Source of the DNA: Latilactobacillus curvatus JCM 1096 = DSM 20019
GTDB taxonomy: Bacteria; Bacillota; Bacilli; Lactobacillales; Lactobacillaceae
NCBI RefSeq assembly: GCF_004101845.1
Contig: NZ_CP026116.1
Location: 1,736,001-1,800,000 of the forward strand
Direction of reading: 5' to 3'
DNA: 64,000 bases
The translations under genes were made by a program, and so were the position numbers. A model generated the notes under the pieces. That model had not been told where the DNA came from. It did no database searches and saw only the letters and a program-made list of their open reading frames with translations. Of the stretch, positions 1 through 64,000 are shown piece by piece (the first letter of the stretch is position 1; each line of letters opens with the position of its first letter).

Positions 1-348
1 ATCGGGGTCATGTTGTCTGGTTTGTTAGGCGGCATTGGTGGCGCGGTGATGGCGCAGTCGATTACGTTAAACTTCAGCGCAGCGACGATTTCAGGTCAGG
101 GCTTCATGGCATTGGCGGCGATGATTTTTGGTAAGTGGCATCCAATTGGCGCGACAGGTGCAGCGATTTTCTTCGGACTCGCACAAAGTTTGCCGATTAT
201 CGGCGGCTATATTCCAGTGTTAGCAGGTGTGAATAGTGTTTGGTTCCAAATTGCACCATACGCGATTACGATTATTATTCTGGTGATTTTCTTGGGCAAG
301 GCCGTCGCGCCAGCAGCGGACGGCGAAAATTATATTAAGAGTCATTAA
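1..348 (+). CDS. Nucleoside-type ABC transporter permease, C-terminal part
   Basis: The reading frame is open from the first base (Ile-Gly-Val before the first Met), so this is the 3' end of a longer gene. The 115 visible residues are hydrophobic, with membrane segments near residues 5-25, 30-50, 55-75 and 85-105. The stretch GQGFMALAAMIFGKWHPIGA matches the permease family that works with BMP-type lipoproteins in guanosine/nucleoside uptake (NupQ/YufQ, RnsD). It would be the second membrane subunit, with the ATPase, lipoprotein and partner permease upstream of the window. The family is clear; the substrate is inferred from family only. Confidence 0.75.
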   Translation: MGVMLSGLLGGIGGAVMAQSITLNFSAATISGQGFMALAAMIFGKWHPIGATGAAIFFGLAQSLPIIGGYIPVLAGVNSVWFQIAPYAITIIILVIFLGKAVAPAADGENYIKSH

Positions 349-379
349 AATGCTTCAATAAAAAAAGTGGTGGAGCGCA

Positions 380-436
380 ATGAAAAATGATTTATTGATT
401 TGTGGTTCAGGCGCATCAAGTGGGACATCTGATTGA
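380..436 (+). pseudogene. Remnant: first 18 codons of a PTS IIB (lactose/cellobiose type) gene
   Basis: After a GTGGTGGAGCG ribosome-binding region an ATG opens an 18-codon frame, MKNDLLICGSGASSGTSD, then stop. The start resembles the N-terminus of small PTS IIB proteins, where a beta strand leads into the phosphocysteine loop (here C8-G-S-G). The rest of the domain is missing. The sequence runs directly into the tail of a glycosidase gene, so this is the left edge of a deletion. The call rests on a short match. Confidence 0.5.
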
Positions 437-438
437 AA

Positions 439-558
439 AGATACGGCTTCATCTACGTCGCCATAGATAAAGAGGGGCAAGGATCCGGAAAACGGATTAA
501 GAAAGACAGCTTCAAATGGTATCAAAAAGTGATTGCGACCAATGGAGCGGCATTATAA
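439..558 (+). pseudogene. Remnant: last 39 codons of a GH1 6-phospho-beta-glucosidase
   Basis: This frame encodes RYGFIYVAIDKEGQGSGKR and then IKKDSFKWYQKVIATNGAAL before TAA. That is the characteristic C-terminus of family 1 6-phospho-beta-glucosidases (RYGFIYVD..., KKSFYWYQKVI.TNG). Only 39 codons survive, and a TGA lies in frame just upstream at 430-432. With the IIB start 60 bases earlier, it marks a former beta-glucoside PTS operon collapsed by an internal deletion. A terminator follows. Confidence 0.75.
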
Positions 559-593
559 AGATAGCATCAAGCGATAACGGATATAATAAATGG

Positions 594-629
594 AAGCTAT
601 GACGAATTCATTTGTCATAGCTTTTTTTT
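594..629 (+). terminator. Intrinsic terminator after the beta-glucoside scar
   Basis: Inverted repeat AAGCTATGAC / GTCATAGCTT with a 9-base loop, followed by eight T. It would have ended the lost bgl-type operon. Confidence 0.8.
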
Positions 630-740
630 GCGATATTTACGATTTAGTTGAAATGATTACGAATAATTAAGCGTTAAAATGGCTATAGTGGCTTTGCCCA
701 CTTTTTACAACATTGAATGCGGTAAAAGTGAGTGTTCACA

Positions 741-754
741 TAAAAGCGCTTACT
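741..754 (+). promoter_or_regulatory. Candidate cre site (CcpA) before the mannoside operon
   Basis: TAAAAGCGCTTACT matches the catabolite-response consensus TGWAARCGYTWNCW at 13 of 14 positions. It lies 30 bases before the preferred start of the PRD regulator, which suggests glucose repression of the operon and favours the downstream start. Matched by eye. Confidence 0.6.
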
Positions 755-783
755 TGTTATTGTTAAATACAGGAAGGATAGTG

Positions 784-2703
784 GTGAATGTGCTAGAAAG
801 ACGTGAATATGACATCGTTGATATTCTGTTAGAAAATCCACAGCTAACTATTTCCCAAATAGCAAAGAAGATGAATTTGTCATATCGAACAATTTCAAAA
901 TCTTTAGATGTTATTGAAAATTTTTTTGAAGGAAGTGAGATTAAATTAATACGTAAACCTAAGGTAGGTGTTTCTCTAAATGGAAGTCGCCAGGTTATTG
1001 CAGATTTAATTAATCAATCAGGGCACCATCAATTACCAACTACAAAATTGGAACGAGTCCAATTTATATGCTTTAAAATTTTGAAAAACACGAGTTATTT
1101 TACTTTACAGAAACTATCCGAGCTTTTATTTATTAGCAAAACAACGTTAGATAAAGATATGGTAAGAGTAAATGAAATATTTAATCAGTTTCACGTAACA
1201 ATTGAAAAAATCCCTGGAAAAGGGTCTTTTTTAAACATCATGGAATATGAACGTAGAAGATTAGCCTTAGATTTGATTCATTATTTTTGGGGGCAAAATT
1301 GGCAAGTTATTCAGCAAGATAATCATTATATTCATACGATAGAAGGAATCCCCGATTTTGCACAAGAATTTATTAATATTTCAATGCTAAAGAAAATTAA
1401 TGACATTGTGCAGAATTATATGCAATTTGAAAAAATCAAGATGAGTGATATGGGCTACCAGTCTTTGATACTGCACATTTTAATAGCGGTTGAGCGAATA
1501 AAAAATGATGGATTATTGCAAGAAAATGATCGGCCATTATTACAGAATTATAGTGATTTTGAAGATGTTAGACCTTTAGTTACTAGCATTGAAAATACGT
1601 TTGATATTGGGTTGTCAAAATTAGAAATTCAATATATTGGCTTTCATCTCAAAATGAGTTCCTACGGTATTACGGCATTAAGCGATTCAACAATTAAGGA
1701 TAGCGATGTAGAAGCAATTATTTTAAGAACAAATCATTCGTTGAGTGAAAGTCGCTTACAAGGGCTAGTTGTGCATCTGAAAGTAGCAGTTGAACGAATT
1801 AAAAATAACTTGCCTCTAACCAATCCCTATACAAATGACATAAAAACAAATTTTCCATTATCTTTTGATGAAGCAATTGCTATTAAGAAAAATTTGGAAG
1901 ATTTTTACCAAATTAATGTCCCTGAAGACGAAATGGCGTATATTGCAGTGCACATTCAAGCACAAAGAGAACAAGCCAAGTTAGCTGATGATTCAGATCT
2001 AAAAGTTCTCTTAGTATGTAGCAGTGGTAAAGGCACGGCACAATTACTTGCTGCAAGACTACGAAGGGTTTTTCCGGATTTAAAGATTAATAGGATTCTA
2101 TCGGTTAATGAATTATGGCATACAGAAATAACCGAAGGACTGGTACTTTCGACAGTTAATATTACGTTGCCAGATCACCCTCTAATCGTGGTTTCGCCAA
2201 TTTTAAATCAGACGGATGATCGTAGGATTAAGCAGTTTTTATCCGAAAATAAAAGGATAGAGATAATTCGAAATATAGAATTTAGTAAGTTAATTCATCC
2301 TGAATTAGTGTTTCTGGACCTTGATTTGGAATCTAAAGAAGCTGTTATTGAATATATTGGTAGGCACTTAGTTCAAAAAGGATTTGCAACAGAAGGAATC
2401 ATTCAAAGTGCGCTAGCTAGGGAAGAATTTTCGGCAACATCTTTTGGGAAATATGCAACACCGCATGGCAAATTAGACTATGTAAGAAAATCTGCAATTG
2501 TATTTTTAAGGTTAAATCATGAAATAGAATGGGGCGACCAGAGCGTAAGATTTATTTTCTTTATTTGTGTAAGCGATGAGAATCCCAAAGAATTGGAGAA
2601 AATTTTTGACTCGCTACTTGAAATAATAGATGAAAATCAGCGCAATATTTTGCAACGCGAAAATCAGCAGAAGGTAATTAAGTATTTGAAAGAAGGCATA
2701 TAG
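784..2703 (+). CDS. PRD-domain transcriptional activator/antiterminator with PTS domains (MtlR/LicR type)
   Basis: A PTS-controlled regulator of the genes that follow. Domains in order: winged-helix HTH (ERREYDIVDILLENPQLTISQIAKKM and a second HTH around residues 85-130), PRD1 (His in LILHILIAVERI), PRD2 (His in FHLKMSS and VVHLKVAVERI), a Gat-type EIIB domain with VLLVCSSGKGTA, and a C-terminal fructose-type EIIA domain with the phospho-His motif ATPHGK. I chose GTG 784 because AGGAAGG sits 6 bases upstream; a frame back to ATG 679 exists but would add 35 unconserved residues across the cre site. The stop directly abuts the next ATG (TAGATG). It probably senses EIIA/EIIB phosphorylation to induce mannoside use. 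Confidence 0.85.
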   Translation: MNVLERREYDIVDILLENPQLTISQIAKKMNLSYRTISKSLDVIENFFEGSEIKLIRKPKVGVSLNGSRQVIADLINQSGHHQLPTTKLERVQFICFKILKNTSYFTLQKLSELLFISKTTLDKDMVRVNEIFNQFHVTIEKIPGKGSFLNIMEYERRRLALDLIHYFWGQNWQVIQQDNHYIHTIEGIPDFAQEFINISMLKKINDIVQNYMQFEKIKMSDMGYQSLILHILIAVERIKNDGLLQENDRPLLQNYSDFEDVRPLVTSIENTFDIGLSKLEIQYIGFHLKMSSYGITALSDSTIKDSDVEAIILRTNHSLSESRLQGLVVHLKVAVERIKNNLPLTNPYTNDIKTNFPLSFDEAIAIKKNLEDFYQINVPEDEMAYIAVHIQAQREQAKLADDSDLKVLLVCSSGKGTAQLLAARLRRVFPDLKINRILSVNELWHTEITEGLVLSTVNITLPDHPLIVVSPILNQTDDRRIKQFLSENKRIEIIRNIEFSKLIHPELVFLDLDLESKEAVIEYIGRHLVQKGFATEGIIQSALAREEFSATSFGKYATPHGKLDYVRKSAIVFLRLNHEIEWGDQSVRFIFFICVSDENPKELEKIFDSLLEIIDENQRNILQRENQQKVIKYLKEGI

Positions 2704-3150
2704 ATGAAAGTTTTAGAAGTATTTAATTCTAGTCGAGTTTTGTTAGATCTTGAGGTTAGCTCTCGAGATGCAGTTATTAAAGAATTAGCAGAGCTACTTT
2801 ATGCTCAAAAGGTAATTACAGATGTAAAGATGTATGTTGATTCTGTTTTAGAAAGAGAGGTGCATTCTACAACGGGGGTTGGGAACGGTATTGCAATTCC
2901 GCATGGGAAAAGTGCTTGCGTAAATAGACCAGCGATTGTTTTTGCTAAGATGGCGAAATCTGTGGAATGGCAGTCATTAGATGATAAACCAGTTGATATT
3001 GTTGTTATGCTGGCGATTCCTGACAGTGAAAAAGGCGCGACACATTTGTCGTTGCTCTCTGAAATTGCGGTTAAGTTAATGGATGAGGATCTTGTTGAAA
3101 AATTAAAAAAAGTTACGGATACAAACGAAGTTGTAGAATTACTTTCATAA
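2704..3150 (+). CDS. PTS fructose-family EIIA component
   Basis: A 148-residue cytoplasmic phosphocarrier that takes phosphate from HPr and passes it to the EIIB encoded next. The active-site His lies in GVGNGIAIPHGKS (about residue 65), which is diagnostic of the PTS_EIIA_2 (fructose/mannitol) domain. The ATG follows the stop of the PRD regulator with no gap, so translational coupling is likely. Length is normal for a free-standing EIIA-Fru. Confidence 0.9.
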   Translation: MKVLEVFNSSRVLLDLEVSSRDAVIKELAELLYAQKVITDVKMYVDSVLEREVHSTTGVGNGIAIPHGKSACVNRPAIVFAKMAKSVEWQSLDDKPVDIVVMLAIPDSEKGATHLSLLSEIAVKLMDEDLVEKLKKVTDTNEVVELLS

Positions 3151-3166
3151 AAAATTAGGAGGAATC

Positions 3167-3490
3167 ATGATGAAAAGAAAAATTATTGCTGTAACAGCTT
3201 GCGCAACGGGGATTGCACACACGTATATGGCGGCACAAGCACTAAAGAAAGAAGCACAAAAAAAGGGCTATTTAATTAAAGTTGAAACTCAAGGGGCAAC
3301 AGGAATTGAAAACGAATTAAGTCACAAAGATTGTGAAATTGGGGAAGTTGTGATCTTTGCTGTGGATACTAAAGTCCGCAATGAGGAACGGTTTGAAGGT
3401 AAAAAAATATTAAAAGTACCTGTTGCTGCACCAATTAAGAATGCAGAAAAAGTGATCGAAGATGCACTAATTTTGGTAGATAAGGACTAA
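3167..3490 (+). CDS. PTS fructose-family EIIB component
   Basis: A 107-residue EIIB that phosphorylates the incoming sugar. The P-loop AVTACATGIAHTYMAAQAL carries the active Cys near residue 12 and is typical of EIIB-Fru. ATG 3167 and ATG 3170 are both possible; GGAGG lies just upstream. It sits 16 bases after EIIA and 18 bases before EIIC. E. coli MngA and FruA carry these domains fused; here they are separate proteins. Confidence 0.9.
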   Translation: MMKRKIIAVTACATGIAHTYMAAQALKKEAQKKGYLIKVETQGATGIENELSHKDCEIGEVVIFAVDTKVRNEERFEGKKILKVPVAAPIKNAEKVIEDALILVDKD

Positions 3491-3508
3491 ATCTAAGGAG
3501 GAAGAACA

Positions 3509-4612
3509 ATGAAAAAGATATTATCTGATATTAAGAATCATGTGTTAACAGGGATTAGTTATATGATTCCGTTAGTTATTGCAGGTGCAGTAATTATGGC
3601 CATTTCTCGGGTGGGTGGTTCGATTTATGGCATTACTGATATTTGGGATGCAAAATATGCAGATAGTGCTAATGGCATAATTCAGTTGTTACATTCTATT
3701 GATGGCTTTGGGGGGACAGCGCTAGGGTTAATGTTCCCAATTATCTCTGCGTTTATCGCTTATTCAGTTGTTGATAAATTGGGAATCGCCCCTGGTTTAG
3801 TTGGTGGGATGCTTGTTAAAGATATCAACGCAGGGTTTTTAGGTGCGATTGCTTCTGGTTTAATTGCTGGGTATATCTGTTTGTGGATTAAAAACCATGT
3901 GAAATTACCCAAATCAATGTCATCAGTGGTACCCGTTTTCTTAGTACCAGTTATTGGAACACTTGCAACGGTACTTATTATCAATTACGTCATTGGTGTA
4001 CCATTTACAAGTATTAATGTTGGTCTTGAGAAGTGGTTAAACGGTTTAAGCGGTGGTAATCAAATTATTATGGCAGCAATTGTTGGCGCTATGGTTGGAT
4101 TTGACTTAGGTGGTCCTGTAAATAAAGCGGCCGTTACAACTGCAATGGCACTTTTAACGAGCCAAGTATACGCACCAAACACAGCTGCTCAAGTGGCAAT
4201 TATTATTCCACCAATTGGATTAGGATTGGCAACCGTATTTGCAAAAAATAAATATAATAGTGCCCTTCGTGAAGCTGGGAAGTCTTCAATCATCATGGGA
4301 CTAGTAGGTGTTAGTGAAGGTGCAATTCCATTTGCTGTTGAAAATCCATTAAAGGTAATTCCTTCAACCGTTATTGGATCAGCACTTGGGTCTGCCATGG
4401 CAGTTGGATTAGGTGCAGTTAATGAAGCCCCTATTAGTGGTTTTTATGGCTGGTTCACTGTAACAAAGTGGCCAATCTATATTCTTTCCGTAGCAACTGG
4501 CTCATTATTTGTTGCGATATCTAGTGTGTTATTGCGTAGTAAAGATGCAGGTAAGGAATTAGAAACAGAAGTAGTCGATTATGATGTTGATGAAGAAGAG
4601 TGGGAAAACTAA
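3509..4612 (+). CDS. PTS fructose-family EIIC permease
   Basis: A 367-residue membrane translocator with about ten hydrophobic segments. The family motifs GGMLVKDINAGFLGAIASGLIAGY and FDLGGPVNKAA are present, and the C-terminus is acidic (DYDVDEEEWEN). It has a strong AAGGAGG site. Its TAA overlaps the ATG of the alpha-mannosidase gene. From the downstream enzyme, the substrate is inferred to be an alpha-mannoside such as mannosylglycerate or a manno-disaccharide, imported as the 6-phosphate. Confidence 0.88.
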   Translation: MKKILSDIKNHVLTGISYMIPLVIAGAVIMAISRVGGSIYGITDIWDAKYADSANGIIQLLHSIDGFGGTALGLMFPIISAFIAYSVVDKLGIAPGLVGGMLVKDINAGFLGAIASGLIAGYICLWIKNHVKLPKSMSSVVPVFLVPVIGTLATVLIINYVIGVPFTSINVGLEKWLNGLSGGNQIIMAAIVGAMVGFDLGGPVNKAAVTTAMALLTSQVYAPNTAAQVAIIIPPIGLGLATVFAKNKYNSALREAGKSSIIMGLVGVSEGAIPFAVENPLKVIPSTVIGSALGSAMAVGLGAVNEAPISGFYGWFTVTKWPIYILSVATGSLFVAISSVLLRSKDAGKELETEVVDYDVDEEEWEN

Positions 4613-7206
4613 TGACTAAAATTCACATTGTAAATCATACTCATTGGGATCGTGAGTGGTATTTTACATCGATGGATGCTTTAGTCCTGAGTGATCAACT
4701 ATTTACAGATGCCCTAAATGAACTAAAAAAAAATGAAGATGCAAGTTTTGTATTGGACGGCCAATTATCGATTCTTGATGATTATGTGACTTTATACCCA
4801 GAAAAAGTACCATTGATAAAACAATTGGTAGCTAATAATCAATTATTTATTGGACCATGGTATACCCAATCAGATGCTGGTTTTACGTCTGGGGAATCTG
4901 TTTTAAGAAATGCAATGATTGGAATTTACGAAAGTAAAAAGTATGGTGAGCCCATGAGGCTTGGATATTTACCGGATACTTTTGGATTTAACGCCCAATT
5001 ACCAGTGATTTTAAATGAAGCAGGAATGGATAATGTCATCATGTGGCGTGGATTACATTTAACAAAACATGTTCAATCGCCGTATTTTAAATGGTCCGGA
5101 TTGGGAAATAAGAATAGTGTCTACGCGTTGAATTTACCACAAGGATATGGAACTGGAATGCTATTGGAACCATCTATTGAATATGTTGATGGTCGTCTGG
5201 ATCCGGCAGTTGATTTTATAAAACAGTACACTAAAGGTGATATTCTGATTCCATCTGGGAATGATCAATTAGCGATTATCCATGATTTTTCCAAGAAATT
5301 AGAAAAAATAAATCAACTTGGTAAATATGATTATGTTATTAGTACCTACCAGAAATTTCTTGATTATATAAAGCAAACAGATTTAGAAAAATATTCTGGA
5401 GAGCTTCGAGAACCGGTACTAGCACGCGTTCATAAGACAATTGGTTCAGTTAGAATGGATCTAAAAAAAGAAATTTTTCATTTAGAAGATAAATTAATAT
5501 ATCGGATTGAACCATTGATGGTGATTGCCAAAAAAAATGGTATTCAGCTAAGCAATCATCTATTAATGCTAGCTTGGAAAAAATTGTTAGAGTCTCAAGC
5601 ACATGATAGTTTGGCAGGATGTGTTTCAGATACTGTTGCAAATGATATTAAGCATAGATTAAAAGAAGCAAATGAGATTTGCGATAGTATTGAAAATACC
5701 GTTATGAAACAACTCAGTGATTTTCTGAATCTTTCACAAAATGAAGTACTCGTGGTGAATGCATCTAGCAATCATTTTGTAGGGCAGAAGAAGGTCACTG
5801 TTCTAGCGGCAACGCCCAACGTTGTATTTGAAGATATGGATTCTCGGATTATTTCGTCTCAATATGTAGAGAGTCGAGAGGATGTATTAGAGGAAACTTC
5901 TTCGGGCAATCGATTCATTACTGAACCAGGATATTATATTTTGGAATTAGAGATTACTTGCGAACTACCGGGGGTGGGTTATCGAGTATTTAGCCTTAAA
6001 GAAAGCAGTAATTCCCAAGCATTAGCAACGATTAGCAAAAATGAAATAACGGGAAAGCATATTACCATTCAGTATGACGGTCAAAGAATTAATATCATTC
6101 ATGGAAACCAAAAGAGTAGTGATTTCATTCAACTGATTGATGAAGGGAACGCTGGGGATACCTATGATTTTTCGCCACAAGTAAATAGCGAGCCTATTAG
6201 TTTGAGATTTAATGATTGTTTATGTCTGGCAGATTCAAATAGACAACAAATGATATTATCGGGAACAGTGCAGTTGCCATATACATTAGACGACAGATTG
6301 AATTATAAGCAAGGTAAGCAATTTGAATATCAATTAAAATTAACACTTTCAGCTGATGATGAAATTACGGGAGAAATTCAATTTGTAAATAAAATCTTAA
6401 ATCATAGAGTTAGATTACAATTAGCGACGTTAGATGTAATCGATGCTGTCAAAGCAAGTATTCCGTATGGATTTATTGAAAGAAAAAATAAATCATTGTC
6501 AAACTGGCAAGCGACATACGCAGAAATGCCAGTTAATGTGGAACCATTTGAAAAAGTTATCTCTGCAAGCTACAAAAAAGGTAGTTTAAGTTTATTTACA
6601 AATGATAGTAGAGAATATGAGTATGGGGAGAATAAACTCTGGGTGACATTATTAGCAACCACTGACAGCCTAGGGAAACCTAATTTAATGTATCGGCCAG
6701 GAAGAGCATCCGGGGATACTACTAAAAAAGGGCATATCATGATGGATACACCAGATGCACAATTATTAGATCAAAATATAGTGTTTAGTTTCTTCTTAAA
6801 GGTTGAAGATAAGGTTGTTGATGATAAAACGTTGAGCTGGTGGAAAGATAGGCACAATCAACAAGATATTGCTTATCAAAAACAAGATTTGAACTATTTT
6901 GTTCATCGCATCGATAATAAAATTCAAAGTTTAGAGAATAATCAAAAGCAAATGACTAAACAGGATAAAATATTGGACTTTGGCGATAATATGTACCATG
7001 TTTCGAGTATTTATAACGCATATTATGACCCAGATGCTTTTGTTATCCGTTTAGAGAATCCTACAGACGAAGAAGTAACTTTGCCATTGGATCAAATGTT
7101 TAGCGGTTATCAATATGAGAGAATTAATGCATTGGAAGAAAATCTTGAATCTACAAATACTATCTCAGCGTACAGTGTTTTGACCTTCAAACTGAAAGCG
7201 GAATAG
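4612..7206 (+). CDS. GH38 alpha-mannosidase (MngB-like)
   Basis: An 864-residue cytoplasmic glycosidase. The N-terminus IHIVNHTHWDREWYF carries the GH38 metal-binding HxHWD. YLPDTFGFNAQLPVIL contains the likely nucleophile Asp, and SQAHDSLAGCVSDTVANDI is the conserved helix before the beta-sandwich domains. I chose ATG 4612, which overlaps the EIIC stop (TAATG), over a GTG four codons earlier. With a fructose-family PTS the arrangement mirrors E. coli mngA-mngB, which imports and cleaves 2-O-alpha-mannosyl-D-glycerate. The family is certain; the exact substrate is not. Confidence 0.9.
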   Translation: MTKIHIVNHTHWDREWYFTSMDALVLSDQLFTDALNELKKNEDASFVLDGQLSILDDYVTLYPEKVPLIKQLVANNQLFIGPWYTQSDAGFTSGESVLRNAMIGIYESKKYGEPMRLGYLPDTFGFNAQLPVILNEAGMDNVIMWRGLHLTKHVQSPYFKWSGLGNKNSVYALNLPQGYGTGMLLEPSIEYVDGRLDPAVDFIKQYTKGDILIPSGNDQLAIIHDFSKKLEKINQLGKYDYVISTYQKFLDYIKQTDLEKYSGELREPVLARVHKTIGSVRMDLKKEIFHLEDKLIYRIEPLMVIAKKNGIQLSNHLLMLAWKKLLESQAHDSLAGCVSDTVANDIKHRLKEANEICDSIENTVMKQLSDFLNLSQNEVLVVNASSNHFVGQKKVTVLAATPNVVFEDMDSRIISSQYVESREDVLEETSSGNRFITEPGYYILELEITCELPGVGYRVFSLKESSNSQALATISKNEITGKHITIQYDGQRINIIHGNQKSSDFIQLIDEGNAGDTYDFSPQVNSEPISLRFNDCLCLADSNRQQMILSGTVQLPYTLDDRLNYKQGKQFEYQLKLTLSADDEITGEIQFVNKILNHRVRLQLATLDVIDAVKASIPYGFIERKNKSLSNWQATYAEMPVNVEPFEKVISASYKKGSLSLFTNDSREYEYGENKLWVTLLATTDSLGKPNLMYRPGRASGDTTKKGHIMMDTPDAQLLDQNIVFSFFLKVEDKVVDDKTLSWWKDRHNQQDIAYQKQDLNYFVHRIDNKIQSLENNQKQMTKQDKILDFGDNMYHVSSIYNAYYDPDAFVIRLENPTDEEVTLPLDQMFSGYQYERINALEENLESTNTISAYSVLTFKLKAE

Positions 7207-7223
7207 TTAGATAATCTAATGTT

Positions 7224-7257
7224 GGGCTGGGACAAGTATTATTGTCTCAGCCCTTTT
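7224..7257 (+). terminator. Intrinsic terminator after the alpha-mannosidase gene
   Basis: GGGCTGGGACAA / TTGTCTCAGCCC with a 6-base loop, one G-T pair and a short T run. It lies 17 bases after the mannosidase stop and just before the MFS gene, so that gene may be partly uncoupled from the PTS operon. Confidence 0.75.
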
Positions 7258-7268
7258 AGAAAGGATAA

Positions 7269-8498
7269 ATGATGGGGAATTTAGTGAAAAAAATAGGTGT
7301 ATCTAAAGATTTAGTTTTTGGGTACGTAGGCTTAATTTTATTTATGTTTGGTTCTACGATCGAATCAAGTTGGTTTTCTTCTTTTTTGAATAATCAAGGA
7401 GTAACTGTCAGTGCGGTATCGCTTGCTTTTACGTTTTATGGTGTGATAGTTGCATTATTTTCCTGGATTACAAGCTTTTTAGTTAATCGATATACGGCTA
7501 AAAAAGTGATGTTAGTCGGATTATGTTTATTAATTATAACGACTATATTATTAGTGATAAGTATTGCTCTTAAAAATGCGCTGATGATAACAATCATATA
7601 TGCGTTAAGAGGGTCTGCTTATCCATTGTTTGCCTATTCTTTTTTAATACTAGTTACACTACAGACGGAATCTTCTGCACTTGGGCGAGCAACATCGTGG
7701 TTCTGGCTAGCGTTTAATTTAGGAATGACAATTATCGGACCTGCATTGTCCGTTCATCTTTTAAAAAGTATCTCGGCAATTTATGTGCTAATTGTAGGGT
7801 GTATCGTGGCAATAGCTGGCGGACTAACTGCGCTTTTATTGAGTAACGAAAAACGGAATGAGATGGATACGACTGTTTTAAAGGAAATGAAAACTGGAAT
7901 CTATATAATGATGGAATATCCACGATTGTTTATCGGAATGGTTGTTAAAACAATTAATAATATTGGGCAGTTTGGTTTTACCATAATGATGCCAATATTT
8001 TTAATCGCAAACGGATATACACTTGTGGAATGGAGCACTATCTGGTCGATTAGTTATATTGTAAATGCATTTGCGGGTGTATTTTTTGGAATGTTAAGCG
8101 ATAAAATCGGATGGCGAAAAGTATTGGTCTATTTTTCAGGAACCATCACCGGTTTATCATGTTTGTTAATTTATTTTGTTATTAATTTTACACCTAAGAA
8201 TTATCTTTTATTATTAAGTGCGTTTATGGTTTTTGCTATAGGGATTGCAGCATTTGGACCATTATCAGCGCTGATTCCTGAAATTGTACCAGACCGTAAG
8301 TCTACTGCAATTTCGGTGTTAAATTTAGGATCAGGATTAAGTAACTTTATTGGACCGTTTCTAGTCACCATTCTTTTTCAAAATTTTGGTGGAGATTTTG
8401 TTTTATTTGTATTTTCATGTTTATATTTTCTGGCAAGTATTCTGTCGTTAGCGTTAAAAACTTCAAGAGAATTAGATGTAGAGGCTTTAAGTAAATAA
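7269..8498 (+). CDS. Major facilitator superfamily transporter
   Basis: A 409-residue protein with about twelve membrane segments. The cytoplasmic loop motifs VNRYTAKKVMLVG (after TM2) and GMLSDKIGWRKVLVYF (after TM8) are typical of MFS carriers. GAAAGGA precedes tandem ATGs (7269 and 7272). It follows the alpha-mannosidase after a terminator and may belong to the same regulon, for instance for uptake or efflux of the aglycone, but nothing in the sequence shows the substrate. AT-rich, like the PTS genes upstream. Confidence 0.8.
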   Translation: MMGNLVKKIGVSKDLVFGYVGLILFMFGSTIESSWFSSFLNNQGVTVSAVSLAFTFYGVIVALFSWITSFLVNRYTAKKVMLVGLCLLIITTILLVISIALKNALMITIIYALRGSAYPLFAYSFLILVTLQTESSALGRATSWFWLAFNLGMTIIGPALSVHLLKSISAIYVLIVGCIVAIAGGLTALLLSNEKRNEMDTTVLKEMKTGIYIMMEYPRLFIGMVVKTINNIGQFGFTIMMPIFLIANGYTLVEWSTIWSISYIVNAFAGVFFGMLSDKIGWRKVLVYFSGTITGLSCLLIYFVINFTPKNYLLLLSAFMVFAIGIAAFGPLSALIPEIVPDRKSTAISVLNLGSGLSNFIGPFLVTILFQNFGGDFVLFVFSCLYFLASILSLALKTSRELDVEALSK

Positions 8499-8501
8499 AT
8501 G

Positions 8502-8567
8502 TATATTAAAAAGCAGTTAGCACAGTAATCCGGTTCAAGATTGCTGTGTTAACTGCTTTTTAATATA
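8502..8567 (+). terminator. Long intrinsic terminator
   Basis: TATTAAAAAGCAGTTAGCACAG pairs, with one mismatch, with a matching arm ending in CTGCTTTTTAATA, across an 18-base loop. The T/A-rich ends can work in both directions. It ends the MFS transcript. Confidence 0.75.
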
Positions 8568-8626
8568 TTGCCAGTACTAATTGAGGAAGAAAAACAACGA
8601 ACAAGACAGACTTTTCAAACACACCT

Positions 8627-9424
8627 TTATTCTAAATAGTTTTCTTTTAGTTGTGCTAATTCCGAGGGTTTGAGGGCCATTGCCTTTGATAGGTAGTTTT
8701 CGATGTTGCCGTATTCTTGATTAATCGTGTCGCGGACAAGTTCTAGATTAGCCTGTGTAATGCTCTTAGCGTTCATTGAAGCGACCTGGCTATCGTTACT
8801 TGAAATTCGGGTTGGGGTTGCTGAGCTGAGTCCTAGGACCTCATTTGAGAGGACATAGTCGGCAACGATTGTTTCCCAGTCGACGCCGAGAGCACTTAGA
8901 ATTAAAAAAGTTGCGACACCGGTGCGATCTTTACCGGCTGAGCAATGGTAAAGGACTGCACCGTTTGTATCGTGATTATTTAATAGTACGGTAAATAAAT
9001 CGCGATAAGCTGCTTGAGCATGGGAGTCGGTGATCAATTGTTGGTACATCCGATCCATACTTGATCGTTCGGGAGTAGCAGCTTCTTTTTTACTAAAAAG
9101 CCGCATTAGGCCTTTTTTGGCTGGCTTTTTAGGGGTATCGGCTTGGTCAGTGAATGGAAATACCGAAAGACGATGGTAGGTTAGTTGGTTGTCATCAAAT
9201 GGGTCGGGGGCGACCTTGATTTCATGACGTGAACGGAAATCGACATCGTAAGCAACACCGTAATTTAAGAGATCCTCAATATCAGTTGCGGTTAGCGCGT
9301 TCAAACTACCTGAACGTAATAATTTGTGCCATTTAACGGACTTGCCATCAACCGTTTGGTAACCGCCTAATTCGCGTAGGTTATAACTTCGTGTTAAATC
9401 TAGAACCCGTTGTTGTTCTTGCAT
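8627..9424 (-). CDS. Tyrosine/serine protein phosphatase family protein (Y_phosphatase3)
   Basis: A 265-residue cysteine phosphatase. The active-site loop YHCSAGKDRTGVATFLIL is the HCxAGKDRTG signature, and the N-terminus TRSYNLRELGGYQTVDGKSVKW with RSGSLNALT is the usual start of this family. I start at ATG 9424, which has AAAGGATGG upstream; an in-frame extension to 9484 adds 20 unlikely residues. Such enzymes act on phosphotyrosine proteins or phosphoinositides; the substrate here is unknown. It is a single gene, divergent from guaB. Confidence 0.85.
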   Translation of the reverse strand: MQEQQRVLDLTRSYNLRELGGYQTVDGKSVKWHKLLRSGSLNALTATDIEDLLNYGVAYDVDFRSRHEIKVAPDPFDDNQLTYHRLSVFPFTDQADTPKKPAKKGLMRLFSKKEAATPERSSMDRMYQQLITDSHAQAAYRDLFTVLLNNHDTNGAVLYHCSAGKDRTGVATFLILSALGVDWETIVADYVLSNEVLGLSSATPTRISSNDSQVASMNAKSITQANLELVRDTINQEYGNIENYLSKAMALKPSELAQLKENYLE

Positions 9425-9553
9425 GCCAATCCATCCTTTATAATCAGTTATTTCTATTGTATAACGAAGCTGGGTGGTGTGCACCCTTATTTTAAATGTT
9501 CGTGATTCATTCGTACACGATATTGATGAAAATGAATTTTCAATAAGAGTTTA

Positions 9554-9582
9554 TTGACGTTTGCAGAAAAATCTGCTAATAT
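9554..9582 (+). promoter_or_regulatory. guaB promoter
   Basis: TTGACG and TATA-type TAATAT boxes are separated by 17 bases, with a TG extension (TGCTAATAT). The transcript would have a leader of about 85 bases before guaB. CGAAC motifs flank it: reverse strand near 9494-9506, and 9617-9629. Confidence 0.8.
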
Positions 9583-9652
9583 TTTATCAAATTTTAAACT
9601 GGTTATCGATTAAAGATAATACGAACAATCGATGGGTCGGCGGTTAATTTAG

Positions 9653-11155
<1,503 letters not shown>

Positions 11156-11174
11156 TTCAAATCATTTCTATCAG

Positions 11175-11215
11175 GGTTTAAGTCGAGCGTTTTGCACGAC
11201 TTAAATCCTTTTTTT
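11175..11215 (+). terminator. guaB terminator
   Basis: GGTTTAAGTCG / CGACTTAAATCC with an 11-base loop, then seven T. Confidence 0.85.
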
Positions 11216-11328
11216 GTGGTTAAATGATGGGGAGGATTTAAAGAATTCTTTAACCCTAAGTAGAAGATAGTTTGTTACAATGAAAGCGAATCATGCAAAA
11301 TGATGTTAAATTAAACGAGGTAACGATT

Positions 11329-12015
11329 ATGAAAATTCTAATTGTAGACGATGATAAAGAAATTGTTGAATTATTAAGTATTTATGTTAAAAACGAAGGT
11401 TACGAACCCATTCAAGCCTTCACGGGTAAAGAAGCCCTGACTAAAATTGCCACGAATCCCGATATTGATTTGATGATCTTGGATATTATGATGCCGAATA
11501 TGAGTGGTATCGAAGTCATTAAGGCGGTCCGTAAGGATTCACAAGTGCCCATTATTGTGGTGTCTGCCAAGACAACTGATATGGACAAGATTCAAGGCCT
11601 CCTAACCGGTGCAGATGACTACGTTTCAAAACCATTCAATCCATTAGAAGTGATGGCGCGGGTGAAGTCATTGTTACGGCGGAGCCAACAACAAGTGGCC
11701 AACGAAGTGCCGGATGTCTTAGAAGTTGGTCCGCTTATCATTAAGCGCGACTCACATGAAGTGACGACGATTAATAACAAGCAAATCCAACTCACCGCAC
11801 TTGAATTTGGGATTTTATACTTACTTGCCAGTCACCCCAACCGGGTCTTTTCAGCGGACGATATTTTTGAACGGGTCTGGAAACAAGAAAGTATCGTCTC
11901 TGCCAAGACGGTCATGGTCCATGTAAGTCATTTGCGCGACAAAATTGAAGAAGCAACCGATGGTGAAAAAGTGATTGAAACCGTCTGGGGTGTTGGGTAT
12001 AAGGTAGAAGTTTAA
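11329..12015 (+). CDS. OmpR/PhoB-family response regulator (VanR-like)
   Basis: A 228-residue regulator. The receiver domain has the acidic pair in ILIVDDDKEIV, the phospho-acceptor Asp in LMILDIMMPNMSG and the conserved Lys in SKPFNP. The C-terminal winged helix (LTALEFGILYLLASHPNRVFSADDIFERVW, then TVMVHVSHLRDKIE) binds DNA. The start at 11329 has GAGGTAACGATT upstream; a 12-residue extension to 11293 is less likely. Its stop overlaps the ATG of the kinase gene. With dacA and murE next, it probably acts in cell-wall control. Confidence 0.92.
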   Translation: MKILIVDDDKEIVELLSIYVKNEGYEPIQAFTGKEALTKIATNPDIDLMILDIMMPNMSGIEVIKAVRKDSQVPIIVVSAKTTDMDKIQGLLTGADDYVSKPFNPLEVMARVKSLLRRSQQQVANEVPDVLEVGPLIIKRDSHEVTTINNKQIQLTALEFGILYLLASHPNRVFSADDIFERVWKQESIVSAKTVMVHVSHLRDKIEEATDGEKVIETVWGVGYKVEV

Positions 12016-13220
12016 TGGCTGACTATCAAGGAGAAAAGAACCTGCAAAAAGTGGCACTAACCGCTAAGGAAAAGAGCGAACTCTTTGCCGAGGGTATCAT
12101 CACGGTTATTTTGTTATTACTATTAAATTTATCAATCATGGTGCTGTTACAACAGGCGATTGTGAATAATCCGCAACTAAGCGGCGGCGTATGGATGATT
12201 AAAAACGCCATTACAATTGGTCCGAATGAATCGCATATTTGGAGTTGGCAAAATTGGTTTGTCATCTTGATGGGGGTTGCCGATGTGTTAGTCGTCTATT
12301 GGCGGCTTATTCGGCGTTACCATCAAATGCAGATGTGGCACGTGATTGGTGAGTTGCATTACATTGCCGATGGTCATTTGGACCACCGGATTAATTTGCG
12401 TGTCAACCGGGATTTGCAACGCGTGATCGATAGTGTGAACACGCTGGTTGATAGTACTGTGCGTTCAATGGAAGAAGAACGCAAGATTGAAAAGAGTAAG
12501 GACGAATTGATTACCAATGTCAGTCATGATTTGCGGACGCCGCTGACTTCAATCATCGGATATCTTGGTTTAATTGAAGATAATCAGTATCAAACCAAGG
12601 AAGAACTAACCAAATATACGCATACCGCTTTCGTGAAGGCGCAACAAATGAAGGTCTTAGTCGAGGATTTATTTGAATACACGAAGGTGCGGCAAACATC
12701 GACCCCCATTACCAAGACAACGTTTGATATGGAGCAGATGTTAGATCAATTAGCGGCCAGTTTTGAGTTAGAAGCGAATAAGAAGGGGATGCAGATTAAT
12801 GTAACTTGTAATCCTGCACCACTGATGATGGAAGCCGATACTGAAAAGCTTGGTCGAGTCTTCAATAATTTAATTGCTAATGCTTTGAAATATGGCAAGG
12901 GTGGCAAACAAATTACGTTGGCGGCTGAAAAAATCGGCCAAGAGGCGATTATTAAAGTGTCAAATGATGGTCAACAAATTCCAAGTGATTCATTGAACCA
13001 ACTCTTTGACCGCTTTTATCGCGTTGAAGCATCGCGTTCACAAGAAACAGGTGGCACTGGACTTGGGTTAGCAATTACCCAAAGTATTGTCGCGTTACAT
13101 GGCGGTTATATTTATGCTGATTCGACGCCAGAATTAACCAGTTTTGTGATACACTTACCTTTGAAGTTAGGTCGGCGGATTGATCCTCAAACTGCTGGCG
13201 CAAAATCAGTTAAGGAGTAA
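12015..13220 (+). CDS. Membrane sensor histidine kinase (VanS-like)
   Basis: A 401-residue kinase. Two membrane helices (about residues 27-52 and 76-97) flank an external loop of about 25 residues; then come a HAMP linker, the HisKA box NVSHDLRTPLTSIIGYLG (phospho-His near 172) and HATPase motifs (NLIANALKYG, GGTGLGLAITQSIVALHGG). The small sensor loop suggests detection inside the membrane, or of a lipid-linked or wall signal. It overlaps the regulator stop by one base and is followed at once by dacA. Confidence 0.92.
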   Translation: MADYQGEKNLQKVALTAKEKSELFAEGIITVILLLLLNLSIMVLLQQAIVNNPQLSGGVWMIKNAITIGPNESHIWSWQNWFVILMGVADVLVVYWRLIRRYHQMQMWHVIGELHYIADGHLDHRINLRVNRDLQRVIDSVNTLVDSTVRSMEEERKIEKSKDELITNVSHDLRTPLTSIIGYLGLIEDNQYQTKEELTKYTHTAFVKAQQMKVLVEDLFEYTKVRQTSTPITKTTFDMEQMLDQLAASFELEANKKGMQINVTCNPAPLMMEADTEKLGRVFNNLIANALKYGKGGKQITLAAEKIGQEAIIKVSNDGQQIPSDSLNQLFDRFYRVEASRSQETGGTGLGLAITQSIVALHGGYIYADSTPELTSFVIHLPLKLGRRIDPQTAGAKSVKE

Positions 13221-13224
13221 TGTT

Positions 13225-14550
13225 GTGTTTAAAAAATTAGTACAATATGTAATGGTCGGCCTATTGGCAATTGCACCCGTGGGCGGTCTTTTGAGTGCCC
13301 AGACTACCAAAGTCGCAGCGGCAAGTACGCCGGTGAGTTTGCCGACCGCCCCTCAAATCGATGCGAGTGCAGCAATTGCGCTCGACCCAGCAACTGGACA
13401 AGTCTTATACGAACAAAATGCGGATCAGGCGTTGCCAATCGCTTCGATGACAAAGATGATTACAGCCTACATCGTGTTAGCGCAAATTAAGCAAGGTAAG
13501 TTAACGTGGGAACAAACGGTGAAGCCCGATGACCTCATTTATCAATTGAGTCAAAATAAGGATTTAACGAATGTGCCTCTACAAGCGGACGGACAATATA
13601 CCGTCAAGGCACTTTTCCAAGCCATGATGGTCGCTTCGGCGAATGATGCAGCTATGATGCTCGCCAACCAAGTGGCCGGTTCACAAAAGGATTTTGTCGA
13701 TTTAATGCGGCAAAAAGTGGCGGATTGGGGCATTCAAGACGCACAACTTTATTCAGTGTCCGGCTTGAACAATGAATTCCTCGGCGCTGAAGTTTATCCA
13801 GGCAGTCCGGCTGATGCTGAAAATGAAATGAGTGCGGCAGATGTCGCACTCGTAGCGCAAAAGTTGTTGGCTGATTATCCTGAAATTCTCGAAACAACCA
13901 AGCAAGCGCATTTTACATTTGGCGCCCAAACAAGTGATGAAACGGCCATGTCAACGTGGAACTTAATGTTACCTGGCGAAAATAATGCACCGCAAGACTA
14001 CGTGGTCGATGGTTTAAAAACCGGGACAACGGACAAAGCGGGCGATTGTTTTACCGGAACTGCGACGAAAGATGGGCAACGGATTCTAACAGTGGTGATG
14101 CATGCCAATGGTGAAGATACTGGCCGGCGGTTCATTGAAACTAACAAGTTAATGCAATATGTCTTCGATGGTTGGGAACAAAAACAATTGGCACAAGCCA
14201 ATCAGAGTCTCGCACCTTATAAGACAGCGACGGTTAAATATGGTCGCCAAAAGACAGTGCAATTGATTACGAACAAAGCTATTTCAATGTGGGTGCCAAA
14301 AGGAACCACAGCAGCCAACATTGACTGGCATTACCAAGCAGTCAAAGGTGGTGCAAAACGCCAATTGGAAGCACCTATTAAAAAGAATGTGCAAATTGGT
14401 CAAGTGATGCCACAATTGAACGGTGTCACTACGCGGTATATCGGACAAGCGCCACAATCACAATTACGCACTAAAACGGCGGACCCCAAAGCCAATTTAT
14501 TTGTTTTAATCGGTGAAGGGATCAAAGAATTTTTCACGAACCTATTTTAG
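13225..14550 (+). CDS. dacA: D-alanyl-D-alanine carboxypeptidase, PBP5 type
   Basis: Trims the terminal D-Ala of peptidoglycan stem peptides. It is 441 residues, with a signal peptide (about residues 1-32) and the three penicillin-binding motifs SMTK, SAND and KTGT (in GLKTGTTDKAGD). A PBP5 C-terminal beta domain and a C-terminal amphipathic helix (FVLIGEGIKEFFTNLF) follow for membrane anchoring. The start is GTG 13225 with AAGGAG 7 bases upstream. It lies four bases after the kinase stop, so it is probably co-transcribed. Confidence 0.93.
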   Translation: MFKKLVQYVMVGLLAIAPVGGLLSAQTTKVAAASTPVSLPTAPQIDASAAIALDPATGQVLYEQNADQALPIASMTKMITAYIVLAQIKQGKLTWEQTVKPDDLIYQLSQNKDLTNVPLQADGQYTVKALFQAMMVASANDAAMMLANQVAGSQKDFVDLMRQKVADWGIQDAQLYSVSGLNNEFLGAEVYPGSPADAENEMSAADVALVAQKLLADYPEILETTKQAHFTFGAQTSDETAMSTWNLMLPGENNAPQDYVVDGLKTGTTDKAGDCFTGTATKDGQRILTVVMHANGEDTGRRFIETNKLMQYVFDGWEQKQLAQANQSLAPYKTATVKYGRQKTVQLITNKAISMWVPKGTTAANIDWHYQAVKGGAKRQLEAPIKKNVQIGQVMPQLNGVTTRYIGQAPQSQLRTKTADPKANLFVLIGEGIKEFFTNLF

Positions 14551-14560
14551 TTGGAATCGA

Positions 14561-14591
14561 AACGCGACACTTAACGGTGGCGCGTTTTTTT
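14561..14591 (+). terminator. Terminator after dacA
   Basis: AACGCGACAC / GTGGCGCGTT with one mismatch, then a run of T. Confidence 0.8.
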
Positions 14592-14680
14592 ATGGCTACG
14601 ATTATAAGCCGTTTCAAGCGCAGCATGATTAAATCGTGCTATAATTAAAACCATTCACAAGGATTTTGAGGAGGACGAAA

Positions 14681-16222
14681 ATGGCTTTAACATTAGATGC
14701 ATGTACGTTAATTCTAAAAGAGCATCATTTATTGAAAAGTGTGGCGCTTAATGGTGACCCGACTTTAAATATGACCGGAATCGCGTATGATTCACGGCAG
14801 GTAACTGAGGACACGCTCTTTTTCTGTAAAGGGAATTTTCGTCCCGTCTATTTAACAAATGCAAAAGAATTAGGGGCCGTAACATATGTTGCCGAACAAG
14901 CGATTGTTGAAGGCAACGGGATGAACGCCTTAATCGTCACGAACGTCCAAAAAGCGATGGCGGTTTTATCAGCGGCTTTTTATGATTACCCACAAGATGA
15001 TTTATTTATCGTGGCTTACACTGGGACCAAAGGCAAGACAACTGCGGCCTACTTTACTCAATCGATTTTACAAGCGGCGACCCGTCAAAAAACAGCATTA
15101 TTTTCAACAATTGATCGTGTCTTAGGGCCTAAACCAGAGGATCGCTTCAAATCGAATTTAACGACACCAGAAAGTTTGGATTTATTCCGCGACATGCGCA
15201 AAGCAGTTGAAAACGGGATGACGCACTTAGTGATGGAAGTTTCGTCACAGGCGTATAAGAAAAACCGAGTGTACGGCTTAACGTTCGATGTTGGCTTCTT
15301 CCTAAACATTTCGCCTGATCACGTCGGACCAAATGAACATCCTAATTTTGAAGATTATTTACACTGCAAATTACAATTATTGGTCAACTCACGACACTGT
15401 GTGATTAACGCGCAAACGCAATATTTTGCGGATGTGTATGCTGCAGCAACTACGACGACTGCTCCGGAATCAATTTACTTATTTGCCGAAACGGATTATC
15501 AACCTACAATTCCGGTGGCGGTTGATTTCCGCTTTGAAAATCTAGAAACGGGCTTAGCAGAAAGTCGGTTTAAAGTTACCGCGGCTTCTGAACGAGCCAT
15601 TCAGCTTGGTGTTTCTGGTGATTACCAATTGCGTTTAATTGGGGATTTCAATGAAAGTAACGCGACAGCTGCAGTGATTGGTGCCGGTTTGGCAGGGGCG
15701 GATTTAATCGCAGCTCAACAAGGGATTCGCGACTTGCAGATTCCAGGACGGATGGAAACCTTAGCCGTTCCAGGACATGGTCAAGTATATGTTGATTACG
15801 CGCATAATTATGCCAGCATGAAGGCGCTCTTGAGTTTCTTGCAAAAGGAATACAATCAACCACGCCTACTAGTTGTTGTCGGTAGTCCTGGCGATAAAGG
15901 TGTTTCTAGACGTGCTGGGTTTGCGCAAGTCCTTAATGAATATGCAGATCGGGCCATTTTGACGACTGATGATCCAGGATTTGAAGATCCAGCAGCCATT
16001 GCCGCTGAAATTTTGGCCGGGATTGACCAGGATAAGGTGACAACCACCATCGAAATTGATCGTCCAACAGCGATTGAACAGGCGATTACGGAAAGTAAAC
16101 CGGGCGAAATTGTTGTCTTAGCGGCTAAAGGGGCCGATGCTTATCAGAAAGTACGCGGGGTTGATACACCATATCCAACTGATATGGTGATTGCCAAGCA
16201 AGTGGCTGCTAAGTTAAGCTAA
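14681..16222 (+). CDS. murE: UDP-N-acetylmuramyl-tripeptide synthetase (MurE, probably L-lysine-adding)
   Basis: Adds the third stem-peptide residue to UDP-MurNAc-L-Ala-D-Glu. 513 residues. The N-terminal substrate domain (GIAYDSRQV) is followed by the ATP loop AYTGTKGKTTAAYF, the central domain (MEVSSQAYKKNR, NISPDHVGPNEHPNFEDY) and the C-terminal domain. In place of the meso-DAP signature DNPR it has TTDDPGFEDP, as in Lys-adding enzymes. This agrees with the Lys-D-Asp wall implied at 26.8-28.9 kb. GAGGAGG precedes ATG 14681; a TATAAT box lies at 14640-14645. Confidence 0.92.
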   Translation: MALTLDACTLILKEHHLLKSVALNGDPTLNMTGIAYDSRQVTEDTLFFCKGNFRPVYLTNAKELGAVTYVAEQAIVEGNGMNALIVTNVQKAMAVLSAAFYDYPQDDLFIVAYTGTKGKTTAAYFTQSILQAATRQKTALFSTIDRVLGPKPEDRFKSNLTTPESLDLFRDMRKAVENGMTHLVMEVSSQAYKKNRVYGLTFDVGFFLNISPDHVGPNEHPNFEDYLHCKLQLLVNSRHCVINAQTQYFADVYAAATTTTAPESIYLFAETDYQPTIPVAVDFRFENLETGLAESRFKVTAASERAIQLGVSGDYQLRLIGDFNESNATAAVIGAGLAGADLIAAQQGIRDLQIPGRMETLAVPGHGQVYVDYAHNYASMKALLSFLQKEYNQPRLLVVVGSPGDKGVSRRAGFAQVLNEYADRAILTTDDPGFEDPAAIAAEILAGIDQDKVTTTIEIDRPTAIEQAITESKPGEIVVLAAKGADAYQKVRGVDTPYPTDMVIAKQVAAKLS

Positions 16223-16265
16223 TCAGCGTGTTTCTTAAAGATTTTTAAATCAGATGTGGATTTAA

Positions 16266-16294
16266 TTGCTATTCTGAGGTGTGTCTCGTAGAAT
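16266..16294 (+). promoter_or_regulatory. Promoter of the lipoprotein gene
   Basis: TTGCTA, 17 bases, TAGAAT. The start codon follows 34 bases later with GGAGG between. Confidence 0.6.
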
Positions 16295-16327
16295 AAAGAT
16301 GAATCAATAGGAGTTGGAGGGGTTATT

Positions 16328-16909
16328 ATGAAAAAGATGGTTACAGTTAGTACAGTTTTGGTATCAGGACTACTATTATTAGGGGCCTGTGGTCAAAGTA
16401 GTACGGCAAATCAAGATGCTGATGCCAAGCAAAGTTCAACCACGGCTAGTCTCAAAGCACGTGAAAGTAGTGTTGCAAAACGCGAAAGTGAACTTTCAAG
16501 TAGTGCAAGCCAATTAAAAGCGAGCTCCAAAGCGGCGATGGCATCTTCAACTGAAGTAGAGTCCCCACAAGCAAGTTCATCAACTGCAAGTGTTGCTGAA
16601 TCATCATCAACTGCTACAACGGCAAGTAGCAGTAGTCAATCTGCGAGCCAATCTAGCAGCAGTGCAACAACAACGACTACCACGACACCACAACAAACAA
16701 CTGCCGTAGATGGCAACCAAGCGATTAAGTTGGTGGTTCAACAAGTTGGCTCACAATTTGGTCAAACCGCATCGTATTTGAATAATGGCTTAATCACACG
16801 CGGTGGACAACAAGGCTATCTCATTAATATTTACGTACCAAACGAAGATCAACCACGGGCAGGTTATTTTGTTGTCCAAGCAACAGGTGCAGTGGAACAA
16901 ATCTGGTAA
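16328..16909 (+). CDS. Ser/Thr-rich lipoprotein of unknown function
   Basis: A 193-residue exported lipoprotein. The signal peptide ends in the lipobox LLLLGACGQ (Cys 21). Residues about 30-130 are a low-complexity Ser/Ala/Thr linker, probably spanning the wall, with a short coiled segment (SLKARESSVAKRESELSSSASQLK). A compact C-terminal domain of about 65 residues (AIKLVVQQVGSQFG ... YFVVQATGAVEQIW) has a PepSY-like strand-helix look but no clear signature. Function unknown. It is monocistronic, with structured repeat A and a terminator after it. Confidence 0.8.
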   Translation: MKKMVTVSTVLVSGLLLLGACGQSSTANQDADAKQSSTTASLKARESSVAKRESELSSSASQLKASSKAAMASSTEVESPQASSSTASVAESSSTATTASSSSQSASQSSSSATTTTTTTPQQTTAVDGNQAIKLVVQQVGSQFGQTASYLNNGLITRGGQQGYLINIYVPNEDQPRAGYFVVQATGAVEQIW

Positions 16910-16913
16910 TTAA

Positions 16914-17026
16914 AGAGTGTGGCGTAAGTCGGGATGCTCCGAGGATTAACACAGAGCGTGAATAATTGTAGTAATTGTTTGCGACTCAGGGTTAACCGGA
17001 GGAGAATGACTTACAGAACACGTTTA
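16914..17026 (+). repeat. Structured 3'-UTR repeat, copy A
   Basis: Starts 5 bases after the lipoprotein stop. Ends are AGAGTGTG and AACACGTTTA, so the closing stem is GTGT/ACAC. P1 is GTAAGTC/GACTTAC and P2 is CTCC/GGAG. The loop is GAGGAT opposite ACCGGA, and P3 is TTAAC/GTTAA. The apical module (ACACAGAGCG ... CGACTCAGGGTTA) resembles that of copy G1. A terminator follows. Confidence 0.8.
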
Positions 17027-17040
17027 AAGTTCAACAATTC

Positions 17041-17087
17041 AAAAAAGGGGTTAGGGCAAAAGCAATCTTTGTCCCAATCCCTTTTTA
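17041..17087 (+). terminator. Terminator after repeat A
   Basis: AAAAAGGGGTTAGGGCAAAG-type arm pairs with CTTTGTCCCAATCCCTTTTT around CAATC. It contains the GGGRCAAA / TTTGTCCC core seen in several terminators of this window. Confidence 0.8.
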
Positions 17088-17106
17088 AGTGTTTTCAGAA
17101 AAATGG

Positions 17107-17164
17107 TTGACAATTAGTGAGACTCGTGTAAAATATTTTTAGTAAAACGTAATAATTACGATTT
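17107..17164 (+). promoter_or_regulatory. Zinc operon promoter with Zur box
   Basis: TTGACA (17107-17112), 16 bases, TAAAAT (17129-17134). At 17144-17164 lies AAAACGTAATAATTACGATTT, which matches the Bacillus Zur consensus AAATCGTAATNATTACGATTT at all but one position. It covers the expected transcription start, so zinc-loaded Zur should repress the operon. Confidence 0.85.
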
Positions 17165-17182
17165 AGAAAAGAGGAGAAAAAG

Positions 17183-18070
17183 ATGCGTAAAAAAGGTTTG
17201 GAAATCATGGCGGGAATCTTACTGCTAATGCTATTAGTGGCTGGTTGTGGTCAGAGTACGAAAAAGGCGAGTGGGATTCAAGTTGTATCGTCACTCGATT
17301 TTTATGGTGAGGCCGCACAAGCGGTTTTAGGTAATCAAGGTCACGTGACGTCGATTATCAATAGTCCCAGTTTAGATCCACATTCATACGAAGCAACAAC
17401 CAATGATGCTAAACTCGTGGCTAAAGCGGATGTTGTGATTCAAAACGGGCTTGGTTACGACAGCTGGTTAAACAAAGTCGTTAAGAGTGCCCAACCAGAT
17501 GACCAAACTGTGTTGACAGTCAGTCAATTAATGAAACAATCTAATGGCGCTAACGAACATTTATGGTATGATTTAAAGACGATGCCAACATTGACCAAGC
17601 GATTAGTGACTGAATTTAGCAAGCGCGATCCGAAACATAAGGCAACGTATCAGCAAAATGGTGCGGTGTATCTTAAAAAGTTAGCTTCGTTAGACGCACA
17701 ACTCCAACAACTAAAGGCGCAGGCCAAAGGAAAACAAGTGGCTGTTAGTGAACCCGTTTTTGACTATGCATTGGCTGAAATGGGTTACAAAGTCGCTAAC
17801 CAACACTTTGCCAAAGCAATTGAAGATGGGACTGATCCATCACCAAAAGATATTACAACGATGCGGGATTTAATTAAAACCCATCAGATTGCCTTTTTAG
17901 TGATTAATAAGCAAGAAGAAAGTCCCATTATTAAACAAATGCACGAACTAGCGGATAAAGAAGGGGTGCCAGTTGTACAAGTAACTGAAACACTACCCGC
18001 TAAAAAAACATATTTAACATGGATGCAACAGCAATTTGATGCAGTTAGAAAGGCTCAGGATTCAAAATGA
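17183..18070 (+). CDS. Zinc ABC transporter substrate-binding lipoprotein
   Basis: A 295-residue cluster A-I metal-binding lipoprotein. It has a signal peptide with lipobox LLVAGCGQ. Candidate zinc-ligand His occur in SLDPHSYE and NEHLWYDL, with a third in NQHFAKAIEDGTDPSP; the last ligand is usually Asp/Glu. There is no His-rich loop. It overlaps the ATPase gene by 4 bases (ATGA-type). The Zur box upstream supports zinc rather than manganese. ZnuA/AdcA class. Confidence 0.88.
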   Translation: MRKKGLEIMAGILLLMLLVAGCGQSTKKASGIQVVSSLDFYGEAAQAVLGNQGHVTSIINSPSLDPHSYEATTNDAKLVAKADVVIQNGLGYDSWLNKVVKSAQPDDQTVLTVSQLMKQSNGANEHLWYDLKTMPTLTKRLVTEFSKRDPKHKATYQQNGAVYLKKLASLDAQLQQLKAQAKGKQVAVSEPVFDYALAEMGYKVANQHFAKAIEDGTDPSPKDITTMRDLIKTHQIAFLVINKQEESPIIKQMHELADKEGVPVVQVTETLPAKKTYLTWMQQQFDAVRKAQDSK

Positions 18071-18747
18071 CAGAATTAGTGAATGCACAACATTTAGGGC
18101 TTGCCTTTAGTAATCGACAAGTACTAAAAGATCTCAGTTTTACGATCGAACGTGGTAGCATGACGAGTTTAATCGGTCCAAACGGGGTTGGTAAAACAAC
18201 TTTGGTGCGCCTATTAATCGGTAATTTACAACCGACAGAAGGACAACTCGTTTTTAACCCGGATAAGCAAAAGCTAAACATCGGTTATGTGCCACAGTTT
18301 AGAAATTTAGAAGCTGAATATCCGTTGTCCATTCGTAGTTTTGTGAGTTTGAATCAACTTGATAGCCACTTACCGTGGAAATCGCGCAAAGAACGCCAAG
18401 CGCTTGATCAAATTTTAGAACAGACCCATCTAACCGCGTTGCAAAAGACGACCGTGGGGAATGCTTCTGGTGGTGAAAAGCAAAAGGCGTATTTAGCCCA
18501 AGCATTAATCAGTAAACCAGACTTGTTGATTTTAGACGAATCGACAGCGAGTTTGGATATTGAAACTAAAGAAGAAGTGATGGCCTTGGTTGCAGAGTTG
18601 AACCGGGAACATGGTTTGACGGTTATTTTTGTGACCCACGATTTAGAATTGGCCCGGAAATACACGGATCAATACCTATTTTTAAAACGAGGTCAATATG
18701 AAGCCGGACCAATGAGTCAGTTGGATCCCAATTTGGAATTAGATTAA
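18067..18747 (+). CDS. Zinc ABC transporter ATP-binding protein
   Basis: A 226-residue ATPase with Walker A GPNGVGKTT, signature NASGGEKQKAYLAQAL, Walker B LLILDEST and switch His VTHD. The signature begins ASGGE rather than LSGGQ. ZnuC/AdcC class. It overlaps the lipoprotein gene by 4 bases and is followed by the permease after 16 bases. Confidence 0.9.
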   Translation: MTELVNAQHLGLAFSNRQVLKDLSFTIERGSMTSLIGPNGVGKTTLVRLLIGNLQPTEGQLVFNPDKQKLNIGYVPQFRNLEAEYPLSIRSFVSLNQLDSHLPWKSRKERQALDQILEQTHLTALQKTTVGNASGGEKQKAYLAQALISKPDLLILDESTASLDIETKEEVMALVAELNREHGLTVIFVTHDLELARKYTDQYLFLKRGQYEAGPMSQLDPNLELD

Positions 18748-18763
18748 AGCGGAGGATAAGCGA

Positions 18764-19558
18764 GTGTTAACTTTTGATTTTATGCGGCATGCCTTTGTCG
18801 CCAGTACTTTTATCGCAATTACCTGCGGTTTAATCGGGGTATTTGTTGTTGCGCGGAACATGTCATTTCTAGCGCATACCCTATCTGAAATTGGATTTGC
18901 CGGAGCCTCATTTGGGGTTTTCATGGGAATTGCACCATTGAATGGGATGTTATTGTTCACGTTACTCAGTTCAATCACGATTGGTCAGATGAGTGCCAAA
19001 GAATCACGGCGAGAAGCGTCGATTAGTGCGATTTCAAGTCTGTTTGTCGGTTTTGGGATTCTCTTTTTATCCCTTTCAAACCGAAATGCTAGTTATGCTA
19101 CCAATATTTTATTTGGTTCGATTATTGGCATTAGCTTAGCAGATGTTTATCAATTAATCATCTTATCTGGGGCAATTATGATTGGGCTGTTGATCTTTTA
19201 CCGGTACTTGGTATTTGATTCATATGATCCGATTGGCGCTCAAGCACAAGGTTTAAAGACCAACTTACTATCGATTTATTTCTTAATTTTATTAGCCGTC
19301 AGTGTCAGCATTGCTGCTCAGATTGTGGGGTCATTACTAGTATTCATCTTAGTTACGATTCCGGCGTTCATTGCTAAATATTTAGCGAAGAGCGTACCCG
19401 GGATGTTGGCAATCTCGGTTGCCACAGCGTTATTAGGGGTTTGGCTTGGTTTATGGCTTGGTTATCTAACGAACTGGCCAGTGACCTTCTTCATCGCCAC
19501 GATTGAGTTTGGCTTTTACTTTATTGCATTGTTATATCATCGACGAATTAGCCGTTAA
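18764..19558 (+). CDS. Zinc ABC transporter permease
   Basis: A 264-residue ABC-3 family membrane protein with about eight helices. Motifs: RHAFVASTFIAITCGLIGVFVVARNMSFLAHTLSEIGFAGA near the N-terminus and VGSLLVFILVTIPAFIAKYLA later. The start is GTG 18764, with GGAGGATAAGCGA upstream. ZnuB/AdcB class. It closes the three-gene Zur operon and is followed by a strong bidirectional terminator. Confidence 0.9.
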   Translation: MLTFDFMRHAFVASTFIAITCGLIGVFVVARNMSFLAHTLSEIGFAGASFGVFMGIAPLNGMLLFTLLSSITIGQMSAKESRREASISAISSLFVGFGILFLSLSNRNASYATNILFGSIIGISLADVYQLIILSGAIMIGLLIFYRYLVFDSYDPIGAQAQGLKTNLLSIYFLILLAVSVSIAAQIVGSLLVFILVTIPAFIAKYLAKSVPGMLAISVATALLGVWLGLWLGYLTNWPVTFFIATIEFGFYFIALLYHRRISR

Positions 19559-19590
19559 AAAAACGTCCTCAATCATTGAGGACGTTTTTT
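19558..19590. terminator. Bidirectional terminator between zinc operon and pepF
   Basis: AAAACGTCCTCAAT / ATTGAGGACGTTTT with a one-base loop, an A run on the left and a T run on the right. Confidence 0.9.
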
Positions 19591-19598
19591 CATGAGGC

Positions 19599-21407
19599 TT
19601 AATTTAGGTTAGCAAGTAGGGCTTCGAGTTGATCCAGACGTTCTTCGAAAACTGCAAAAGCGCGTTCGAGATAGTCGGCACTCGTCATATCGACGCCGGC
19701 TTGTTGCATAATTTCAATTGGGTAGGCGGAGCTCCCAGCTTTTAGGTAGTCTAAATAGTGATCGAGAGCACCGGGCTGTTTGGTGCTAATACCGTTAGCG
19801 AGAGTCGTTGCAGCAGCAAAGCCGGTTGCGTATTGGTAAACATAATAGTTCATGTAGAAATGTGGAATCCGAGTCCATTCAAGGGCAATCTGTGGATCGT
19901 TAACGACGGCAGGTCCGTAGTAGCGGCTATTAATGTCCGCATATTGTTGTGACATGAACTCGGCAGTTAGTGGCTGACCATTGGCAGCGGCAGCATGCAT
20001 CGCATGTTCGAACTCAGCGAATTGCGTTTGACGGAAAACAGTGCCTTTAAAACCATCCAAATAGTAGTTTAGTAGATAGGCCTGGATCTTAGGATCAGAC
20101 TGTGTTTGCAATAAATATTCCGTTAAGAGATTTTCATTGGTTGTTGACGCAATTTCGGCCACGAAAATTGGATAGTCGCCATAAACATAATCTTGGGTCT
20201 GACGGGTGAAGGCGCTGTGGACACTATGCCCCGTTTCATGGACCAATGTGTATAAGTTGTTTAAATCATCTTGCCAGTTTAATAAAATGAAGGGATTGGT
20301 GTCATAAGCGCCGCCAGAATAGGCGCCACTCCGTTTCCCTTGGTTTTCACAAACATCGATTAAGCGGTCATCAAAAATATGGGCAACTTGTTTGGCGTAA
20401 TCGGGTCCTAGGATCGACAATGCTTCTTTGGCAGTTGCTTGCGCCTGCTCATAAGTGTAGGTTAATGCGGGTTTTCCTAAAAGTGGTGTGTAGAGATCAA
20501 ACATGTGTAATTCAGATAAATTAAGTTGCTTTTTGCGTAATTCAGTATAGCGATGTAAAAGTGGTAAGTGTTGGTTCACTTGATCAACCAAGGTTGTATA
20601 GACGGCTTCTGGAATTGCTTTGGGTGCTAGCGCTGCTTGGCGTGCACTATCGTAGTGATGGACTTGAGCTAAGTAATTATGACCTTTGATTTCAGTGGCA
20701 AGCGTCGTCGCAAATGTATTTTTGAATTGACCATAAGTTTTGTAAAGTGCTTCGAAGGCTGCTTGGCGGACTGATCGGTTGGCTGATTGCAAAAGTTGGC
20801 TGTAGACCCCGTCTGAAAGCTGAAACGTTTGTCCGTTTTCGTCAGTCACTTCTGGGAATTGTAAATCCGAGTTGTCTAAGACGCTGAAGGTTTGACTAGC
20901 AGCACTGAAGATATCACCGGCAGCAGCTAACAAGGCTTCTTCTTGCCCAGATAAGACATGGTCTCGACTATCGGTAATGGTTTGAATGAAATGGCTGTAT
21001 TTGGCTAAAGCAGGGGATTCTGACAACCAAGTGGTCAATTGAACAATAGGAATTGCGAGAATCGCAGGGTCTAAGAAAGCAGCGGCGGCTGAAACTTCGG
21101 CCGCTAAGCTGTCCACTTGGGCTTGATAGCCTTGATAAGTTGCGTTAGCAGTATCCTGATCATTTTTCATGCTAGCATAAACGTAAATTGTTTCGAGTTG
21201 GCGGAAAGTGGCTAAGATTTGTTTGATTGTAGCGACTAATTGATCAGCCGATTCAAACGGACGATCAAGTGTTTTGAGTGTGGGTAATTGCGTTTTAACT
21301 TTCTTAAAGGCTACTTCAAAAGCTGCATCATTTTTGAAAATCGTGGTTAAGTCCCATGTGAGCTTTTCTGGAACAGCATTGCGGGTGGGGAGTTGTTGAG
21401 TTGACAT
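19599..21407 (-). CDS. pepF: Oligoendopeptidase F
   Basis: A cytoplasmic M3B zinc peptidase that cuts imported oligopeptides of about 7-17 residues. 602 residues, the usual length. The zinc motif is LVHETGHSVHSAF (HExxH), with the third ligand expected in FVAEIASTTNENLL. The start at 21407 has GGAGG upstream on the minus strand. Monocistronic and convergent with the zinc operon. Confidence 0.95.
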   Translation of the reverse strand: MSTQQLPTRNAVPEKLTWDLTTIFKNDAAFEVAFKKVKTQLPTLKTLDRPFESADQLVATIKQILATFRQLETIYVYASMKNDQDTANATYQGYQAQVDSLAAEVSAAAAFLDPAILAIPIVQLTTWLSESPALAKYSHFIQTITDSRDHVLSGQEEALLAAAGDIFSAASQTFSVLDNSDLQFPEVTDENGQTFQLSDGVYSQLLQSANRSVRQAAFEALYKTYGQFKNTFATTLATEIKGHNYLAQVHHYDSARQAALAPKAIPEAVYTTLVDQVNQHLPLLHRYTELRKKQLNLSELHMFDLYTPLLGKPALTYTYEQAQATAKEALSILGPDYAKQVAHIFDDRLIDVCENQGKRSGAYSGGAYDTNPFILLNWQDDLNNLYTLVHETGHSVHSAFTRQTQDYVYGDYPIFVAEIASTTNENLLTEYLLQTQSDPKIQAYLLNYYLDGFKGTVFRQTQFAEFEHAMHAAAANGQPLTAEFMSQQYADINSRYYGPAVVNDPQIALEWTRIPHFYMNYYVYQYATGFAAATTLANGISTKQPGALDHYLDYLKAGSSAYPIEIMQQAGVDMTSADYLERAFAVFEERLDQLEALLANLN

Positions 21408-21520
21408 ATGAAACCTCCATAATTAAGAATTGCTTATATTTTAGCATAAAAGCGCTTAGGAAAGTGTTGTTCAACAATTGAAGGAATTATTAAAATTGTG
21501 TAACTTTTCTTAAAAGGCGT

Positions 21521-21548
21521 TGTTTGAAATGATAATTCCGCTATAATA
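21521..21548 (+). promoter_or_regulatory. Promoter of the LCP gene
   Basis: TTGTTT, 16 bases, TATAAT. It lies in the divergent gap with pepF. Confidence 0.55.
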
Positions 21549-21600
21549 GCAACATAACATTATTAATGCCGGTATGATACATGATAGAAGGGAAACACCT

Positions 21601-22809
21601 ATGCAGAATTCTAAATTTTTCGGATCTCGAGAAGCAAACTACAAAAAAGTTAAAAAGCATCGCACGATGAAAGTTTTGATACTCATTCTAACGCTAGTCC
21701 TCTTCGGTGGCGGCGCGTATGCATTACGCATCAGTAATCAAGTGAAGTCTGCAGCGAATAAAATTTATAAACCAAATACGACTAAAAAAGCCGCTAAAAC
21801 GATTAAACATAAAAAACCATTCTCTATTTTATTACTCGGAGTGGATACTGGTGCTGAGGGCCGGGTTGATAAAGGGAATTCCGATACAATGATTGTGGCG
21901 ACGGTCAACCCAGATAAAGAGCAGGTCAAGTTGGTCAGCATTCCTCGGGATACGCTAGTGCAGTTACAAGGCGCAGATGAATTTAACATGCAGAAGATTA
22001 ATGCTGCCTATAATGTTGGTGGTTCTGATATGGCGATGTCGACGGTTGAAAAGATGTTCGATGTCCCAATTGATTACTATGTCACGGTTAACATGGGGGG
22101 CTTATCGAAGATTGTTGACGCTGTCGGTGGCGTTGATGTTGACGTACCATTTACGTTCGAATGGAACGGGAGCGAGTTTACTAAGGGCAAGATGCATCTG
22201 AAAGGAAAAGCCGCTTTAGACTACTCACGAATGCGTTACGATGATCCAGAAGGCGATTATGGCCGTCAAAAACGGCAAAAACAAGTTATCACGTCGATGA
22301 TTAATTCTGCAGTCTCGCTTAAATCTTTGACCAACTTTGAATCTATCTTAGACTCCTTGTCAGATAGTGTTGCCACTAACCTCAGTTTTGATGACATGGT
22401 AGCGATTCAAGCAAATTATCGAAAGGCAGCTAAATCAATTGAGTCTGATGTTTTAACTGGACGTAATGCTGATATTGATGGTAGCTCGTATCAGATTCCA
22501 ACCAATGAAGAAATCCAACGCGTTTCAGATGTCTTGAGAACGTCACTGGGATTAGAAAAAACAACGATTAACAACGCAGAAACCAAACAAAATGATTTGA
22601 ACACGTATTTTACAGGTGAAGAAAATCATCAAGAGTTTACGGTTTATTCTGAAAGTGTCATGAATGGTGGAAAGAGTGCTGCAACGACGACGCAAAGTAA
22701 CTATGGCTACTCGAACAGTGCAACTTATAGTGGTAACAACGATTACAGTAACACGACCAATACTTGGCAAATGCAACAGTCTACAAATCTGTGGAATGCG
22801 GGCTATTAA
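21601..22809 (+). CDS. LytR-CpsA-Psr family wall-polymer transferase
   Basis: A 402-residue membrane-anchored enzyme that attaches teichoic or other phosphopolymers to peptidoglycan. It has a cytoplasmic basic N-terminus (NYKKVKKHRTMK), one membrane helix (about residues 20-42), and the LCP domain from PFSILLLGVDTG through NSDTMIVATVNP and SIPRDT to SRMRYDDPEGDYGRQKRQ. The C-terminal 45 residues are Ser/Asn/Thr/Tyr-rich and disordered. I start at ATG 21601 with AGAAGGGA upstream, not at 21574. Confidence 0.9.
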   Translation: MQNSKFFGSREANYKKVKKHRTMKVLILILTLVLFGGGAYALRISNQVKSAANKIYKPNTTKKAAKTIKHKKPFSILLLGVDTGAEGRVDKGNSDTMIVATVNPDKEQVKLVSIPRDTLVQLQGADEFNMQKINAAYNVGGSDMAMSTVEKMFDVPIDYYVTVNMGGLSKIVDAVGGVDVDVPFTFEWNGSEFTKGKMHLKGKAALDYSRMRYDDPEGDYGRQKRQKQVITSMINSAVSLKSLTNFESILDSLSDSVATNLSFDDMVAIQANYRKAAKSIESDVLTGRNADIDGSSYQIPTNEEIQRVSDVLRTSLGLEKTTINNAETKQNDLNTYFTGEENHQEFTVYSESVMNGGKSAATTTQSNYGYSNSATYSGNNDYSNTTNTWQMQQSTNLWNAGY

Positions 22810-22819
22810 AAATGAATGG

Positions 22820-22857
22820 AAAAGCGGTCCTTTGCAAAAGGGGACCGCTTTTTTTGT
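22820..22857 (+). terminator. Terminator after the LCP gene
   Basis: AAAGCGGTCC / GGACCGCTTT with a 12-base T/A-rich loop and a T run. Confidence 0.88.
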
Positions 22858-22987
22858 GGACTAATTTAGTTGCGTTTAACAAGTGATTATTTATGCAATT
22901 AGGGGGTGAACAATAGTTTACATTTACAAGGGGGAACGGTATTATTTAAAGCGGTACGAAAAAGACAAATGAAGGATGTGGCGTGTC

Positions 22988-24226
22988 GTGTATTTGCTTG
23001 TAAATGTTGTTGGATTACTGATTTTTATTGGAGTCGGCTTTCTGTTCTCAAAGAAAAAGAAAGAAATCGATTGGCGCTCCGTCTTAATCATGTTAGTGAT
23101 TAACTTAGTGCTTGCTTGGTTTTTAACGAGTTTTTCAATCGGGCGGGATATTGTTTTAGGTGCAGCAAACGGCTTTAACTGGTTAGTGCAAGTTGCCTAT
23201 ACTGGGATTGCTTTTGCACTACCAAGTTGGGTCAATGTGAAACAAATGGATTTCGTTGCTAGCGTGTTATTACCAATCTTGATGATTATCCCATTATTCG
23301 ATATCTTAACGTATATCGGGGTCTTGCCTTGGGTGATTAAATGGTTAGGCCGTGGGTTAGCTAAGATTACGGGACAACCAAAGTTTGAATCATTCTTTGC
23401 AGTTGAAATGATGTTTTTAGGCAATACCGAAGCATTAGCTGTTTCAAGCTTACAATTGAAACAAATGAAAGGAGAACGAACATTAACACTTGCGATGATG
23501 TCAATGAGCTGTGTGACAGCTTCCATCATCGGCGCATATACACAAATGATGCCGGGCCAATTTATTTTAACGGCGATTCCGGTCAACATTATTAACGCTA
23601 TTATTGTCACCAATATTTTAAACCCAGTGAAAGTCACACCCGAAGAAGATACGATTGCTAAAATGGGTGGGAGTGGTTCCGCAGCTGTTGAAGCAACCGA
23701 AATGGTTGAAGGCAAAGTGGAACGTGAACCATTCTTCTCATTCTTAGGTGATTCAATCTTAAATGCTGGTAAATTAGTTTTAATTATCACGGCAAACGTC
23801 ATCGCCTTTGTTGCGTTGGCTGCCTTGATCGACAAGGTGCTTCAATTAGTGAACCCTTGGATTACCCTTGAACATTTACTTGGAATCGTGATGTTCCCAT
23901 TCGCATGGTTAATGGGACTTGATGTGCACCACGCTTTTGAATTTGCACAATTCATGGGGACGAAGTTGGTGACCAACGAATTCGTTGTCATGGGTAAAGT
24001 CCAACATTCAATCGGGAGCTTCGCACCACATTACCAAGCTGTCTTAACGGTCTTCGTGACATCATTTGCCAACTTCTCAACAGTCGGCATGATCATCGGC
24101 GCCTTCAAAGGCCTTGTGGACCGTGAAAAGAACGACATGATTGCCAAAAACGTCGGCTACATGTTGCTATCAGGAATCTTAGTATCACTTCTTTCAGCAG
24201 CAACAGTCGGACTATTTGTATGGTAA
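22988..24226 (+). CDS. nupC: Concentrative nucleoside transporter (NupC/CNT family)
   Basis: Imports nucleosides with protons or sodium. About 412 residues, with CNT motifs in order: FNWLVQVAYTGIAF, PLFDILTYIGVLPWVIKWLGRGLAKITGQPKFESFFAVEMMFLGNTEALA, MMSMSCVTASIIGAYTQM, and PFAWLMGLDVHHAFEFAQFMGTKLVTNEFV. I prefer GTG 22988 (AAGGATG upstream) to ATG 22976, whose Shine-Dalgarno would abut it. Three tandem structured repeats follow the stop. Nucleoside scavenging fits a meat lifestyle. Confidence 0.88.
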   Translation: MYLLVNVVGLLIFIGVGFLFSKKKKEIDWRSVLIMLVINLVLAWFLTSFSIGRDIVLGAANGFNWLVQVAYTGIAFALPSWVNVKQMDFVASVLLPILMIIPLFDILTYIGVLPWVIKWLGRGLAKITGQPKFESFFAVEMMFLGNTEALAVSSLQLKQMKGERTLTLAMMSMSCVTASIIGAYTQMMPGQFILTAIPVNIINAIIVTNILNPVKVTPEEDTIAKMGGSGSAAVEATEMVEGKVEREPFFSFLGDSILNAGKLVLIITANVIAFVALAALIDKVLQLVNPWITLEHLLGIVMFPFAWLMGLDVHHAFEFAQFMGTKLVTNEFVVMGKVQHSIGSFAPHYQAVLTVFVTSFANFSTVGMIIGAFKGLVDREKNDMIAKNVGYMLLSGILVSLLSAATVGLFVW

Positions 24227-24231
24227 TTTAA

Positions 24232-24350
24232 AGAGTGCGCAGGCAGTCGGTTATCTTCTGAGGATTAGCCTAATCAGGCAGATTACCGACAAAGTCGGTG
24301 ATTTGACTGATGTAGCTAACCGGAAGAAGATGGCTGCCAAAGCACGTTTA
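24232..24350 (+). repeat. Structured 3'-UTR repeat, copy B1
   Basis: Starts 6 bases after the nupC stop. P1 is GGCAG/CTGCC and P2 is ATCTTC/GAAGAT. The internal loop is TGAGGAT opposite ACCGGAA, and P3 is TAGCC/GGCTA. The apical module carries CCGAC-AAA-GTCGG and is shared with copy C1. The last base is also the first of copy B2. Confidence 0.85.
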
Positions 24351-24470
24351 GAGTGCGTTTGATGACGGTTAACAACTGAGCATTAATACAAAATTCCCAA
24401 TAATCCGGGTTTTTAGGATTATTGGGAATTTTAGATTAAGCGGAAATTGTTGTCATCAAAAGCACGTTTA
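24350..24470 (+). repeat. Structured 3'-UTR repeat, copy B2
   Basis: P1 is TTTGATGAC/GTCATCAAA, perfectly paired. The loop is TGAGCAT opposite AGCGGAA and P3 is TAAT/ATTA. The apical stem is a perfect 17-bp hairpin (AAAATTCCCAATAATCC and complement), the same module type as copy D2. Confidence 0.85.
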
Positions 24471-24586
24471 GAGTGTGTCATTAACGGGTTGCTTTTGAAC
24501 ACTTGTCTAGTGTTGTGAATAATCAGCACAGCTGATTGTTTGCAATACGTAGCAAAACGCAGAAAGCAGTTAATGAAAGCACGTTT
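24470..24586 (+). repeat. Structured 3'-UTR repeat, copy B3
   Basis: P1 is CATTAAC/GTTAATG, P2 is TTGCTTT/AAAGCAG, and the ends are AGAGTGTG and AGCACGTTT. The internal loop is the least conserved of the set (TGAACAC opposite AACGCAG). An inner hairpin ATCAGC/GCTGAT lies in the apex. It is followed by tRNA-Gln 47 bases later. Confidence 0.75.
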
Positions 24587-24633
24587 CAATTCAATCAATT
24601 TACGGCGCCAACTTAATCTTGGTGCCGCATTAT

Positions 24634-24705
24634 TGGGCTATGGCCAAGCGGTAAGGCAACAGGTTTTGATCCTGTCATGCGCTGGTTCGAATCCAGCTAG
24701 CTCAA
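24634..24705 (+). tRNA. tRNA-Gln (anticodon TTG)
   Basis: The acceptor stem TGGGCTA/TAGCTCA contains a G-T pair. The anticodon stem is ACAGG/CCTGT with loop TTTTGAT, giving anticodon TTG. The T arm is GCTGG-TTCGAAT-CCAGC, and the D arm (GCCAAGCGGTAAGGC) is standard. CCA is not encoded. It stands alone between the nupC repeats and the aspS leader. Confidence 0.95.
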
Positions 24706-24719
24706 TCCAACTGCAAAAC

Positions 24720-24748
24720 TTGACGGTTAAAGGGCTTTGTGATATATT
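24720..24748 (+). promoter_or_regulatory. aspS promoter
   Basis: TTGACG, 17 bases, TATATT. A second TATAAT lies at 24757-24762. Confidence 0.65.
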
Positions 24749-24759
24749 TTGGACATTAT

Positions 24760-24968
24760 AATAAAATGTAGCCATCGATAAAGTACTTGGTTTTAGCGAT
24801 CAATCACAGAGAGAGTAACCCCGTTGAAAGTTACTTATTGATTCCAGTTGACAGCTTTTGAGGCTTGGATGAATATCCCGCTAGCAGATAGCGTTATCAA
24901 CAGCTGAAATTAAAGGTGGTACCGTGCGCAAAGCACCCTTGTCGAAAGACGAGGGTGCTTTTTTTTAT
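24760..24968 (+). promoter_or_regulatory. T-box riboswitch of aspS
   Basis: A tRNA-sensing leader. The T-box core AAAGGTGGTACCGTGCG (24912-24928) is canonical. The terminator AAGCACCCTTGTC / GACGAGGGTGCTT with a T run lies at 24931-24966. In stem I, GATCAAT / ATTGATT and AGTAAC / GTTACT pair, and an AGAGAG bulge is present. The candidate specifier is GAC (Asp) at 24850-24852, followed by A. Uncharged tRNA-Asp would favour read-through into aspS and possibly racD. The specifier was chosen by eye. Confidence 0.88.
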
Positions 24969-25005
24969 TTTTTATAAAATGTAGATTCAGAGAGGATTGG
25001 CAAAT

Positions 25006-26778
25006 ATGAGAACAAGAACAACATATTGTGGATTAGTTGGGGAAGAATTTCTCAACCAAGAAGTCGTATTACATGGTTGGGTTCAAAGCCAACGGAATTT
25101 TGGGAACTTAATTTTCGTTGATTTAAGAGATCGCGAAGGCATCGTTCAATTGGTGTTTAATCAAGACACAGATGCAGATATTTTCCAAGTAGCAAGTAAA
25201 TTAAAGAGTGAATATGTCGTTGAAGTCCAAGGAACAGTGATGGCGCGTGATGAAGCGGCCATTAATCCAGACATGAAGACGGGGAAAATCGAAGTGATTG
25301 TTAAAGACTTAGTGGTCTTGAACAAAGCTGAAACCCTCCCATTTGAAATTTCAGATAACAATACGGCTTCTGAAGATTTGAAATTGAAGTATCGTTATTT
25401 GGATCTTAGAAGACCAGAAATGCAAAATGCCATTAAAACACGGGCTGCGATTACTCGTGCAGTTCACAGCTATTATGATAACAATGGTTATTTAAATATC
25501 GAAACACCGAACTTGACGAGTTCAACACCTGAAGGCGCACGCGATTATTTGGTGCCTTCACGGGTTTATCCAGGTAGTTTCTACGCATTACCGCAATCAC
25601 CACAACTCTTCAAACAATTATTGATGTCAGCCGGCTTTGATAAGTACTATCAAATTGCCCGTTGTTTTAGAGACGAAGATTTACGTGGGGATCGCCAACC
25701 AGAATTTACACAAATCGATGTTGAAACAACGTTCTTATCAGACGTTGAAATTCAAACCGAAACAGAAGGTTTATTGAAAAAAGTTATGAAAGACGTCAAG
25801 GGCATCGATGTGCAAACACCATTCCCACGTTTGAAATGGCAAGATGCAATGGATAAGTATGGTTCAGATAAACCGGATGTTCGTTTTGATATGCAAATTC
25901 AAGATATTACAGAAATCGTGCAAGATTCTGACTTCAAGCCATTCTCTGAAGCTGTTGAAGCAGGCCAATATGTGCGCGCAATCGTCGTTAATAATGCCGC
26001 CCCTAAATATTCACGGAAAGCGTTAGACGAACAACAACAATACATTGAACGTTACGGCGCTAAGTCATTGTTGTGGGCGAAATACGCTGGTGATAAATTA
26101 TCAGGGGCTTCTGCTAAAGGCTTATTACCTTACCAAGAAGCGCTTGTTGAACGTTTGAACTTAATGGATGATGATTTAATTTTAATCGTTGCCGGTAACT
26201 TCCAAGTGGTTTGTGATAGCTTAGGTTACTTACGAACACACTTCGCTAAAGAAATGGATATGATTGATAAGAGCCAATTTGCATTTACATGGGTTGTTGA
26301 TTGGCCATTATTTGAATATGATGAAGGCTTTGGCAAATGGATTGCAGCCCACCATCCATTCACGCGTCCACGTGATGAAGATATTCCATTGTTGGATACT
26401 GATCCACATAAGGCACATGCAATTTCATACGATATCATCTTGAATGGTTATGAATTAGGTGGCGGTTCACTCCGTATTTTTGATCCAGAAGTCCAAGAAA
26501 AAATGTTATCTGTTTTAGGGGTTGCCCCTGAAGTGGCTCAAGAACGTTTCGGCCACTTATTAAATGCCATGAAATTCGGTTTCCCACCATCAGGCGGCTT
26601 AGCGATTGGTTTGGATCGTTTCGCAATGTTGCTCGCTAGTCGCGACAATATTCGTGACGTGATTGCCTTCCCTAAAAATTCCCGGGCCACAGAACCAATG
26701 ACCAATGCGCCTAGTGAAGTGACACCGGAACAATTAGAAGAATTAGGTATCGAAGTGAGTCCTCAAAAGAAGGACTAA
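25006..26778 (+). CDS. aspS: Aspartyl-tRNA synthetase
   Basis: Class IIb synthetase charging tRNA-Asp. 590 residues. An N-terminal OB-fold anticodon domain ([22 protein letters not shown]) is followed by motif 2 ([25 protein letters not shown]) and motif 3 ([14 protein letters not shown]); the long GAD insertion is of the bacterial type. ATG 25006 has AGAGGATT upstream; a TTG three codons earlier is unlikely. Controlled by the T-box. It is the first gene of an aspartate-centred block. Confidence 0.97.
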
Positions 26779-26818
26779 CCAGCATCAAATGAAGTCAATT
26801 AAGTAAAGGAGAATTGCC

Positions 26819-27520
26819 ATGGAAGAAATGTTTACGATTTTAGGCGGCATGGGGACGGCGGCAACCGAAACTTTCGTACATCTAATCGATGAATTAACAC
26901 CGGCTAAGAAGGATCAAGATTATCTGAATTACGTCGTGTTCAACCACGCTGAAATTCCAGATCGCACAGCCTACATCCTCGACAACAGCCAAGAAAATCC
27001 GTTGCCCGTGATGTTAAAAGATATTCGCCAAATGAATTTGTTAGCGCCGAAGTTCATGGTAATGACCTGTAACACAGCCCATTACTTCTACGACGAATTA
27101 CAAGCTGCCGCAGATTTCGACATTATCCACATGCCACGGGAAACGGTCAAACACATGCAACAAACAATTCCCGGCTTGAAGAAAATCGGTGTTCTCAGCA
27201 CAACCGGAACCCGACAAGCCGGTATTTATCAAAAAGCAATTGCTGCTTTTGGTCTTGAAAGTGTTGTTCCCGACCAAACATTGCAAGATGCCACGATGAG
27301 TTTGATTTATGATGACATTAAGGCGACTGGGACATTCAGCCATGACAAGTATCAAAAAATTGTCGATACAATGTTAAATGACTATGATTGTGACGCGGTT
27401 ATTTTGGGCTGTACCGAATTGAGTGTTGCACAGTCGGAATTTCCATTGTATCCCGACAAAGTGATTGATCCGATGACAGTGGTCGGCCAAAATATTGTCG
27501 ACGGGCTATACAACAAGTAG
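26819..27520 (+). CDS. racD: Aspartate racemase
   Basis: Interconverts L- and D-aspartate. A 233-residue PLP-independent racemase with the two catalytic Cys in MTCNTAHYFYDEL and ILGCTELSVAQ and the N-terminal FTILGGMGTAAT loop. It lies 40 bases after aspS with AAAGGAGAATT and no terminator between, so co-transcription is likely. The next gene is a D-aspartate ligase, so its D-Asp is inferred to feed the peptidoglycan cross-bridge. The pairing parallels racemase-ligase partners in Enterococcus faecium. Confidence 0.9.
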   Translation: MEEMFTILGGMGTAATETFVHLIDELTPAKKDQDYLNYVVFNHAEIPDRTAYILDNSQENPLPVMLKDIRQMNLLAPKFMVMTCNTAHYFYDELQAAADFDIIHMPRETVKHMQQTIPGLKKIGVLSTTGTRQAGIYQKAIAAFGLESVVPDQTLQDATMSLIYDDIKATGTFSHDKYQKIVDTMLNDYDCDAVILGCTELSVAQSEFPLYPDKVIDPMTVVGQNIVDGLYNK

Positions 27521-27619
27521 CAATTACTAATTAAGTTTTAACAAAGAGCATCCTGAGCTGACGTATATTGAACGGCAGTCTGGTATACTACGATAAATAT
27601 TGATATAGAAGGTGACAGC

Positions 27620-28873
27620 ATGCAAGCAAACGGTAAAAACTTCACCCCCATTTTATTGGGGAGCGATTTTAACGTTTACGGGATGGCCCGTTCGTTTTAT
27701 GAGATGTATCATGAACCTGTTAAGGCCTACGCAAGTCAGGAATTAGCACCAACTCGGTTTACAAAAATCGTCGATTTAGAATTGATTCCAGGCTTCAGTG
27801 AAGATCCTGGATTCATTACTGAAATGCTAAAATTAAAGGAAATCTATCGCGATAGCGATGGCCCAGTCATTTTGATTGGCTGTGGTGATGGCTATGCGAG
27901 CTTAATTTCACAACATAAAGCGGAATTGGAAGATGTCTTTGTTTGTCCATATATTGATCACGATTTACTAGAAAAGTTGACTTATAAGGAAACCTTCTAT
28001 GAAATCTGTGACAAATATGACTTACCTTATCCCAAGACGCACATCATTACCAAGCAAATGGTTGAAGATAATCAGGTGGAACAACCTTTCCAATATCCAG
28101 TGGCGTTAAAACCGGCGGATTCTGTGGAATGGCTTGATGTGCATTTTGAAGGGCGCAAAAAAGCTTTCACGATTAAAAGTGAAGCTGAATTCCAAGACAT
28201 CATGCGAAAAGTATATGAAAATGGCTACCAATCAGACATGATTTTACAAGACTTCATTCCTGGGGATGACAGTCGGATGCACGTGATGAACATCTATGTT
28301 GACCAACAACATCACGTGAAGATGATGTGTCTGGGCCATCCATTATTGGAAGATCCAGCACCCGCAGCTATTGGGAATTACGTGGCGATTTTGCCGGAAT
28401 ACAACGCACAAATTTATCAACAAGTCCAAAAATTCCTTGAAGATATCGAGTTTACGGGTTATGCCAACCTCGATATGAAATATGATGAACGCGATAACAC
28501 CTACAAGTTATTCGACATCAATTTACGGATGGGCCGCAGTAGTTTCTTTGTTACCTTGAACGGCTATAACTTAGCCCAATGGGTGGTGCGCGATTACGTG
28601 ACAAATGACTTGCAAGATGAACCTGTTGTTTGGGCGAATAAAGATGAAGACAGTCCCGCACTTTGGTTGGGCGTTTCAGTGGATGTCTTTAAGAAATATG
28701 CCCGCAATAATGCCGAAAAAGACAAGGCATTGGCACTCATCAAACAAAAACGTTACGGCACCACTTTTGAATATAGCAAAGATATGAATCTCAAACGTTG
28801 GCTATTGATTAAATGGATGTTGCACAATTACCGCAAAAATTTCGCGAAGTTCTTCAAAGAAAATAAGGAATAA
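27620..28873 (+). CDS. D-aspartate ligase, ATP-grasp (Asl-fm type)
   Basis: Attaches D-Asp to the epsilon-amino group of L-Lys in the peptidoglycan precursor, building the interpeptide bridge. 417 residues in an ATP-grasp fold: PVALKPADSVEW (ATP-binding Lys), MILQDFIPGDDSRMHVMNIYVD, and LFDINLRMGRSS (metal-binding Asp/Asn). The N-terminal domain is LLGSDFNVYGMARSF. An extended -10 TGGTATACT lies 31 bases upstream, so it may also have its own promoter. The function is from family and context; other carboxylate-amine ligases share the fold. Confidence 0.82.
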   Translation: MQANGKNFTPILLGSDFNVYGMARSFYEMYHEPVKAYASQELAPTRFTKIVDLELIPGFSEDPGFITEMLKLKEIYRDSDGPVILIGCGDGYASLISQHKAELEDVFVCPYIDHDLLEKLTYKETFYEICDKYDLPYPKTHIITKQMVEDNQVEQPFQYPVALKPADSVEWLDVHFEGRKKAFTIKSEAEFQDIMRKVYENGYQSDMILQDFIPGDDSRMHVMNIYVDQQHHVKMMCLGHPLLEDPAPAAIGNYVAILPEYNAQIYQQVQKFLEDIEFTGYANLDMKYDERDNTYKLFDINLRMGRSSFFVTLNGYNLAQWVVRDYVTNDLQDEPVVWANKDEDSPALWLGVSVDVFKKYARNNAEKDKALALIKQKRYGTTFEYSKDMNLKRWLLIKWMLHNYRKNFAKFFKENKE

Positions 28874-28889
28874 CGTCGCTTAAAACTTT

Positions 28890-28927
28890 AAAAAGCACAT
28901 CATCGTTGAACGATGATGTGCTTTTTT
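28890..28927 (+). terminator. Terminator after the D-Asp ligase gene
   Basis: AAAAGCACATCATCGTT with its exact complement around a 2-base loop, then six T. The remaining 250 bases to asdA are AT-rich; I see only a TATAAT box at 29059-29064. Confidence 0.9.
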
Positions 28928-29177
28928 AGCAGCATTAGAAAAAATCCCGCCGCAGGGTTGCAGGTTTGTGGTAAATGATGCAATATGAAGTTGGAGAATC
29001 GCTGTGGCATTTATGGTTTGATTTTTGAATGAGTGCTTTATTTTTGAGACAAAAACGATATAATAAATCAAACAATAAATTTACAATGCTAGCCGTTATT
29101 TTGACTGTCAATTAGCGTTAAAGTGCTTTTAGATGCGATTATGAATGTAGCAAGTAATTGAAAAAGGTGGAAAAACG

Positions 29178-30776
29178 ATGCACTCATTAGATATTGAGCG
29201 ATTAAAAGAGATGTCAAACTTTGAAGTTGCCGCTTTGTTCTTAGAAAATTCAGAAAAAAATACAATGCATAATGCGCCAATTAATGTTGGTCGTGGGGAC
29301 CCTAACTGGATTAATACGCGGGCGCGATTAGCTTTTAATAAGCTTGTCGAATTTGGCGTCGAAGAATCTGCTAAGAAAATTAACGAGGCTGATGGAGATA
29401 TGGCGGGCTACGTTGATAAAGCAGGGATTGCACAACGGCTGCATGCCTACCTTGATGCCAGTCATAAAACAGATCGATTTATATTAGCCTTTTTAGATTA
29501 TACCGAAAAGCACATGGGCCTCAATCAGGATGATTTGGTTCACGAATTTGTCGACGGTGCGATTGGCAATCACTATCCAGTACCTTCGAGAAGTTTAATC
29601 AATGTGGAAAAAATCCTAAATAAATACCTTGAAGTGTCACTATATAATGGTGAAAAATTAGCTAATCAAACGGATGTCTTCCCAACAGAGGGCGGAACAG
29701 CCGCAATGGTTTATTTGTTCAAGGAATTGAAGATCAGCCATATCTTACGGCCTGGCGACACGATTGCCATCAATACCCCAATCTTTACCCCTTATTTGCA
29801 AATCCCAGAATTAAGTGAATATAAATTAAAGCAATTCGATGTGAGTTCCGTTGAAGATGACAACTGGCAAATGATGGACGCCAAGTTTGAAGAATTGAAG
29901 GACCCGACAATCAAAGCCTTTTTTGTGGTTAATCCAACGAACCCCACTTCGCGGGCTTTCAGCAAACACGCGTTAGCTAAGATTAAAGAGGTCGTTGAAG
30001 CAAACCCAGAAATTATCATCATTACGGATGATGTTTATGGGACTTTTGTGAATGATTTCCAAACAATTTACTCAATTGCCCCCCGAAATACGATGTTAGT
30101 TTATTCGTATTCAAAACTTTATGGGGCAACTGGGCATCGTTTAGGCTTACTAGCAGTGCACCAAGATAATGTTTTTGATGAAATTATTGCTAAGCGAACG
30201 GCTGAAGAACCAGCAATTAAGGCAGCTTTTGAAAAACGGTACTCAGTTGTGGCGCCTAATCCGCTTGCGATGAAATTCATTGATCGAACAGTGGCTGACA
30301 GTCGTGAAATCGCGTTGTACCACACCGCGGGATTATCAACACCACAACAAATTTTGATGGCACTATTTAGTTTGACCAGCTTAATTCACGAAGGTGAAAA
30401 GGATCCATACATCGAAGCTTCCAAGAAAATGGTTGATGCGCGATACAACGCTTTTTGGGAATCGATGGGCATGGAATGTGATCACTCTAAAGAAAACGCT
30501 GAATATTATGCGGTATTTAACATCTATGATTTTGCTGAAAGAAAGTATGGGCATGAATTCCACGACTATTTCGAAAAGCATGTGAGCTATCTTGATTTCG
30601 AAGATAAACTTGCAGCTAAATACGGCGTTGTTGTGATGGATGGGGCAGGAATGGGGACTGATGATGGCTACTTGCGGATTTCATTAGCTAACCAACCCGC
30701 TGAAAATTATGCCATTACTGGGAACCGGATTGCCCAATTACTAGCAGAATACTATACCCAATTTCAAGCACATTAA
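29178..30776 (+). CDS. asdA: Aspartate 4-decarboxylase / aspartate aminotransferase
   Basis: A PLP enzyme converting L-aspartate to L-alanine and CO2, with aminotransferase side activity. 532 residues, matching the unusually long AsdA family. FFVVNPTNPTSRAFS and IITDDVYGTFVNDFQ are fold-type I motifs; the PLP Lys is in YSYSKLYGATGHRLG. AAGGTGG precedes ATG. In other lactobacilli it works with the AspT antiporter; no AspT lies beside it here. Confidence 0.92.
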   Translation: MHSLDIERLKEMSNFEVAALFLENSEKNTMHNAPINVGRGDPNWINTRARLAFNKLVEFGVEESAKKINEADGDMAGYVDKAGIAQRLHAYLDASHKTDRFILAFLDYTEKHMGLNQDDLVHEFVDGAIGNHYPVPSRSLINVEKILNKYLEVSLYNGEKLANQTDVFPTEGGTAAMVYLFKELKISHILRPGDTIAINTPIFTPYLQIPELSEYKLKQFDVSSVEDDNWQMMDAKFEELKDPTIKAFFVVNPTNPTSRAFSKHALAKIKEVVEANPEIIIITDDVYGTFVNDFQTIYSIAPRNTMLVYSYSKLYGATGHRLGLLAVHQDNVFDEIIAKRTAEEPAIKAAFEKRYSVVAPNPLAMKFIDRTVADSREIALYHTAGLSTPQQILMALFSLTSLIHEGEKDPYIEASKKMVDARYNAFWESMGMECDHSKENAEYYAVFNIYDFAERKYGHEFHDYFEKHVSYLDFEDKLAAKYGVVVMDGAGMGTDDGYLRISLANQPAENYAITGNRIAQLLAEYYTQFQAH

Positions 30777-30832
30777 ATAAAAAGTAGGCGCTGTGAGGCA
30801 TTTTTTGCAAGATAGTCTGATCTGGAGCGCGC

Positions 30833-30875
30833 GAGGTGCTGAGGCAATAAACATTGTCTCAGCACCTCTTTTTTT
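30833..30875 (+). terminator. Terminator after asdA
   Basis: GAGGTGCTGAG / CTCAGCACCTC around a 13-base loop, then seven T. The inner part (GAGGCAA ... TTGTCTC) shares the core of the other GRGRCAA terminators. Confidence 0.88.
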
Positions 30876-30981
30876 ATTGGCCTGCATTAATAATTGAACA
30901 TTTATCGAGTCTGTTTGTAGACGACTTTTAGGAATCATGTATAATAAGCTTGAGATAAAATGATTTATAAAGGAGTTTAGC

Positions 30982-31713
30982 ATGGCCGACTTAGTTTATC
31001 AGAATATTATCGCGGACTTAAAAAAAGCGATTAACGCAGAATCATTTCCCAGCATGAAATTACCCGATGAACGGACGTTGACTGAACACTATCAAGTGAG
31101 TCGTAGCTCGGTCAAACGTGCGTTAAACATTATGGCTAATCAAGGGATCATTTTCAAAAAACGGGGTTCAGGAACCTTTATTAATCCACTTTATTTAAAG
31201 GGCGGCTCGTTTTTTAATTACAATGGCTCTAACCTAGGGGTTACCGACAGTTTTAAAGCCGGTAATCGGACACCGGGGATTAAATTATTAGATTTCCAAG
31301 TCATCAAGCCGAGCGCGGAATTGCAACGAGACTTGTTCCTGAAACCAGATGATTTTGTTTACGAAATCAAGCGTCTCCGGTTGTTTGATGATGAACCATT
31401 CATGATTGAAACGGGCTTCATTCCGATTAAGGTAATGCCCGAATTGACCGAAAAAATTGTGTCGAGTTCAATCTTTAACTACTTGGAAACCGAGAAAAAT
31501 CAAGAAGTCACACGCGCTTTCCTGTCAATTTTCGCGGAACCATCAACTGATGATGATCAAGCGCACTTAAAGTTGAAACCGACGGAACCAGTTGGCATCA
31601 TGGAAGGGATTTTCTTCTTAGACGATGGGACACCGTTTGAATTTTCAACGATGCGCCTGCACTACCAATACATGAAATATAATACATTCGTTACGGTTAG
31701 CGGTCGCGAATAG
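30982..31713 (+). CDS. GntR-family (HutC subfamily) transcriptional regulator
   Basis: A 243-residue regulator with an N-terminal winged helix (MKLPDERTLTEHYQVSRSSVKRALNIMANQGIIFKKRGSGTF) and a C-terminal UTRA effector domain (DDFVYEIKRLRLFDDEPFMIETGFIP). AAAGGAG precedes ATG; a TATAAT lies at 30940-30945. It stands directly before xpk and is a candidate regulator of phosphoketolase. The stop codon lies in the loop of the terminator that follows. Confidence 0.88.
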   Translation: MADLVYQNIIADLKKAINAESFPSMKLPDERTLTEHYQVSRSSVKRALNIMANQGIIFKKRGSGTFINPLYLKGGSFFNYNGSNLGVTDSFKAGNRTPGIKLLDFQVIKPSAELQRDLFLKPDDFVYEIKRLRLFDDEPFMIETGFIPIKVMPELTEKIVSSSIFNYLETEKNQEVTRAFLSIFAEPSTDDDQAHLKLKPTEPVGIMEGIFFLDDGTPFEFSTMRLHYQYMKYNTFVTVSGRE

Positions 31714-31726
31714 GGCCGCTATTTTT
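31698..31726 (+). terminator. Terminator overlapping the end of the GntR gene
   Basis: TAGCGG / CCGCTA around a 12-base loop containing the TAG stop, then five T. The left arm is coding. It separates gntR from xpk. Confidence 0.6.
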
Positions 31727-31764
31727 AGATTTAAAAAATTGGTACGCCCCAATATTAAAAATGG

Positions 31765-31792
31765 TTGACTTTTTTAAAAAGTTTAGTATGAT
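31765..31792 (+). promoter_or_regulatory. xpk promoter
   Basis: TTGACT, 16 bases, TATGAT. A leader of about 95 bases follows before the ATG. Confidence 0.75.
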
Positions 31793-31892
31793 AAGAGAGT
31801 AGTCAGAAACAACAAAGTTGCAAAAGCTGCGACTGGAACTTAAAGTAAAGCTATTAGGAACTTTTTTAAAATTAAAAAGGGGTGCTATTAAA

Positions 31893-34256
31893 ATGACAGA
31901 TTATTCAAGCAAAGAATACCTTGCTAAAGTTGACGCATTTTGGCGGGCTGCAAATTATATCTCAGTTGGTCAATTATACTTAAAAGATAACCCACTATTG
32001 AAACGTCCTTTGGAAGCAAAAGATGTTAAGGCAAAACCAATTGGTCACTGGGGGACAATCTCAGGCCAAAACTTCCTATATGCTCATTTAAACCGCGCAA
32101 TTAATAAATATAACTTAAACATGTTCTACGTTGAAGGCCCAGGTCACGGTGGTCAAGTGATGGTCTCAAACTCATATTTAGATGGTAGCTATTCAGAAAT
32201 CTATCCAGAAATTTCTCAAGATGTTGAAGGGATGAAGAAATTATTCAAACAATTCTCATTCCCAGGCGGCGTTGCTTCTCATGCGGCTCCTGAAACACCT
32301 GGTTCAATCCATGAAGGTGGCGAACTTGGTTATTCATTATCACACGGTGTTGGTGCGATTTTAGATAACCCAGACGTGATTGCTGCTGTTGTTGTGGGTG
32401 ATGGGGAAGCTGAAACTGGCCCATTAGCTGCATCATGGTTATCAAGCACATTCATCAATCCTAAGAATGATGGTGCTGTCTTACCAATCTTGAACTTAAA
32501 CGGTTTCAAGATTTCTAACCCAACAATTCTTTCACGCAAGAGTGATGAAGAATTAACGAAATACTTCGAAGGCAATGGTTGGGAACCAATCTTTGTTGAA
32601 GGCGACGACCCTGAAAAGATGCACCCAGCAACTGCTGCTGCAATGGATGAAGCCATCGAAAAAATCCAAGCAATTCAAAAGAATGCGCGTGAAAACGGCG
32701 ATTCATCTCGTCCAGTATGGCCAATGATCGTCTTCCGCGCACCTAAGGGTTGGACTGGTCCTAAGACATGGGATGGCGTACCAATCGAAAATTCATTCCG
32801 TGCGCACCAAATTCCAGTGCCAATTGACAGTGCTGACATGCAACATGTTGATGCATTAGTAGATTGGATGAAATCATACCGTCCAGAAGAATTGTTTACA
32901 GAAGCAGGTCAATTAAAACCTGAAATCGCAGAAATTGCACCTAAAGGCGATCAACGGATGGCTGCTAACCCAATCACCAATGGTGGGATTGATCCTAAAC
33001 CATTACGCTTACCAGATTACCGTGATTATGCTGTGGATAATTCAGAACACGGTAAAGTCGTTGCGCAAGACATGATTGTTTTAGGCGAATATGTTCGTGA
33101 TATCATCAAAGACAACGATCAAAATAAAAACTTCAGAATCTTCGGCCCTGATGAAACAATGTCAAACCGTTTGAACCATATTTTTGAAGCAACAAACCGT
33201 CAATGGATGGAATCAATCAAAGAACCAAACGATCAATACATGGCAACAGAAGGCCGTGTTCTTGATTCACAATTATCAGAACATCAAGCTGAAGGTTGGT
33301 TAGAAGGTTATGTCCTAACTGGTCGTCATGGTTTCTTTGCAAGTTACGAATCATTCTTGCGCGTTGTGGATTCAATGTTAACACAACACTTCAAGTGGTT
33401 ACGTAAGGCTGATGAACAAGCATGGCGTAACAAGTATCCTTCATTGAACGTGATTGCCACATCAACTGTTTTCCAACAAGATCACAATGGTTACACACAT
33501 CAAGATCCAGGTATCTTAACACACTTAGCTGAAAAGAAACCTGAATTCATTCGTGAATACTTACCTGCTGATGCTAACACGTTGTTAGCAACAATGGATA
33601 CTGTCTTCAAGAGCCAAGAAAAGATCAATTTAGTGGTTGCTTCAAAACACCCACGTCAACAATGGTTCTCAATTGACGAAGCAACAGTCTTAGTTAAGAA
33701 TGGTTTGAAGATTATTGACTGGGCAAGTACAGACCAAGATGCTGAACCAGATGTTGTGATTGCAGCTGCTGGGACAGAACCAACACTTGAAAGTTTGGCT
33801 GCAATCTCAATCTTGCACAAACAATATCCTGACATGAAGATTCGTTTCATTAACGTTGTTGATTTATTGAAACTTCGTTCACCTAAAGTGGACCCTCGTG
33901 GTTTAACAGATGAAGAATTCGACATGTACTTTACAAAAGACAAACCAGTGGTCTTCGCATTCCATGGTTTCGAAGGCTTAGTACGTGATATCTTCTTTGA
34001 CCGTCACAACCATAACCTTCATGTTCATGGCTACCGTGAAAATGGTGATATTACAACACCATTCGACATGCGTGTCTTGAATCAAATGGATCGTTTCAGT
34101 CTATCTAAAGAAGTTGCAGGTGACGTACTTGGTGATCAAGCTGGTCAATTCGCACAATCAATGGATGACATGGTTGCTAAACACAATCAATACATTCGCA
34201 ATGAAGGTACTGATTTACCAGAAGTTGAAGAATGGCAATGGACACCACTCCGTTAA
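31893..34256 (+). CDS. xpkA: Xylulose-5-phosphate/fructose-6-phosphate phosphoketolase
   Basis: Key enzyme of the phosphoketolase pathway: splits xylulose-5-P with phosphate into acetyl-P and glyceraldehyde-3-P, using thiamine diphosphate. 787 residues, normal for the family. Motifs: EGPGHGG near the N-terminus, ThDP-binding [14 protein letters not shown], and GYTHQDPG. The start is ATG 31893 with AAGGGGTG upstream; a 25-residue extension is not conserved. Codon use is strongly biased, as for a highly expressed gene. Two structured repeats follow its stop. Confidence 0.97.
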
Positions 34257-34263
34257 TGCGGTG

Positions 34264-34381
34264 AGAGTGCGTCACTAACGGTTTGCTTTTAAGCATTTGC
34301 CTAATCAGGCGGATTGCCGGTAAAGCCGGTGATGTGACTGATGTAGCAAGGCGCAGGAGGCAGTTAGTGTAAGCACGTTTA
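34264..34381 (+). repeat. Structured 3'-UTR repeat, copy C1
   Basis: Begins 8 bases after the xpk stop. P1 is CACTAAC/GTTAGTG, a one-step compensatory variant of B3 and G2. The loop is TAAGCAT opposite GGCGCAG. The apical module carries CCGGT-AAA-GCCGG and matches B1 with paired changes. Confidence 0.85.
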
Positions 34382-34387
34382 AGTGGA

Positions 34388-34505
34388 AGAGTGCGTTTGA
34401 ACTGGTTATCTTCTGAGCATTAACTGGATTTGACGAATTGACGATGTAATCGTCGATTTGGCAAATTTGGTTAAGCGTAGGAAGATGGTTCAAAAAGCAC
34501 GTTTA
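34388..34505 (+). repeat. Structured 3'-UTR repeat, copy C2
   Basis: P1 is TTTGAAC/GTTCAAA and P2 is ATCTTC/GAAGAT. The loop is TGAGCAT opposite AGCGTAG and P3 is TTAAC/GTTAA. The apical stem GACGAT-GTA-ATCGTC is of the same type as D1, E and G2. Six bases separate it from C1; a terminator follows. Confidence 0.85.
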
Positions 34506-34527
34506 AATGATAGAATTCTACTATCAG

Positions 34528-34573
34528 AAGAAGGGTCTGGGACAAACATACTTTTGTCCTAGATTCTTTTTTG
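34528..34573 (+). terminator. Terminator after the xpk repeats
   Basis: GAAGGGTCTGGGACAAA / TTTGTCCTAGATTCTTTTTT, imperfect, with the shared GGGACAAA / TTTGTCC core. Confidence 0.7.
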
Positions 34574-34661
34574 TGGATTAGTGGTCTCTGAGCCTTTATT
34601 TTTAGGCATAATAACGGTAAACTAGTAGACAAGTATAATTTTAGAAAGAGGCGTTTTTTTT

Positions 34662-36149
34662 ATGGCAAAAAATAAAATCCGAGTGCGGTATGCGCCAAGT
34701 CCAACAGGTCATTTGCACATCGGGAATGCTCGTACAGCATTGTTTAACTATTTATTTGCACGTCACAACAAAGGGACTTTCGTGATTCGGATTGAAGATA
34801 CTGACACGAAAAGAAACATTGCTGACGGTGAAAACAGTCAGTTAGATAATTTGAAGTGGCTAGGTATGGATTGGGATGAAGGTCCAGATAAGCCTGGTGA
34901 CTTTGGTCCTTATCGTCAATCAGAACGTCGCGAAATTTACACGCCTTTAATTGAAGAGTTAGTGGCTAAGGGATTAGCTTACGAATCATACAAAACAGAA
35001 GATGAATTAACTGAAGAACGGGAAGCCCAAAAAGCAGCTGGCGAAGCACCACGTTACATCTACGAATACGAAGGTATGAGTGATGATGAAATTAAGGCTA
35101 GCCAAGAAGCTGCTAAAGCAAAAGGCTTACAACCAGTTGTTCGTTTACGTCTTCCTAAGGATCACGTTTACAAGTTTGATGACATTGTTAAAGGTGAAAT
35201 CAGCTTTGAATCAGATCGTTTAGGTGGCGACTTTGTCATCATGAAACGCGATGGGATGCCAACATATAACTTTGCCGTTGTCGTTGATGATCACTTGATG
35301 GAAATCACCCATGTCTTGCGTGGGGACGATCATATCGCCAACACGCCAAAACAATTGGCTGTCTACGAAGCCTTTGGTTGGGAACCACCAGTCTTTGGCC
35401 ACATGACATTGATCATCAATACTGAAACAGGTAAGAAGTTAAGTAAACGTGATGAATCAGTGCTTCAATTTATCGAACAATACCGCGAATTGGGTTACTT
35501 ACCAGAAGCGATGTTTAACTTTATCGCCCTATTAGGTTGGTCACCAGTTGGCGAAAGCGAATTGTTCAATCGCCAAGAATTCATCAAACAATTTGATCCA
35601 AAACGTTTGAGCAAATCACCAGCTAGTTTCGATCAAAAGAAACTCGAATGGGTGAATAACCAATACGTTAAACAATCAGATCCAAACAAAATCATGGATC
35701 TTTCGTTAGAAAGCTTGATTAAAGCGGGTAAAATCGCTGAAAATCCTGATAGCAAAATGATCGAATGGGCCCGTCATTTGATTGCGTTATACCAAGATCA
35801 AATGAGCTACACAGCTCAAATCGTTGAAATGTCAGATGTCTTCTTTGAAGAACCTGAACAATTAGACGCCGAAGCGCTTGAAGAATTAAATAACGAAACA
35901 GCATCCGTTGTTTTGAAGGAATTCAGCGAACGCTTGAAAGATTTAACATTATTCACAGCACCACGGATTATGCAAATCATTAAAGGCATCCAAAAAGATA
36001 CGAAGATTAAAGGCCGTCAATTGTACATGCCAATTCGGATTGCAACGACTCGCGAAATGCATGGTCCATCATTACCTGATTCAATCGAATTGTTAGGTAA
36101 AGACCGTGTCCTAGCCCACCTTGAAAAGACATTAGCAGAAATTAAATAA
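34662..36149 (+). CDS. gltX: Glutamyl-tRNA synthetase
   Basis: Class Ib synthetase charging tRNA-Glu. In bacteria lacking GlnRS it also mischarges tRNA-Gln for the amidotransferase route. 495 residues. HIGH-type [18 protein letters not shown]-type [10 protein letters not shown], and the typical [25 protein letters not shown] lies upstream. The stop codon overlaps the first base of structured repeat D1. Confidence 0.97.
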
Positions 36150-36265
36150 AGTACGTTTGAAACGGGTAGCTTCTGAGCATTAACAGGATTTGACGAATTA
36201 CCGATGCAATCGGCGATTTGGCAAATTTGGTTAAGCGCAGGAAGCTGTTTAAAAAAGCACGTTTA
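36149..36265 (+). repeat. Structured 3'-UTR repeat, copy D1
   Basis: Starts on the last base of the gltX stop codon, with a variant 5' end AAGTACG. P2 is AGCTTC/GAAGCT, the loop is TGAGCAT opposite AGCGCAG, and P3 is TTAAC/GTTAA. The apical stem ACCGAT-GCA-ATCGG differs from C2 by a paired A-T to C-G change. Confidence 0.82.
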
Positions 36266-36270
36266 AGAAT

Positions 36271-36391
36271 AGAGTGCGTTTGGTTGCGTTCAGCAACTGA
36301 GCATTAATAAAAAATTGGTAGTTATCCAGAATTCAGGATGACTACCAATTTTTTATTAAGCGGAAGTTGGTGCAACCAAAAAGCACGTTTA
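36271..36391 (+). repeat. Structured 3'-UTR repeat, copy D2
   Basis: P1 is TTTGGTTGC/GCAACCAAA. The loop is TGAGCAT opposite AGCGGAA. The apex is a long hairpin (TAAAAAATTGGTAGT with near-exact complement), the same module as B2 but with a different sequence. It is followed by the gltX/rpiR terminator. Confidence 0.85.
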
Positions 36392-36411
36392 GATGTTCAA
36401 AATAGAACAGC

Positions 36412-36454
36412 AAAAAAGCTGAGGTTGAAGTATTTCTTCAACCTCAGCTTTTTT
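36412..36454. terminator. Bidirectional terminator between gltX and the RpiR gene
   Basis: AAAAAAGCTGAGGTTGAAG with its exact complement around a 5-base loop; usable from both sides. Confidence 0.9.
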
Positions 36455-37304
36455 ATTTTTGTCTAGTCCGATCAATTTCAGTCCGAATGGCTTTGAAACT
36501 TTGTTCTGTTTGTGGGCCATTATTAACGGCGACCATCATAAACAGACTATCGACGATGCTGATTTGTGCAATTAACGCGTGTAGTGCTTCGGCGCGGTAA
36601 TTGGTTTCTTCGGAAATGGACAACAGTGTCACATCACCCAATTTAGCGAGGGTTGAATTGCCAAAACTGGTGATGACAATCAGTGGAACGTGACGTTCTT
36701 TTAAGATGCGTGCAATTTCTAAAGCATCTTTATTTTGACCACTATGTGAAATAATCAGCGCACAGTCTTGTTCGGTGAGTTGGGTGGCCTGCATCAATTG
36801 TAGATGGTAGTCTTGGCTGTAAACAGTTGGAATCGCAGTTCGTAAAAATTTGTGGTAGCCATCTTGAGCGACGATTCCAGAAGCGCCCAAGCCAAATAAA
36901 CTTAAGCGCTTGGCCTGGTTGATATAATCAACGGCTTGCCGTAATTGCGCTTCAGTCAGTAGTGAACGAGTTGCTTTGAGCGCATTAGTATTGGATGCGA
37001 AAATTTTATCGGCCATGGTCAGATAGTCATCATTATTACTAATTTCATGGAAGAGTGGATTATCTGTTGGGGTTGCTTGTTTAGCAAGTAACGCCATTTT
37101 GAGTGCCTGGAAGTTTGCGAAGGTCAACATTTTGGCGAAACGGGAAATAGTGGCTGTTGAAACACCACAGTCAGCCGCAAATTCTTGAATCGTTAAACTT
37201 TGATTGAAATGTTCAGTTTTTAAGATGTAATCTGCGATTTGTTTGTATTTTTCACTTAAATTCGTGTAGTACGCACGGAGTAAGGAATCGATGTTTTGTG
37301 TCAT
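36453..37304 (-). CDS. RpiR/MurR-family regulator of the gluconate operon
   Basis: A 283-residue regulator with an N-terminal HTH_6 domain (LTIQEFAADCGVSTATISRFAKMLTFANFQALKMAL) and a C-terminal SIS sugar-phosphate domain (RLSLFGLGASGIVAQDGYHKF, ALIISHSGQNKDALEIARI). AGGGGGGC precedes ATG. It is divergent from gntZ with palindromic sites between, so it is the likely gluconate-6-phosphate-responsive regulator of the operon; that role is inferred from position. Confidence 0.88.
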   Translation of the reverse strand: MTQNIDSLLRAYYTNLSEKYKQIADYILKTEHFNQSLTIQEFAADCGVSTATISRFAKMLTFANFQALKMALLAKQATPTDNPLFHEISNNDDYLTMADKIFASNTNALKATRSLLTEAQLRQAVDYINQAKRLSLFGLGASGIVAQDGYHKFLRTAIPTVYSQDYHLQLMQATQLTEQDCALIISHSGQNKDALEIARILKERHVPLIVITSFGNSTLAKLGDVTLLSISEETNYRAEALHALIAQISIVDSLFMMVAVNNGPQTEQSFKAIRTEIDRTRQK

Positions 37305-37350
37305 TGAAGTGCCCCCCTGTTATCGATAGTATAGCATAAAAAACAACAAA

Positions 37351-37402
37351 GAAAATTATTTTCTCAAAAAGGGTTGATTAAAGAAAATAATTTACATATA
37401 AT
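37351..37402 (+). promoter_or_regulatory. gnt promoter with two RpiR-type operators
   Basis: Promoter TTGATT (37374-37379), 17 bases, TATAAT (37397-37402). The palindrome GAAAATTATTTTC (37351-37363) sits just upstream of the -35. A second half-matching copy, GAAAATAATTT (37383-37393), lies between -35 and -10. GAAAWT-type palindromes are usual for RpiR regulators. Confidence 0.75.
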
Positions 37403-37453
37403 AAAGACATTAATAAAAGTGACATGAAATTGTGGATAAGGGGACTGGCAAAG

Positions 37454-38353
37454 ATGAAATTAGCAATGATTGGTTTAGGCAAAATGGGGATTAACTTGGT
37501 CGCTAACTTACGACGTAATGGGCACGAGGTTGTCGCCTTTGACTTAAATGAAGCAGCGGTTCAAGAAGCAACCCGCTTAGGTGCATTACCTGCAAAGGAT
37601 ATTGATGATGTGGTGGCACAATTGCCACAACCTAAAATTGTGTGGAGCATGTTACCTGCTGGTAAGCCAACACAAGCCACAATCGAAACGTTAAGTACCA
37701 AATTGACAGCCGGTGACATTGTCATTGACGGTGGTAATTCATTTTTCGAAGATTCTAAACAACACAATGCATTGCTTGCCGCAAAAGGGATTCATTTCTT
37801 CGATGTCGGAACTTCTGGCGGGATGAGCGGTGCTAACGCAGACGGAAACTTCATGATCGGCGGCGACAGCGCGGAAGTCTTCAAACAGATTGAACCGATT
37901 TTTAAAGATATTGCTCAAAAAGATGGCTATCTCTATACCGGGAAGGCTGGTAGTGGTCATTATCTCAAAATGGTGCATAATGGAATTGAATACGGCATGA
38001 TGCAATCTATCGCTGAAGGATTCGATGTGTTATCACATGGTGAGTTTGAATATGATAACGAAGCGGTTGCTAAGGTTTGGAGTAATGGTTCTGTGATTCG
38101 CGGCTGGTTGATGGAATTAGCGGAATCTGCTTTTGCAAAAGACCCTAACTTAGAAGGCTTAAAAGGTATCATGCACTCATCAGGTGAAGGAAAATGGACA
38201 TTAGATGAAGCCTTGAAATTACAAGTCCCAACACCGGTCATTGGTTTATCATTGATGATGCGGTATCGTTCACTTGAAGATGATACATTCACTGGTAAAG
38301 TTGTCGCTGCTTTACGAAATGAATTCGGCGGCCATGCAGTTGATAAGAAATAA
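37454..38353 (+). CDS. gntZ: 6-phosphogluconate dehydrogenase, decarboxylating (short GntZ type)
   Basis: Oxidises 6-phosphogluconate to ribulose-5-phosphate, which feeds phosphoketolase. 299 residues, the short NAD-preferring class rather than the 470-residue Gnd. Rossmann motif MIGLGKMGINLVANL, substrate loop DGGNSFFEDS, GTSGGMSGA and the catalytic-helix KMVHNGIEYGMMQ. I start at ATG 37454 (AAGGGG upstream), not 37424. First gene of gntZ-gntK-gntP. Confidence 0.93.
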   Translation: MKLAMIGLGKMGINLVANLRRNGHEVVAFDLNEAAVQEATRLGALPAKDIDDVVAQLPQPKIVWSMLPAGKPTQATIETLSTKLTAGDIVIDGGNSFFEDSKQHNALLAAKGIHFFDVGTSGGMSGANADGNFMIGGDSAEVFKQIEPIFKDIAQKDGYLYTGKAGSGHYLKMVHNGIEYGMMQSIAEGFDVLSHGEFEYDNEAVAKVWSNGSVIRGWLMELAESAFAKDPNLEGLKGIMHSSGEGKWTLDEALKLQVPTPVIGLSLMMRYRSLEDDTFTGKVVAALRNEFGGHAVDKK

Positions 38354-38401
38354 GTGGTATCCTAGTAAGTAGTCAGTAAACACCACATAAACGAGGTAAT
38401 T

Positions 38402-39949
38402 ATGATGAAATATATGATTGGTGCGGATATTGGAACAACAAGTACGAAAGCGGTTTTATATGATTTAAAAGGGAATGTTAAAGCTTACGCAAACGTTGGT
38501 TATCCTTTATATCAAACCGTACCCGATATGGCAGAAGAAGATCCGGATGAAATTTTTAATGCAGTGTCAGAAGTATTACGACAGGTGATGCGCAAGGGCA
38601 ACGTTCAAGCCGGCGAATTACAGGGCGTTAGTTTCTCGGCTGCGATGCACAGCTTGATTCTGATGGATGCAAATGATCAACCGCTAACTCGGGCAATTAC
38701 TTGGGCGGATAATAGAGCTGCTAAAGCAAGTCAACAATTGAAAGAAAATGGGTTGGGCCAAGCCATTTATCAACACACTGGCACACCAATCCATCCGATG
38801 GCGCCACTTTCAAAACTGATTTGGCTGAAAGAAGCGCAACCTGAATTGTTCAACCAAGCTAGTCAATTCATCGATATTAAAACGTATGTCTTCCAAAAAC
38901 TTTTCCATACGTATCAAATGGATTATTCAATCGCTTCAGCAACCGGCTTGTTCAACATTTTTAATTTAGATTGGGATCAACAAGCCCTTGAAGTGGCTGG
39001 TGTCACACGCCAACAACTACCTGAATTAGTCGAACCAACGGATTATGTTAAAGGGATTGATCCGATCTATGGTGAATTAACCGGCATTGGTGCTGAAGTA
39101 CCATTTATCTTTGGCGCCAGCGATGGGGTTTTATCAAACCTTGGGGTAAATGCAATTGATCCAGGCGTAGTCGCCGTTACTATCGGGACAAGCGGTGCCG
39201 TGCGAGTGGTTGTTGATCATCCAGTGGTTGATCCAAACGGTAAATTATTCTGTTACGCCTTAACCAAGGATAAATGGGTGGTCGGTGGACCGGTCAATAA
39301 CGGGGGAATTGTCTTCCGTTGGGTGCGCGATCAACTTTTTGCACCTGAAAAAATCAAGGCTGAACAAATGCATGTTTCAACATACGATATTTTGACACAA
39401 ATTGCGGCAGAAATTCCGGCTGGTTCAGATGGACTCTTATTCCATCCTTACTTGGGTGGCGAACGGGCACCAATCTGGGATGCAGATGCACGTGGATCAT
39501 ACTTCGGTTTGACGCGGCAACATACACGGGCGCACATGGTGCGTGCAGCGCTTGAAGGCATCGTTTATAACTTATACATGGTGATGCTGATGATTGAAGG
39601 TGTGGCAGGTAAACCAAAGAGTATTCAGGCAACGGGTGGCTTCTCCCGTTCAGAATTATGGCGCCCAATGTTGGCGGATGTCTTTGAACAAGACGTCACG
39701 ATTCCAGAAAGTTTCGAAAGCTCATGTTTAGGTGCTGCTGTCTTAGGGATGTATAGTTTAGGCTTAGTGGATGATCTATCAGCTGTCAAAGAAATGGTTG
39801 GTGTGACGAATGTGCATCATCCAGAAGAAGCCAACTTTGAAGTTTATCGCGAACTATTACCAATCTGGATTCGATTAACACGGGAATTAAATACGGAATA
39901 CGGCGCAATTGCTGACTTCCAACGCAAACATATGCAAGTTAAAGAGTAA
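38402..39949 (+). CDS. gntK: Gluconokinase (FGGY family)
   Basis: Phosphorylates gluconate to 6-phosphogluconate. 515 residues. ATP-binding GADIGTTSTKAVLYD at the N-terminus, ITWADNRAAKAS, FGASDGVLSNLG with the catalytic Asp, and ATGGFSRSELWRPMLADVF near the end. 48 bases after gntZ. A hairpin at 39957-39978 separates it from the permease gene. Confidence 0.93.
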   Translation: MMKYMIGADIGTTSTKAVLYDLKGNVKAYANVGYPLYQTVPDMAEEDPDEIFNAVSEVLRQVMRKGNVQAGELQGVSFSAAMHSLILMDANDQPLTRAITWADNRAAKASQQLKENGLGQAIYQHTGTPIHPMAPLSKLIWLKEAQPELFNQASQFIDIKTYVFQKLFHTYQMDYSIASATGLFNIFNLDWDQQALEVAGVTRQQLPELVEPTDYVKGIDPIYGELTGIGAEVPFIFGASDGVLSNLGVNAIDPGVVAVTIGTSGAVRVVVDHPVVDPNGKLFCYALTKDKWVVGGPVNNGGIVFRWVRDQLFAPEKIKAEQMHVSTYDILTQIAAEIPAGSDGLLFHPYLGGERAPIWDADARGSYFGLTRQHTRAHMVRAALEGIVYNLYMVMLMIEGVAGKPKSIQATGGFSRSELWRPMLADVFEQDVTIPESFESSCLGAAVLGMYSLGLVDDLSAVKEMVGVTNVHHPEEANFEVYRELLPIWIRLTRELNTEYGAIADFQRKHMQVKE

Positions 39950-39956
39950 CGAAGTG

Positions 39957-39985
39957 AACTGGGTCTGAAAGCCCAGTTACTTTTA
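39957..39985 (+). terminator. Hairpin between gntK and gntP
   Basis: AACTGGG / CCCAGTT with an 8-base loop, then ACTTTT. The T run is short, so it may lower rather than stop expression of the permease. Confidence 0.5.
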
Positions 39986-40029
39986 ACAATATCATGATAG
40001 CGCAAACATTATTGAAAATAGGGAAAATT

Positions 40030-41381
40030 ATGGCATTAGTAGTCCTATTATTGGGCATTATCTTATTACTCGCCCTTATTATTCGATTTAAGATCAATAC
40101 GTTTATCGCTTTAGTTATAACGGCAATGGCCGTTGGGGTTGGCCTAGGTATGCCATTAACGGACATTGCAACCAGTGTTCAAAACGGGATTGGCGGTCAA
40201 CTTGGTGAGCTCTCAATTGTCTTTGGCTTTGGTGCCATGATGGGGCGGTTAGTTGCCGACGCTGGTGGCGCGTTTAGAATCGCGCATACCTTAATCGATA
40301 TGTTCGGTAAAAAAGACTTCAAATTGCAATTATGTTGGCTTCGTTCATCATTGGGATTGCCTTATTCTTTGAAGTTGGGATGGTCTTGTTAGTACCAATC
40401 GTTTTCGCGATTGCAATCGAAGTAAGTGTGTCAATTTTGTACCTTGGAATTCCGATGGCTGCAGCACTTTCTGTCACACATGGGTTCTTGCCACCCCATC
40501 CAGCACCAACAGCAATTACCTCAGCTTTAGGGGCAAATGCTGGTCACGTATTGTTATATGGGGTCTTAATTGCGATCCCTTCAGTGATTATTGCCGGTCC
40601 ATTATTCACTAAGATTGCAAAACGCTTAGTACCAGATGCGTTCGCGCGCCAAGGTAATCTGACGGCACTTGGGCCTCAGAAAACCTTTAAATTAGACGAA
40701 ACACCGGGGTTTGGAATTAGTGTCATAACCTCATTATTCCCAGTCATTTTGATGGCTGTCACCACGATTTATCAAATGGCCTTTAACGGCGGGAAATTAC
40801 CTAAAAATCCAACGATGCTGGATTCAATCGTCGGTTTTATCGGGACACCAGCCATTGCAATGACCATTTCATTGATGGTTGCGATGTATACGATGGGTTG
40901 GGCGCGTCGGATTAAAACCCTAGCGATTATGAAGACGATTGAAGAAGCCGTTAAATCAATCGCGATGTCACTCCTAGTCATTGGTGGGGGTGGTGCGTTT
41001 AAACAAATCCTCATCGACGGTGGGGTTGGCGATAGTGTCACTAAATTATTCGCAAATGCCAATTTATCACCACTATTATTAGGTTGGTTAATCGCAGTTG
41101 TCTTACGGGTGGCATTGGGTTCAGCAACTGTTGCGTCATTGACGGCGGCAGGCTTGGTCTTACCACTAATGCAATCAGCCGGTGTGAACCCTGCACTGAT
41201 GGTCCTTTCAATTGGAGCCGGCAGTTTAGCGGCTTCCCACGTGAATGATGCCGGGTTCTGGATGTTCAAGGAATACTTTGATTTAAGTCTCAAAGAAACC
41301 CTTGCAACTTGGACAGTTTTGGAAACATTGATTTCGATTGTTGGGTTAATTGGCGTTTTACTATTAAGTTTAGTCGTCTAA
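40030..41381 (+). pseudogene. gntP: Gluconate permease GntP, frameshifted
   Basis: A GntP-family gluconate:H+ symporter split by one frameshift. Codons 1-101 read MALVVLLLGIILLLALIIRFKINTF through MFGKKDFKLQ. The frame then changes near 40329 and continues with MLASFIIGIALFFEVGMVLLVP to a normal C-terminus. Restoring one base (CAATTATG to CAAATTATG, giving KLQIMLASF) yields exactly 450 residues, the usual length. The start is ATG 40030 with AGGG 7 bases upstream. As read, gluconate uptake by this gene is lost; an assembly error at an A run is the alternative. Confidence 0.85.
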
Positions 41382-41407
41382 ATAAAAGTTAAATGACGTT
41401 GGCTGTT

Positions 41408-42450
41408 GGTAGATTGTAAAATTAATCCGAACGCTGTTCGGACAAAAAAGATCAGCTTCCTTTAAAATGGTGTTTACCACAAACCCATCTTTTAGGAGCT
41501 GATCTTTTGTCTAGTATAACCTATTCCGAACGAATTAAAATCGAAACCTTTTGTGAACTAGGGCTGTCCAATATCCAAATGGGCGTTCGGCTGAACCGAT
41601 CACCGTCAACAATTTCTTATGAATTATCTCGATGTCAACCTTATCAGGCTGAATTAGCACAAACAGATGCCGAATACAAGCGATCACGATGTGGTCGGAA
41701 AACTAAGCTGAGCGATGAGTTAAAGCAAAAAATTCTCAACCATTTACGTCTAAGCTGGTCACCAGGAATGATTGCTCACGAATTTAAACTAGCTACTAAA
41801 TCTATTTATAATTGGCTAAATCAGGGGAGAATTGGTTTCTCCTTGAATGATCTACCTGAACATGGCGTACGCCAACGGCGTAACGTTGACCAACGATCCA
41901 AATATAATCAATCTTTGGGGCGATCAATTGAACAGCGTCCCATGATGATTAATCAACGTAAGCGCATCGGCGATTTTGAACTAGATACAGTCGTTGGTCC
42001 TCGTGGGCATAGTAAGGCAGTTTTATTAACTTTAATCGATCGAAAATCACGGTTCCTTTGGGCATACCGGTTAAAAGATCGGACGACAGCGACTGTTAAT
42101 GAAGCACTAACTAAGTTCCTAACCACTTTTAATGGTCCGGTGCACAGCTTTACTGTGGACCGTGGCACTGAGTTTAGTGGGCTAGTATCACTTGAATCAC
42201 AATATGGTATTAAGACCTATTACTGCCATGCTTATACTCCAGCTGAACGTGGTAGTAATGAACGCTTTAATCGGAATTTACGTTATTTTTATCCTAAAGG
42301 GACTCGTTTTGAGCACATTAGTGCTCAAGATTTAACGACGACGTTACTCCAAATTAACCAGCGACCGCTTAAAATACTCGACTGGCAAACACCGTATCAG
42401 GTTATGCTGACAAATTTGTCCAAAAATTCGGATTAAATTTGCAATCTACC
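41408..42450 (+). mobile_element. IS30-family insertion sequence, copy 1 (ISLsa1-like), 1043 bp
   Basis: Terminal inverted repeats GGTAGATTGTAAAATTAATC (left) and the complement of GATTAAATTTGCAATCTACC (right), two mismatches. It is flanked by the 4-bp direct repeat TGTT (41404-41407 and 42451-42454). It carries one transposase gene. Just inside the left end are a palindrome CCGAAC-GCT-GTTCGG (41427-41441) and a long hairpin covering the transposase start. Intact. Confidence 0.95.
41507..42436 (+). CDS. IS30-family transposase, copy 1
   Basis: A 309-residue DDE transposase. The N-terminal HTH region (LSNIQMGVRLNRSPSTISYELSR, then a second HTH at SWSPGMIAHEFKLATKSIYNWL) binds the ends. Catalytic Asp residues lie in GDFELDTVVGPRG and FTVDRGTEFSG, and the Glu in TPAERGSNERFNRNLRYFYPKGT. 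It starts at TTG with AGGAG upstream, both inside the 3' arm of a hairpin (41446-41457 with 41497-41508), which should limit expression from outside transcripts. Confidence 0.95.
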   Translation: MSSITYSERIKIETFCELGLSNIQMGVRLNRSPSTISYELSRCQPYQAELAQTDAEYKRSRCGRKTKLSDELKQKILNHLRLSWSPGMIAHEFKLATKSIYNWLNQGRIGFSLNDLPEHGVRQRRNVDQRSKYNQSLGRSIEQRPMMINQRKRIGDFELDTVVGPRGHSKAVLLTLIDRKSRFLWAYRLKDRTTATVNEALTKFLTTFNGPVHSFTVDRGTEFSGLVSLESQYGIKTYYCHAYTPAERGSNERFNRNLRYFYPKGTRFEHISAQDLTTTLLQINQRPLKILDWQTPYQVMLTNLSKNSD

Positions 42451-42697
42451 TGTTAAAGACAGTCAACGTCATTTTTAATAGCACTTAAGGTGGGCAATTA
42501 TTTGTAATCGGTTACCTAAAAAAACGCTGAGAAACAGCTTTTTTTTAATCTTGTTCAGGGACAACATCAAAGAGATATGATAGAATGGGTAAGGATTAAT
42601 TTGAACACTGGAGACGATCAGAGTTAGGTCATCCTAAAATCAAAGTCATTGAATCCTAATAGTTGAACGACTCAATCGAAGAGAAAGAGGTACTTAT

Positions 42698-44095
42698 ATG
42701 GATAAGAAGCAGCGAGAAGATTCACAAAAGGGTGAACTTAATCAACAAAAGCATGAGAAATTCATACACTATGCTGATGGCACGAGTCTTGAAGAAATTA
42801 ATAACACGGTTGCGATTCCCAAGAACGCTGGTTTTTGGCGGACGTTGATGGCCTTTATGGGACCTGGTGCGTTAGTGGCCGTTGGTTATATGGATCCAGG
42901 GAACTGGATCACGTCAATCGCCGGTGGTGCGCAATACGCATACACCTTGATCAGTGTGATCCTAGTATCAAACTTAATTGCGATGTTATTACAAGCAATG
43001 GCAGCGCGTTTAGGAATTGTGACCGGAATGGATTTAGCGCAGATGACGCGGGCCAAAACCGGTAAAAAGATGGGGATTTTCCTCTGGATTGTCACCGAAT
43101 TAGCAATTATGGCGACCGACATCGCCGAAATTATTGGTTCCGCAATTGCGTTAGAACTGATTTTCAACATCCCATTGCTCTGGGGTGTCTTAATTACCGC
43201 ATTTGACGTCTTGCTATTATTACTATTAATGAAACTTGGTTTCCGGAAGATCGAAGCGATTGTCGCAACCTTGGTGGCCGTTATTTTATTCGTTTTCTTA
43301 TACGAAGTGATTCTAGCGCAACCAAATATGGGCGACGTAATGCGCGGATTTGTACCAAGTACACGGATTGTTACCAACCAGAAGATGCTATTCTTGGCAT
43401 TAGGGATTGTCGGGGCAACTGTTATGCCGCATAATCTCTACTTGCATTCGTCAATCGCACAAGCACGTCAATATGACCGTGACGATTACGCCGAAAAGAA
43501 GAAAGCAATCAAGTTTACAGTCATTGATTCAAACATTCAATTATCAGTCGCATTTATCGTTAACTGTTTACTCTTAGTTTTAGGGGCAGCAATGTTCTTT
43601 GGAACTAACAGTGATTTAGGACGATTCGTTGACTTATTCAATGCTTTACAAAACAAAGAAATTGTTGGGAGCATTGCTAGCCCAATGTTGAGTTTACTCT
43701 TTGCCGTTGCTTTATTAGCTTCTGGTCAAAATTCAACCATCACAGGGACACTTTCAGGACAAATCGTCATGGAAGGTTTCGTTCGCATGAAGATTCCATT
43801 GTGGGCACGACGGGTGATTACCCGTGGGTTATCAATCTTACCTGTTATTATTTTCACGGTTTACTACCATGGGAACGAAGCACAAGTTGAAAACCTCTTG
43901 ATTTACTCACAAGTCTTCTTGAGTGTTGCATTGCCAGTCTCGATGATTCCATTGACAATGTTCACGAGTGATGAAAAAATCATGGGCCCATTCGTTAACC
44001 GCCCTTGGGTGAAATATACGGCATGGTTTGTCACAATTGTGTTGACGCTTTTAAATATCTATTTGATTCTACAAACAATCGGCTTAGTTGGCTAA
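42698..44095 (+). CDS. mntH: Nramp manganese/divalent metal transporter
   Basis: A proton-coupled Mn2+/Fe2+ importer. 465 residues with about 11 membrane helices after a hydrophilic 45-residue N-terminus. Metal-site motifs GYMDPGNW (TM1) and [14 protein letters not shown] (TM6) are intact. AAAGAGG lies upstream of ATG 42698. The 240-base region before it holds the broken gntP terminator, a GCTG-AGAAA-CAGC hairpin with T run at 42524-42546 and a leader with GGATT/AATCC pairing, which is not a clear known riboswitch. Confidence 0.94.
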
Positions 44096-44104
44096 TGAAT
44101 AGGT

Positions 44105-44149
44105 GCTCGTTAATCCGTAAATTGATATGGATTGACGAGCGCTTTTTTT
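44105..44149 (+). terminator. mntH terminator
   Basis: GCTCGTTAATCC / GGATTGACGAGC with one G-T pair and a 12-base loop, then seven T. Confidence 0.88.
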
Positions 44150-44197
44150 GTTCGGTATGCTAGACTAGAGATAAGGTATTATTTTGGAGGGATTTTA

Positions 44198-44899
44198 TTG
44201 TTTGAAGTAACGAGTGTGCATATCATTATTCGACTGCTACTGGCAACCTTAATTGCTGGGATTATCGGATCTGATCGGGAATATAAGAACCGCCCAGCCG
44301 GAATGCGGACACACATTCTGGTCTGCATTGGTGCGTGTGTGATTGCGATGATTCAGCAGGAAATCGCAGCGCAAAACGTTCAATTTGCATTAGCGCATAG
44401 TGCGATTAGTACCACTATTCGTTCTGATCAAGCGCGGCTGATTGCACAAGTTGTCAGTGGGATTGGTTTTTTAGGAGCTGGAACGATTATTGTCACCCGC
44501 CACAAGATTCAAGGATTGACGACGGCGGCCTCACTTTGGGCTACTGCGGGATTAGGACTTGCAATTGGGATGGGCTACTATCAAATTGCGGTGATCAGTG
44601 CGGTCTTTGTCATTTTCGTGATTGTCTTCTTGAAAAAGATTATTCACATCAATACGTTGAAAAAAATCGAAATTAAGTATAAGCATAAATTGGAAACCAA
44701 GGAGTTTATTCAGAGCTATTTTGAACAACATCAGATTCAAATTCGCGATGTGAACTTCTCAGTAACGCAAAACGAACGTGATACGATTTACACTAACGTC
44801 TATCGCATCGAAATTCCCCGGGAAATGCAATATGCAGAAATTGTGGAAGATATCTCGATGAATAAGAACATCATGACGATTCGAATGGTCAGTGTCTAA
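44198..44899 (+). CDS. MgtC/SapB-family membrane protein
   Basis: A 233-residue protein with about five N-terminal membrane helices and a soluble C-terminal ACT-like domain. Family motifs: IIGSDREYKNRPAGMRTHILVCIGAC and QVVSGIGFLGAGTIIV...GLTTAASLWATAGLGLAIGMGYY. The start is TTG 44198 with GGAGGG 7 bases upstream; the frame runs back to 44132 without conservation. MgtC proteins act in magnesium or acid stress and ATPase control; here it lies after mntH. Repeat E follows the stop at once. Confidence 0.88.
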   Translation: MFEVTSVHIIIRLLLATLIAGIIGSDREYKNRPAGMRTHILVCIGACVIAMIQQEIAAQNVQFALAHSAISTTIRSDQARLIAQVVSGIGFLGAGTIIVTRHKIQGLTTAASLWATAGLGLAIGMGYYQIAVISAVFVIFVIVFLKKIIHINTLKKIEIKYKHKLETKEFIQSYFEQHQIQIRDVNFSVTQNERDTIYTNVYRIEIPREMQYAEIVEDISMNKNIMTIRMVSV

Positions 44900-44900
44900 A

Positions 44901-45009
44901 AGAGTGCGCAAGCAGGCGTTTATATTTCGAGTATTAACTGGATTTGTCTGCAATCGCCGATGCGACAAGTTTGGTTAAGCACAGGAATATGCCTGCTGGA
45001 GCACGTTTA
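44901..45009 (+). repeat. Structured 3'-UTR repeat, copy E
   Basis: Starts 1 base after the mgtC-like stop. P1 is AGCAGGC/GCCTGCT and P2 is ATATT/AATAT. The loop is CGAGTAT opposite AGCACAG, with P3 TTAAC/GTTAA. The apex is of the ACTGGATTTG ... type (as C2 and D1) but shorter. A terminator follows 41 bases later. Confidence 0.82.
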
Positions 45010-45050
45010 AAAAAAGTGTGCTGTCTCAATCGGGAAATACATTTACGAAA

Positions 45051-45094
45051 AAAGAAGCCCCCTGATAAACTTTTTTATCAGGGGGCTTCTTTTT
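45051..45094. terminator. Bidirectional terminator
   Basis: AAAGAAGCCCCCTGATAA with its exact complement around a 6-base loop, then five T. It serves both the mgtC-like gene and the convergent permease gene. Confidence 0.92.
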
Positions 45095-45102
45095 ATTTCA
45101 GT

Positions 45103-46437
45103 CTAATTAAACGCAATTTGTCTGTCTCTTGGTAAGATTAAGTTGAGAATAATTGCGGCAAGCGCACAAATCGAAATTGGTGATTCAAGTAAGTATTGGA
45201 TCATTTGAGGCGTTGCTTTCACCAATGATTGTGGCATGATGATGATGGCGATACATAGAATGATTGGAATTCCGATGATGTACATATCACGTTCTTGGGT
45301 GTGTAGTGTGCGAATAACATTTAACCCGTTGAGCATGATAGTTGAACAAATGATGGCGAAAATCCCACCAATAACTGGGGCTGGAATCGCTGATAAGAAG
45401 GCCGCTAATTTATTAAAGAAGCCGAAGATGATAAACCAAATCCCGGCAGAAACGAATACTTTTTTACTAGCAACACCGGTGATTGAAATAATGCCGGCGT
45501 TAGTTGCATACCCTGTAACTGGTGAGCCGCCTAAGAGTGCAGCGATTAAACAGCTAATTCCTTCACCGATAATCCCGTGATTCCATTGTTTCTTACTGAT
45601 GGGCGAATCCGTAACGGCACTCATTGCAAACCAAGTCCCGGTCGTTTCGGTCATTAAAACGGCGTAGATAATGACGAAGGTCATGATTGCTGTCATCGAA
45701 AAGTGCATACCATAGTGGAATGCGGTGAAACTTGGCAAGCTAAACCAACTCGCTTCGTTCACACTTTGCCAGTCAAATTTACCAAGCATGGTTGCTAAAA
45801 CAGTTCCGCCTAATAAGGCGATGATGATGGAACTAACTTTGAAGAGTTTTTGTAATTTAGGGAAGTAGATACCTAGCGAAACACAAAGAATTAGAATGGC
45901 GACGGTCACAACAGCCAGGAGTAAGTTCTCATTGATATTGCCCTGTGCTTTGAAAATGTTATCACCTAAAGCAGATGGCATCAGTGAAAGACCAACGATG
46001 GTGATGATTGTGCCACCGACGACTTGGGGGACTAAGCTGTTAATAATTTTTTGGAAGAGGCCGGTGACGCCGAGAAGAATTAACAGAATTGAACCGACAA
46101 TTGAAGCGCCAATCACCGTTGCCATCCCGCCGTCTTTAGCACCACTAGCAAAGTAAATCCCGGCGATTGCCCCAATTGGAACAAATGAAGGACCTTGGGA
46201 AACAGGCATTTTCATAAAAAATTTGGTTTGAAGAATCGTACCAATCCCGGCAGCAAGGAATGTCGCTTGAATTAAGCCGGCTTTTGCATCAAGACCCATC
46301 GCCAATAAACCGGCAATGATAACGGGGGGAACGTAGACATCCATTGCTAAAACGTGTTGTAGTCCTAAGAAGCCAGCTTCTTGATTCGAAATCGGCTCGT
46401 CAGGACCGACCATTAATTTTTGAGATTGTTCATTCAT
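45103..46437 (-). CDS. NCS2-family purine (guanine/xanthine/uracil) permease
   Basis: A 444-residue nucleobase:H+ symporter with about 14 membrane segments. Motifs: LGLQHVLAMDVYVPPVIIAG (TM1), QGPSFVPIGAIAGIY, TETTGTWFAMSAVTD and the ALLGGSPVTGYATNAGIISITGVASKKV signature loop. AAAAGGAG lies 10 bases before ATG 46437. The start overlaps the end of the guanine deaminase gene by 8 bases, so guanine or xanthine is the likely substrate. Confidence 0.9.
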   Translation of the reverse strand: MNEQSQKLMVGPDEPISNQEAGFLGLQHVLAMDVYVPPVIIAGLLAMGLDAKAGLIQATFLAAGIGTILQTKFFMKMPVSQGPSFVPIGAIAGIYFASGAKDGGMATVIGASIVGSILLILLGVTGLFQKIINSLVPQVVGGTIITIVGLSLMPSALGDNIFKAQGNINENLLLAVVTVAILILCVSLGIYFPKLQKLFKVSSIIIALLGGTVLATMLGKFDWQSVNEASWFSLPSFTAFHYGMHFSMTAIMTFVIIYAVLMTETTGTWFAMSAVTDSPISKKQWNHGIIGEGISCLIAALLGGSPVTGYATNAGIISITGVASKKVFVSAGIWFIIFGFFNKLAAFLSAIPAPVIGGIFAIICSTIMLNGLNVIRTLHTQERDMYIIGIPIILCIAIIIMPQSLVKATPQMIQYLLESPISICALAAIILNLILPRDRQIAFN

Positions 46438-47766
46438 ACCAGTTGTGCTCCTTTTCGTGGACCAGTTTACCTTGAACGTAGACGGCCTTAATTTGGTGTT
46501 TGGTGTGGCGGAATAAAAGTTGTTCGAGTTGTTCATCTGGTGTAAGACTTGCAAAGCGTGGTGGCGCTTGAACGATTTGGAAATCAGCAAGCAATCCCGA
46601 TTCAATGGCACCAGCTTGAATGCCAAGACTAGTTGCACCACCGACGGTTGCCATATAAAAAGCTTGTTTAGCACTGATCCGACTGTTCGCAACACCGCGT
46701 TGGTCAGCCGCAATGGTGGCGTCAACCCCGTCTTGTCGAATTTGGGAGGCCGTTACGGCTTGTTGCAAATTGGCATATAAGCTAGGGGTATAACTACCGG
46801 CGATATCACTGCCAAGCCCAATTTTAATGCCTTGATTAAGTAACTCGTGTGCGGGGAGAATCCCGTTACCAAAATAGGCATTTGAGATAGGGCAGTGCGC
46901 AATCGCTGCTTGTTCGGTTTTAATGATACTTTGGTCAGTAGTTGTCAGTTGTGTTGCATGTGCTAATACCGAATGTTGATTCAATAATCCGAATGATTGC
47001 AACATCTCAGAGTCTGTATGGCCGTAACGTTCGCGTACATAATCGTGTTCCCAGTCGCTTTCGCTGCAGTGTGTCTGAACGGTGATGTGTTGGGACTGTG
47101 CAAGTTGACCGAGTTGCTGAAGTGTTTCAGTTGTGCAACTAGGGATGAAGCGGGGTAATGACGGGTTGAATGAACCCATTACGATAGGTATCTTGAATTG
47201 CTTGAACAAAAGTTTGTGTTTTATTAATGGCTTCTTCAGGAGAAGCATCACGATAATAGTCTGGTGTTTGATCTGGATTATCTATCGTAACACTTCCGAT
47301 GAAAGCCCGTTGCCCTGCTTGGGAACAAATTTCTGCGAGTCGTAGATTCGTGAATTGTTCCGAAATATAGGGCGTTTGTTGTGCCGTTAGCGAGCATTTC
47401 GGTCACTAAGTCTTGATACACAGGTGTGGCGAAATCTAAATCGGCGTAGCGCGCTTCAAGAGGAAAGGTATAATGATTGAGCCAATCAGCTAAAGGGCGA
47501 TCAAGGGCAATTCCAGCTTGTGGCCATTGTGGCGCATGATTGTGTAGATCGATAAAGCCTGGTAACAAGAAGTGTCCGGGAGCGAGTGTGATTAAGTGGT
47601 CATGTTGGCGTGCAGCTGATAATCGTTCAGAGTATTCTGACGCCGTTTGATGAATAATGTTTGTGATTTGACCATTATCACTGAGTTCTATCAGTGAATC
47701 TTCGTGAAATGAACTAGAATTTGGTGAATTTGCAGAAAAATAACTTGCTTTTAGTGTGATTGGCAA
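46430..47766 (-). pseudogene. guaD: Guanine deaminase, broken by two frameshifts
   Basis: An amidohydrolase that would convert guanine to xanthine. It starts at TTG 47766 (AAGGAGAGG upstream). The metal site PGFIDLHNHAPQ is present; later parts carry HTHCSESDWEHDY, VLAHATQL and GLGSDIAGSYTPS. Frame 1 runs to ...FGTIHESTTR, frame 2 (about 47336-47160) reads AEICSQAGQRAFIGSVTIDNP..., and frame 3 resumes with PRFIPSCTTETL. The breaks are near 47337-47345 and 47151-47158; each fits a 2-base loss, and repair gives about 446 residues. The permease downstream remains intact. Confidence 0.88.
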
Positions 47767-47963
47767 ATTTTTAAACCTCTCCTTCTAGATGGTGTGTTGT
47801 AAGTATATCACATACCATAATGCTTTTAAACTTTAAAATCGTTCGCCTTTTGATTCATTTCTAAGGGATGCTTTCAGAAAACGACACGTGAGCAAAAAGG
47901 TACCCTAAAAAATAGCAGACTGCTAGAATGAACTTAAATAAGCTAGTTGAAAGGATGAATCAC

Positions 47964-48218
47964 ATGAGTTTAGCAGATGAATTTGTAGAACGGCGTTTTA
48001 TTGTCTTTCAATGCTATAAGTGCCAACATCCAGCGATGGAAATCACGACGAAGACAGCACTAGAAGATAATTCAGATGGCTCTACCAAGTTTCAAATTGA
48101 AACAACTTGCCCACGGTGTCAAGCAACCGATCAATTTGTTATCAATAACGGTCAAGAAGGGGAAATTAGCGCGAGTGTCAATAGTGGCAAAGTCGCTAAG
48201 GTTGCCAACATTAAATAA
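47964..48218 (+). CDS. Small zinc-ribbon protein, unknown function
   Basis: An 84-residue soluble protein with two CxxC knuckles (CYKCQHP and CPRCQAT), which suggests a zinc ribbon. The rest is polar and beta-rich. I start at ATG 47964 (AAAGGA 8 bases upstream); upstream ATGs at 47955 and 47928 are in frame. Monocistronic with its own terminator. I do not recognise the family. Confidence 0.7.
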   Translation: MSLADEFVERRFIVFQCYKCQHPAMEITTKTALEDNSDGSTKFQIETTCPRCQATDQFVINNGQEGEISASVNSGKVAKVANIK

Positions 48219-48225
48219 GGCAATC

Positions 48226-48255
48226 GACGTTCGCTAAAAGTGAACGTCTTTTTTT
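48226..48255 (+). terminator. Terminator after the zinc-ribbon gene
   Basis: GACGTTC / GAACGTC with a 9-base loop and seven T. Confidence 0.85.
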
Positions 48256-48327
48256 GTGGCGTAAATTGTATATAATTATGAATACATGAATAAAAAGGCT
48301 GGAAACGGTTGATTTATTCAAATATAA

Positions 48328-48375
48328 TTGACATTATGCCCTTTGAATTGTATATTTATTCTACTTAATACAATT
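48328..48375 (+). promoter_or_regulatory. Promoter and operator-like repeat of the APC permease gene
   Basis: TTGACA (48328-48333), 17 bases, TATATT (48351-48356). AATTGTAT (48346-48353) and ATACAATT (48368-48375) form an inverted repeat that covers the -10 and start region, a natural place for a repressor. Confidence 0.7.
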
Positions 48376-48392
48376 ATAAAGGACTTATTGAA

Positions 48393-49883
48393 ATGGCGAA
48401 ATCAAAAAAAATTAACGTTCAAGGTCTCGTATTGATGATTTTTGGGTCAATCTTCGGCTTTGCGAATACCACAATTGCTTTCTACTTAATGGGCTATGCC
48501 AGCATTATTTGGTATATCTTAGCGGCAATTTTCTTTTTCTTACCAACTTCATTAATGTTTGCTGAATTTGGTTCTTCTTTGAAAGAATCACGCGGGGGCA
48601 TCTATTCTTGGTTAGAAGCATCCATTGGTAAAAAGGCGGCTTTCATCGGGACGTTCATCTGGTTAGCGTCATGGATTGTCTGGATGGTGTCAACAGCTGC
48701 TAAAGTGTGGGTGCCGTTTTCAACGTTCCTCCAAGGTTCAGATCAAACAGCAACCTGGCATTTATTAGGGATGAATGGCACTCAAGTGGTCGGTGTCTTA
48801 GGAATTCTTTGGATTTTATTATTAACTTTCCTATCAAGTCGTGGGATTGATAAGATTCAAAAGTTTGCGTCATTCAGTGGGATGGCCGTTGCCTTTTTAT
48901 TCGCCGCATTCTTAGTGATTAGTGTGGCGATTTGGTTTAAAACGGGTTTTCATTTGGCAGAACCGATTCATGGGACGACGACCTTTGTTAAGAGTCCGAT
49001 GAGTAGCTATCAAACACCAATTGGGATGTTATCATTTGTTGTCTTCTCAATCTTTGCTTACGCGGGGATGGAAGCCATGGGCGGTGTTACCGATAGTATG
49101 GATCAGCCTGAAAAGACTTTCCCTAAAGGGTTAATGATTGCGACAGTCTTCATTACATTAATCTACGCGGTTGCAATCTTTATGTGGGGCATCTCAACGA
49201 ACTGGCAACAAGTCTTGAGCGGGAATAAAGCTAACATGGGCAATATTACTTATGTTCTTATGCAAAACTTGGGTTATCAATTCGGCCATGCCTTTGGGAT
49301 GACGACACCCGTTGCGATGACGATTGGAACAACCTTTGCTCGGATTACCGGTTTAATCATGTTTATCAGTTACTTAGGCGCATTTGCCGTCTTGATTTAT
49401 TCACCATTAAAGTCATTTGTACTCGGGACACCTAAAGCACTCTGGCCGAACGGCTTTGCAGAAGTTAACAAGCATGGCATGCCTGAAAAAGCAATGTGGG
49501 CGCAAGCATTATTAGTCTGCATTTTAATCGCGGTTATTTCATTTGGTGGTAAAGCTGCCGGTGACTTCTATAATGTCTTGACTTTGATGTCTAACGTTTC
49601 AACATCGTTGCCATACCTCTTTTTAGTGACTGCCTTTCCATATTTCAAGGCACGCAAAGATTTGGAACGGCCTTACGAATTCTTTAAATCACCAGTTGCT
49701 GTTAAGGCGGTGACGATTGTGGTCGACTTAGTCCTTGTCTTCGGAATTGCCTTTACGATTATTCAACCGATGTTAGAAGGTCAATATTTAGATGCCTTCT
49801 GGATGGTCATTGGTCCGATTGTCTTTACGATTATGGCCCTTGCTTTGTATCATCGCTATCAACGAAAAGTAGTACATGGCTAA
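48393..49883 (+). CDS. APC-superfamily amino acid permease (YjeM/glutamate-GABA antiporter-like)
   Basis: A 496-residue protein with about 12-13 membrane helices. The N-terminal region GLVLMIFGSIFGFANTTIAFYLMGYASIIWYIL, the loop ESRGGIYSWLEASIGKK and FSIFAYAGMEAMGGVTDSMDQPEKTFPKGL place it in the APC superfamily near YjeM-type transporters. The substrate is not evident. It has its own strong promoter and terminator. Confidence 0.85.
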   Translation: MAKSKKINVQGLVLMIFGSIFGFANTTIAFYLMGYASIIWYILAAIFFFLPTSLMFAEFGSSLKESRGGIYSWLEASIGKKAAFIGTFIWLASWIVWMVSTAAKVWVPFSTFLQGSDQTATWHLLGMNGTQVVGVLGILWILLLTFLSSRGIDKIQKFASFSGMAVAFLFAAFLVISVAIWFKTGFHLAEPIHGTTTFVKSPMSSYQTPIGMLSFVVFSIFAYAGMEAMGGVTDSMDQPEKTFPKGLMIATVFITLIYAVAIFMWGISTNWQQVLSGNKANMGNITYVLMQNLGYQFGHAFGMTTPVAMTIGTTFARITGLIMFISYLGAFAVLIYSPLKSFVLGTPKALWPNGFAEVNKHGMPEKAMWAQALLVCILIAVISFGGKAAGDFYNVLTLMSNVSTSLPYLFLVTAFPYFKARKDLERPYEFFKSPVAVKAVTIVVDLVLVFGIAFTIIQPMLEGQYLDAFWMVIGPIVFTIMALALYHRYQRKVVHG

Positions 49884-49890
49884 ATTTTTT

Positions 49891-49924
49891 AAAAGCGTTG
49901 ACCGATTTGGTCAACGCTTTTTTT
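49891..49924 (+). terminator. Terminator after the APC permease gene
   Basis: AAAAGCGTTGACC / GGTCAACGCTTTT with a 5-base loop and T run. Confidence 0.9.
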
Positions 49925-50009
49925 GATGGCCTAATTAAGGGCTTGTGAATTTTAAAAGGGATTAATTCTCATTTAATTTTAATGTACAAAGGAAAATAGT
50001 TGCATTTTC

Positions 50010-50041
50010 AGATTGGTTCCGTTTTAGAACTAATCTGATTT
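50010..50041 (+). other. Hairpin in the 290-base gap before the betaine operon
   Basis: AGATTGGTTC / GAACTAATCT with a 7-base loop, then GATTTTT. It may be a second terminator. The rest of the gap is AT-rich, with no gene seen; a TATACT box at 50168-50173 probably starts the operon. Confidence 0.5.
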
Positions 50042-50216
50042 TTAAAGACTAACATAAAGCCCCATCTAGCGATTTTTTAATTTTTAAAGAAAGTTGGTTA
50101 CCTAACTATCACATTAGAATAAAATGAGAATAAAAGTGGACGGTGTGCAACTTTCACAATAAACCTGTATACTTTTTAGATATAGTTTTCAGAAAATGAA
50201 ATCAAAGGGGGATTCT

Positions 50217-51416
50217 ATGACTGTCAAATTACAAGTCAAAAATCTAACAAAAATATTTGGTAAGCGCGTGCCGCGTGCCAAAGAATTACTGAAACAAGGA
50301 AAATCAAAAGCAGCGATTCTAAAGGAAACAGGTGCGACAATCGGTGTCGACCGGGCTAACTTCGAAGTAGAATCTGGCGAGATTTTTGTCATTATGGGAC
50401 TATCTGGGAGTGGTAAATCAACATTGGTTCGGATGATCAACCGGTTGATTGAGCCTACTGAAGGTAGTGTATTAATCGATGGCGAGGATTTAATGCAGAT
50501 TGATAAGAAGGCATTACGTGAAGTCCGGCGTAAAAAGATGAGCATGGTATTCCAAAATTTTGGGCTCTTTCCAAATCGAACGATTCTTGAAAATACAGAC
50601 TATGGGCTTGAAATTCAAGGCATTGATAAGGCGACACGGGAACAAAAAGCGAATGAAGCACTCGATTTAGTTGGTTTAAATGGTTATGGCGATCAGTATC
50701 CGACACAATTATCTGGTGGGATGCAACAACGGGTTGGTTTAGCGCGTGCATTAGCGAATGATGCTGAGATTTTATTAATGGACGAAGCTTTTTCTGCGCT
50801 TGATCCATTGAATCGTTCTGACATGCAAGACCAACTACTCGACTTGCAAGAAACGATGCACAAAACAATTATCTTTATTAGTCATGATTTAAATGAAGCG
50901 CTCAAAATCGGCGACCACATCATGATCATGAAGGATGGGGAAATCGTTCAAACCGGGACACCGGAAGATATCTTGACACGGCCTGCTGACGAGTATGTAG
51001 AGAAATTCATCGAAAACGTTGATCGTAGTAAAGTTTACACGGCCGGCAACGTTATGATTCGCCCAACGACTGTTAATATTGAAAAAGATGGCCCTCGTTT
51101 GGCCTTAAAACGAATGCGTGAAAATGAAGTTTCTAATGCTTACGTTGTCAACAGTAAACGTGAGTTAGTTGGGATTATTGATGCGCGTGATGTACTTGAG
51201 TTAGTCCGCAAAGAAAGTCGTGATTTGCAATCAATCGTGAATACTGAAGTTCCAACAACCGATGAAGAGACACCAATTGCTGATATCTTAGATGATATTT
51301 CGCAAACGGGCATTCCGTTTGCTGTCTTAAATGATAAGCAACAATTACGTGGGATTATTATTCGCGGGGCCGTCTTAGGGGCACTTGCAGGAAACGAGGT
51401 GAACCATTTTGCTTAA
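50217..51416 (+). CDS. opuAA: Glycine/proline betaine ABC transporter ATP-binding protein
   Basis: A 399-residue ATPase energising osmoprotectant uptake. Walker A GLSGSGKSTLVR, signature LSGGMQQRVGLARAL, Walker B ILLMDEAFSALDPL. The C-terminal tandem CBS domains (from VMIRPTTVNIEKDG) are the ionic-strength sensor of the OpuA class. ATG 50217 has GGGGGATT upstream. It overlaps the permease gene by 8 bases. Confidence 0.92.
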   Translation: MTVKLQVKNLTKIFGKRVPRAKELLKQGKSKAAILKETGATIGVDRANFEVESGEIFVIMGLSGSGKSTLVRMINRLIEPTEGSVLIDGEDLMQIDKKALREVRRKKMSMVFQNFGLFPNRTILENTDYGLEIQGIDKATREQKANEALDLVGLNGYGDQYPTQLSGGMQQRVGLARALANDAEILLMDEAFSALDPLNRSDMQDQLLDLQETMHKTIIFISHDLNEALKIGDHIMIMKDGEIVQTGTPEDILTRPADEYVEKFIENVDRSKVYTAGNVMIRPTTVNIEKDGPRLALKRMRENEVSNAYVVNSKRELVGIIDARDVLELVRKESRDLQSIVNTEVPTTDEETPIADILDDISQTGIPFAVLNDKQQLRGIIIRGAVLGALAGNEVNHFA

Positions 51417-52263
51417 TTTAATGACGATTGCTAAATTACCAATTGCCAATTGGATGGATCACTTTGTCGATTGGCTGACACAATTTACTGGCTTTTTTAA
51501 TGGTTTAACGAATTTTATTGGCGGAATTATCAACGCTTTCCAATGGGTGTTTGATTTAATCCCCATCTGGTTATTCATCGTGATTATCGCTGGCGTCACT
51601 TATTTAGCGAATCGCGACACCAAAAAATGGGGTTTAATTATCTTTGAAGTCCTCGGCCTACTCTTGATTTGGAACCTTGATTTCTGGCGGGATATGACGC
51701 AAACGTTAACGTTAGTGTTAACCTCGAGTCTGATTTCCCTCGTAATTGGGGTGCCACTTGGAATTTGGATGGCCAAAAGCGATATTGCCCAGGCAATATT
51801 TAAACCCATCTTAGATTTCATGCAGACAATGCCGGCATTTGTTTACTTAATTCCAGCCGTTGCCTTCTTTGGTATCGGGATGGTCCCGGGCGTTTTCGCA
51901 TCAGTGATTTTTGCCATGCCACCAACGGTTCGTATGACAAACCTTGGGATTCGCCAAGTGCCAACCGAATTGATCGAAGCCTCTGATTCATATGGCTCAA
52001 CTGAATGGCAAAAGTTAATTAAGGTTCAATTACCATTGGCGAAATCGACCTTAATGGCTGGGGTTAACCAAAGTATGATGTTGGCCTTATCAATGGTCGT
52101 GATTGCGTCAATGATTGGAGCAATGGGCTTAGGAACACGAGTTTACTTTGCTGTTGGCCGGAATGATGCTGGGGGCGGTTTTGCAGCCGGCTTGGCAATC
52201 GTAATCTTAGCGATTATTATTGATCGTTTAACCCAAGCTTTGAACCGGCAACGTAAACATTAA
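51409..52263 (+). CDS. opuAB: Betaine ABC transporter permease
   Basis: A 284-residue membrane protein with about six to seven helices. The EAA-type loop EASDSYGSTEWQKLIKVQLPLAKSTLMAGVNQ and the domain start TLTLVLTSSLISLVIGVPLGIWMAKS identify the OpuAB/ProW class. The start is TTG 51409 (GAGGTG upstream) or ATG 51421. The substrate-binding protein is separate (next gene), unlike the fused OpuABC form. Confidence 0.9.
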   Translation: MLNLMTIAKLPIANWMDHFVDWLTQFTGFFNGLTNFIGGIINAFQWVFDLIPIWLFIVIIAGVTYLANRDTKKWGLIIFEVLGLLLIWNLDFWRDMTQTLTLVLTSSLISLVIGVPLGIWMAKSDIAQAIFKPILDFMQTMPAFVYLIPAVAFFGIGMVPGVFASVIFAMPPTVRMTNLGIRQVPTELIEASDSYGSTEWQKLIKVQLPLAKSTLMAGVNQSMMLALSMVVIASMIGAMGLGTRVYFAVGRNDAGGGFAAGLAIVILAIIIDRLTQALNRQRKH

Positions 52264-52274
52264 GGAGGGATTCA

Positions 52275-53180
52275 GTGATTAAGAAGAATAAATTAATAGC
52301 TTTTTTCACCTTAGTGGGGCTCGTCACACTTCTAACGGCCTGCAGTTCGCAAACTAAGCCGTACGCTACCGATGAGAAATTAGGCGGTCAAATTAATTAC
52401 ACGATTACCGGAATTGACGCGGGTGCTGGGATTATGGCATCCACACAAACTGCAATTAACAAGTATCATTTGAATGATCAGAACTGGCAGTTGCAAACCA
52501 GCTCAACTGCGGCAATGACCAGTACGTTAGACAAAGCGATTGCGGATAAACGCCCAATCGTCATTACTGGTTGGCAACCACATTGGATGTTTACTAAATA
52601 TCCAATCAAGTTTTTAAAAGACCCCAAAAATGTTTTTGGTCAAGCTGAACACATTAATACGGTTGTTCGTAAGGGGCTAAAGAAGGATATGCCAGAAGCA
52701 TATACCATCTTAGATCGATTCCATTGGACGCCAAAGGAAATGTCGACCGTAATGCTTAAAGTCAATGACGGTGTTGAACCTGAAAAGGCGGCGCGCGATT
52801 GGATTCAAGACAATCCAGAAAAAGTTGCTGAGTGGACTAAGGGTGTTAAAAAGGTTCATGGCACGAAAATTAAGTTAACCTATGTGGCTTGGGATTCAGA
52901 AATCGCGTCAACTAACGTGGTGGCTGAAGTTTTACGTCAACAAGGTTATCAACCAACGATTCAAGCTATGGAAATTCAACCGATGTGGGCGTCAGTCGCA
53001 ACTAAAGCAGCCGATGCACAAGTTTCCGCATGGTTACCGAAGACCTCTGGTTTATACTACAAGGATTACAAAGGTCAGATTGAAGACTTAGGTCCGAACT
53101 TAGAGGGTGCTAAGGTCGGTTTAGCTGTACCGAAGTATATGACGAATATTAATTCGATTGAAGATTTGAAAACAAAATAG
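52275..53180 (+). CDS. opuAC: Betaine ABC transporter substrate-binding lipoprotein
   Basis: A 301-residue exported lipoprotein with lipobox LVTLLTACSSQ. OpuAC fold: GGQINYTITGIDAGAG at the N-terminus, ITGWQPHWMFTKYPIKFLKDP and YVAWDSEIASTNVVAEVLRQQGYQ. Several Trp residues could form the aromatic cage for quaternary amines. GTG 52275 follows GGAGG. It closes the operon; its terminator is interrupted by IS copy 2. Confidence 0.9.
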   Translation: MIKKNKLIAFFTLVGLVTLLTACSSQTKPYATDEKLGGQINYTITGIDAGAGIMASTQTAINKYHLNDQNWQLQTSSTAAMTSTLDKAIADKRPIVITGWQPHWMFTKYPIKFLKDPKNVFGQAEHINTVVRKGLKKDMPEAYTILDRFHWTPKEMSTVMLKVNDGVEPEKAARDWIQDNPEKVAEWTKGVKKVHGTKIKLTYVAWDSEIASTNVVAEVLRQQGYQPTIQAMEIQPMWASVATKAADAQVSAWLPKTSGLYYKDYKGQIEDLGPNLEGAKVGLAVPKYMTNINSIEDLKTK

Positions 53181-53276
53181 AATCAAACAGCGTATGCGAT
53201 CTGTTCAGATAGAACATGGTTAGATGATCAAATTTCGGCTGTTGAAAGAGTCGGTTAGGGCAAAAGTTACTTTTGT

Positions 53277-54319
53277 GGTAGATTGCAAATTTAATCCGAA
53301 TTTTTGGACAAATTTGTCAGCATAACCTGATACGGTGTTTGCCAGTCGAGTATTTTAAGCGGTCGCTGGTTAATTTGGAGTAACGTCGTCGTTAAATCTT
53401 GAGCACTAATGTGCTCAAAACGAGTCCCTTTAGGATAAAAATAACGTAAATTCCGATTAAAGCGTTCATTACTACCACGTTCAGCTGGCGTATAAGCATG
53501 GCAGTAATAGGTCTTAATACCATATTGTGATTCAAGTGATACTAGCCCACTAAACTCAGTGCCACGGTCCACAGTAAAGCTGTGCACCGGACCATTAAAA
53601 GTGGTTAGGAACTTAGTTAGTGCTTCATTAACAGTCGCTGTCGTCCGATCTTTTAACCGGTATGCCCAAAGGAACCGTGATTTGCGATCGATTAAAGTTA
53701 ATAAAACTGCCTTACTATGCCCACGAGGACCAACGACTGTATCTAGTTCAAAATCGCCGATGCGCTTACGTTGATTAATCATCATGGGACGCTGTTCAAT
53801 TGATCGCCCCAAAGATTGATTATATTTGGATCGTTGGTCAACGTTACGCCGTTGGCGTACGCCATGTTCAGGTAGATCATTCAAGGAGAAACCAATTCTC
53901 CCCTGATTTAGCCAATTATAAATAGATTTAGTAGCTAGTTTAAATTCGTGAGCAATCATTCCTGGTGACCAGCTTAGACGTAAATGGTTGAGAATTTTTT
54001 GCTTTAACTCATCGCTCAGCTTAGTTTTCCGACCACATCGTGATCGCTTGTATTCGGCATCTGTTTGTGCTAATTCAGCCTGATAAGGTTGACATCGAGA
54101 TAATTCATAAGAAATTGTTGACGGTGATCGGTTCAGCCGAACGCCCATTTGGATATTGGACAGCCCTAGTTCACAAAAGGTTTCGATTTTAATTCGTTCG
54201 GAATAGGTTATACTAGACAAAAGATCAGCTCCTAAAAGATGGGTTTGTGGTAAACACCATTTTAAAGGAAGCTGATCTTTTTTGTCCGAACAGCGTTCGG
54301 ATTAATTTTACAATCTACC
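53277..54319 (-). mobile_element. IS30-family insertion sequence, copy 2 (ISLsa1-like), inverted
   Basis: Same 1043-bp element as copy 1 on the opposite strand, with GGTAGATTG / CAATCTACC ends and the 4-bp direct repeat TTGT at 53273-53276 and 54320-54323. Two silent sites distinguish the copies: this one has T at the first (as copy 1) and C at the second (as copy 3). Confidence 0.95.
53291..54220 (-). CDS. IS30-family transposase, copy 2
   Basis: Protein identical to the other two 309-residue copies, with intact DDE residues and the same TTG start and RBS-masking hairpin. Probably active. Confidence 0.95.
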   Translation of the reverse strand: MSSITYSERIKIETFCELGLSNIQMGVRLNRSPSTISYELSRCQPYQAELAQTDAEYKRSRCGRKTKLSDELKQKILNHLRLSWSPGMIAHEFKLATKSIYNWLNQGRIGFSLNDLPEHGVRQRRNVDQRSKYNQSLGRSIEQRPMMINQRKRIGDFELDTVVGPRGHSKAVLLTLIDRKSRFLWAYRLKDRTTATVNEALTKFLTTFNGPVHSFTVDRGTEFSGLVSLESQYGIKTYYCHAYTPAERGSNERFNRNLRYFYPKGTRFEHISAQDLTTTLLQINQRPLKILDWQTPYQVMLTNLSKNSD

Positions 54320-54400
54320 TTGTTCCAACCGACTCTTTTTTTATTTGTTAGACATTCTCTGTTAGAATAGGACTATTGAATGTTATCGGAGGCGGAATAG

Positions 54401-55339
54401 ATGTCTGTTAAGGCGTTTTTAGATTTTATCGAATTACGCACTAAAGTTGGTAGCGTGATTCCCTTTATGGCTGGGTTCTTTTTTACGTTGTATTATTTCC
54501 ACCAAATTGATCCGATCAATACCGTGTTGTACTTCTGTGCATTGGTGTTAATTGATGTCTTCACAACGGGATGGAATAATTACAACGACTTTCACCTCGC
54601 TAAAAATGAAACGCTCCAGCAATCAACCAGTGCATTAGGACGACAAAATATTGCCCCTAAGGTTGCTTTACGCTGGTTGATCGGCTTTATAAGTACGGCA
54701 ACCGTTCTGGGGCTGATTCTGGTCTGGCGCACAAATTTAATTGTGTTAGCCGTCAGTGTTCTGTTCATCTTAATCGGGATTTTATATACTTACGGCCCAT
54801 TCCCAATTTCACGATTACCACTGGGTGAGTTGTTATCGAGTCTGGTATTAGGGTTCGGTAATTTCTTTTTGACGGTGTATGTCAACGTTCCGGCGGATCA
54901 GTTGGTCGATTTGCGCTTTGATGGGCCGTTAATGTTATTCCAACTGAATTGGCTGAATGTGATTTTGGTGTTTGTGGCGAGTTTACCAACTGTCTTCCTG
55001 ATTGCTAATTTGATGTTAATGAACAATATTTGTGATTACACAGTCGATTTAGAGAATGGGCGGCACACATTAATCAGTTACATTGGTCAAAAGCGCGGCA
55101 TTCAACTTTATCAACTTAGTGCGTATAGTTGTTACGTGGTGATTATTGTTGGGATTGGCCTGAAATTATATCCATGGCCAGCAGCGCTAGCTTTTGCGAG
55201 TGGCCCAACTTTGTTACGTAATGGGTTTGCATTACAGAAGAGTCAGGAAAAACGCGTTGTATTTGGTACAGCGGTTCAGAATCTAATTGTCTTTAACGGT
55301 TTTTGGCTAGTGGGAATGTTGATTGGCCTCTATCTTTAA
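54401..55339 (+). CDS. UbiA-family prenyltransferase (MenA-like)
   Basis: A 312-residue integral membrane protein with about nine helices. The first Asp-rich site is altered to NNYNDFHLAKNE and the second is NNICDYTVDLENGRHTL, both typical of MenA-type enzymes that prenylate 1,4-dihydroxy-2-naphthoate. A quinone role is the family expectation; no other men genes are in the window. It is flanked by two oppositely oriented IS copies, which makes a composite-transposon-like block. Confidence 0.85.
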   Translation: MSVKAFLDFIELRTKVGSVIPFMAGFFFTLYYFHQIDPINTVLYFCALVLIDVFTTGWNNYNDFHLAKNETLQQSTSALGRQNIAPKVALRWLIGFISTATVLGLILVWRTNLIVLAVSVLFILIGILYTYGPFPISRLPLGELLSSLVLGFGNFFLTVYVNVPADQLVDLRFDGPLMLFQLNWLNVILVFVASLPTVFLIANLMLMNNICDYTVDLENGRHTLISYIGQKRGIQLYQLSAYSCYVVIIVGIGLKLYPWPAALAFASGPTLLRNGFALQKSQEKRVVFGTAVQNLIVFNGFWLVGMLIGLYL

Positions 55340-55342
55340 ATG

Positions 55343-55366
55343 AAAAGTCACTGCGGTGGCTTTTTT
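55343..55366 (+). terminator. Terminator after the prenyltransferase gene
   Basis: AAAAGTCAC / GTGGCTTTT with one G-T pair and a 4-base loop, then T run. Confidence 0.75.
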
Positions 55367-55388
55367 ATTTCAAAAAAAGTATTGATTG

Positions 55389-56431
55389 GGTAGATTGTAA
55401 AATTAATCCGAACGCTGTTCGGACAAAAAAGATCAGCTTCCTTTAAAATGGTGTTTACCACAAACCCATCTTTTAGGAGCTGATCTTTTGTCTAGTATAA
55501 CCTATTCCGAACGAATTAAAATCGAAACCTTTTGTGAACTAGGGCTGTCCAATATCCAAATGGGCGTTCGGCTGAACCGATCACCGTCAACAATTTCTTA
55601 TGAATTATCTCGATGTCAACCTTATCAGGCTGAATTAGCACAAACAGATGCCGAATACAAGCGATCACGATGTGGTCGGAAAACTAAGCTGAGCGATGAG
55701 TTAAAGCAAAAAATTCTCAACCATTTACGTCTAAGCTGGTCACCAGGAATGATTGCTCACGAATTTAAACTAGCTACTAAATCTATTTATAATTGGCTAA
55801 ATCAGGGGAGAATTGGCTTCTCCTTGAATGATCTACCTGAACATGGCGTACGCCAACGGCGTAACGTTGACCAACGATCCAAATATAATCAATCTTTGGG
55901 GCGATCAATTGAACAGCGTCCCATGATGATTAATCAACGTAAGCGCATCGGCGATTTTGAACTAGATACAGTCGTTGGTCCTCGTGGGCATAGTAAGGCA
56001 GTTTTATTAACTTTAATCGATCGCAAATCACGGTTCCTTTGGGCATACCGGTTAAAAGATCGGACGACAGCGACTGTTAATGAAGCACTAACTAAGTTCC
56101 TAACCACTTTTAATGGTCCGGTGCACAGCTTTACTGTGGACCGTGGCACTGAGTTTAGTGGGCTAGTATCACTTGAATCACAATATGGTATTAAGACCTA
56201 TTACTGCCATGCTTATACTCCAGCTGAACGTGGTAGTAATGAACGCTTTAATCGGAATTTACGTTATTTTTATCCTAAAGGGACTCGTTTTGAGCACATT
56301 AGTGCTCAAGATTTAACGACGACGTTACTCCAAATTAACCAGCGACCGCTTAAAATACTCGACTGGCAAACACCGTATCAGGTTATGCTGACAAATTTGT
56401 CCAAAAATTCGGATTAAATTTGCAATCTACC
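55389..56431 (+). mobile_element. IS30-family insertion sequence, copy 3 (ISLsa1-like)
   Basis: The same 1043-bp element in direct orientation, with the 4-bp direct repeat ATTG at 55385-55388 and 56432-56435. The right copy of ATTG is the start of the palindrome ATTGTATATACAAT, so the element entered at the edge of that palindrome and left one whole copy next to the downstream gene. Confidence 0.95.
55488..56417 (+). CDS. IS30-family transposase, copy 3
   Basis: Protein identical to copies 1 and 2; it differs from copy 1 only by silent changes (in the codon for Gly in IGFSL and in DRKSR). TTG start with AGGAG in a hairpin arm. Reads towards the decayed operon and could feed transcription into it. 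Confidence 0.95.
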   Translation: MSSITYSERIKIETFCELGLSNIQMGVRLNRSPSTISYELSRCQPYQAELAQTDAEYKRSRCGRKTKLSDELKQKILNHLRLSWSPGMIAHEFKLATKSIYNWLNQGRIGFSLNDLPEHGVRQRRNVDQRSKYNQSLGRSIEQRPMMINQRKRIGDFELDTVVGPRGHSKAVLLTLIDRKSRFLWAYRLKDRTTATVNEALTKFLTTFNGPVHSFTVDRGTEFSGLVSLESQYGIKTYYCHAYTPAERGSNERFNRNLRYFYPKGTRFEHISAQDLTTTLLQINQRPLKILDWQTPYQVMLTNLSKNSD

Positions 56432-56478
56432 ATTGTATATACAATTTTGATTATACCGTGATTATTAAAACGCTTACA
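56432..56478 (+). promoter_or_regulatory. GntR-type operator and cre site before the glycosylasparaginase operon
   Basis: ATTGTATATACAAT (56432-56445) is a perfect 14-bp palindrome of the kind bound by HutC/TreR-type GntR regulators; the operon encodes one. TTAAAACGCTTACA (56465-56478), read on the other strand, matches the CcpA cre consensus at 13 of 14 positions. Both suggest a sugar-inducible, glucose-repressed operon. Confidence 0.65.
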
Positions 56479-56494
56479 TGTGGAGATGAGAGTT

Positions 56495-57452
56495 ATGACA
56501 TATGCAATGATTGAGACTTGGCGAATGGCCTTTGAAGGGATTCAAAAAGCGATGGCTGATTTAAAAAATGGTGGGCAAAGTACGGATGCAATTGAAACCG
56601 CTATCAAAAAAGTGGAAGATTACCCCTTCTTTAAATCGGTCAGTTACGGTGGTTTGCCAAATGCGCAAGGCTTAGTGGAGATGGATGCGGCATTCATGGA
56701 TGGCAACACTTTTGCAATTGGTGCTGTTGCAGGAATTAGTGATGTGAAGAACCCAATCTCAGTTGCGCGTCAATTAAGTGACGATCATTTTAATAGTTTC
56801 TTGGTTGGTGCGGGAGCGTCACAATATGCGATGTTTAACGGTTTTGAAAGCCGTAATATGTTGACCGAACGCGCACACAAAATCTGGATGCAACGAATTA
56901 AAGAAATTAACGAAAAAAATCTTAGCCCATATGATGGTCACGATACAGTTGGCATGGTTAGTTTGGATCAAGCTGCCGGTATGGCAGCGGGGACGTCAAC
57001 TTCTGGATTATTTATGAAAAAACCAGGGCGGACTGGTGATTCTGCATTATCTGGCAGTGGCTTTTACGTGGATAGCGAAATCGGTGGCGCAACCGCTACT
57101 GGGTTAGGCGAAGATTTATTTAATGAAGGGCTGTCTTTCATATGAGATTGTGCGCCTGATGGGGACCGGTTTATCACCACAAGCAGCGTGTGATCAAGCA
57201 GTCTATCCGTTTGTTGAGAAATTAAAAAAACGCTACGGCAAAGCTGGCGAGTTTTCGTTGGTTGCCTTAAATAATCAAGGTGAATGGGGCGTGGCGACGA
57301 ACGTTGAGTTTACGTTTGCAGCTGGCAATCAAGATGCGGCACCACAAATTTTTATGGCTAATCCAGGGCCAAGTCAAACGACGGTGATCGAACCCATTTC
57401 AGCAGAATGGCTTGAAGCCTACGCGAAACGGATTAAAGCACCAGTTGAATAG
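56495..57452 (+). pseudogene. N4-(beta-N-acetylglucosaminyl)-L-asparaginase-like Ntn hydrolase, frameshifted
   Basis: It would cleave glycosylated asparagine into aspartate and sugar amine, self-activating at the Thr of GHDTVGMVSLDQAAGMAAGTSTSG; GRTGDSALSGSGFYVD and GGATATGLGED are also typical. After GLGEDL a tandem duplication TTTATTTA (57115-57122) shifts the frame; removing one TTTA restores MKGCLSYEIVRLMGTGLSPQAACDQAV and gives 317 residues, the family length. GGAGATGAGAG precedes ATG 56495. It is the first gene of the operon and appears inactive as read. Confidence 0.85.
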
Positions 57453-57466
57453 AGGAAGTGGTTGGA

Positions 57467-58185
57467 ATGGTTAAGTATCTATACGTTGAAATTGCAGAAG
57501 CCTTACGAGATGACATTCAAAAAGGGGTCTATGGGATCCATCAGAAATTACCATCGGAAACGGATTTAGCCAATCAATTTTCAACGACGCGGCTAACAAT
57601 TCGCAAAGCAATCGATCTATTGGTTAAACAACATGTCGTGGTACGCGATCGAAATCGTGGCACCTATGTACTTGCAACACAAAGTAAAATTTCGAGTGGT
57701 TCATCTGGTTTAGTTGGTTTTACCGAAGCAGCCAAACAGTTTCAATTGGATGTCAGCACGCGGGTGTTAGATTTACGCCGGACAATCGTTTATCCGGACT
57801 ATGTGGCCCCTCCAAGTTAGATTTAGCACCACAGGAGCCAGTTTGGCAGATTGAACGCTTGCGAATGGCAGACGGTGAAGCGATGACCCACGAACAAATC
57901 TATCTGAAACAAAAAATTCTACCAGAATTAACGGCCCATGAGGCACAAGGGTCACTCTACCGCTTGATTGAGCAAACAATCCCAATCGGGTATGCCAACC
58001 AAGAACTCGAAGCAGTCGTATTGGAAAAAGGCTTAAGTGACTTACTTGAGACCTCTCCAGGGCAACCCGCTTTTCTAGCCCACACGGTTGCGTATTCAAT
58101 GGACGGTTATCCAATTCTTTATGATAACTCGCATTATCGTGCTGATAAATACACGTTCCATAACATCTTGCAACGTGAACATTAA
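57467..58185 (+). pseudogene. GntR-family (HutC/UTRA) regulator, frameshifted
   Basis: Winged helix IHQKLPSETDLANQFSTTRLTIRKAIDLLVKQHVVVRDRNRGTYV, then a UTRA domain. The frame stops after VYPDYVAPPS (57820), while the next frame continues SKLDLAPQEPVWQIERLRMADGEAMTHEQIYL to a normal end. One base is missing near 57806-57815; repair gives 239 residues, a standard length. GAGGAAG lies 8 bases before ATG 57467. It is the likely regulator of its own operon through the palindrome at 56432. Confidence 0.85.
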
Positions 58186-58199
58186 AAGGAGGGTTTTAA

Positions 58200-58711
58200 A
58201 TGAAAGTAATTGTCTTGTTGGATCAAATCCAAGCTGGATTAGGTGGTAAGGAAAAAGGGGATACCCCTTTAGGTGGAAAAAATTAGCGATGGGTGCTGCG
58301 GATACGCTCGATAAGGCATTAAAAAAAATGGACTCTGAAATTATCGGGACCTTTTATTGCGGAACTGATTATTATCAGGCGAACAAAGCCGAAGTGAATC
58401 GGAAAGTTGCGAAAATGGGTGCAGACGTTGTGATTGCGGGACCGACCTATGATTATCGGGACTTTTCGACGATGGCGTGTGAATTAGCAGCCACTATTCA
58501 AAAAGAAACAACAATTCCGGTTGTTGGGCTGACCGCGATCGAAAAGAATGCCGATTTAATTCAACAGTATCAAGATCAAATAACGATTGTGAAGATGCCA
58601 AAAAAGGGTGGTACTGGTCTTTCGGATTCAATCGACCACGCATTGCAGTTATGCAAAATGAAGGTTAAAGGCGCTGATTTTACTGATTTTATTAACCAAT
58701 ATTGTTATTAA
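58200..58711 (+). pseudogene. Small GrdB-like protein (glycine reductase B N-terminal type), frameshifted
   Basis: MKVIVLLDQIQAGLGGKEKGDTPLGGK is followed by a frame break in an A run (six A at 58277-58282; seven restores KKLAMGAADTL). It then reads IIGTFYCGTDYYQANKAEV, KMGADVVIAGPTYDYRDFSTMACELA, VVGLTAIEKNADLI and MPKKGGTGLSDSIDHAL. Repair gives 170 residues, about the N-terminal 40 percent of GrdB and without the selenocysteine part. Its role with a sugar PTS is unknown. An excellent AAAAGGAGGG site precedes ATG. Confidence 0.8.
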
Positions 58712-58726
58712 AAGGAGGCAAAACCG

Positions 58727-60043
58727 ATGCAAAAGAAACTCGAACAGATTTTGATGCCGGTTGCGATTAAACTGGGGAATAATGTTGTACTCCGATCATT
58801 GCGAGATGGTTTCTTAATCATTACGCCATTGATTATCGTGACATCGATTTTCTTACTGATTGGGAATTTTCCAATTCCTGGTTGGACTGAATTTTGGAGT
58901 GGGATTTTAGGGCCGCACTGGACAGAATGGTTTAGTGCTGTTTCTAATTTAGTGTTTAGTTTTACAGGGTTGCTTGCTTGTTTTGGGATATCCTATGCCT
59001 ATGGTAAAAACCGAGGGTTACAAGCGATTCATACCAGTGCAATTGCTATTATTTCATTCTTAATTTTGACACCGACTGTTGTCACCGTTGGTAAAAAATC
59101 AATCGGTGCCATTCAAACAATGTATTTGGGACCTAACGGGATTTTCCTAGGGATTTTTATCGCATTAGTCAGTGTTGAAATTTACCGTTTTGCGATTAAA
59201 CGCAACTGGCGAATTAAGATGCCAGATGGTGTGCCACCTGCAGTTAGTGAATCATTCGATGCCTTACTACCGGCTGGCTTAGTGGTATTAGTTTTCTTCT
59301 TAATTCGAATTGGTTTTAGCCTTTCGAGTTTCGAAACGGCCTACAATTTCATCTACACGTTACTGCAACAACCGTTAAAAGGTGCTGGCAACTCATTGCC
59401 ATCTGTATTGCTTTATAACTTCATCGCAATGTTGCTCTGGTGTTTTGGGATTAATGGTCCAACTATCACCAACAGTGTGTGGTCACCAATTTTCTTCGTT
59501 CTGACGCAAGATAACTTAACAGCATTCCAGAATCATACGCAGTTACCACATATTTTCACCCAACAATTTATTGACATCTTCACCACATACGGTGGCGGTG
59601 GGAGTACCCTCTCACTCTTAATCGTCATGTTAACCGTCTGCAAGTCAAAACGCGTCAAAGAATTGGGTAAGTTGGCAATTGTCCCCGGTATTTTCGGGAT
59701 TAACGAACCGATTATCTTCGGTTTGCCAGTCGTTTTAAACCCAATTATTGCAATTCCATTCATTATCGTACCGGTTTTAAATACATTGATTTCAGGGATT
59801 GTATTCCAACTCGGATGGGTACCGTATACAAATGGCGTTATGTTGCCATGGACAACACCACCGATTATTTCTGGGTGGCTTTCAACTGGGAGTTGGACAG
59901 GGTCAGTCCTCCAATTATTTGAATTAGTGCTTGGAATTTTAATTTACTATCCATTTATCATGATGATTGATCGGCAGTATTTGGCGGAAGAAGCCGAAGC
60001 GGCTGGCTTAGACGATGTTGATATTAATTTTGACGAAATTTAA
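58727..60043 (+). CDS. PTS lactose/cellobiose-family EIIC permease
   Basis: A 438-residue membrane translocator with about ten helices. Family motifs: RSLRDGFLIITPLIIVTSIFLLIGNFP near the start, ALLPAGLVVLVFFLIRI, LWCFGINGPTITNSVW and GIFGINEPIIFGLPVVLNP. The reading frame is intact, with AAAAGGAGG upstream. No EIIA or EIIB is encoded in this operon, so partners must come from elsewhere. It sits 15 bases after the GrdB-like gene and 18 bases before the dipeptidase gene. Confidence 0.9.
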   Translation: MQKKLEQILMPVAIKLGNNVVLRSLRDGFLIITPLIIVTSIFLLIGNFPIPGWTEFWSGILGPHWTEWFSAVSNLVFSFTGLLACFGISYAYGKNRGLQAIHTSAIAIISFLILTPTVVTVGKKSIGAIQTMYLGPNGIFLGIFIALVSVEIYRFAIKRNWRIKMPDGVPPAVSESFDALLPAGLVVLVFFLIRIGFSLSSFETAYNFIYTLLQQPLKGAGNSLPSVLLYNFIAMLLWCFGINGPTITNSVWSPIFFVLTQDNLTAFQNHTQLPHIFTQQFIDIFTTYGGGGSTLSLLIVMLTVCKSKRVKELGKLAIVPGIFGINEPIIFGLPVVLNPIIAIPFIIVPVLNTLISGIVFQLGWVPYTNGVMLPWTTPPIISGWLSTGSWTGSVLQLFELVLGILIYYPFIMMIDRQYLAEEAEAAGLDDVDINFDEI

Positions 60044-60061
60044 TAGAAAGAAGCCATTCTT

Positions 60062-61384
60062 GTGAAACCGATTAGAGCAGATTTTAAGGCATTATTTGAA
60101 GCACATGCTGATGAGTTCTTAGCGGACTTGCGGGAAGTGTTACGCGTGCCGAGTGTGTGTGGAGCGCAAACGTTTGAAGCGCCGTTTGGAATTGGTCCGA
60201 AACGCGCATTGGAAACAGTGTTGGCGATTGCTGATCGAATGGGCTTTAGGACGGGGCAAGTCGGCAATTGTGTTGGCTGGGCAGAATATGGACCAGACGA
60301 AACGCAAGCGCCAACTTATTTTGGGATTCTTGGTCATTTAGATGTCGTGGATGTTGAAGATGATTGGCATTATCCACCATTTGAACTGACTCAGGTAGAT
60401 AATATGCTGTATGGGCGTGGTGTTTTGGATAATAAGGGACCACTTTTATCGACATTATTTGCCCTGTATCTGATTAAGACGCAAAAGATAACATTTAAAC
60501 AACGCGTCCGAATTATTTTTGGCACTGATGAGGAATCTGGGAGTCAGGATATGCCAATTTATTTGGCGGAACATTCCGCACCATATGCCGGATTCACACC
60601 AGATTGTAAATTTCCAGCCGTCTACGGCGAACGGGGCTTGTTAGATGTCCAGTTAGCGTTACCGATTACGGACGGCTCTGAGCAACAAATTACGGCGATT
60701 GAAGGACGGTTCGCTAAAAGTTATCTGCCAGATCATGCACAGCTGATTTTGGCCGATGGCACGGTTAAAACTTATCACGGCAAAAAGGCACCTAGCAATG
60801 CCCCCGAAATGGCGGATAATGTGTTACCGAAGTTAGTTGCCGATGCAAGTCAACTCACTGGTCAAACGGGTCAATTTTATCAATGGGTAGCCGCTAAAAT
60901 CGGGACGCAGTCAACTGGGGAAAACTTGGGGATTAATTATCAAGATGAAGCATCAGGAGCATTGCAACTTGCTTTTTATGGGGTATCGATTGAAGCCCAA
61001 CAGTTAAGTGTGCATCTGACATGTCGTTACCCAATCCCAGTGACGGAAGATCAGTTGTTAACTGGGATTAAAGCTGCCATGTTGCCGGGGATGACGTTGA
61101 CGGTTAAACGGCGTTATCCATCGCAAGTTACTGATCCAACATTGCCATTTATTCAACAACCCTCTGCGATTTATGCGGCAGATACTGGTTTGGATGGCAC
61201 ACCGGTCACAACAACGGGCGTGACTTATGCGCGCGCGTTACCGAACATCATCGCGTTTGGCCCATCATTTCCAGGTCAAAAAGGGATTGCCCATAAAGGG
61301 GATGAATGGCTTCAATTCAGTGACTGGCAAATGATGATGCAGATTTATTATGATAGCTTGCTCGCAGTCGGTACTGGAACATAA
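60062..61384 (+). CDS. M20-family dipeptidase (PepV-like)
   Basis: A 440-residue metallopeptidase. Zinc-site motifs: GILGHLDVVDVEDDW, YGRGVLDNKGPL and FGTDEESGSQDM, with the C-terminal His in FPGQKGIAHKGDEW. This is the PepV/carnosinase class, which cuts dipeptides. The start is GTG 60062, with only a weak AGAAAGAAG site. Last gene of the operon; it would fit release of amino acids from a glycosylated dipeptide substrate, an inference. Repeat F follows. Confidence 0.88.
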   Translation: MKPIRADFKALFEAHADEFLADLREVLRVPSVCGAQTFEAPFGIGPKRALETVLAIADRMGFRTGQVGNCVGWAEYGPDETQAPTYFGILGHLDVVDVEDDWHYPPFELTQVDNMLYGRGVLDNKGPLLSTLFALYLIKTQKITFKQRVRIIFGTDEESGSQDMPIYLAEHSAPYAGFTPDCKFPAVYGERGLLDVQLALPITDGSEQQITAIEGRFAKSYLPDHAQLILADGTVKTYHGKKAPSNAPEMADNVLPKLVADASQLTGQTGQFYQWVAAKIGTQSTGENLGINYQDEASGALQLAFYGVSIEAQQLSVHLTCRYPIPVTEDQLLTGIKAAMLPGMTLTVKRRYPSQVTDPTLPFIQQPSAIYAADTGLDGTPVTTTGVTYARALPNIIAFGPSFPGQKGIAHKGDEWLQFSDWQMMMQIYYDSLLAVGTGT

Positions 61385-61385
61385 A

Positions 61386-61455
61386 AAAGCGTGTGCCATA
61401 AGTCGGGATACCCTGAGGATTAGCCGGAAGGGGATGACTTATAAGAACACGTTTA
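61386..61455 (+). repeat. Structured 3'-UTR repeat, copy F (minimal form)
   Basis: Starts within 2 bases of the dipeptidase stop. Closing stem GTGT/ACAC, P1 ATAAGTC/GACTTAT, P2 CCC/GGG, then TGAGGAT and GCCGGAA joined with no apical module. It is 70 bases against about 115 for the others. A terminator follows. Confidence 0.8.
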
Positions 61456-61476
61456 GACGATTAAAGTTCTAATATC

Positions 61477-61521
61477 AAAAAAGGGGCTGAGACAAAATTT
61501 GCTTTTGTCTCAGCCCCTTTT
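61477..61521. terminator. Bidirectional terminator between dipeptidase and pepC
   Basis: AAAAGGGGCTGAGACAAAA with its exact complement around TTTGC. It carries the GRGACAAA / TTTGTCTC core. Confidence 0.92.
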
Positions 61522-61526
61522 ACTGT

Positions 61527-62873
61527 TTAGCGACTTGCTAATGCGCCCATTGGATCCCATGGTGCGAGAACGGTTGGGTGATCGTATTCTTCTGTTTCAA
61601 TGCGTTTCATTTCATCCGTTAAGAAGCGTTTGTTGATCACGATTTGATAAACAAATTCGTCAAACCAACTATCACTCATGACGAAGTAACCTTTCGTCCC
61701 AACTTTGTCACCCCATGAGTTTTCAACCTTCCATTTGGTTGGTTGACCATCGACGAGGTCGACACCGGTGATGACCATCGCATGGGTCATGAGACTTTCA
61801 CCGTAATCAAGGCGTTCGCCTTTAGAAATTGAAAGATCCATGCCGAGCATGGCATCTTTTTGATAAATTTCAGTGTCCATGATGCCGAGTTTGCGATCAG
61901 ATGATTGGCCTACATCGCTACCGAACCAAACGGATTCACCTGCTTGTAGTTGTTTAATCGCGAGTTGTTTGAAGGTGTCGATGTCGAGGTTTAAATGCCG
62001 CACTTCACGGCCACCGACCACATTGCCCAACATTTCAACGCTGTATAAGTGGTTGTATGGTTTGTCGGCAGTTGGTGAGTTAATCAATGAAACGTAATTT
62101 TCGAGGTCCCAGCCAACGTATTTTTGATAGAACGTTTGCGGTGTGAGGCCTTTTTCGATGTGATAGTTGTGATCATCATCGCGGTATTCAAAGTCGAATT
62201 CAACGGGTGGTTCGCCCAATGCATAAACGAGCATCCGGTAAACTTCGGTTAACATCGCGTCTTTTTTAGCTTGGATGTCGGCTTCGCTAACACCGTCGGC
62301 TACTAATTGGCGTAATGTAACGGCATCTTTACGGAGTTTAAGGTTCAAAACGCCGTTGAGTTCGCTTGATTTTTCACTATTATATGTTTCGGGCATGACT
62401 GACTTAGGTACAATCCCGTATTTTTCGATGAGTGCGCAGAGCATGTCCCATTGGCCGCCATCTTGTTGGGGCGTTGTCATTAAGAAGTCGACTTTGCGGT
62501 CGCCAATTGGTTGGCTGGCAGTCTTCAAGACGTTTTCGTAGAAGTAGTTTGATTTTTCGAATTTGTCCCAGAAGTTGGTGTAGTTTTGGGACAATTCGAA
62601 ATCCTTAATTTTGAATTGGTCTTGGAGGCTGTGGCGCATTGTATTTAACGCGGCGAACATCCAGCAACGACCAGATTGCTTTTGATTGGAAACGGCACCG
62701 GTATCTAAGTCGATTGAAAAAACGGGGGCCATTTTGGCTTTTGAATCGGTATTAGCACTCGTGGCTAAAAAGCCGTTGTTCATAATGGCATTTTTAATTG
62801 TGTTGGATTGTGGTGTTGCCTTGAAATCGGCTTTGAATTGTTGAATATCTTTTGCTGTAATGGGTTGAACCAT
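61527..62873 (-). CDS. pepC: Aminopeptidase C (bleomycin hydrolase family)
   Basis: A cytoplasmic C1B cysteine aminopeptidase that trims peptides. 448 residues, full length. Catalytic Cys in NQKQSGRCWMFAALN (about residue 70), His in LMTHAMVITGVDLVDG and Asn in WKVENSWGDKVGTKGYFVMSD. The C-terminus DPMGALASR is the usual active-site tail. GAGGAGG precedes ATG 62873. A paralogue lies directly upstream. Confidence 0.96.
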   Translation of the reverse strand: MVQPITAKDIQQFKADFKATPQSNTIKNAIMNNGFLATSANTDSKAKMAPVFSIDLDTGAVSNQKQSGRCWMFAALNTMRHSLQDQFKIKDFELSQNYTNFWDKFEKSNYFYENVLKTASQPIGDRKVDFLMTTPQQDGGQWDMLCALIEKYGIVPKSVMPETYNSEKSSELNGVLNLKLRKDAVTLRQLVADGVSEADIQAKKDAMLTEVYRMLVYALGEPPVEFDFEYRDDDHNYHIEKGLTPQTFYQKYVGWDLENYVSLINSPTADKPYNHLYSVEMLGNVVGGREVRHLNLDIDTFKQLAIKQLQAGESVWFGSDVGQSSDRKLGIMDTEIYQKDAMLGMDLSISKGERLDYGESLMTHAMVITGVDLVDGQPTKWKVENSWGDKVGTKGYFVMSDSWFDEFVYQIVINKRFLTDEMKRIETEEYDHPTVLAPWDPMGALASR

Positions 62874-62942
62874 GTGGAAAACCTCCTCTAAAATTTGGTG
62901 GGTTAAATTAAATTACCCGGTTTGAATGGCATTATTTTTTTG

Positions 62943-63059
62943 AAACGTGCTTTCATCAACAACTTCTTCCGCCTTACCTCACTTGCCAAATCGGCGACTG
63001 CATTGCCAATTCGTCAAGTGCTGTAAGTGCTCAGAAGTAACCCGTTGATGGCGCACTCT
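62943..63059 (-). repeat. Structured 3'-UTR repeat, copy G2
   Basis: Read on the minus strand: ends AGAGTGCG / AGCACGTTT, P1 CATCAAC/GTTGATG, P2 ACTTC/GAAGT. The loop is TGAGCAC opposite AGGCGGAA and P3 is TTAC/GTAA. The apex contains CACTTGACGAATTGG ... GATTTGGCAAGTG, of the C2/D1 type. It lies 6 bases after copy G1 in the direction of transcription. Confidence 0.82.
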
Positions 63060-63065
63060 GATTTG

Positions 63066-63182
63066 AAACGTGCTCCGTAAGCCATATCCTTCCGGTTAAC
63101 CCTGAACGTCAAACGATTGCTGGCGCAATCCTTCGCCGTTCTGTGTTAATCCTCAGGATAAACTCGGCTTACTACGCACTCT
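63066..63182 (-). repeat. Structured 3'-UTR repeat, copy G1
   Basis: Read on the minus strand it begins on the stop codon of the pepC paralogue (TAGAGTGCG). P1 is GTAAGCC/GGCTTAC, P2 TATCC/GGATA, the loop TGAGGAT opposite ACCGGAA, and P3 TTAAC/GTTAA. The apical module ACACAGAACG ... CGTTCAGGGTTA matches copy A with a paired change (GAACG/CGTTC). Confidence 0.83.
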
Positions 63183-64000
63183 ATTGCAGTGCGTCCCATG
63201 GGTCTAGCTTAATTGGGGTTTTTGTGAGTGCGGCTTGTTCTTCTTTTGTAAGGTACGCTTTTTTGACAATTACCTCGTAAACGTAGTCGTCAAACCAAGC
63301 GTCGCTCATACTGAAGTAACCTTTTGTACCGACTTTGGCACTCCATGTGTTTTCGACTTTCCATTTCGTTGGTTGGTCGTTTACGAGGTCGACACCGGTG
63401 AGGGTCATCGCGTGGGAAACAACGCCTTGTCGGTAGTCAAGTCGTTGGTCTTTTGGCATCGTCAAATCGAAACCAAAGAGTCCAGAATAGTCGTAAAGGT
63501 TGCGATCAAGCCAGCCTTTTTGTCGGTCCATATCCGCGAGCACGTCATTGCCAAACCAAATTGTTTCACCGTTTTGTAAGGATTGGATAGCCAGTGCTTT
63601 TAAACGTTCAGGGGGTAAGTTTAAGAGGCGCATTGGGTGACCTTCGACTACCGTGTTTTGCGATTCTAAACTGTAGAGTTGGTTGTATTGTTTACTTGTT
63701 TGGGGGCTGCTGACAACGGTGATGTAGTCGTCAAAGTTGCGATTGAGATATTTTTGATAGAAACTTTGCGGGGTTAAACCGCGGTCTTCATGGTAATTTT
63801 GGTCGTCATCGCGATAGGTGAAGTCAAACGTTTCGACTGGTTCGCCGAATGCGTAAACACATAGCCGATAGATTTCACTTAAGAAACCAGTCCGCGTTTC
63901 ACTGATGGTTGTTTCGCTAGCGTTGTCAGCAACAAGTTGCCGTAATTGAATCGCATCTTTGCGCAGTTTCAAATTAAGAGTGCTGTTGAATTCAGTGGTT
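63181..64000 (-). CDS. Aminopeptidase C paralogue, C-terminal part
   Basis: The frame stays open to the window edge (TTEFNSTLNLKLRKD...), so the N-terminal half with the catalytic Cys is outside. The visible 272 residues align throughout with the PepC just downstream (DDDQNYHEDRGLTPQSFYQKYL; catalytic His in VVSHAMTLTGVDLVND; catalytic Asn in WKVENTWSAKVGTKGYFSMSD). The usual NSWG is NTWS here, and the C-terminus ends DPWDALQ. A tandem duplicate, probably with altered specificity. Confidence 0.9.
   Translation of the reverse strand, partial: TTEFNSTLNLKLRKDAIQLRQLVADNASETTISETRTGFLSEIYRLCVYAFGEPVETFDFTYRDDDQNYHEDRGLTPQSFYQKYLNRNFDDYITVVSSPQTSKQYNQLYSLESQNTVVEGHPMRLLNLPPERLKALAIQSLQNGETIWFGNDVLADMDRQKGWLDRNLYDYSGLFGFDLTMPKDQRLDYRQGVVSHAMTLTGVDLVNDQPTKWKVENTWSAKVGTKGYFSMSDAWFDDYVYEVIVKKAYLTKEEQAALTKTPIKLDPWDALQ

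Follow-up and report, generated by a model that had tools for sequence, protein, structure and literature searches.

The EFAR elements of Enterococcus, reportedly described by De Gregorio and colleagues in 2009, are said to be palindromic intergenic repeats of about 170 bp that replace terminator-like stem-loops. The repeats bcr1 and RUP are not known outside a single species group each. Both are named, together with BOX, among the dispersed repeats of Gram-positive bacteria in the excerpted texts of PMC2267715 and PMC3733652. The excerpt of the latter also states that the termini of GTAG-REPs often supply the TAG stop codon to flanking open reading frames (ORFs) (PMC3733652), and REPs whose distance to a stop codon is below 16 nt have been found to stall ribosomes and to lower translation (Liang et al., 2015, as cited in the excerpted text of PMC12306157). 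Here we describe a family of hairpins in Latilactobacillus curvatus, taking as focus a triple array that lies behind the nucleoside transporter gene nupC in a window of 64,000 nucleotides, the whole stretch of DNA that was analysed (Table 1).

The initial annotation had described nupC followed by three head-to-tail units, and model scores, folding and Pfam bear these coordinates out. The TAA stop codon of nupC ends 5 bases before the first unit, an L. curvatus record matches the focal 571 bases at 100% identity, and the NupC protein shares 99% identity with that of L. fragifolii and 93% with that of L. fuchuensis. The three units score 87–120 bits with the family model, which was itself built partly from them, and their + strand folds with z-scores of -5.7 to -9.3. 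That the array precedes a tRNA-Gln gene was read correctly, while the distance of 47 bases is to be corrected to 46.

Table 1. Units and neighbouring genes in the window (positions count from the first base of the window).
Feature	Position	Strand	Remarks
Single unit	16914..17025	+	4 bases 3' of stop codon; terminator-like sequence next
nupC-type nucleoside transporter gene	22976..24226	+	ORF call; Pfam Nucleos_tra2
Focal unit 1, 118-nt hairpin element	24232..24349	+	120 bits; 90% identity to G000:C1:26972-27090
Focal unit 2, no spacer to unit 1	24350..24469	+	114.8 bits; 93% identity to G000:C1:1003737-1003855
Focal unit 3, no spacer to unit 2	24470..24586	+	87.1 bits; nearest relative 77%
tRNA-Gln(TTG), 46 bases 3' of focal array	24633..24709	+	tRNA call
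Two-unit array	34264..34504	+	7-base linker (34381-34387); 7 bases 3' of phosphoketolase gene
Two-unit array	36148..36390	+	6-base linker (36265-36270); unit 1 overlaps gltX stop by 2 bases
Single unit	44901..45008	+	1 base 3' of stop codon
Trimmed unit, without apical part	61388..61454	+	67 bases
Two-unit array	62943..63182	-	6-base linker (63060-63065); AG of first unit completes TAG of upstream gene

Where a unit begins and ends was judged on 156 units of 105–130 nt on contig C1, 102 of which end in GTTT. The base that follows GTTT in these 102 units varies (C in 52, A in 34, T in 15 and G in 1), and the A of GCACGTTTA that had been taken as shared by two neighbours therefore lies outside the unit, so that the focal units simply abut. 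At the base of the hairpin the first three bases pair with the last three in 118 of the 156 units, which sets the unit ends at AGA...TTT; a pair between position 1 and the last base is present in 123 of them, where shuffling gives 102 on average and 115 at most, and the short ends AGAGTGCG...GCACGTTT are conserved. The supposed one-base overlap thus gives way to a zero-base junction, and a junction formed by overlapping unit ends is not tenable either, because the shared A is no unit end. Such zero-base junctions make up 8 of 71 in the 91 arrays, a count that covers neighbours on the same strand with no more than 20 nt between them. A spacing of 6 nt is the mode (41 junctions), 5 nt occurs 11 times and 7 nt 6 times, and the rarer spacings are 8 nt and 9 nt (two each) and 3 nt (one). 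The gap of 6 bases first given for the other pairs in the window is right for two arrays and close for the third, where it is 7.

A covariance model built from 22 units, 10 of these within the window, retrieved at least 150 copies in a whole-genome search; a closer search of unit-bearing stretches added 13, and one overlapping poor match was dropped. The total for this genome of 1.92 Mb is at least 162 copies, grouped in 91 arrays, a figure that includes three copies on the small contig C2 repeating chromosomal ones and a few trimmed units. This copy number is far beyond chance. The segment C2:11057-12395 seems, by spacing, scores and the ORF in between, to repeat C1:1589246-1590584 together with its arrays, be it as a real duplication or as an assembly effect. 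All six genomes of the genus carry the family; two hold 21 and 24 copies, and the other four hold between 141 and at least 150. Draws from larger taxa were made with stricter filters, at which weak matches are lost. Among the Lactobacillaceae, units were found in 147 of 301 genomes, which belong to 21 of the 40 genera sampled; the order had 57 matching genomes out of 395, with weaker matches in three other families, and the class 2 out of 398, namely the source genome and one of the same order.

Rfam covariance models gave no match over the units in the window at the gathering threshold and none over the units of 20 unit-bearing loci at E<=1. The focal array had no match in the phage collection and matched only two plasmid records, both of L. 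curvatus, and the gene content of one of these is chromosomal; no plasmid matched L279, a unit-bearing region that comes from a different family of the order. A 592-kb record labelled as a plasmid (CP117684.1; L239, L328 and L329) carries mutS, mutL, groL and gltX and therefore looks like part of the chromosome; locus L328 also carries a gene annotated as IS30-like ISLpl1. No description of the family was found in the literature, as judged from titles and the beginnings of abstracts, and the hairpin family provisionally seems to be undescribed so far.

Each unit is one long imperfect hairpin of about 118 nt. Across 134 distinct units and 38 pairs, 95.5% of the cells are paired compared to a shuffled mean of 69.7%, and covariation reaches 0.712 compared to 0.227, with neither value attained in any of 500 shuffles. 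These figures are favoured by an alignment that was fitted to the same model, and the margin is large. Sliding the partner by 1–3 columns lowers pairing to 32–43%. Pairs changed on both sides, a weak measure, number 34, which was equalled in 16 of 500 shuffles. The hairpin is kept by covariation. Paired columns contain 437 G·U against 78 A·C combinations, an excess from which it follows that the gene-sense strand is the folding strand. The conserved unpaired bases comprise a side bulge, an internal loop, which looks like a tandem G·A, and a bulged A. The apex of the hairpin seems dispensable; the trimmed unit of the window has a 66-base counterpart at the matching site in G003, and a still shorter one is found in G005 at another site. 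An intrinsic terminator, that is a hairpin followed directly by a U-run, was considered for the unit and rejected, since the base after GTTT is C or A in 86 of the 102 units.

The placement of most arrays follows the stop codons of upstream genes. ORFs were called mechanically, so that single cases may be wrong; by these calls the upstream ORF lies on the same strand for 74 of the 91 arrays and on the other strand for 17. As many as 58 of the 74 same-strand arrays start at -3 to +7 relative to the stop codon, the other 16 lying outside this range, while 15.3 would be expected under uniform placement (73 arrays) and the maximum in 10,000 simulation runs was 27. Exactly at -2, where the unit overlaps the stop codon by two bases, 32 arrays start compared to 3.7 expected, and it is the AG of the unit that completes TAG in 29 of them and AA that completes TAA in 3. 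Among 55 arrays from other genomes, a sample of top-scoring loci of which some come from the genus itself, 44 are on the strand of the upstream ORF and 9 opposite, the remaining 2 lacking an upstream ORF, and 36 of the 44 same-strand arrays start at -3 to +16. In the source genome, 15 of the 58 stop-adjacent arrays oppose the local majority orientation, which was set by hand from array positions, and all of these still match their own gene.

A home-made detector found a terminator-like hairpin 3' of 50 of the 74 same-strand arrays and of 5 of the 17 others. A Shine-Dalgarno-like sequence with a close co-directional ORF comes next for 9 of the 21 arrays with a terminal A versus 3 of the 65 with a terminal T. 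To the eye, one terminator-like sequence, GGGYCTGRGACAAA...TTTGTCYYAGRYYC, recurs 3' of several units (for example at window positions 34533-34570 and 61483-61520); in other genera, the unit and this sequence are separated by a stretch resembling CTATAAATGTTCGGA. The full module of unit, intervening stretch and terminator-like sequence may measure about 200 bases.

Some further observations concern the surroundings of the arrays. The tRNA-Gln gene 3' of nupC aligns with a degenerate copy in L. fragifolii (L009, about 4250-4330), where ARAGORN makes no call, and at the same site downstream of nupC a tRNA call is absent in L010, L144 and L147 and present in L145 and L146. Upstream of aspS, window positions 24808-24950 hold what we take to be a T-box-like leader, going by the motif GGTGGTACCG; Rfam at the gathering threshold made no call on these positions. 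Three transposase-like ORFs of 309 amino acids with rve and HTH_38 domains and identical Pfam scores occur in the window (41507-42436, 53291-54220 and 55488-56417). A REPtron-like gene flanked by units was also considered and discarded, since the ORFs situated between two arrays resemble housekeeping genes; by eye, we presume them to be gltX-, rpsN-, rnhC-, pepC-, pepQ-, CrcB- and Sir2-like.

Between species the arrays turn over readily. None of five other Latilactobacillus genomes (G001-G005) has a unit at the focal site, so that no gene seems to need the hairpin found there. When G004 is compared with its close relative G005, all 22 G004 arrays can be placed, and the unit number, determined by model matches with remnants counted as none, is equal at 6 sites and different at 16. 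In a second L. curvatus record, array length is equal within one base at 15 of 15 comparable sites; no copying or strain-level activity is therefore seen. The expectation that array size would vary by strain or species accordingly holds between species, given the 16 of 22 differing arrays and the five empty focal sites, and is not borne out by the two L. curvatus records compared. Single sites give a closer picture of this turnover. One stop codon is followed in two species by units only 76% alike, with flanks 94% and 90% identical. On the 3' side of the phosphoketolase gene, where the flanks of G004 and G005 are 98.3–98.8% identical, G004 has a unit and a different terminator-like sequence and G005 a short terminator-like stretch. 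The site of the minus-strand array of Table 1 holds two different units with zero linker in G003.

In some cases two neighbours are fused into a single unit, a form that would be consistent with deletion between short repeats. Changes in place were followed in 12 matched G004/G005 unit pairs of >=86% identity, with one identical pair omitted; changed positions amount to 41 of 1037 paired versus 42 of 376 unpaired ones (p = 2e-6), and 20 of 39 changed pairs are still paired versus 37% expected (p = 0.048). Constraint on the units in place is, by these sequence comparisons, likely and not strong. Of the 121 units in multi-unit arrays, 110 are closest to a unit elsewhere than in their own array, with a median best identity of 0.88 outside compared to 0.71 inside, a comparison that is biased in that candidates outside are more numerous. 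A fixed order of G-type and C-type units was tried and set aside, the two-unit arrays being GC in 8 cases and CG in 2, but CC in 16.

The explanation that we favour, and hold to be rather probable, is that of a non-coding family of hairpins of about 118 nt that docks at stop codons, has a REP-like role at gene 3' ends and spreads RAYT-free. Arrays would gather separately copied members in one orientation, as the similarities among copies suggest; some units would also be doubled exactly in tandem, and deletions between short repeats would remove many. The units would be transcribed within the message of the upstream gene, and a terminating ribosome would at once meet a REP-like 3'-end hairpin, by which the upstream message might be shielded or tuned, and termination, the release of the ribosome or mRNA decay might be affected. 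Spread would proceed by some process other than a resident RAYT or IS200 enzyme. The functional steps in this chain are ones that we infer. A wider proposal is put forward tentatively: across the family, the units could be stop-docked 3'-UTR hairpins in a module of ribosome, hairpin and terminator that tunes termination, release or decay, and they could be copied RAYT-free to new stop codons, perhaps via the transcript or transcribed DNA. With 58 arrays in the source genome that start at or near a stop codon and consist of one to four similar hairpins each, the family would, if transcribed, offer a natural series for asking whether, in Gram-positive bacteria, the release of ribosomes and the decay of mRNA are controlled by structure directly behind the stop codon. 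The family also raises the puzzle of a repeat that reaches stop codons without a known transposase.

Other explanations account for parts of these observations. The units might be selfish non-autonomous elements with no host role that are tolerated behind stop codons and whose hairpin is kept for a copying enzyme or process, a possibility that fits the quick gain and loss of sites between species, the decay of copies to fragments and copy numbers from 21 to at least 150 within one genus. We nevertheless consider it a doubtful account, since selfishness alone leaves unexplained both the exact docking at stop codons, with 32 arrays at -2 where 3.7 are expected, and the lower rate of change of paired positions, and since no copying enzyme was identified. 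The initial annotation had pointed to REPIN-like or IS200-mobilised elements. The first half of this comparison stands insofar as the units form a dispersed family of REP-like hairpins, whereas the layout is not that of REPINs, as neighbours run head-to-tail. Movement of REPIN or IS200/IS605 elements by a RAYT is improbable here: a search for Y1_Tnp gave no match in the source genome, despite its at least 162 copies, with 5 of 14 control genomes positive, and among the six genomes of the genus a single marginal one is found, in G003 (E = 8.7e-4), a genome with few copies. Few pairs are inverted, reading by eye the ORFs that lie between two arrays revealed no transposase, and arrays next to a stop codon share the strand of their gene even where this opposes the majority orientation. 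What speaks for a RAYT is the high copy number, a hairpin with conserved unpaired bases, four convergent unit pairs 14–86 nt apart (one within 20 nt and three at 69–86 nt) and the more frequent occurrence of Y1_Tnp in unit-bearing Lactobacillaceae genomes (56 of 147 versus 37 of 154 others, p = 0.009, uncorrected for ancestry).

That the units are DDE-type MITEs with terminal inverted repeats and target-site duplication is very improbable. A target-site duplication of constant length was rejected, as 48 of the 91 arrays have no repeat at their exact ends, and the complementarity spans the whole unit. The conserved short ends would suit such an element. There is also a slight excess of short direct repeats at the exact array ends (15 of 2 bases versus 7.7 expected, and 6 of 4–6 bases versus 2.2) and near them (mean 4.69 versus 4.07, shuffled maximum 4.29), to which the A-rich flanks may contribute. 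As the origin of the triple array, tandem duplication in place, whether through slippage or through unequal crossing-over, is hardly credible; it would agree with the duplication process once suggested for the focal array. Tandem doubling is, as far as sequence can tell, a process that occurs in some arrays, and five neighbouring pairs elsewhere are 99–100% identical. The focal units, however, are only 61–66% alike, close to the all-pairs mean of 68%, and the first two of them have relatives of 90–93% identity elsewhere, which argues that the array was assembled and not duplicated in place. The focal array was probably gathered from different members of the family.

Compared with known repeat families, these hairpins share with the REP/BIME elements of Enterobacteria and with GTAG-REPs that they are high-copy extragenic hairpins near gene 3' ends. 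REPs, however, measure 20–40 bp and the units here about 118 nt; the constant GTAG/CGTC tag of REPs is absent, the 5' ends being AGA, GAA, TGA, AAA and TAA; the units differ from REPINs in standing head-to-tail with a 6-base or zero linker, inverted pairs being rare; and no RAYT was found in the source genome. Because size, tag, layout and enzyme all differ, the units are not filed as a REP family: they would work like REPs from a common position, and perhaps with a common effect. The likeness to bcr1, RUP and BOX consists in being intergenic, structured and high in copy number, and the difference in that no constant target duplication is found here and that the family occurs in 21 of 40 sampled genera of the Lactobacillaceae. 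EFAR elements, going by their description, would come closest among known systems. They reportedly consist of two stem-loops, whereas the units are single hairpins. The model also finds weaker matches elsewhere in the order, in three further families. A replacement of a terminator-like stretch similar to that described for EFAR is seen in one clean case, between G004 and G005 at the phosphoketolase gene, where the unit may have been gained or lost.
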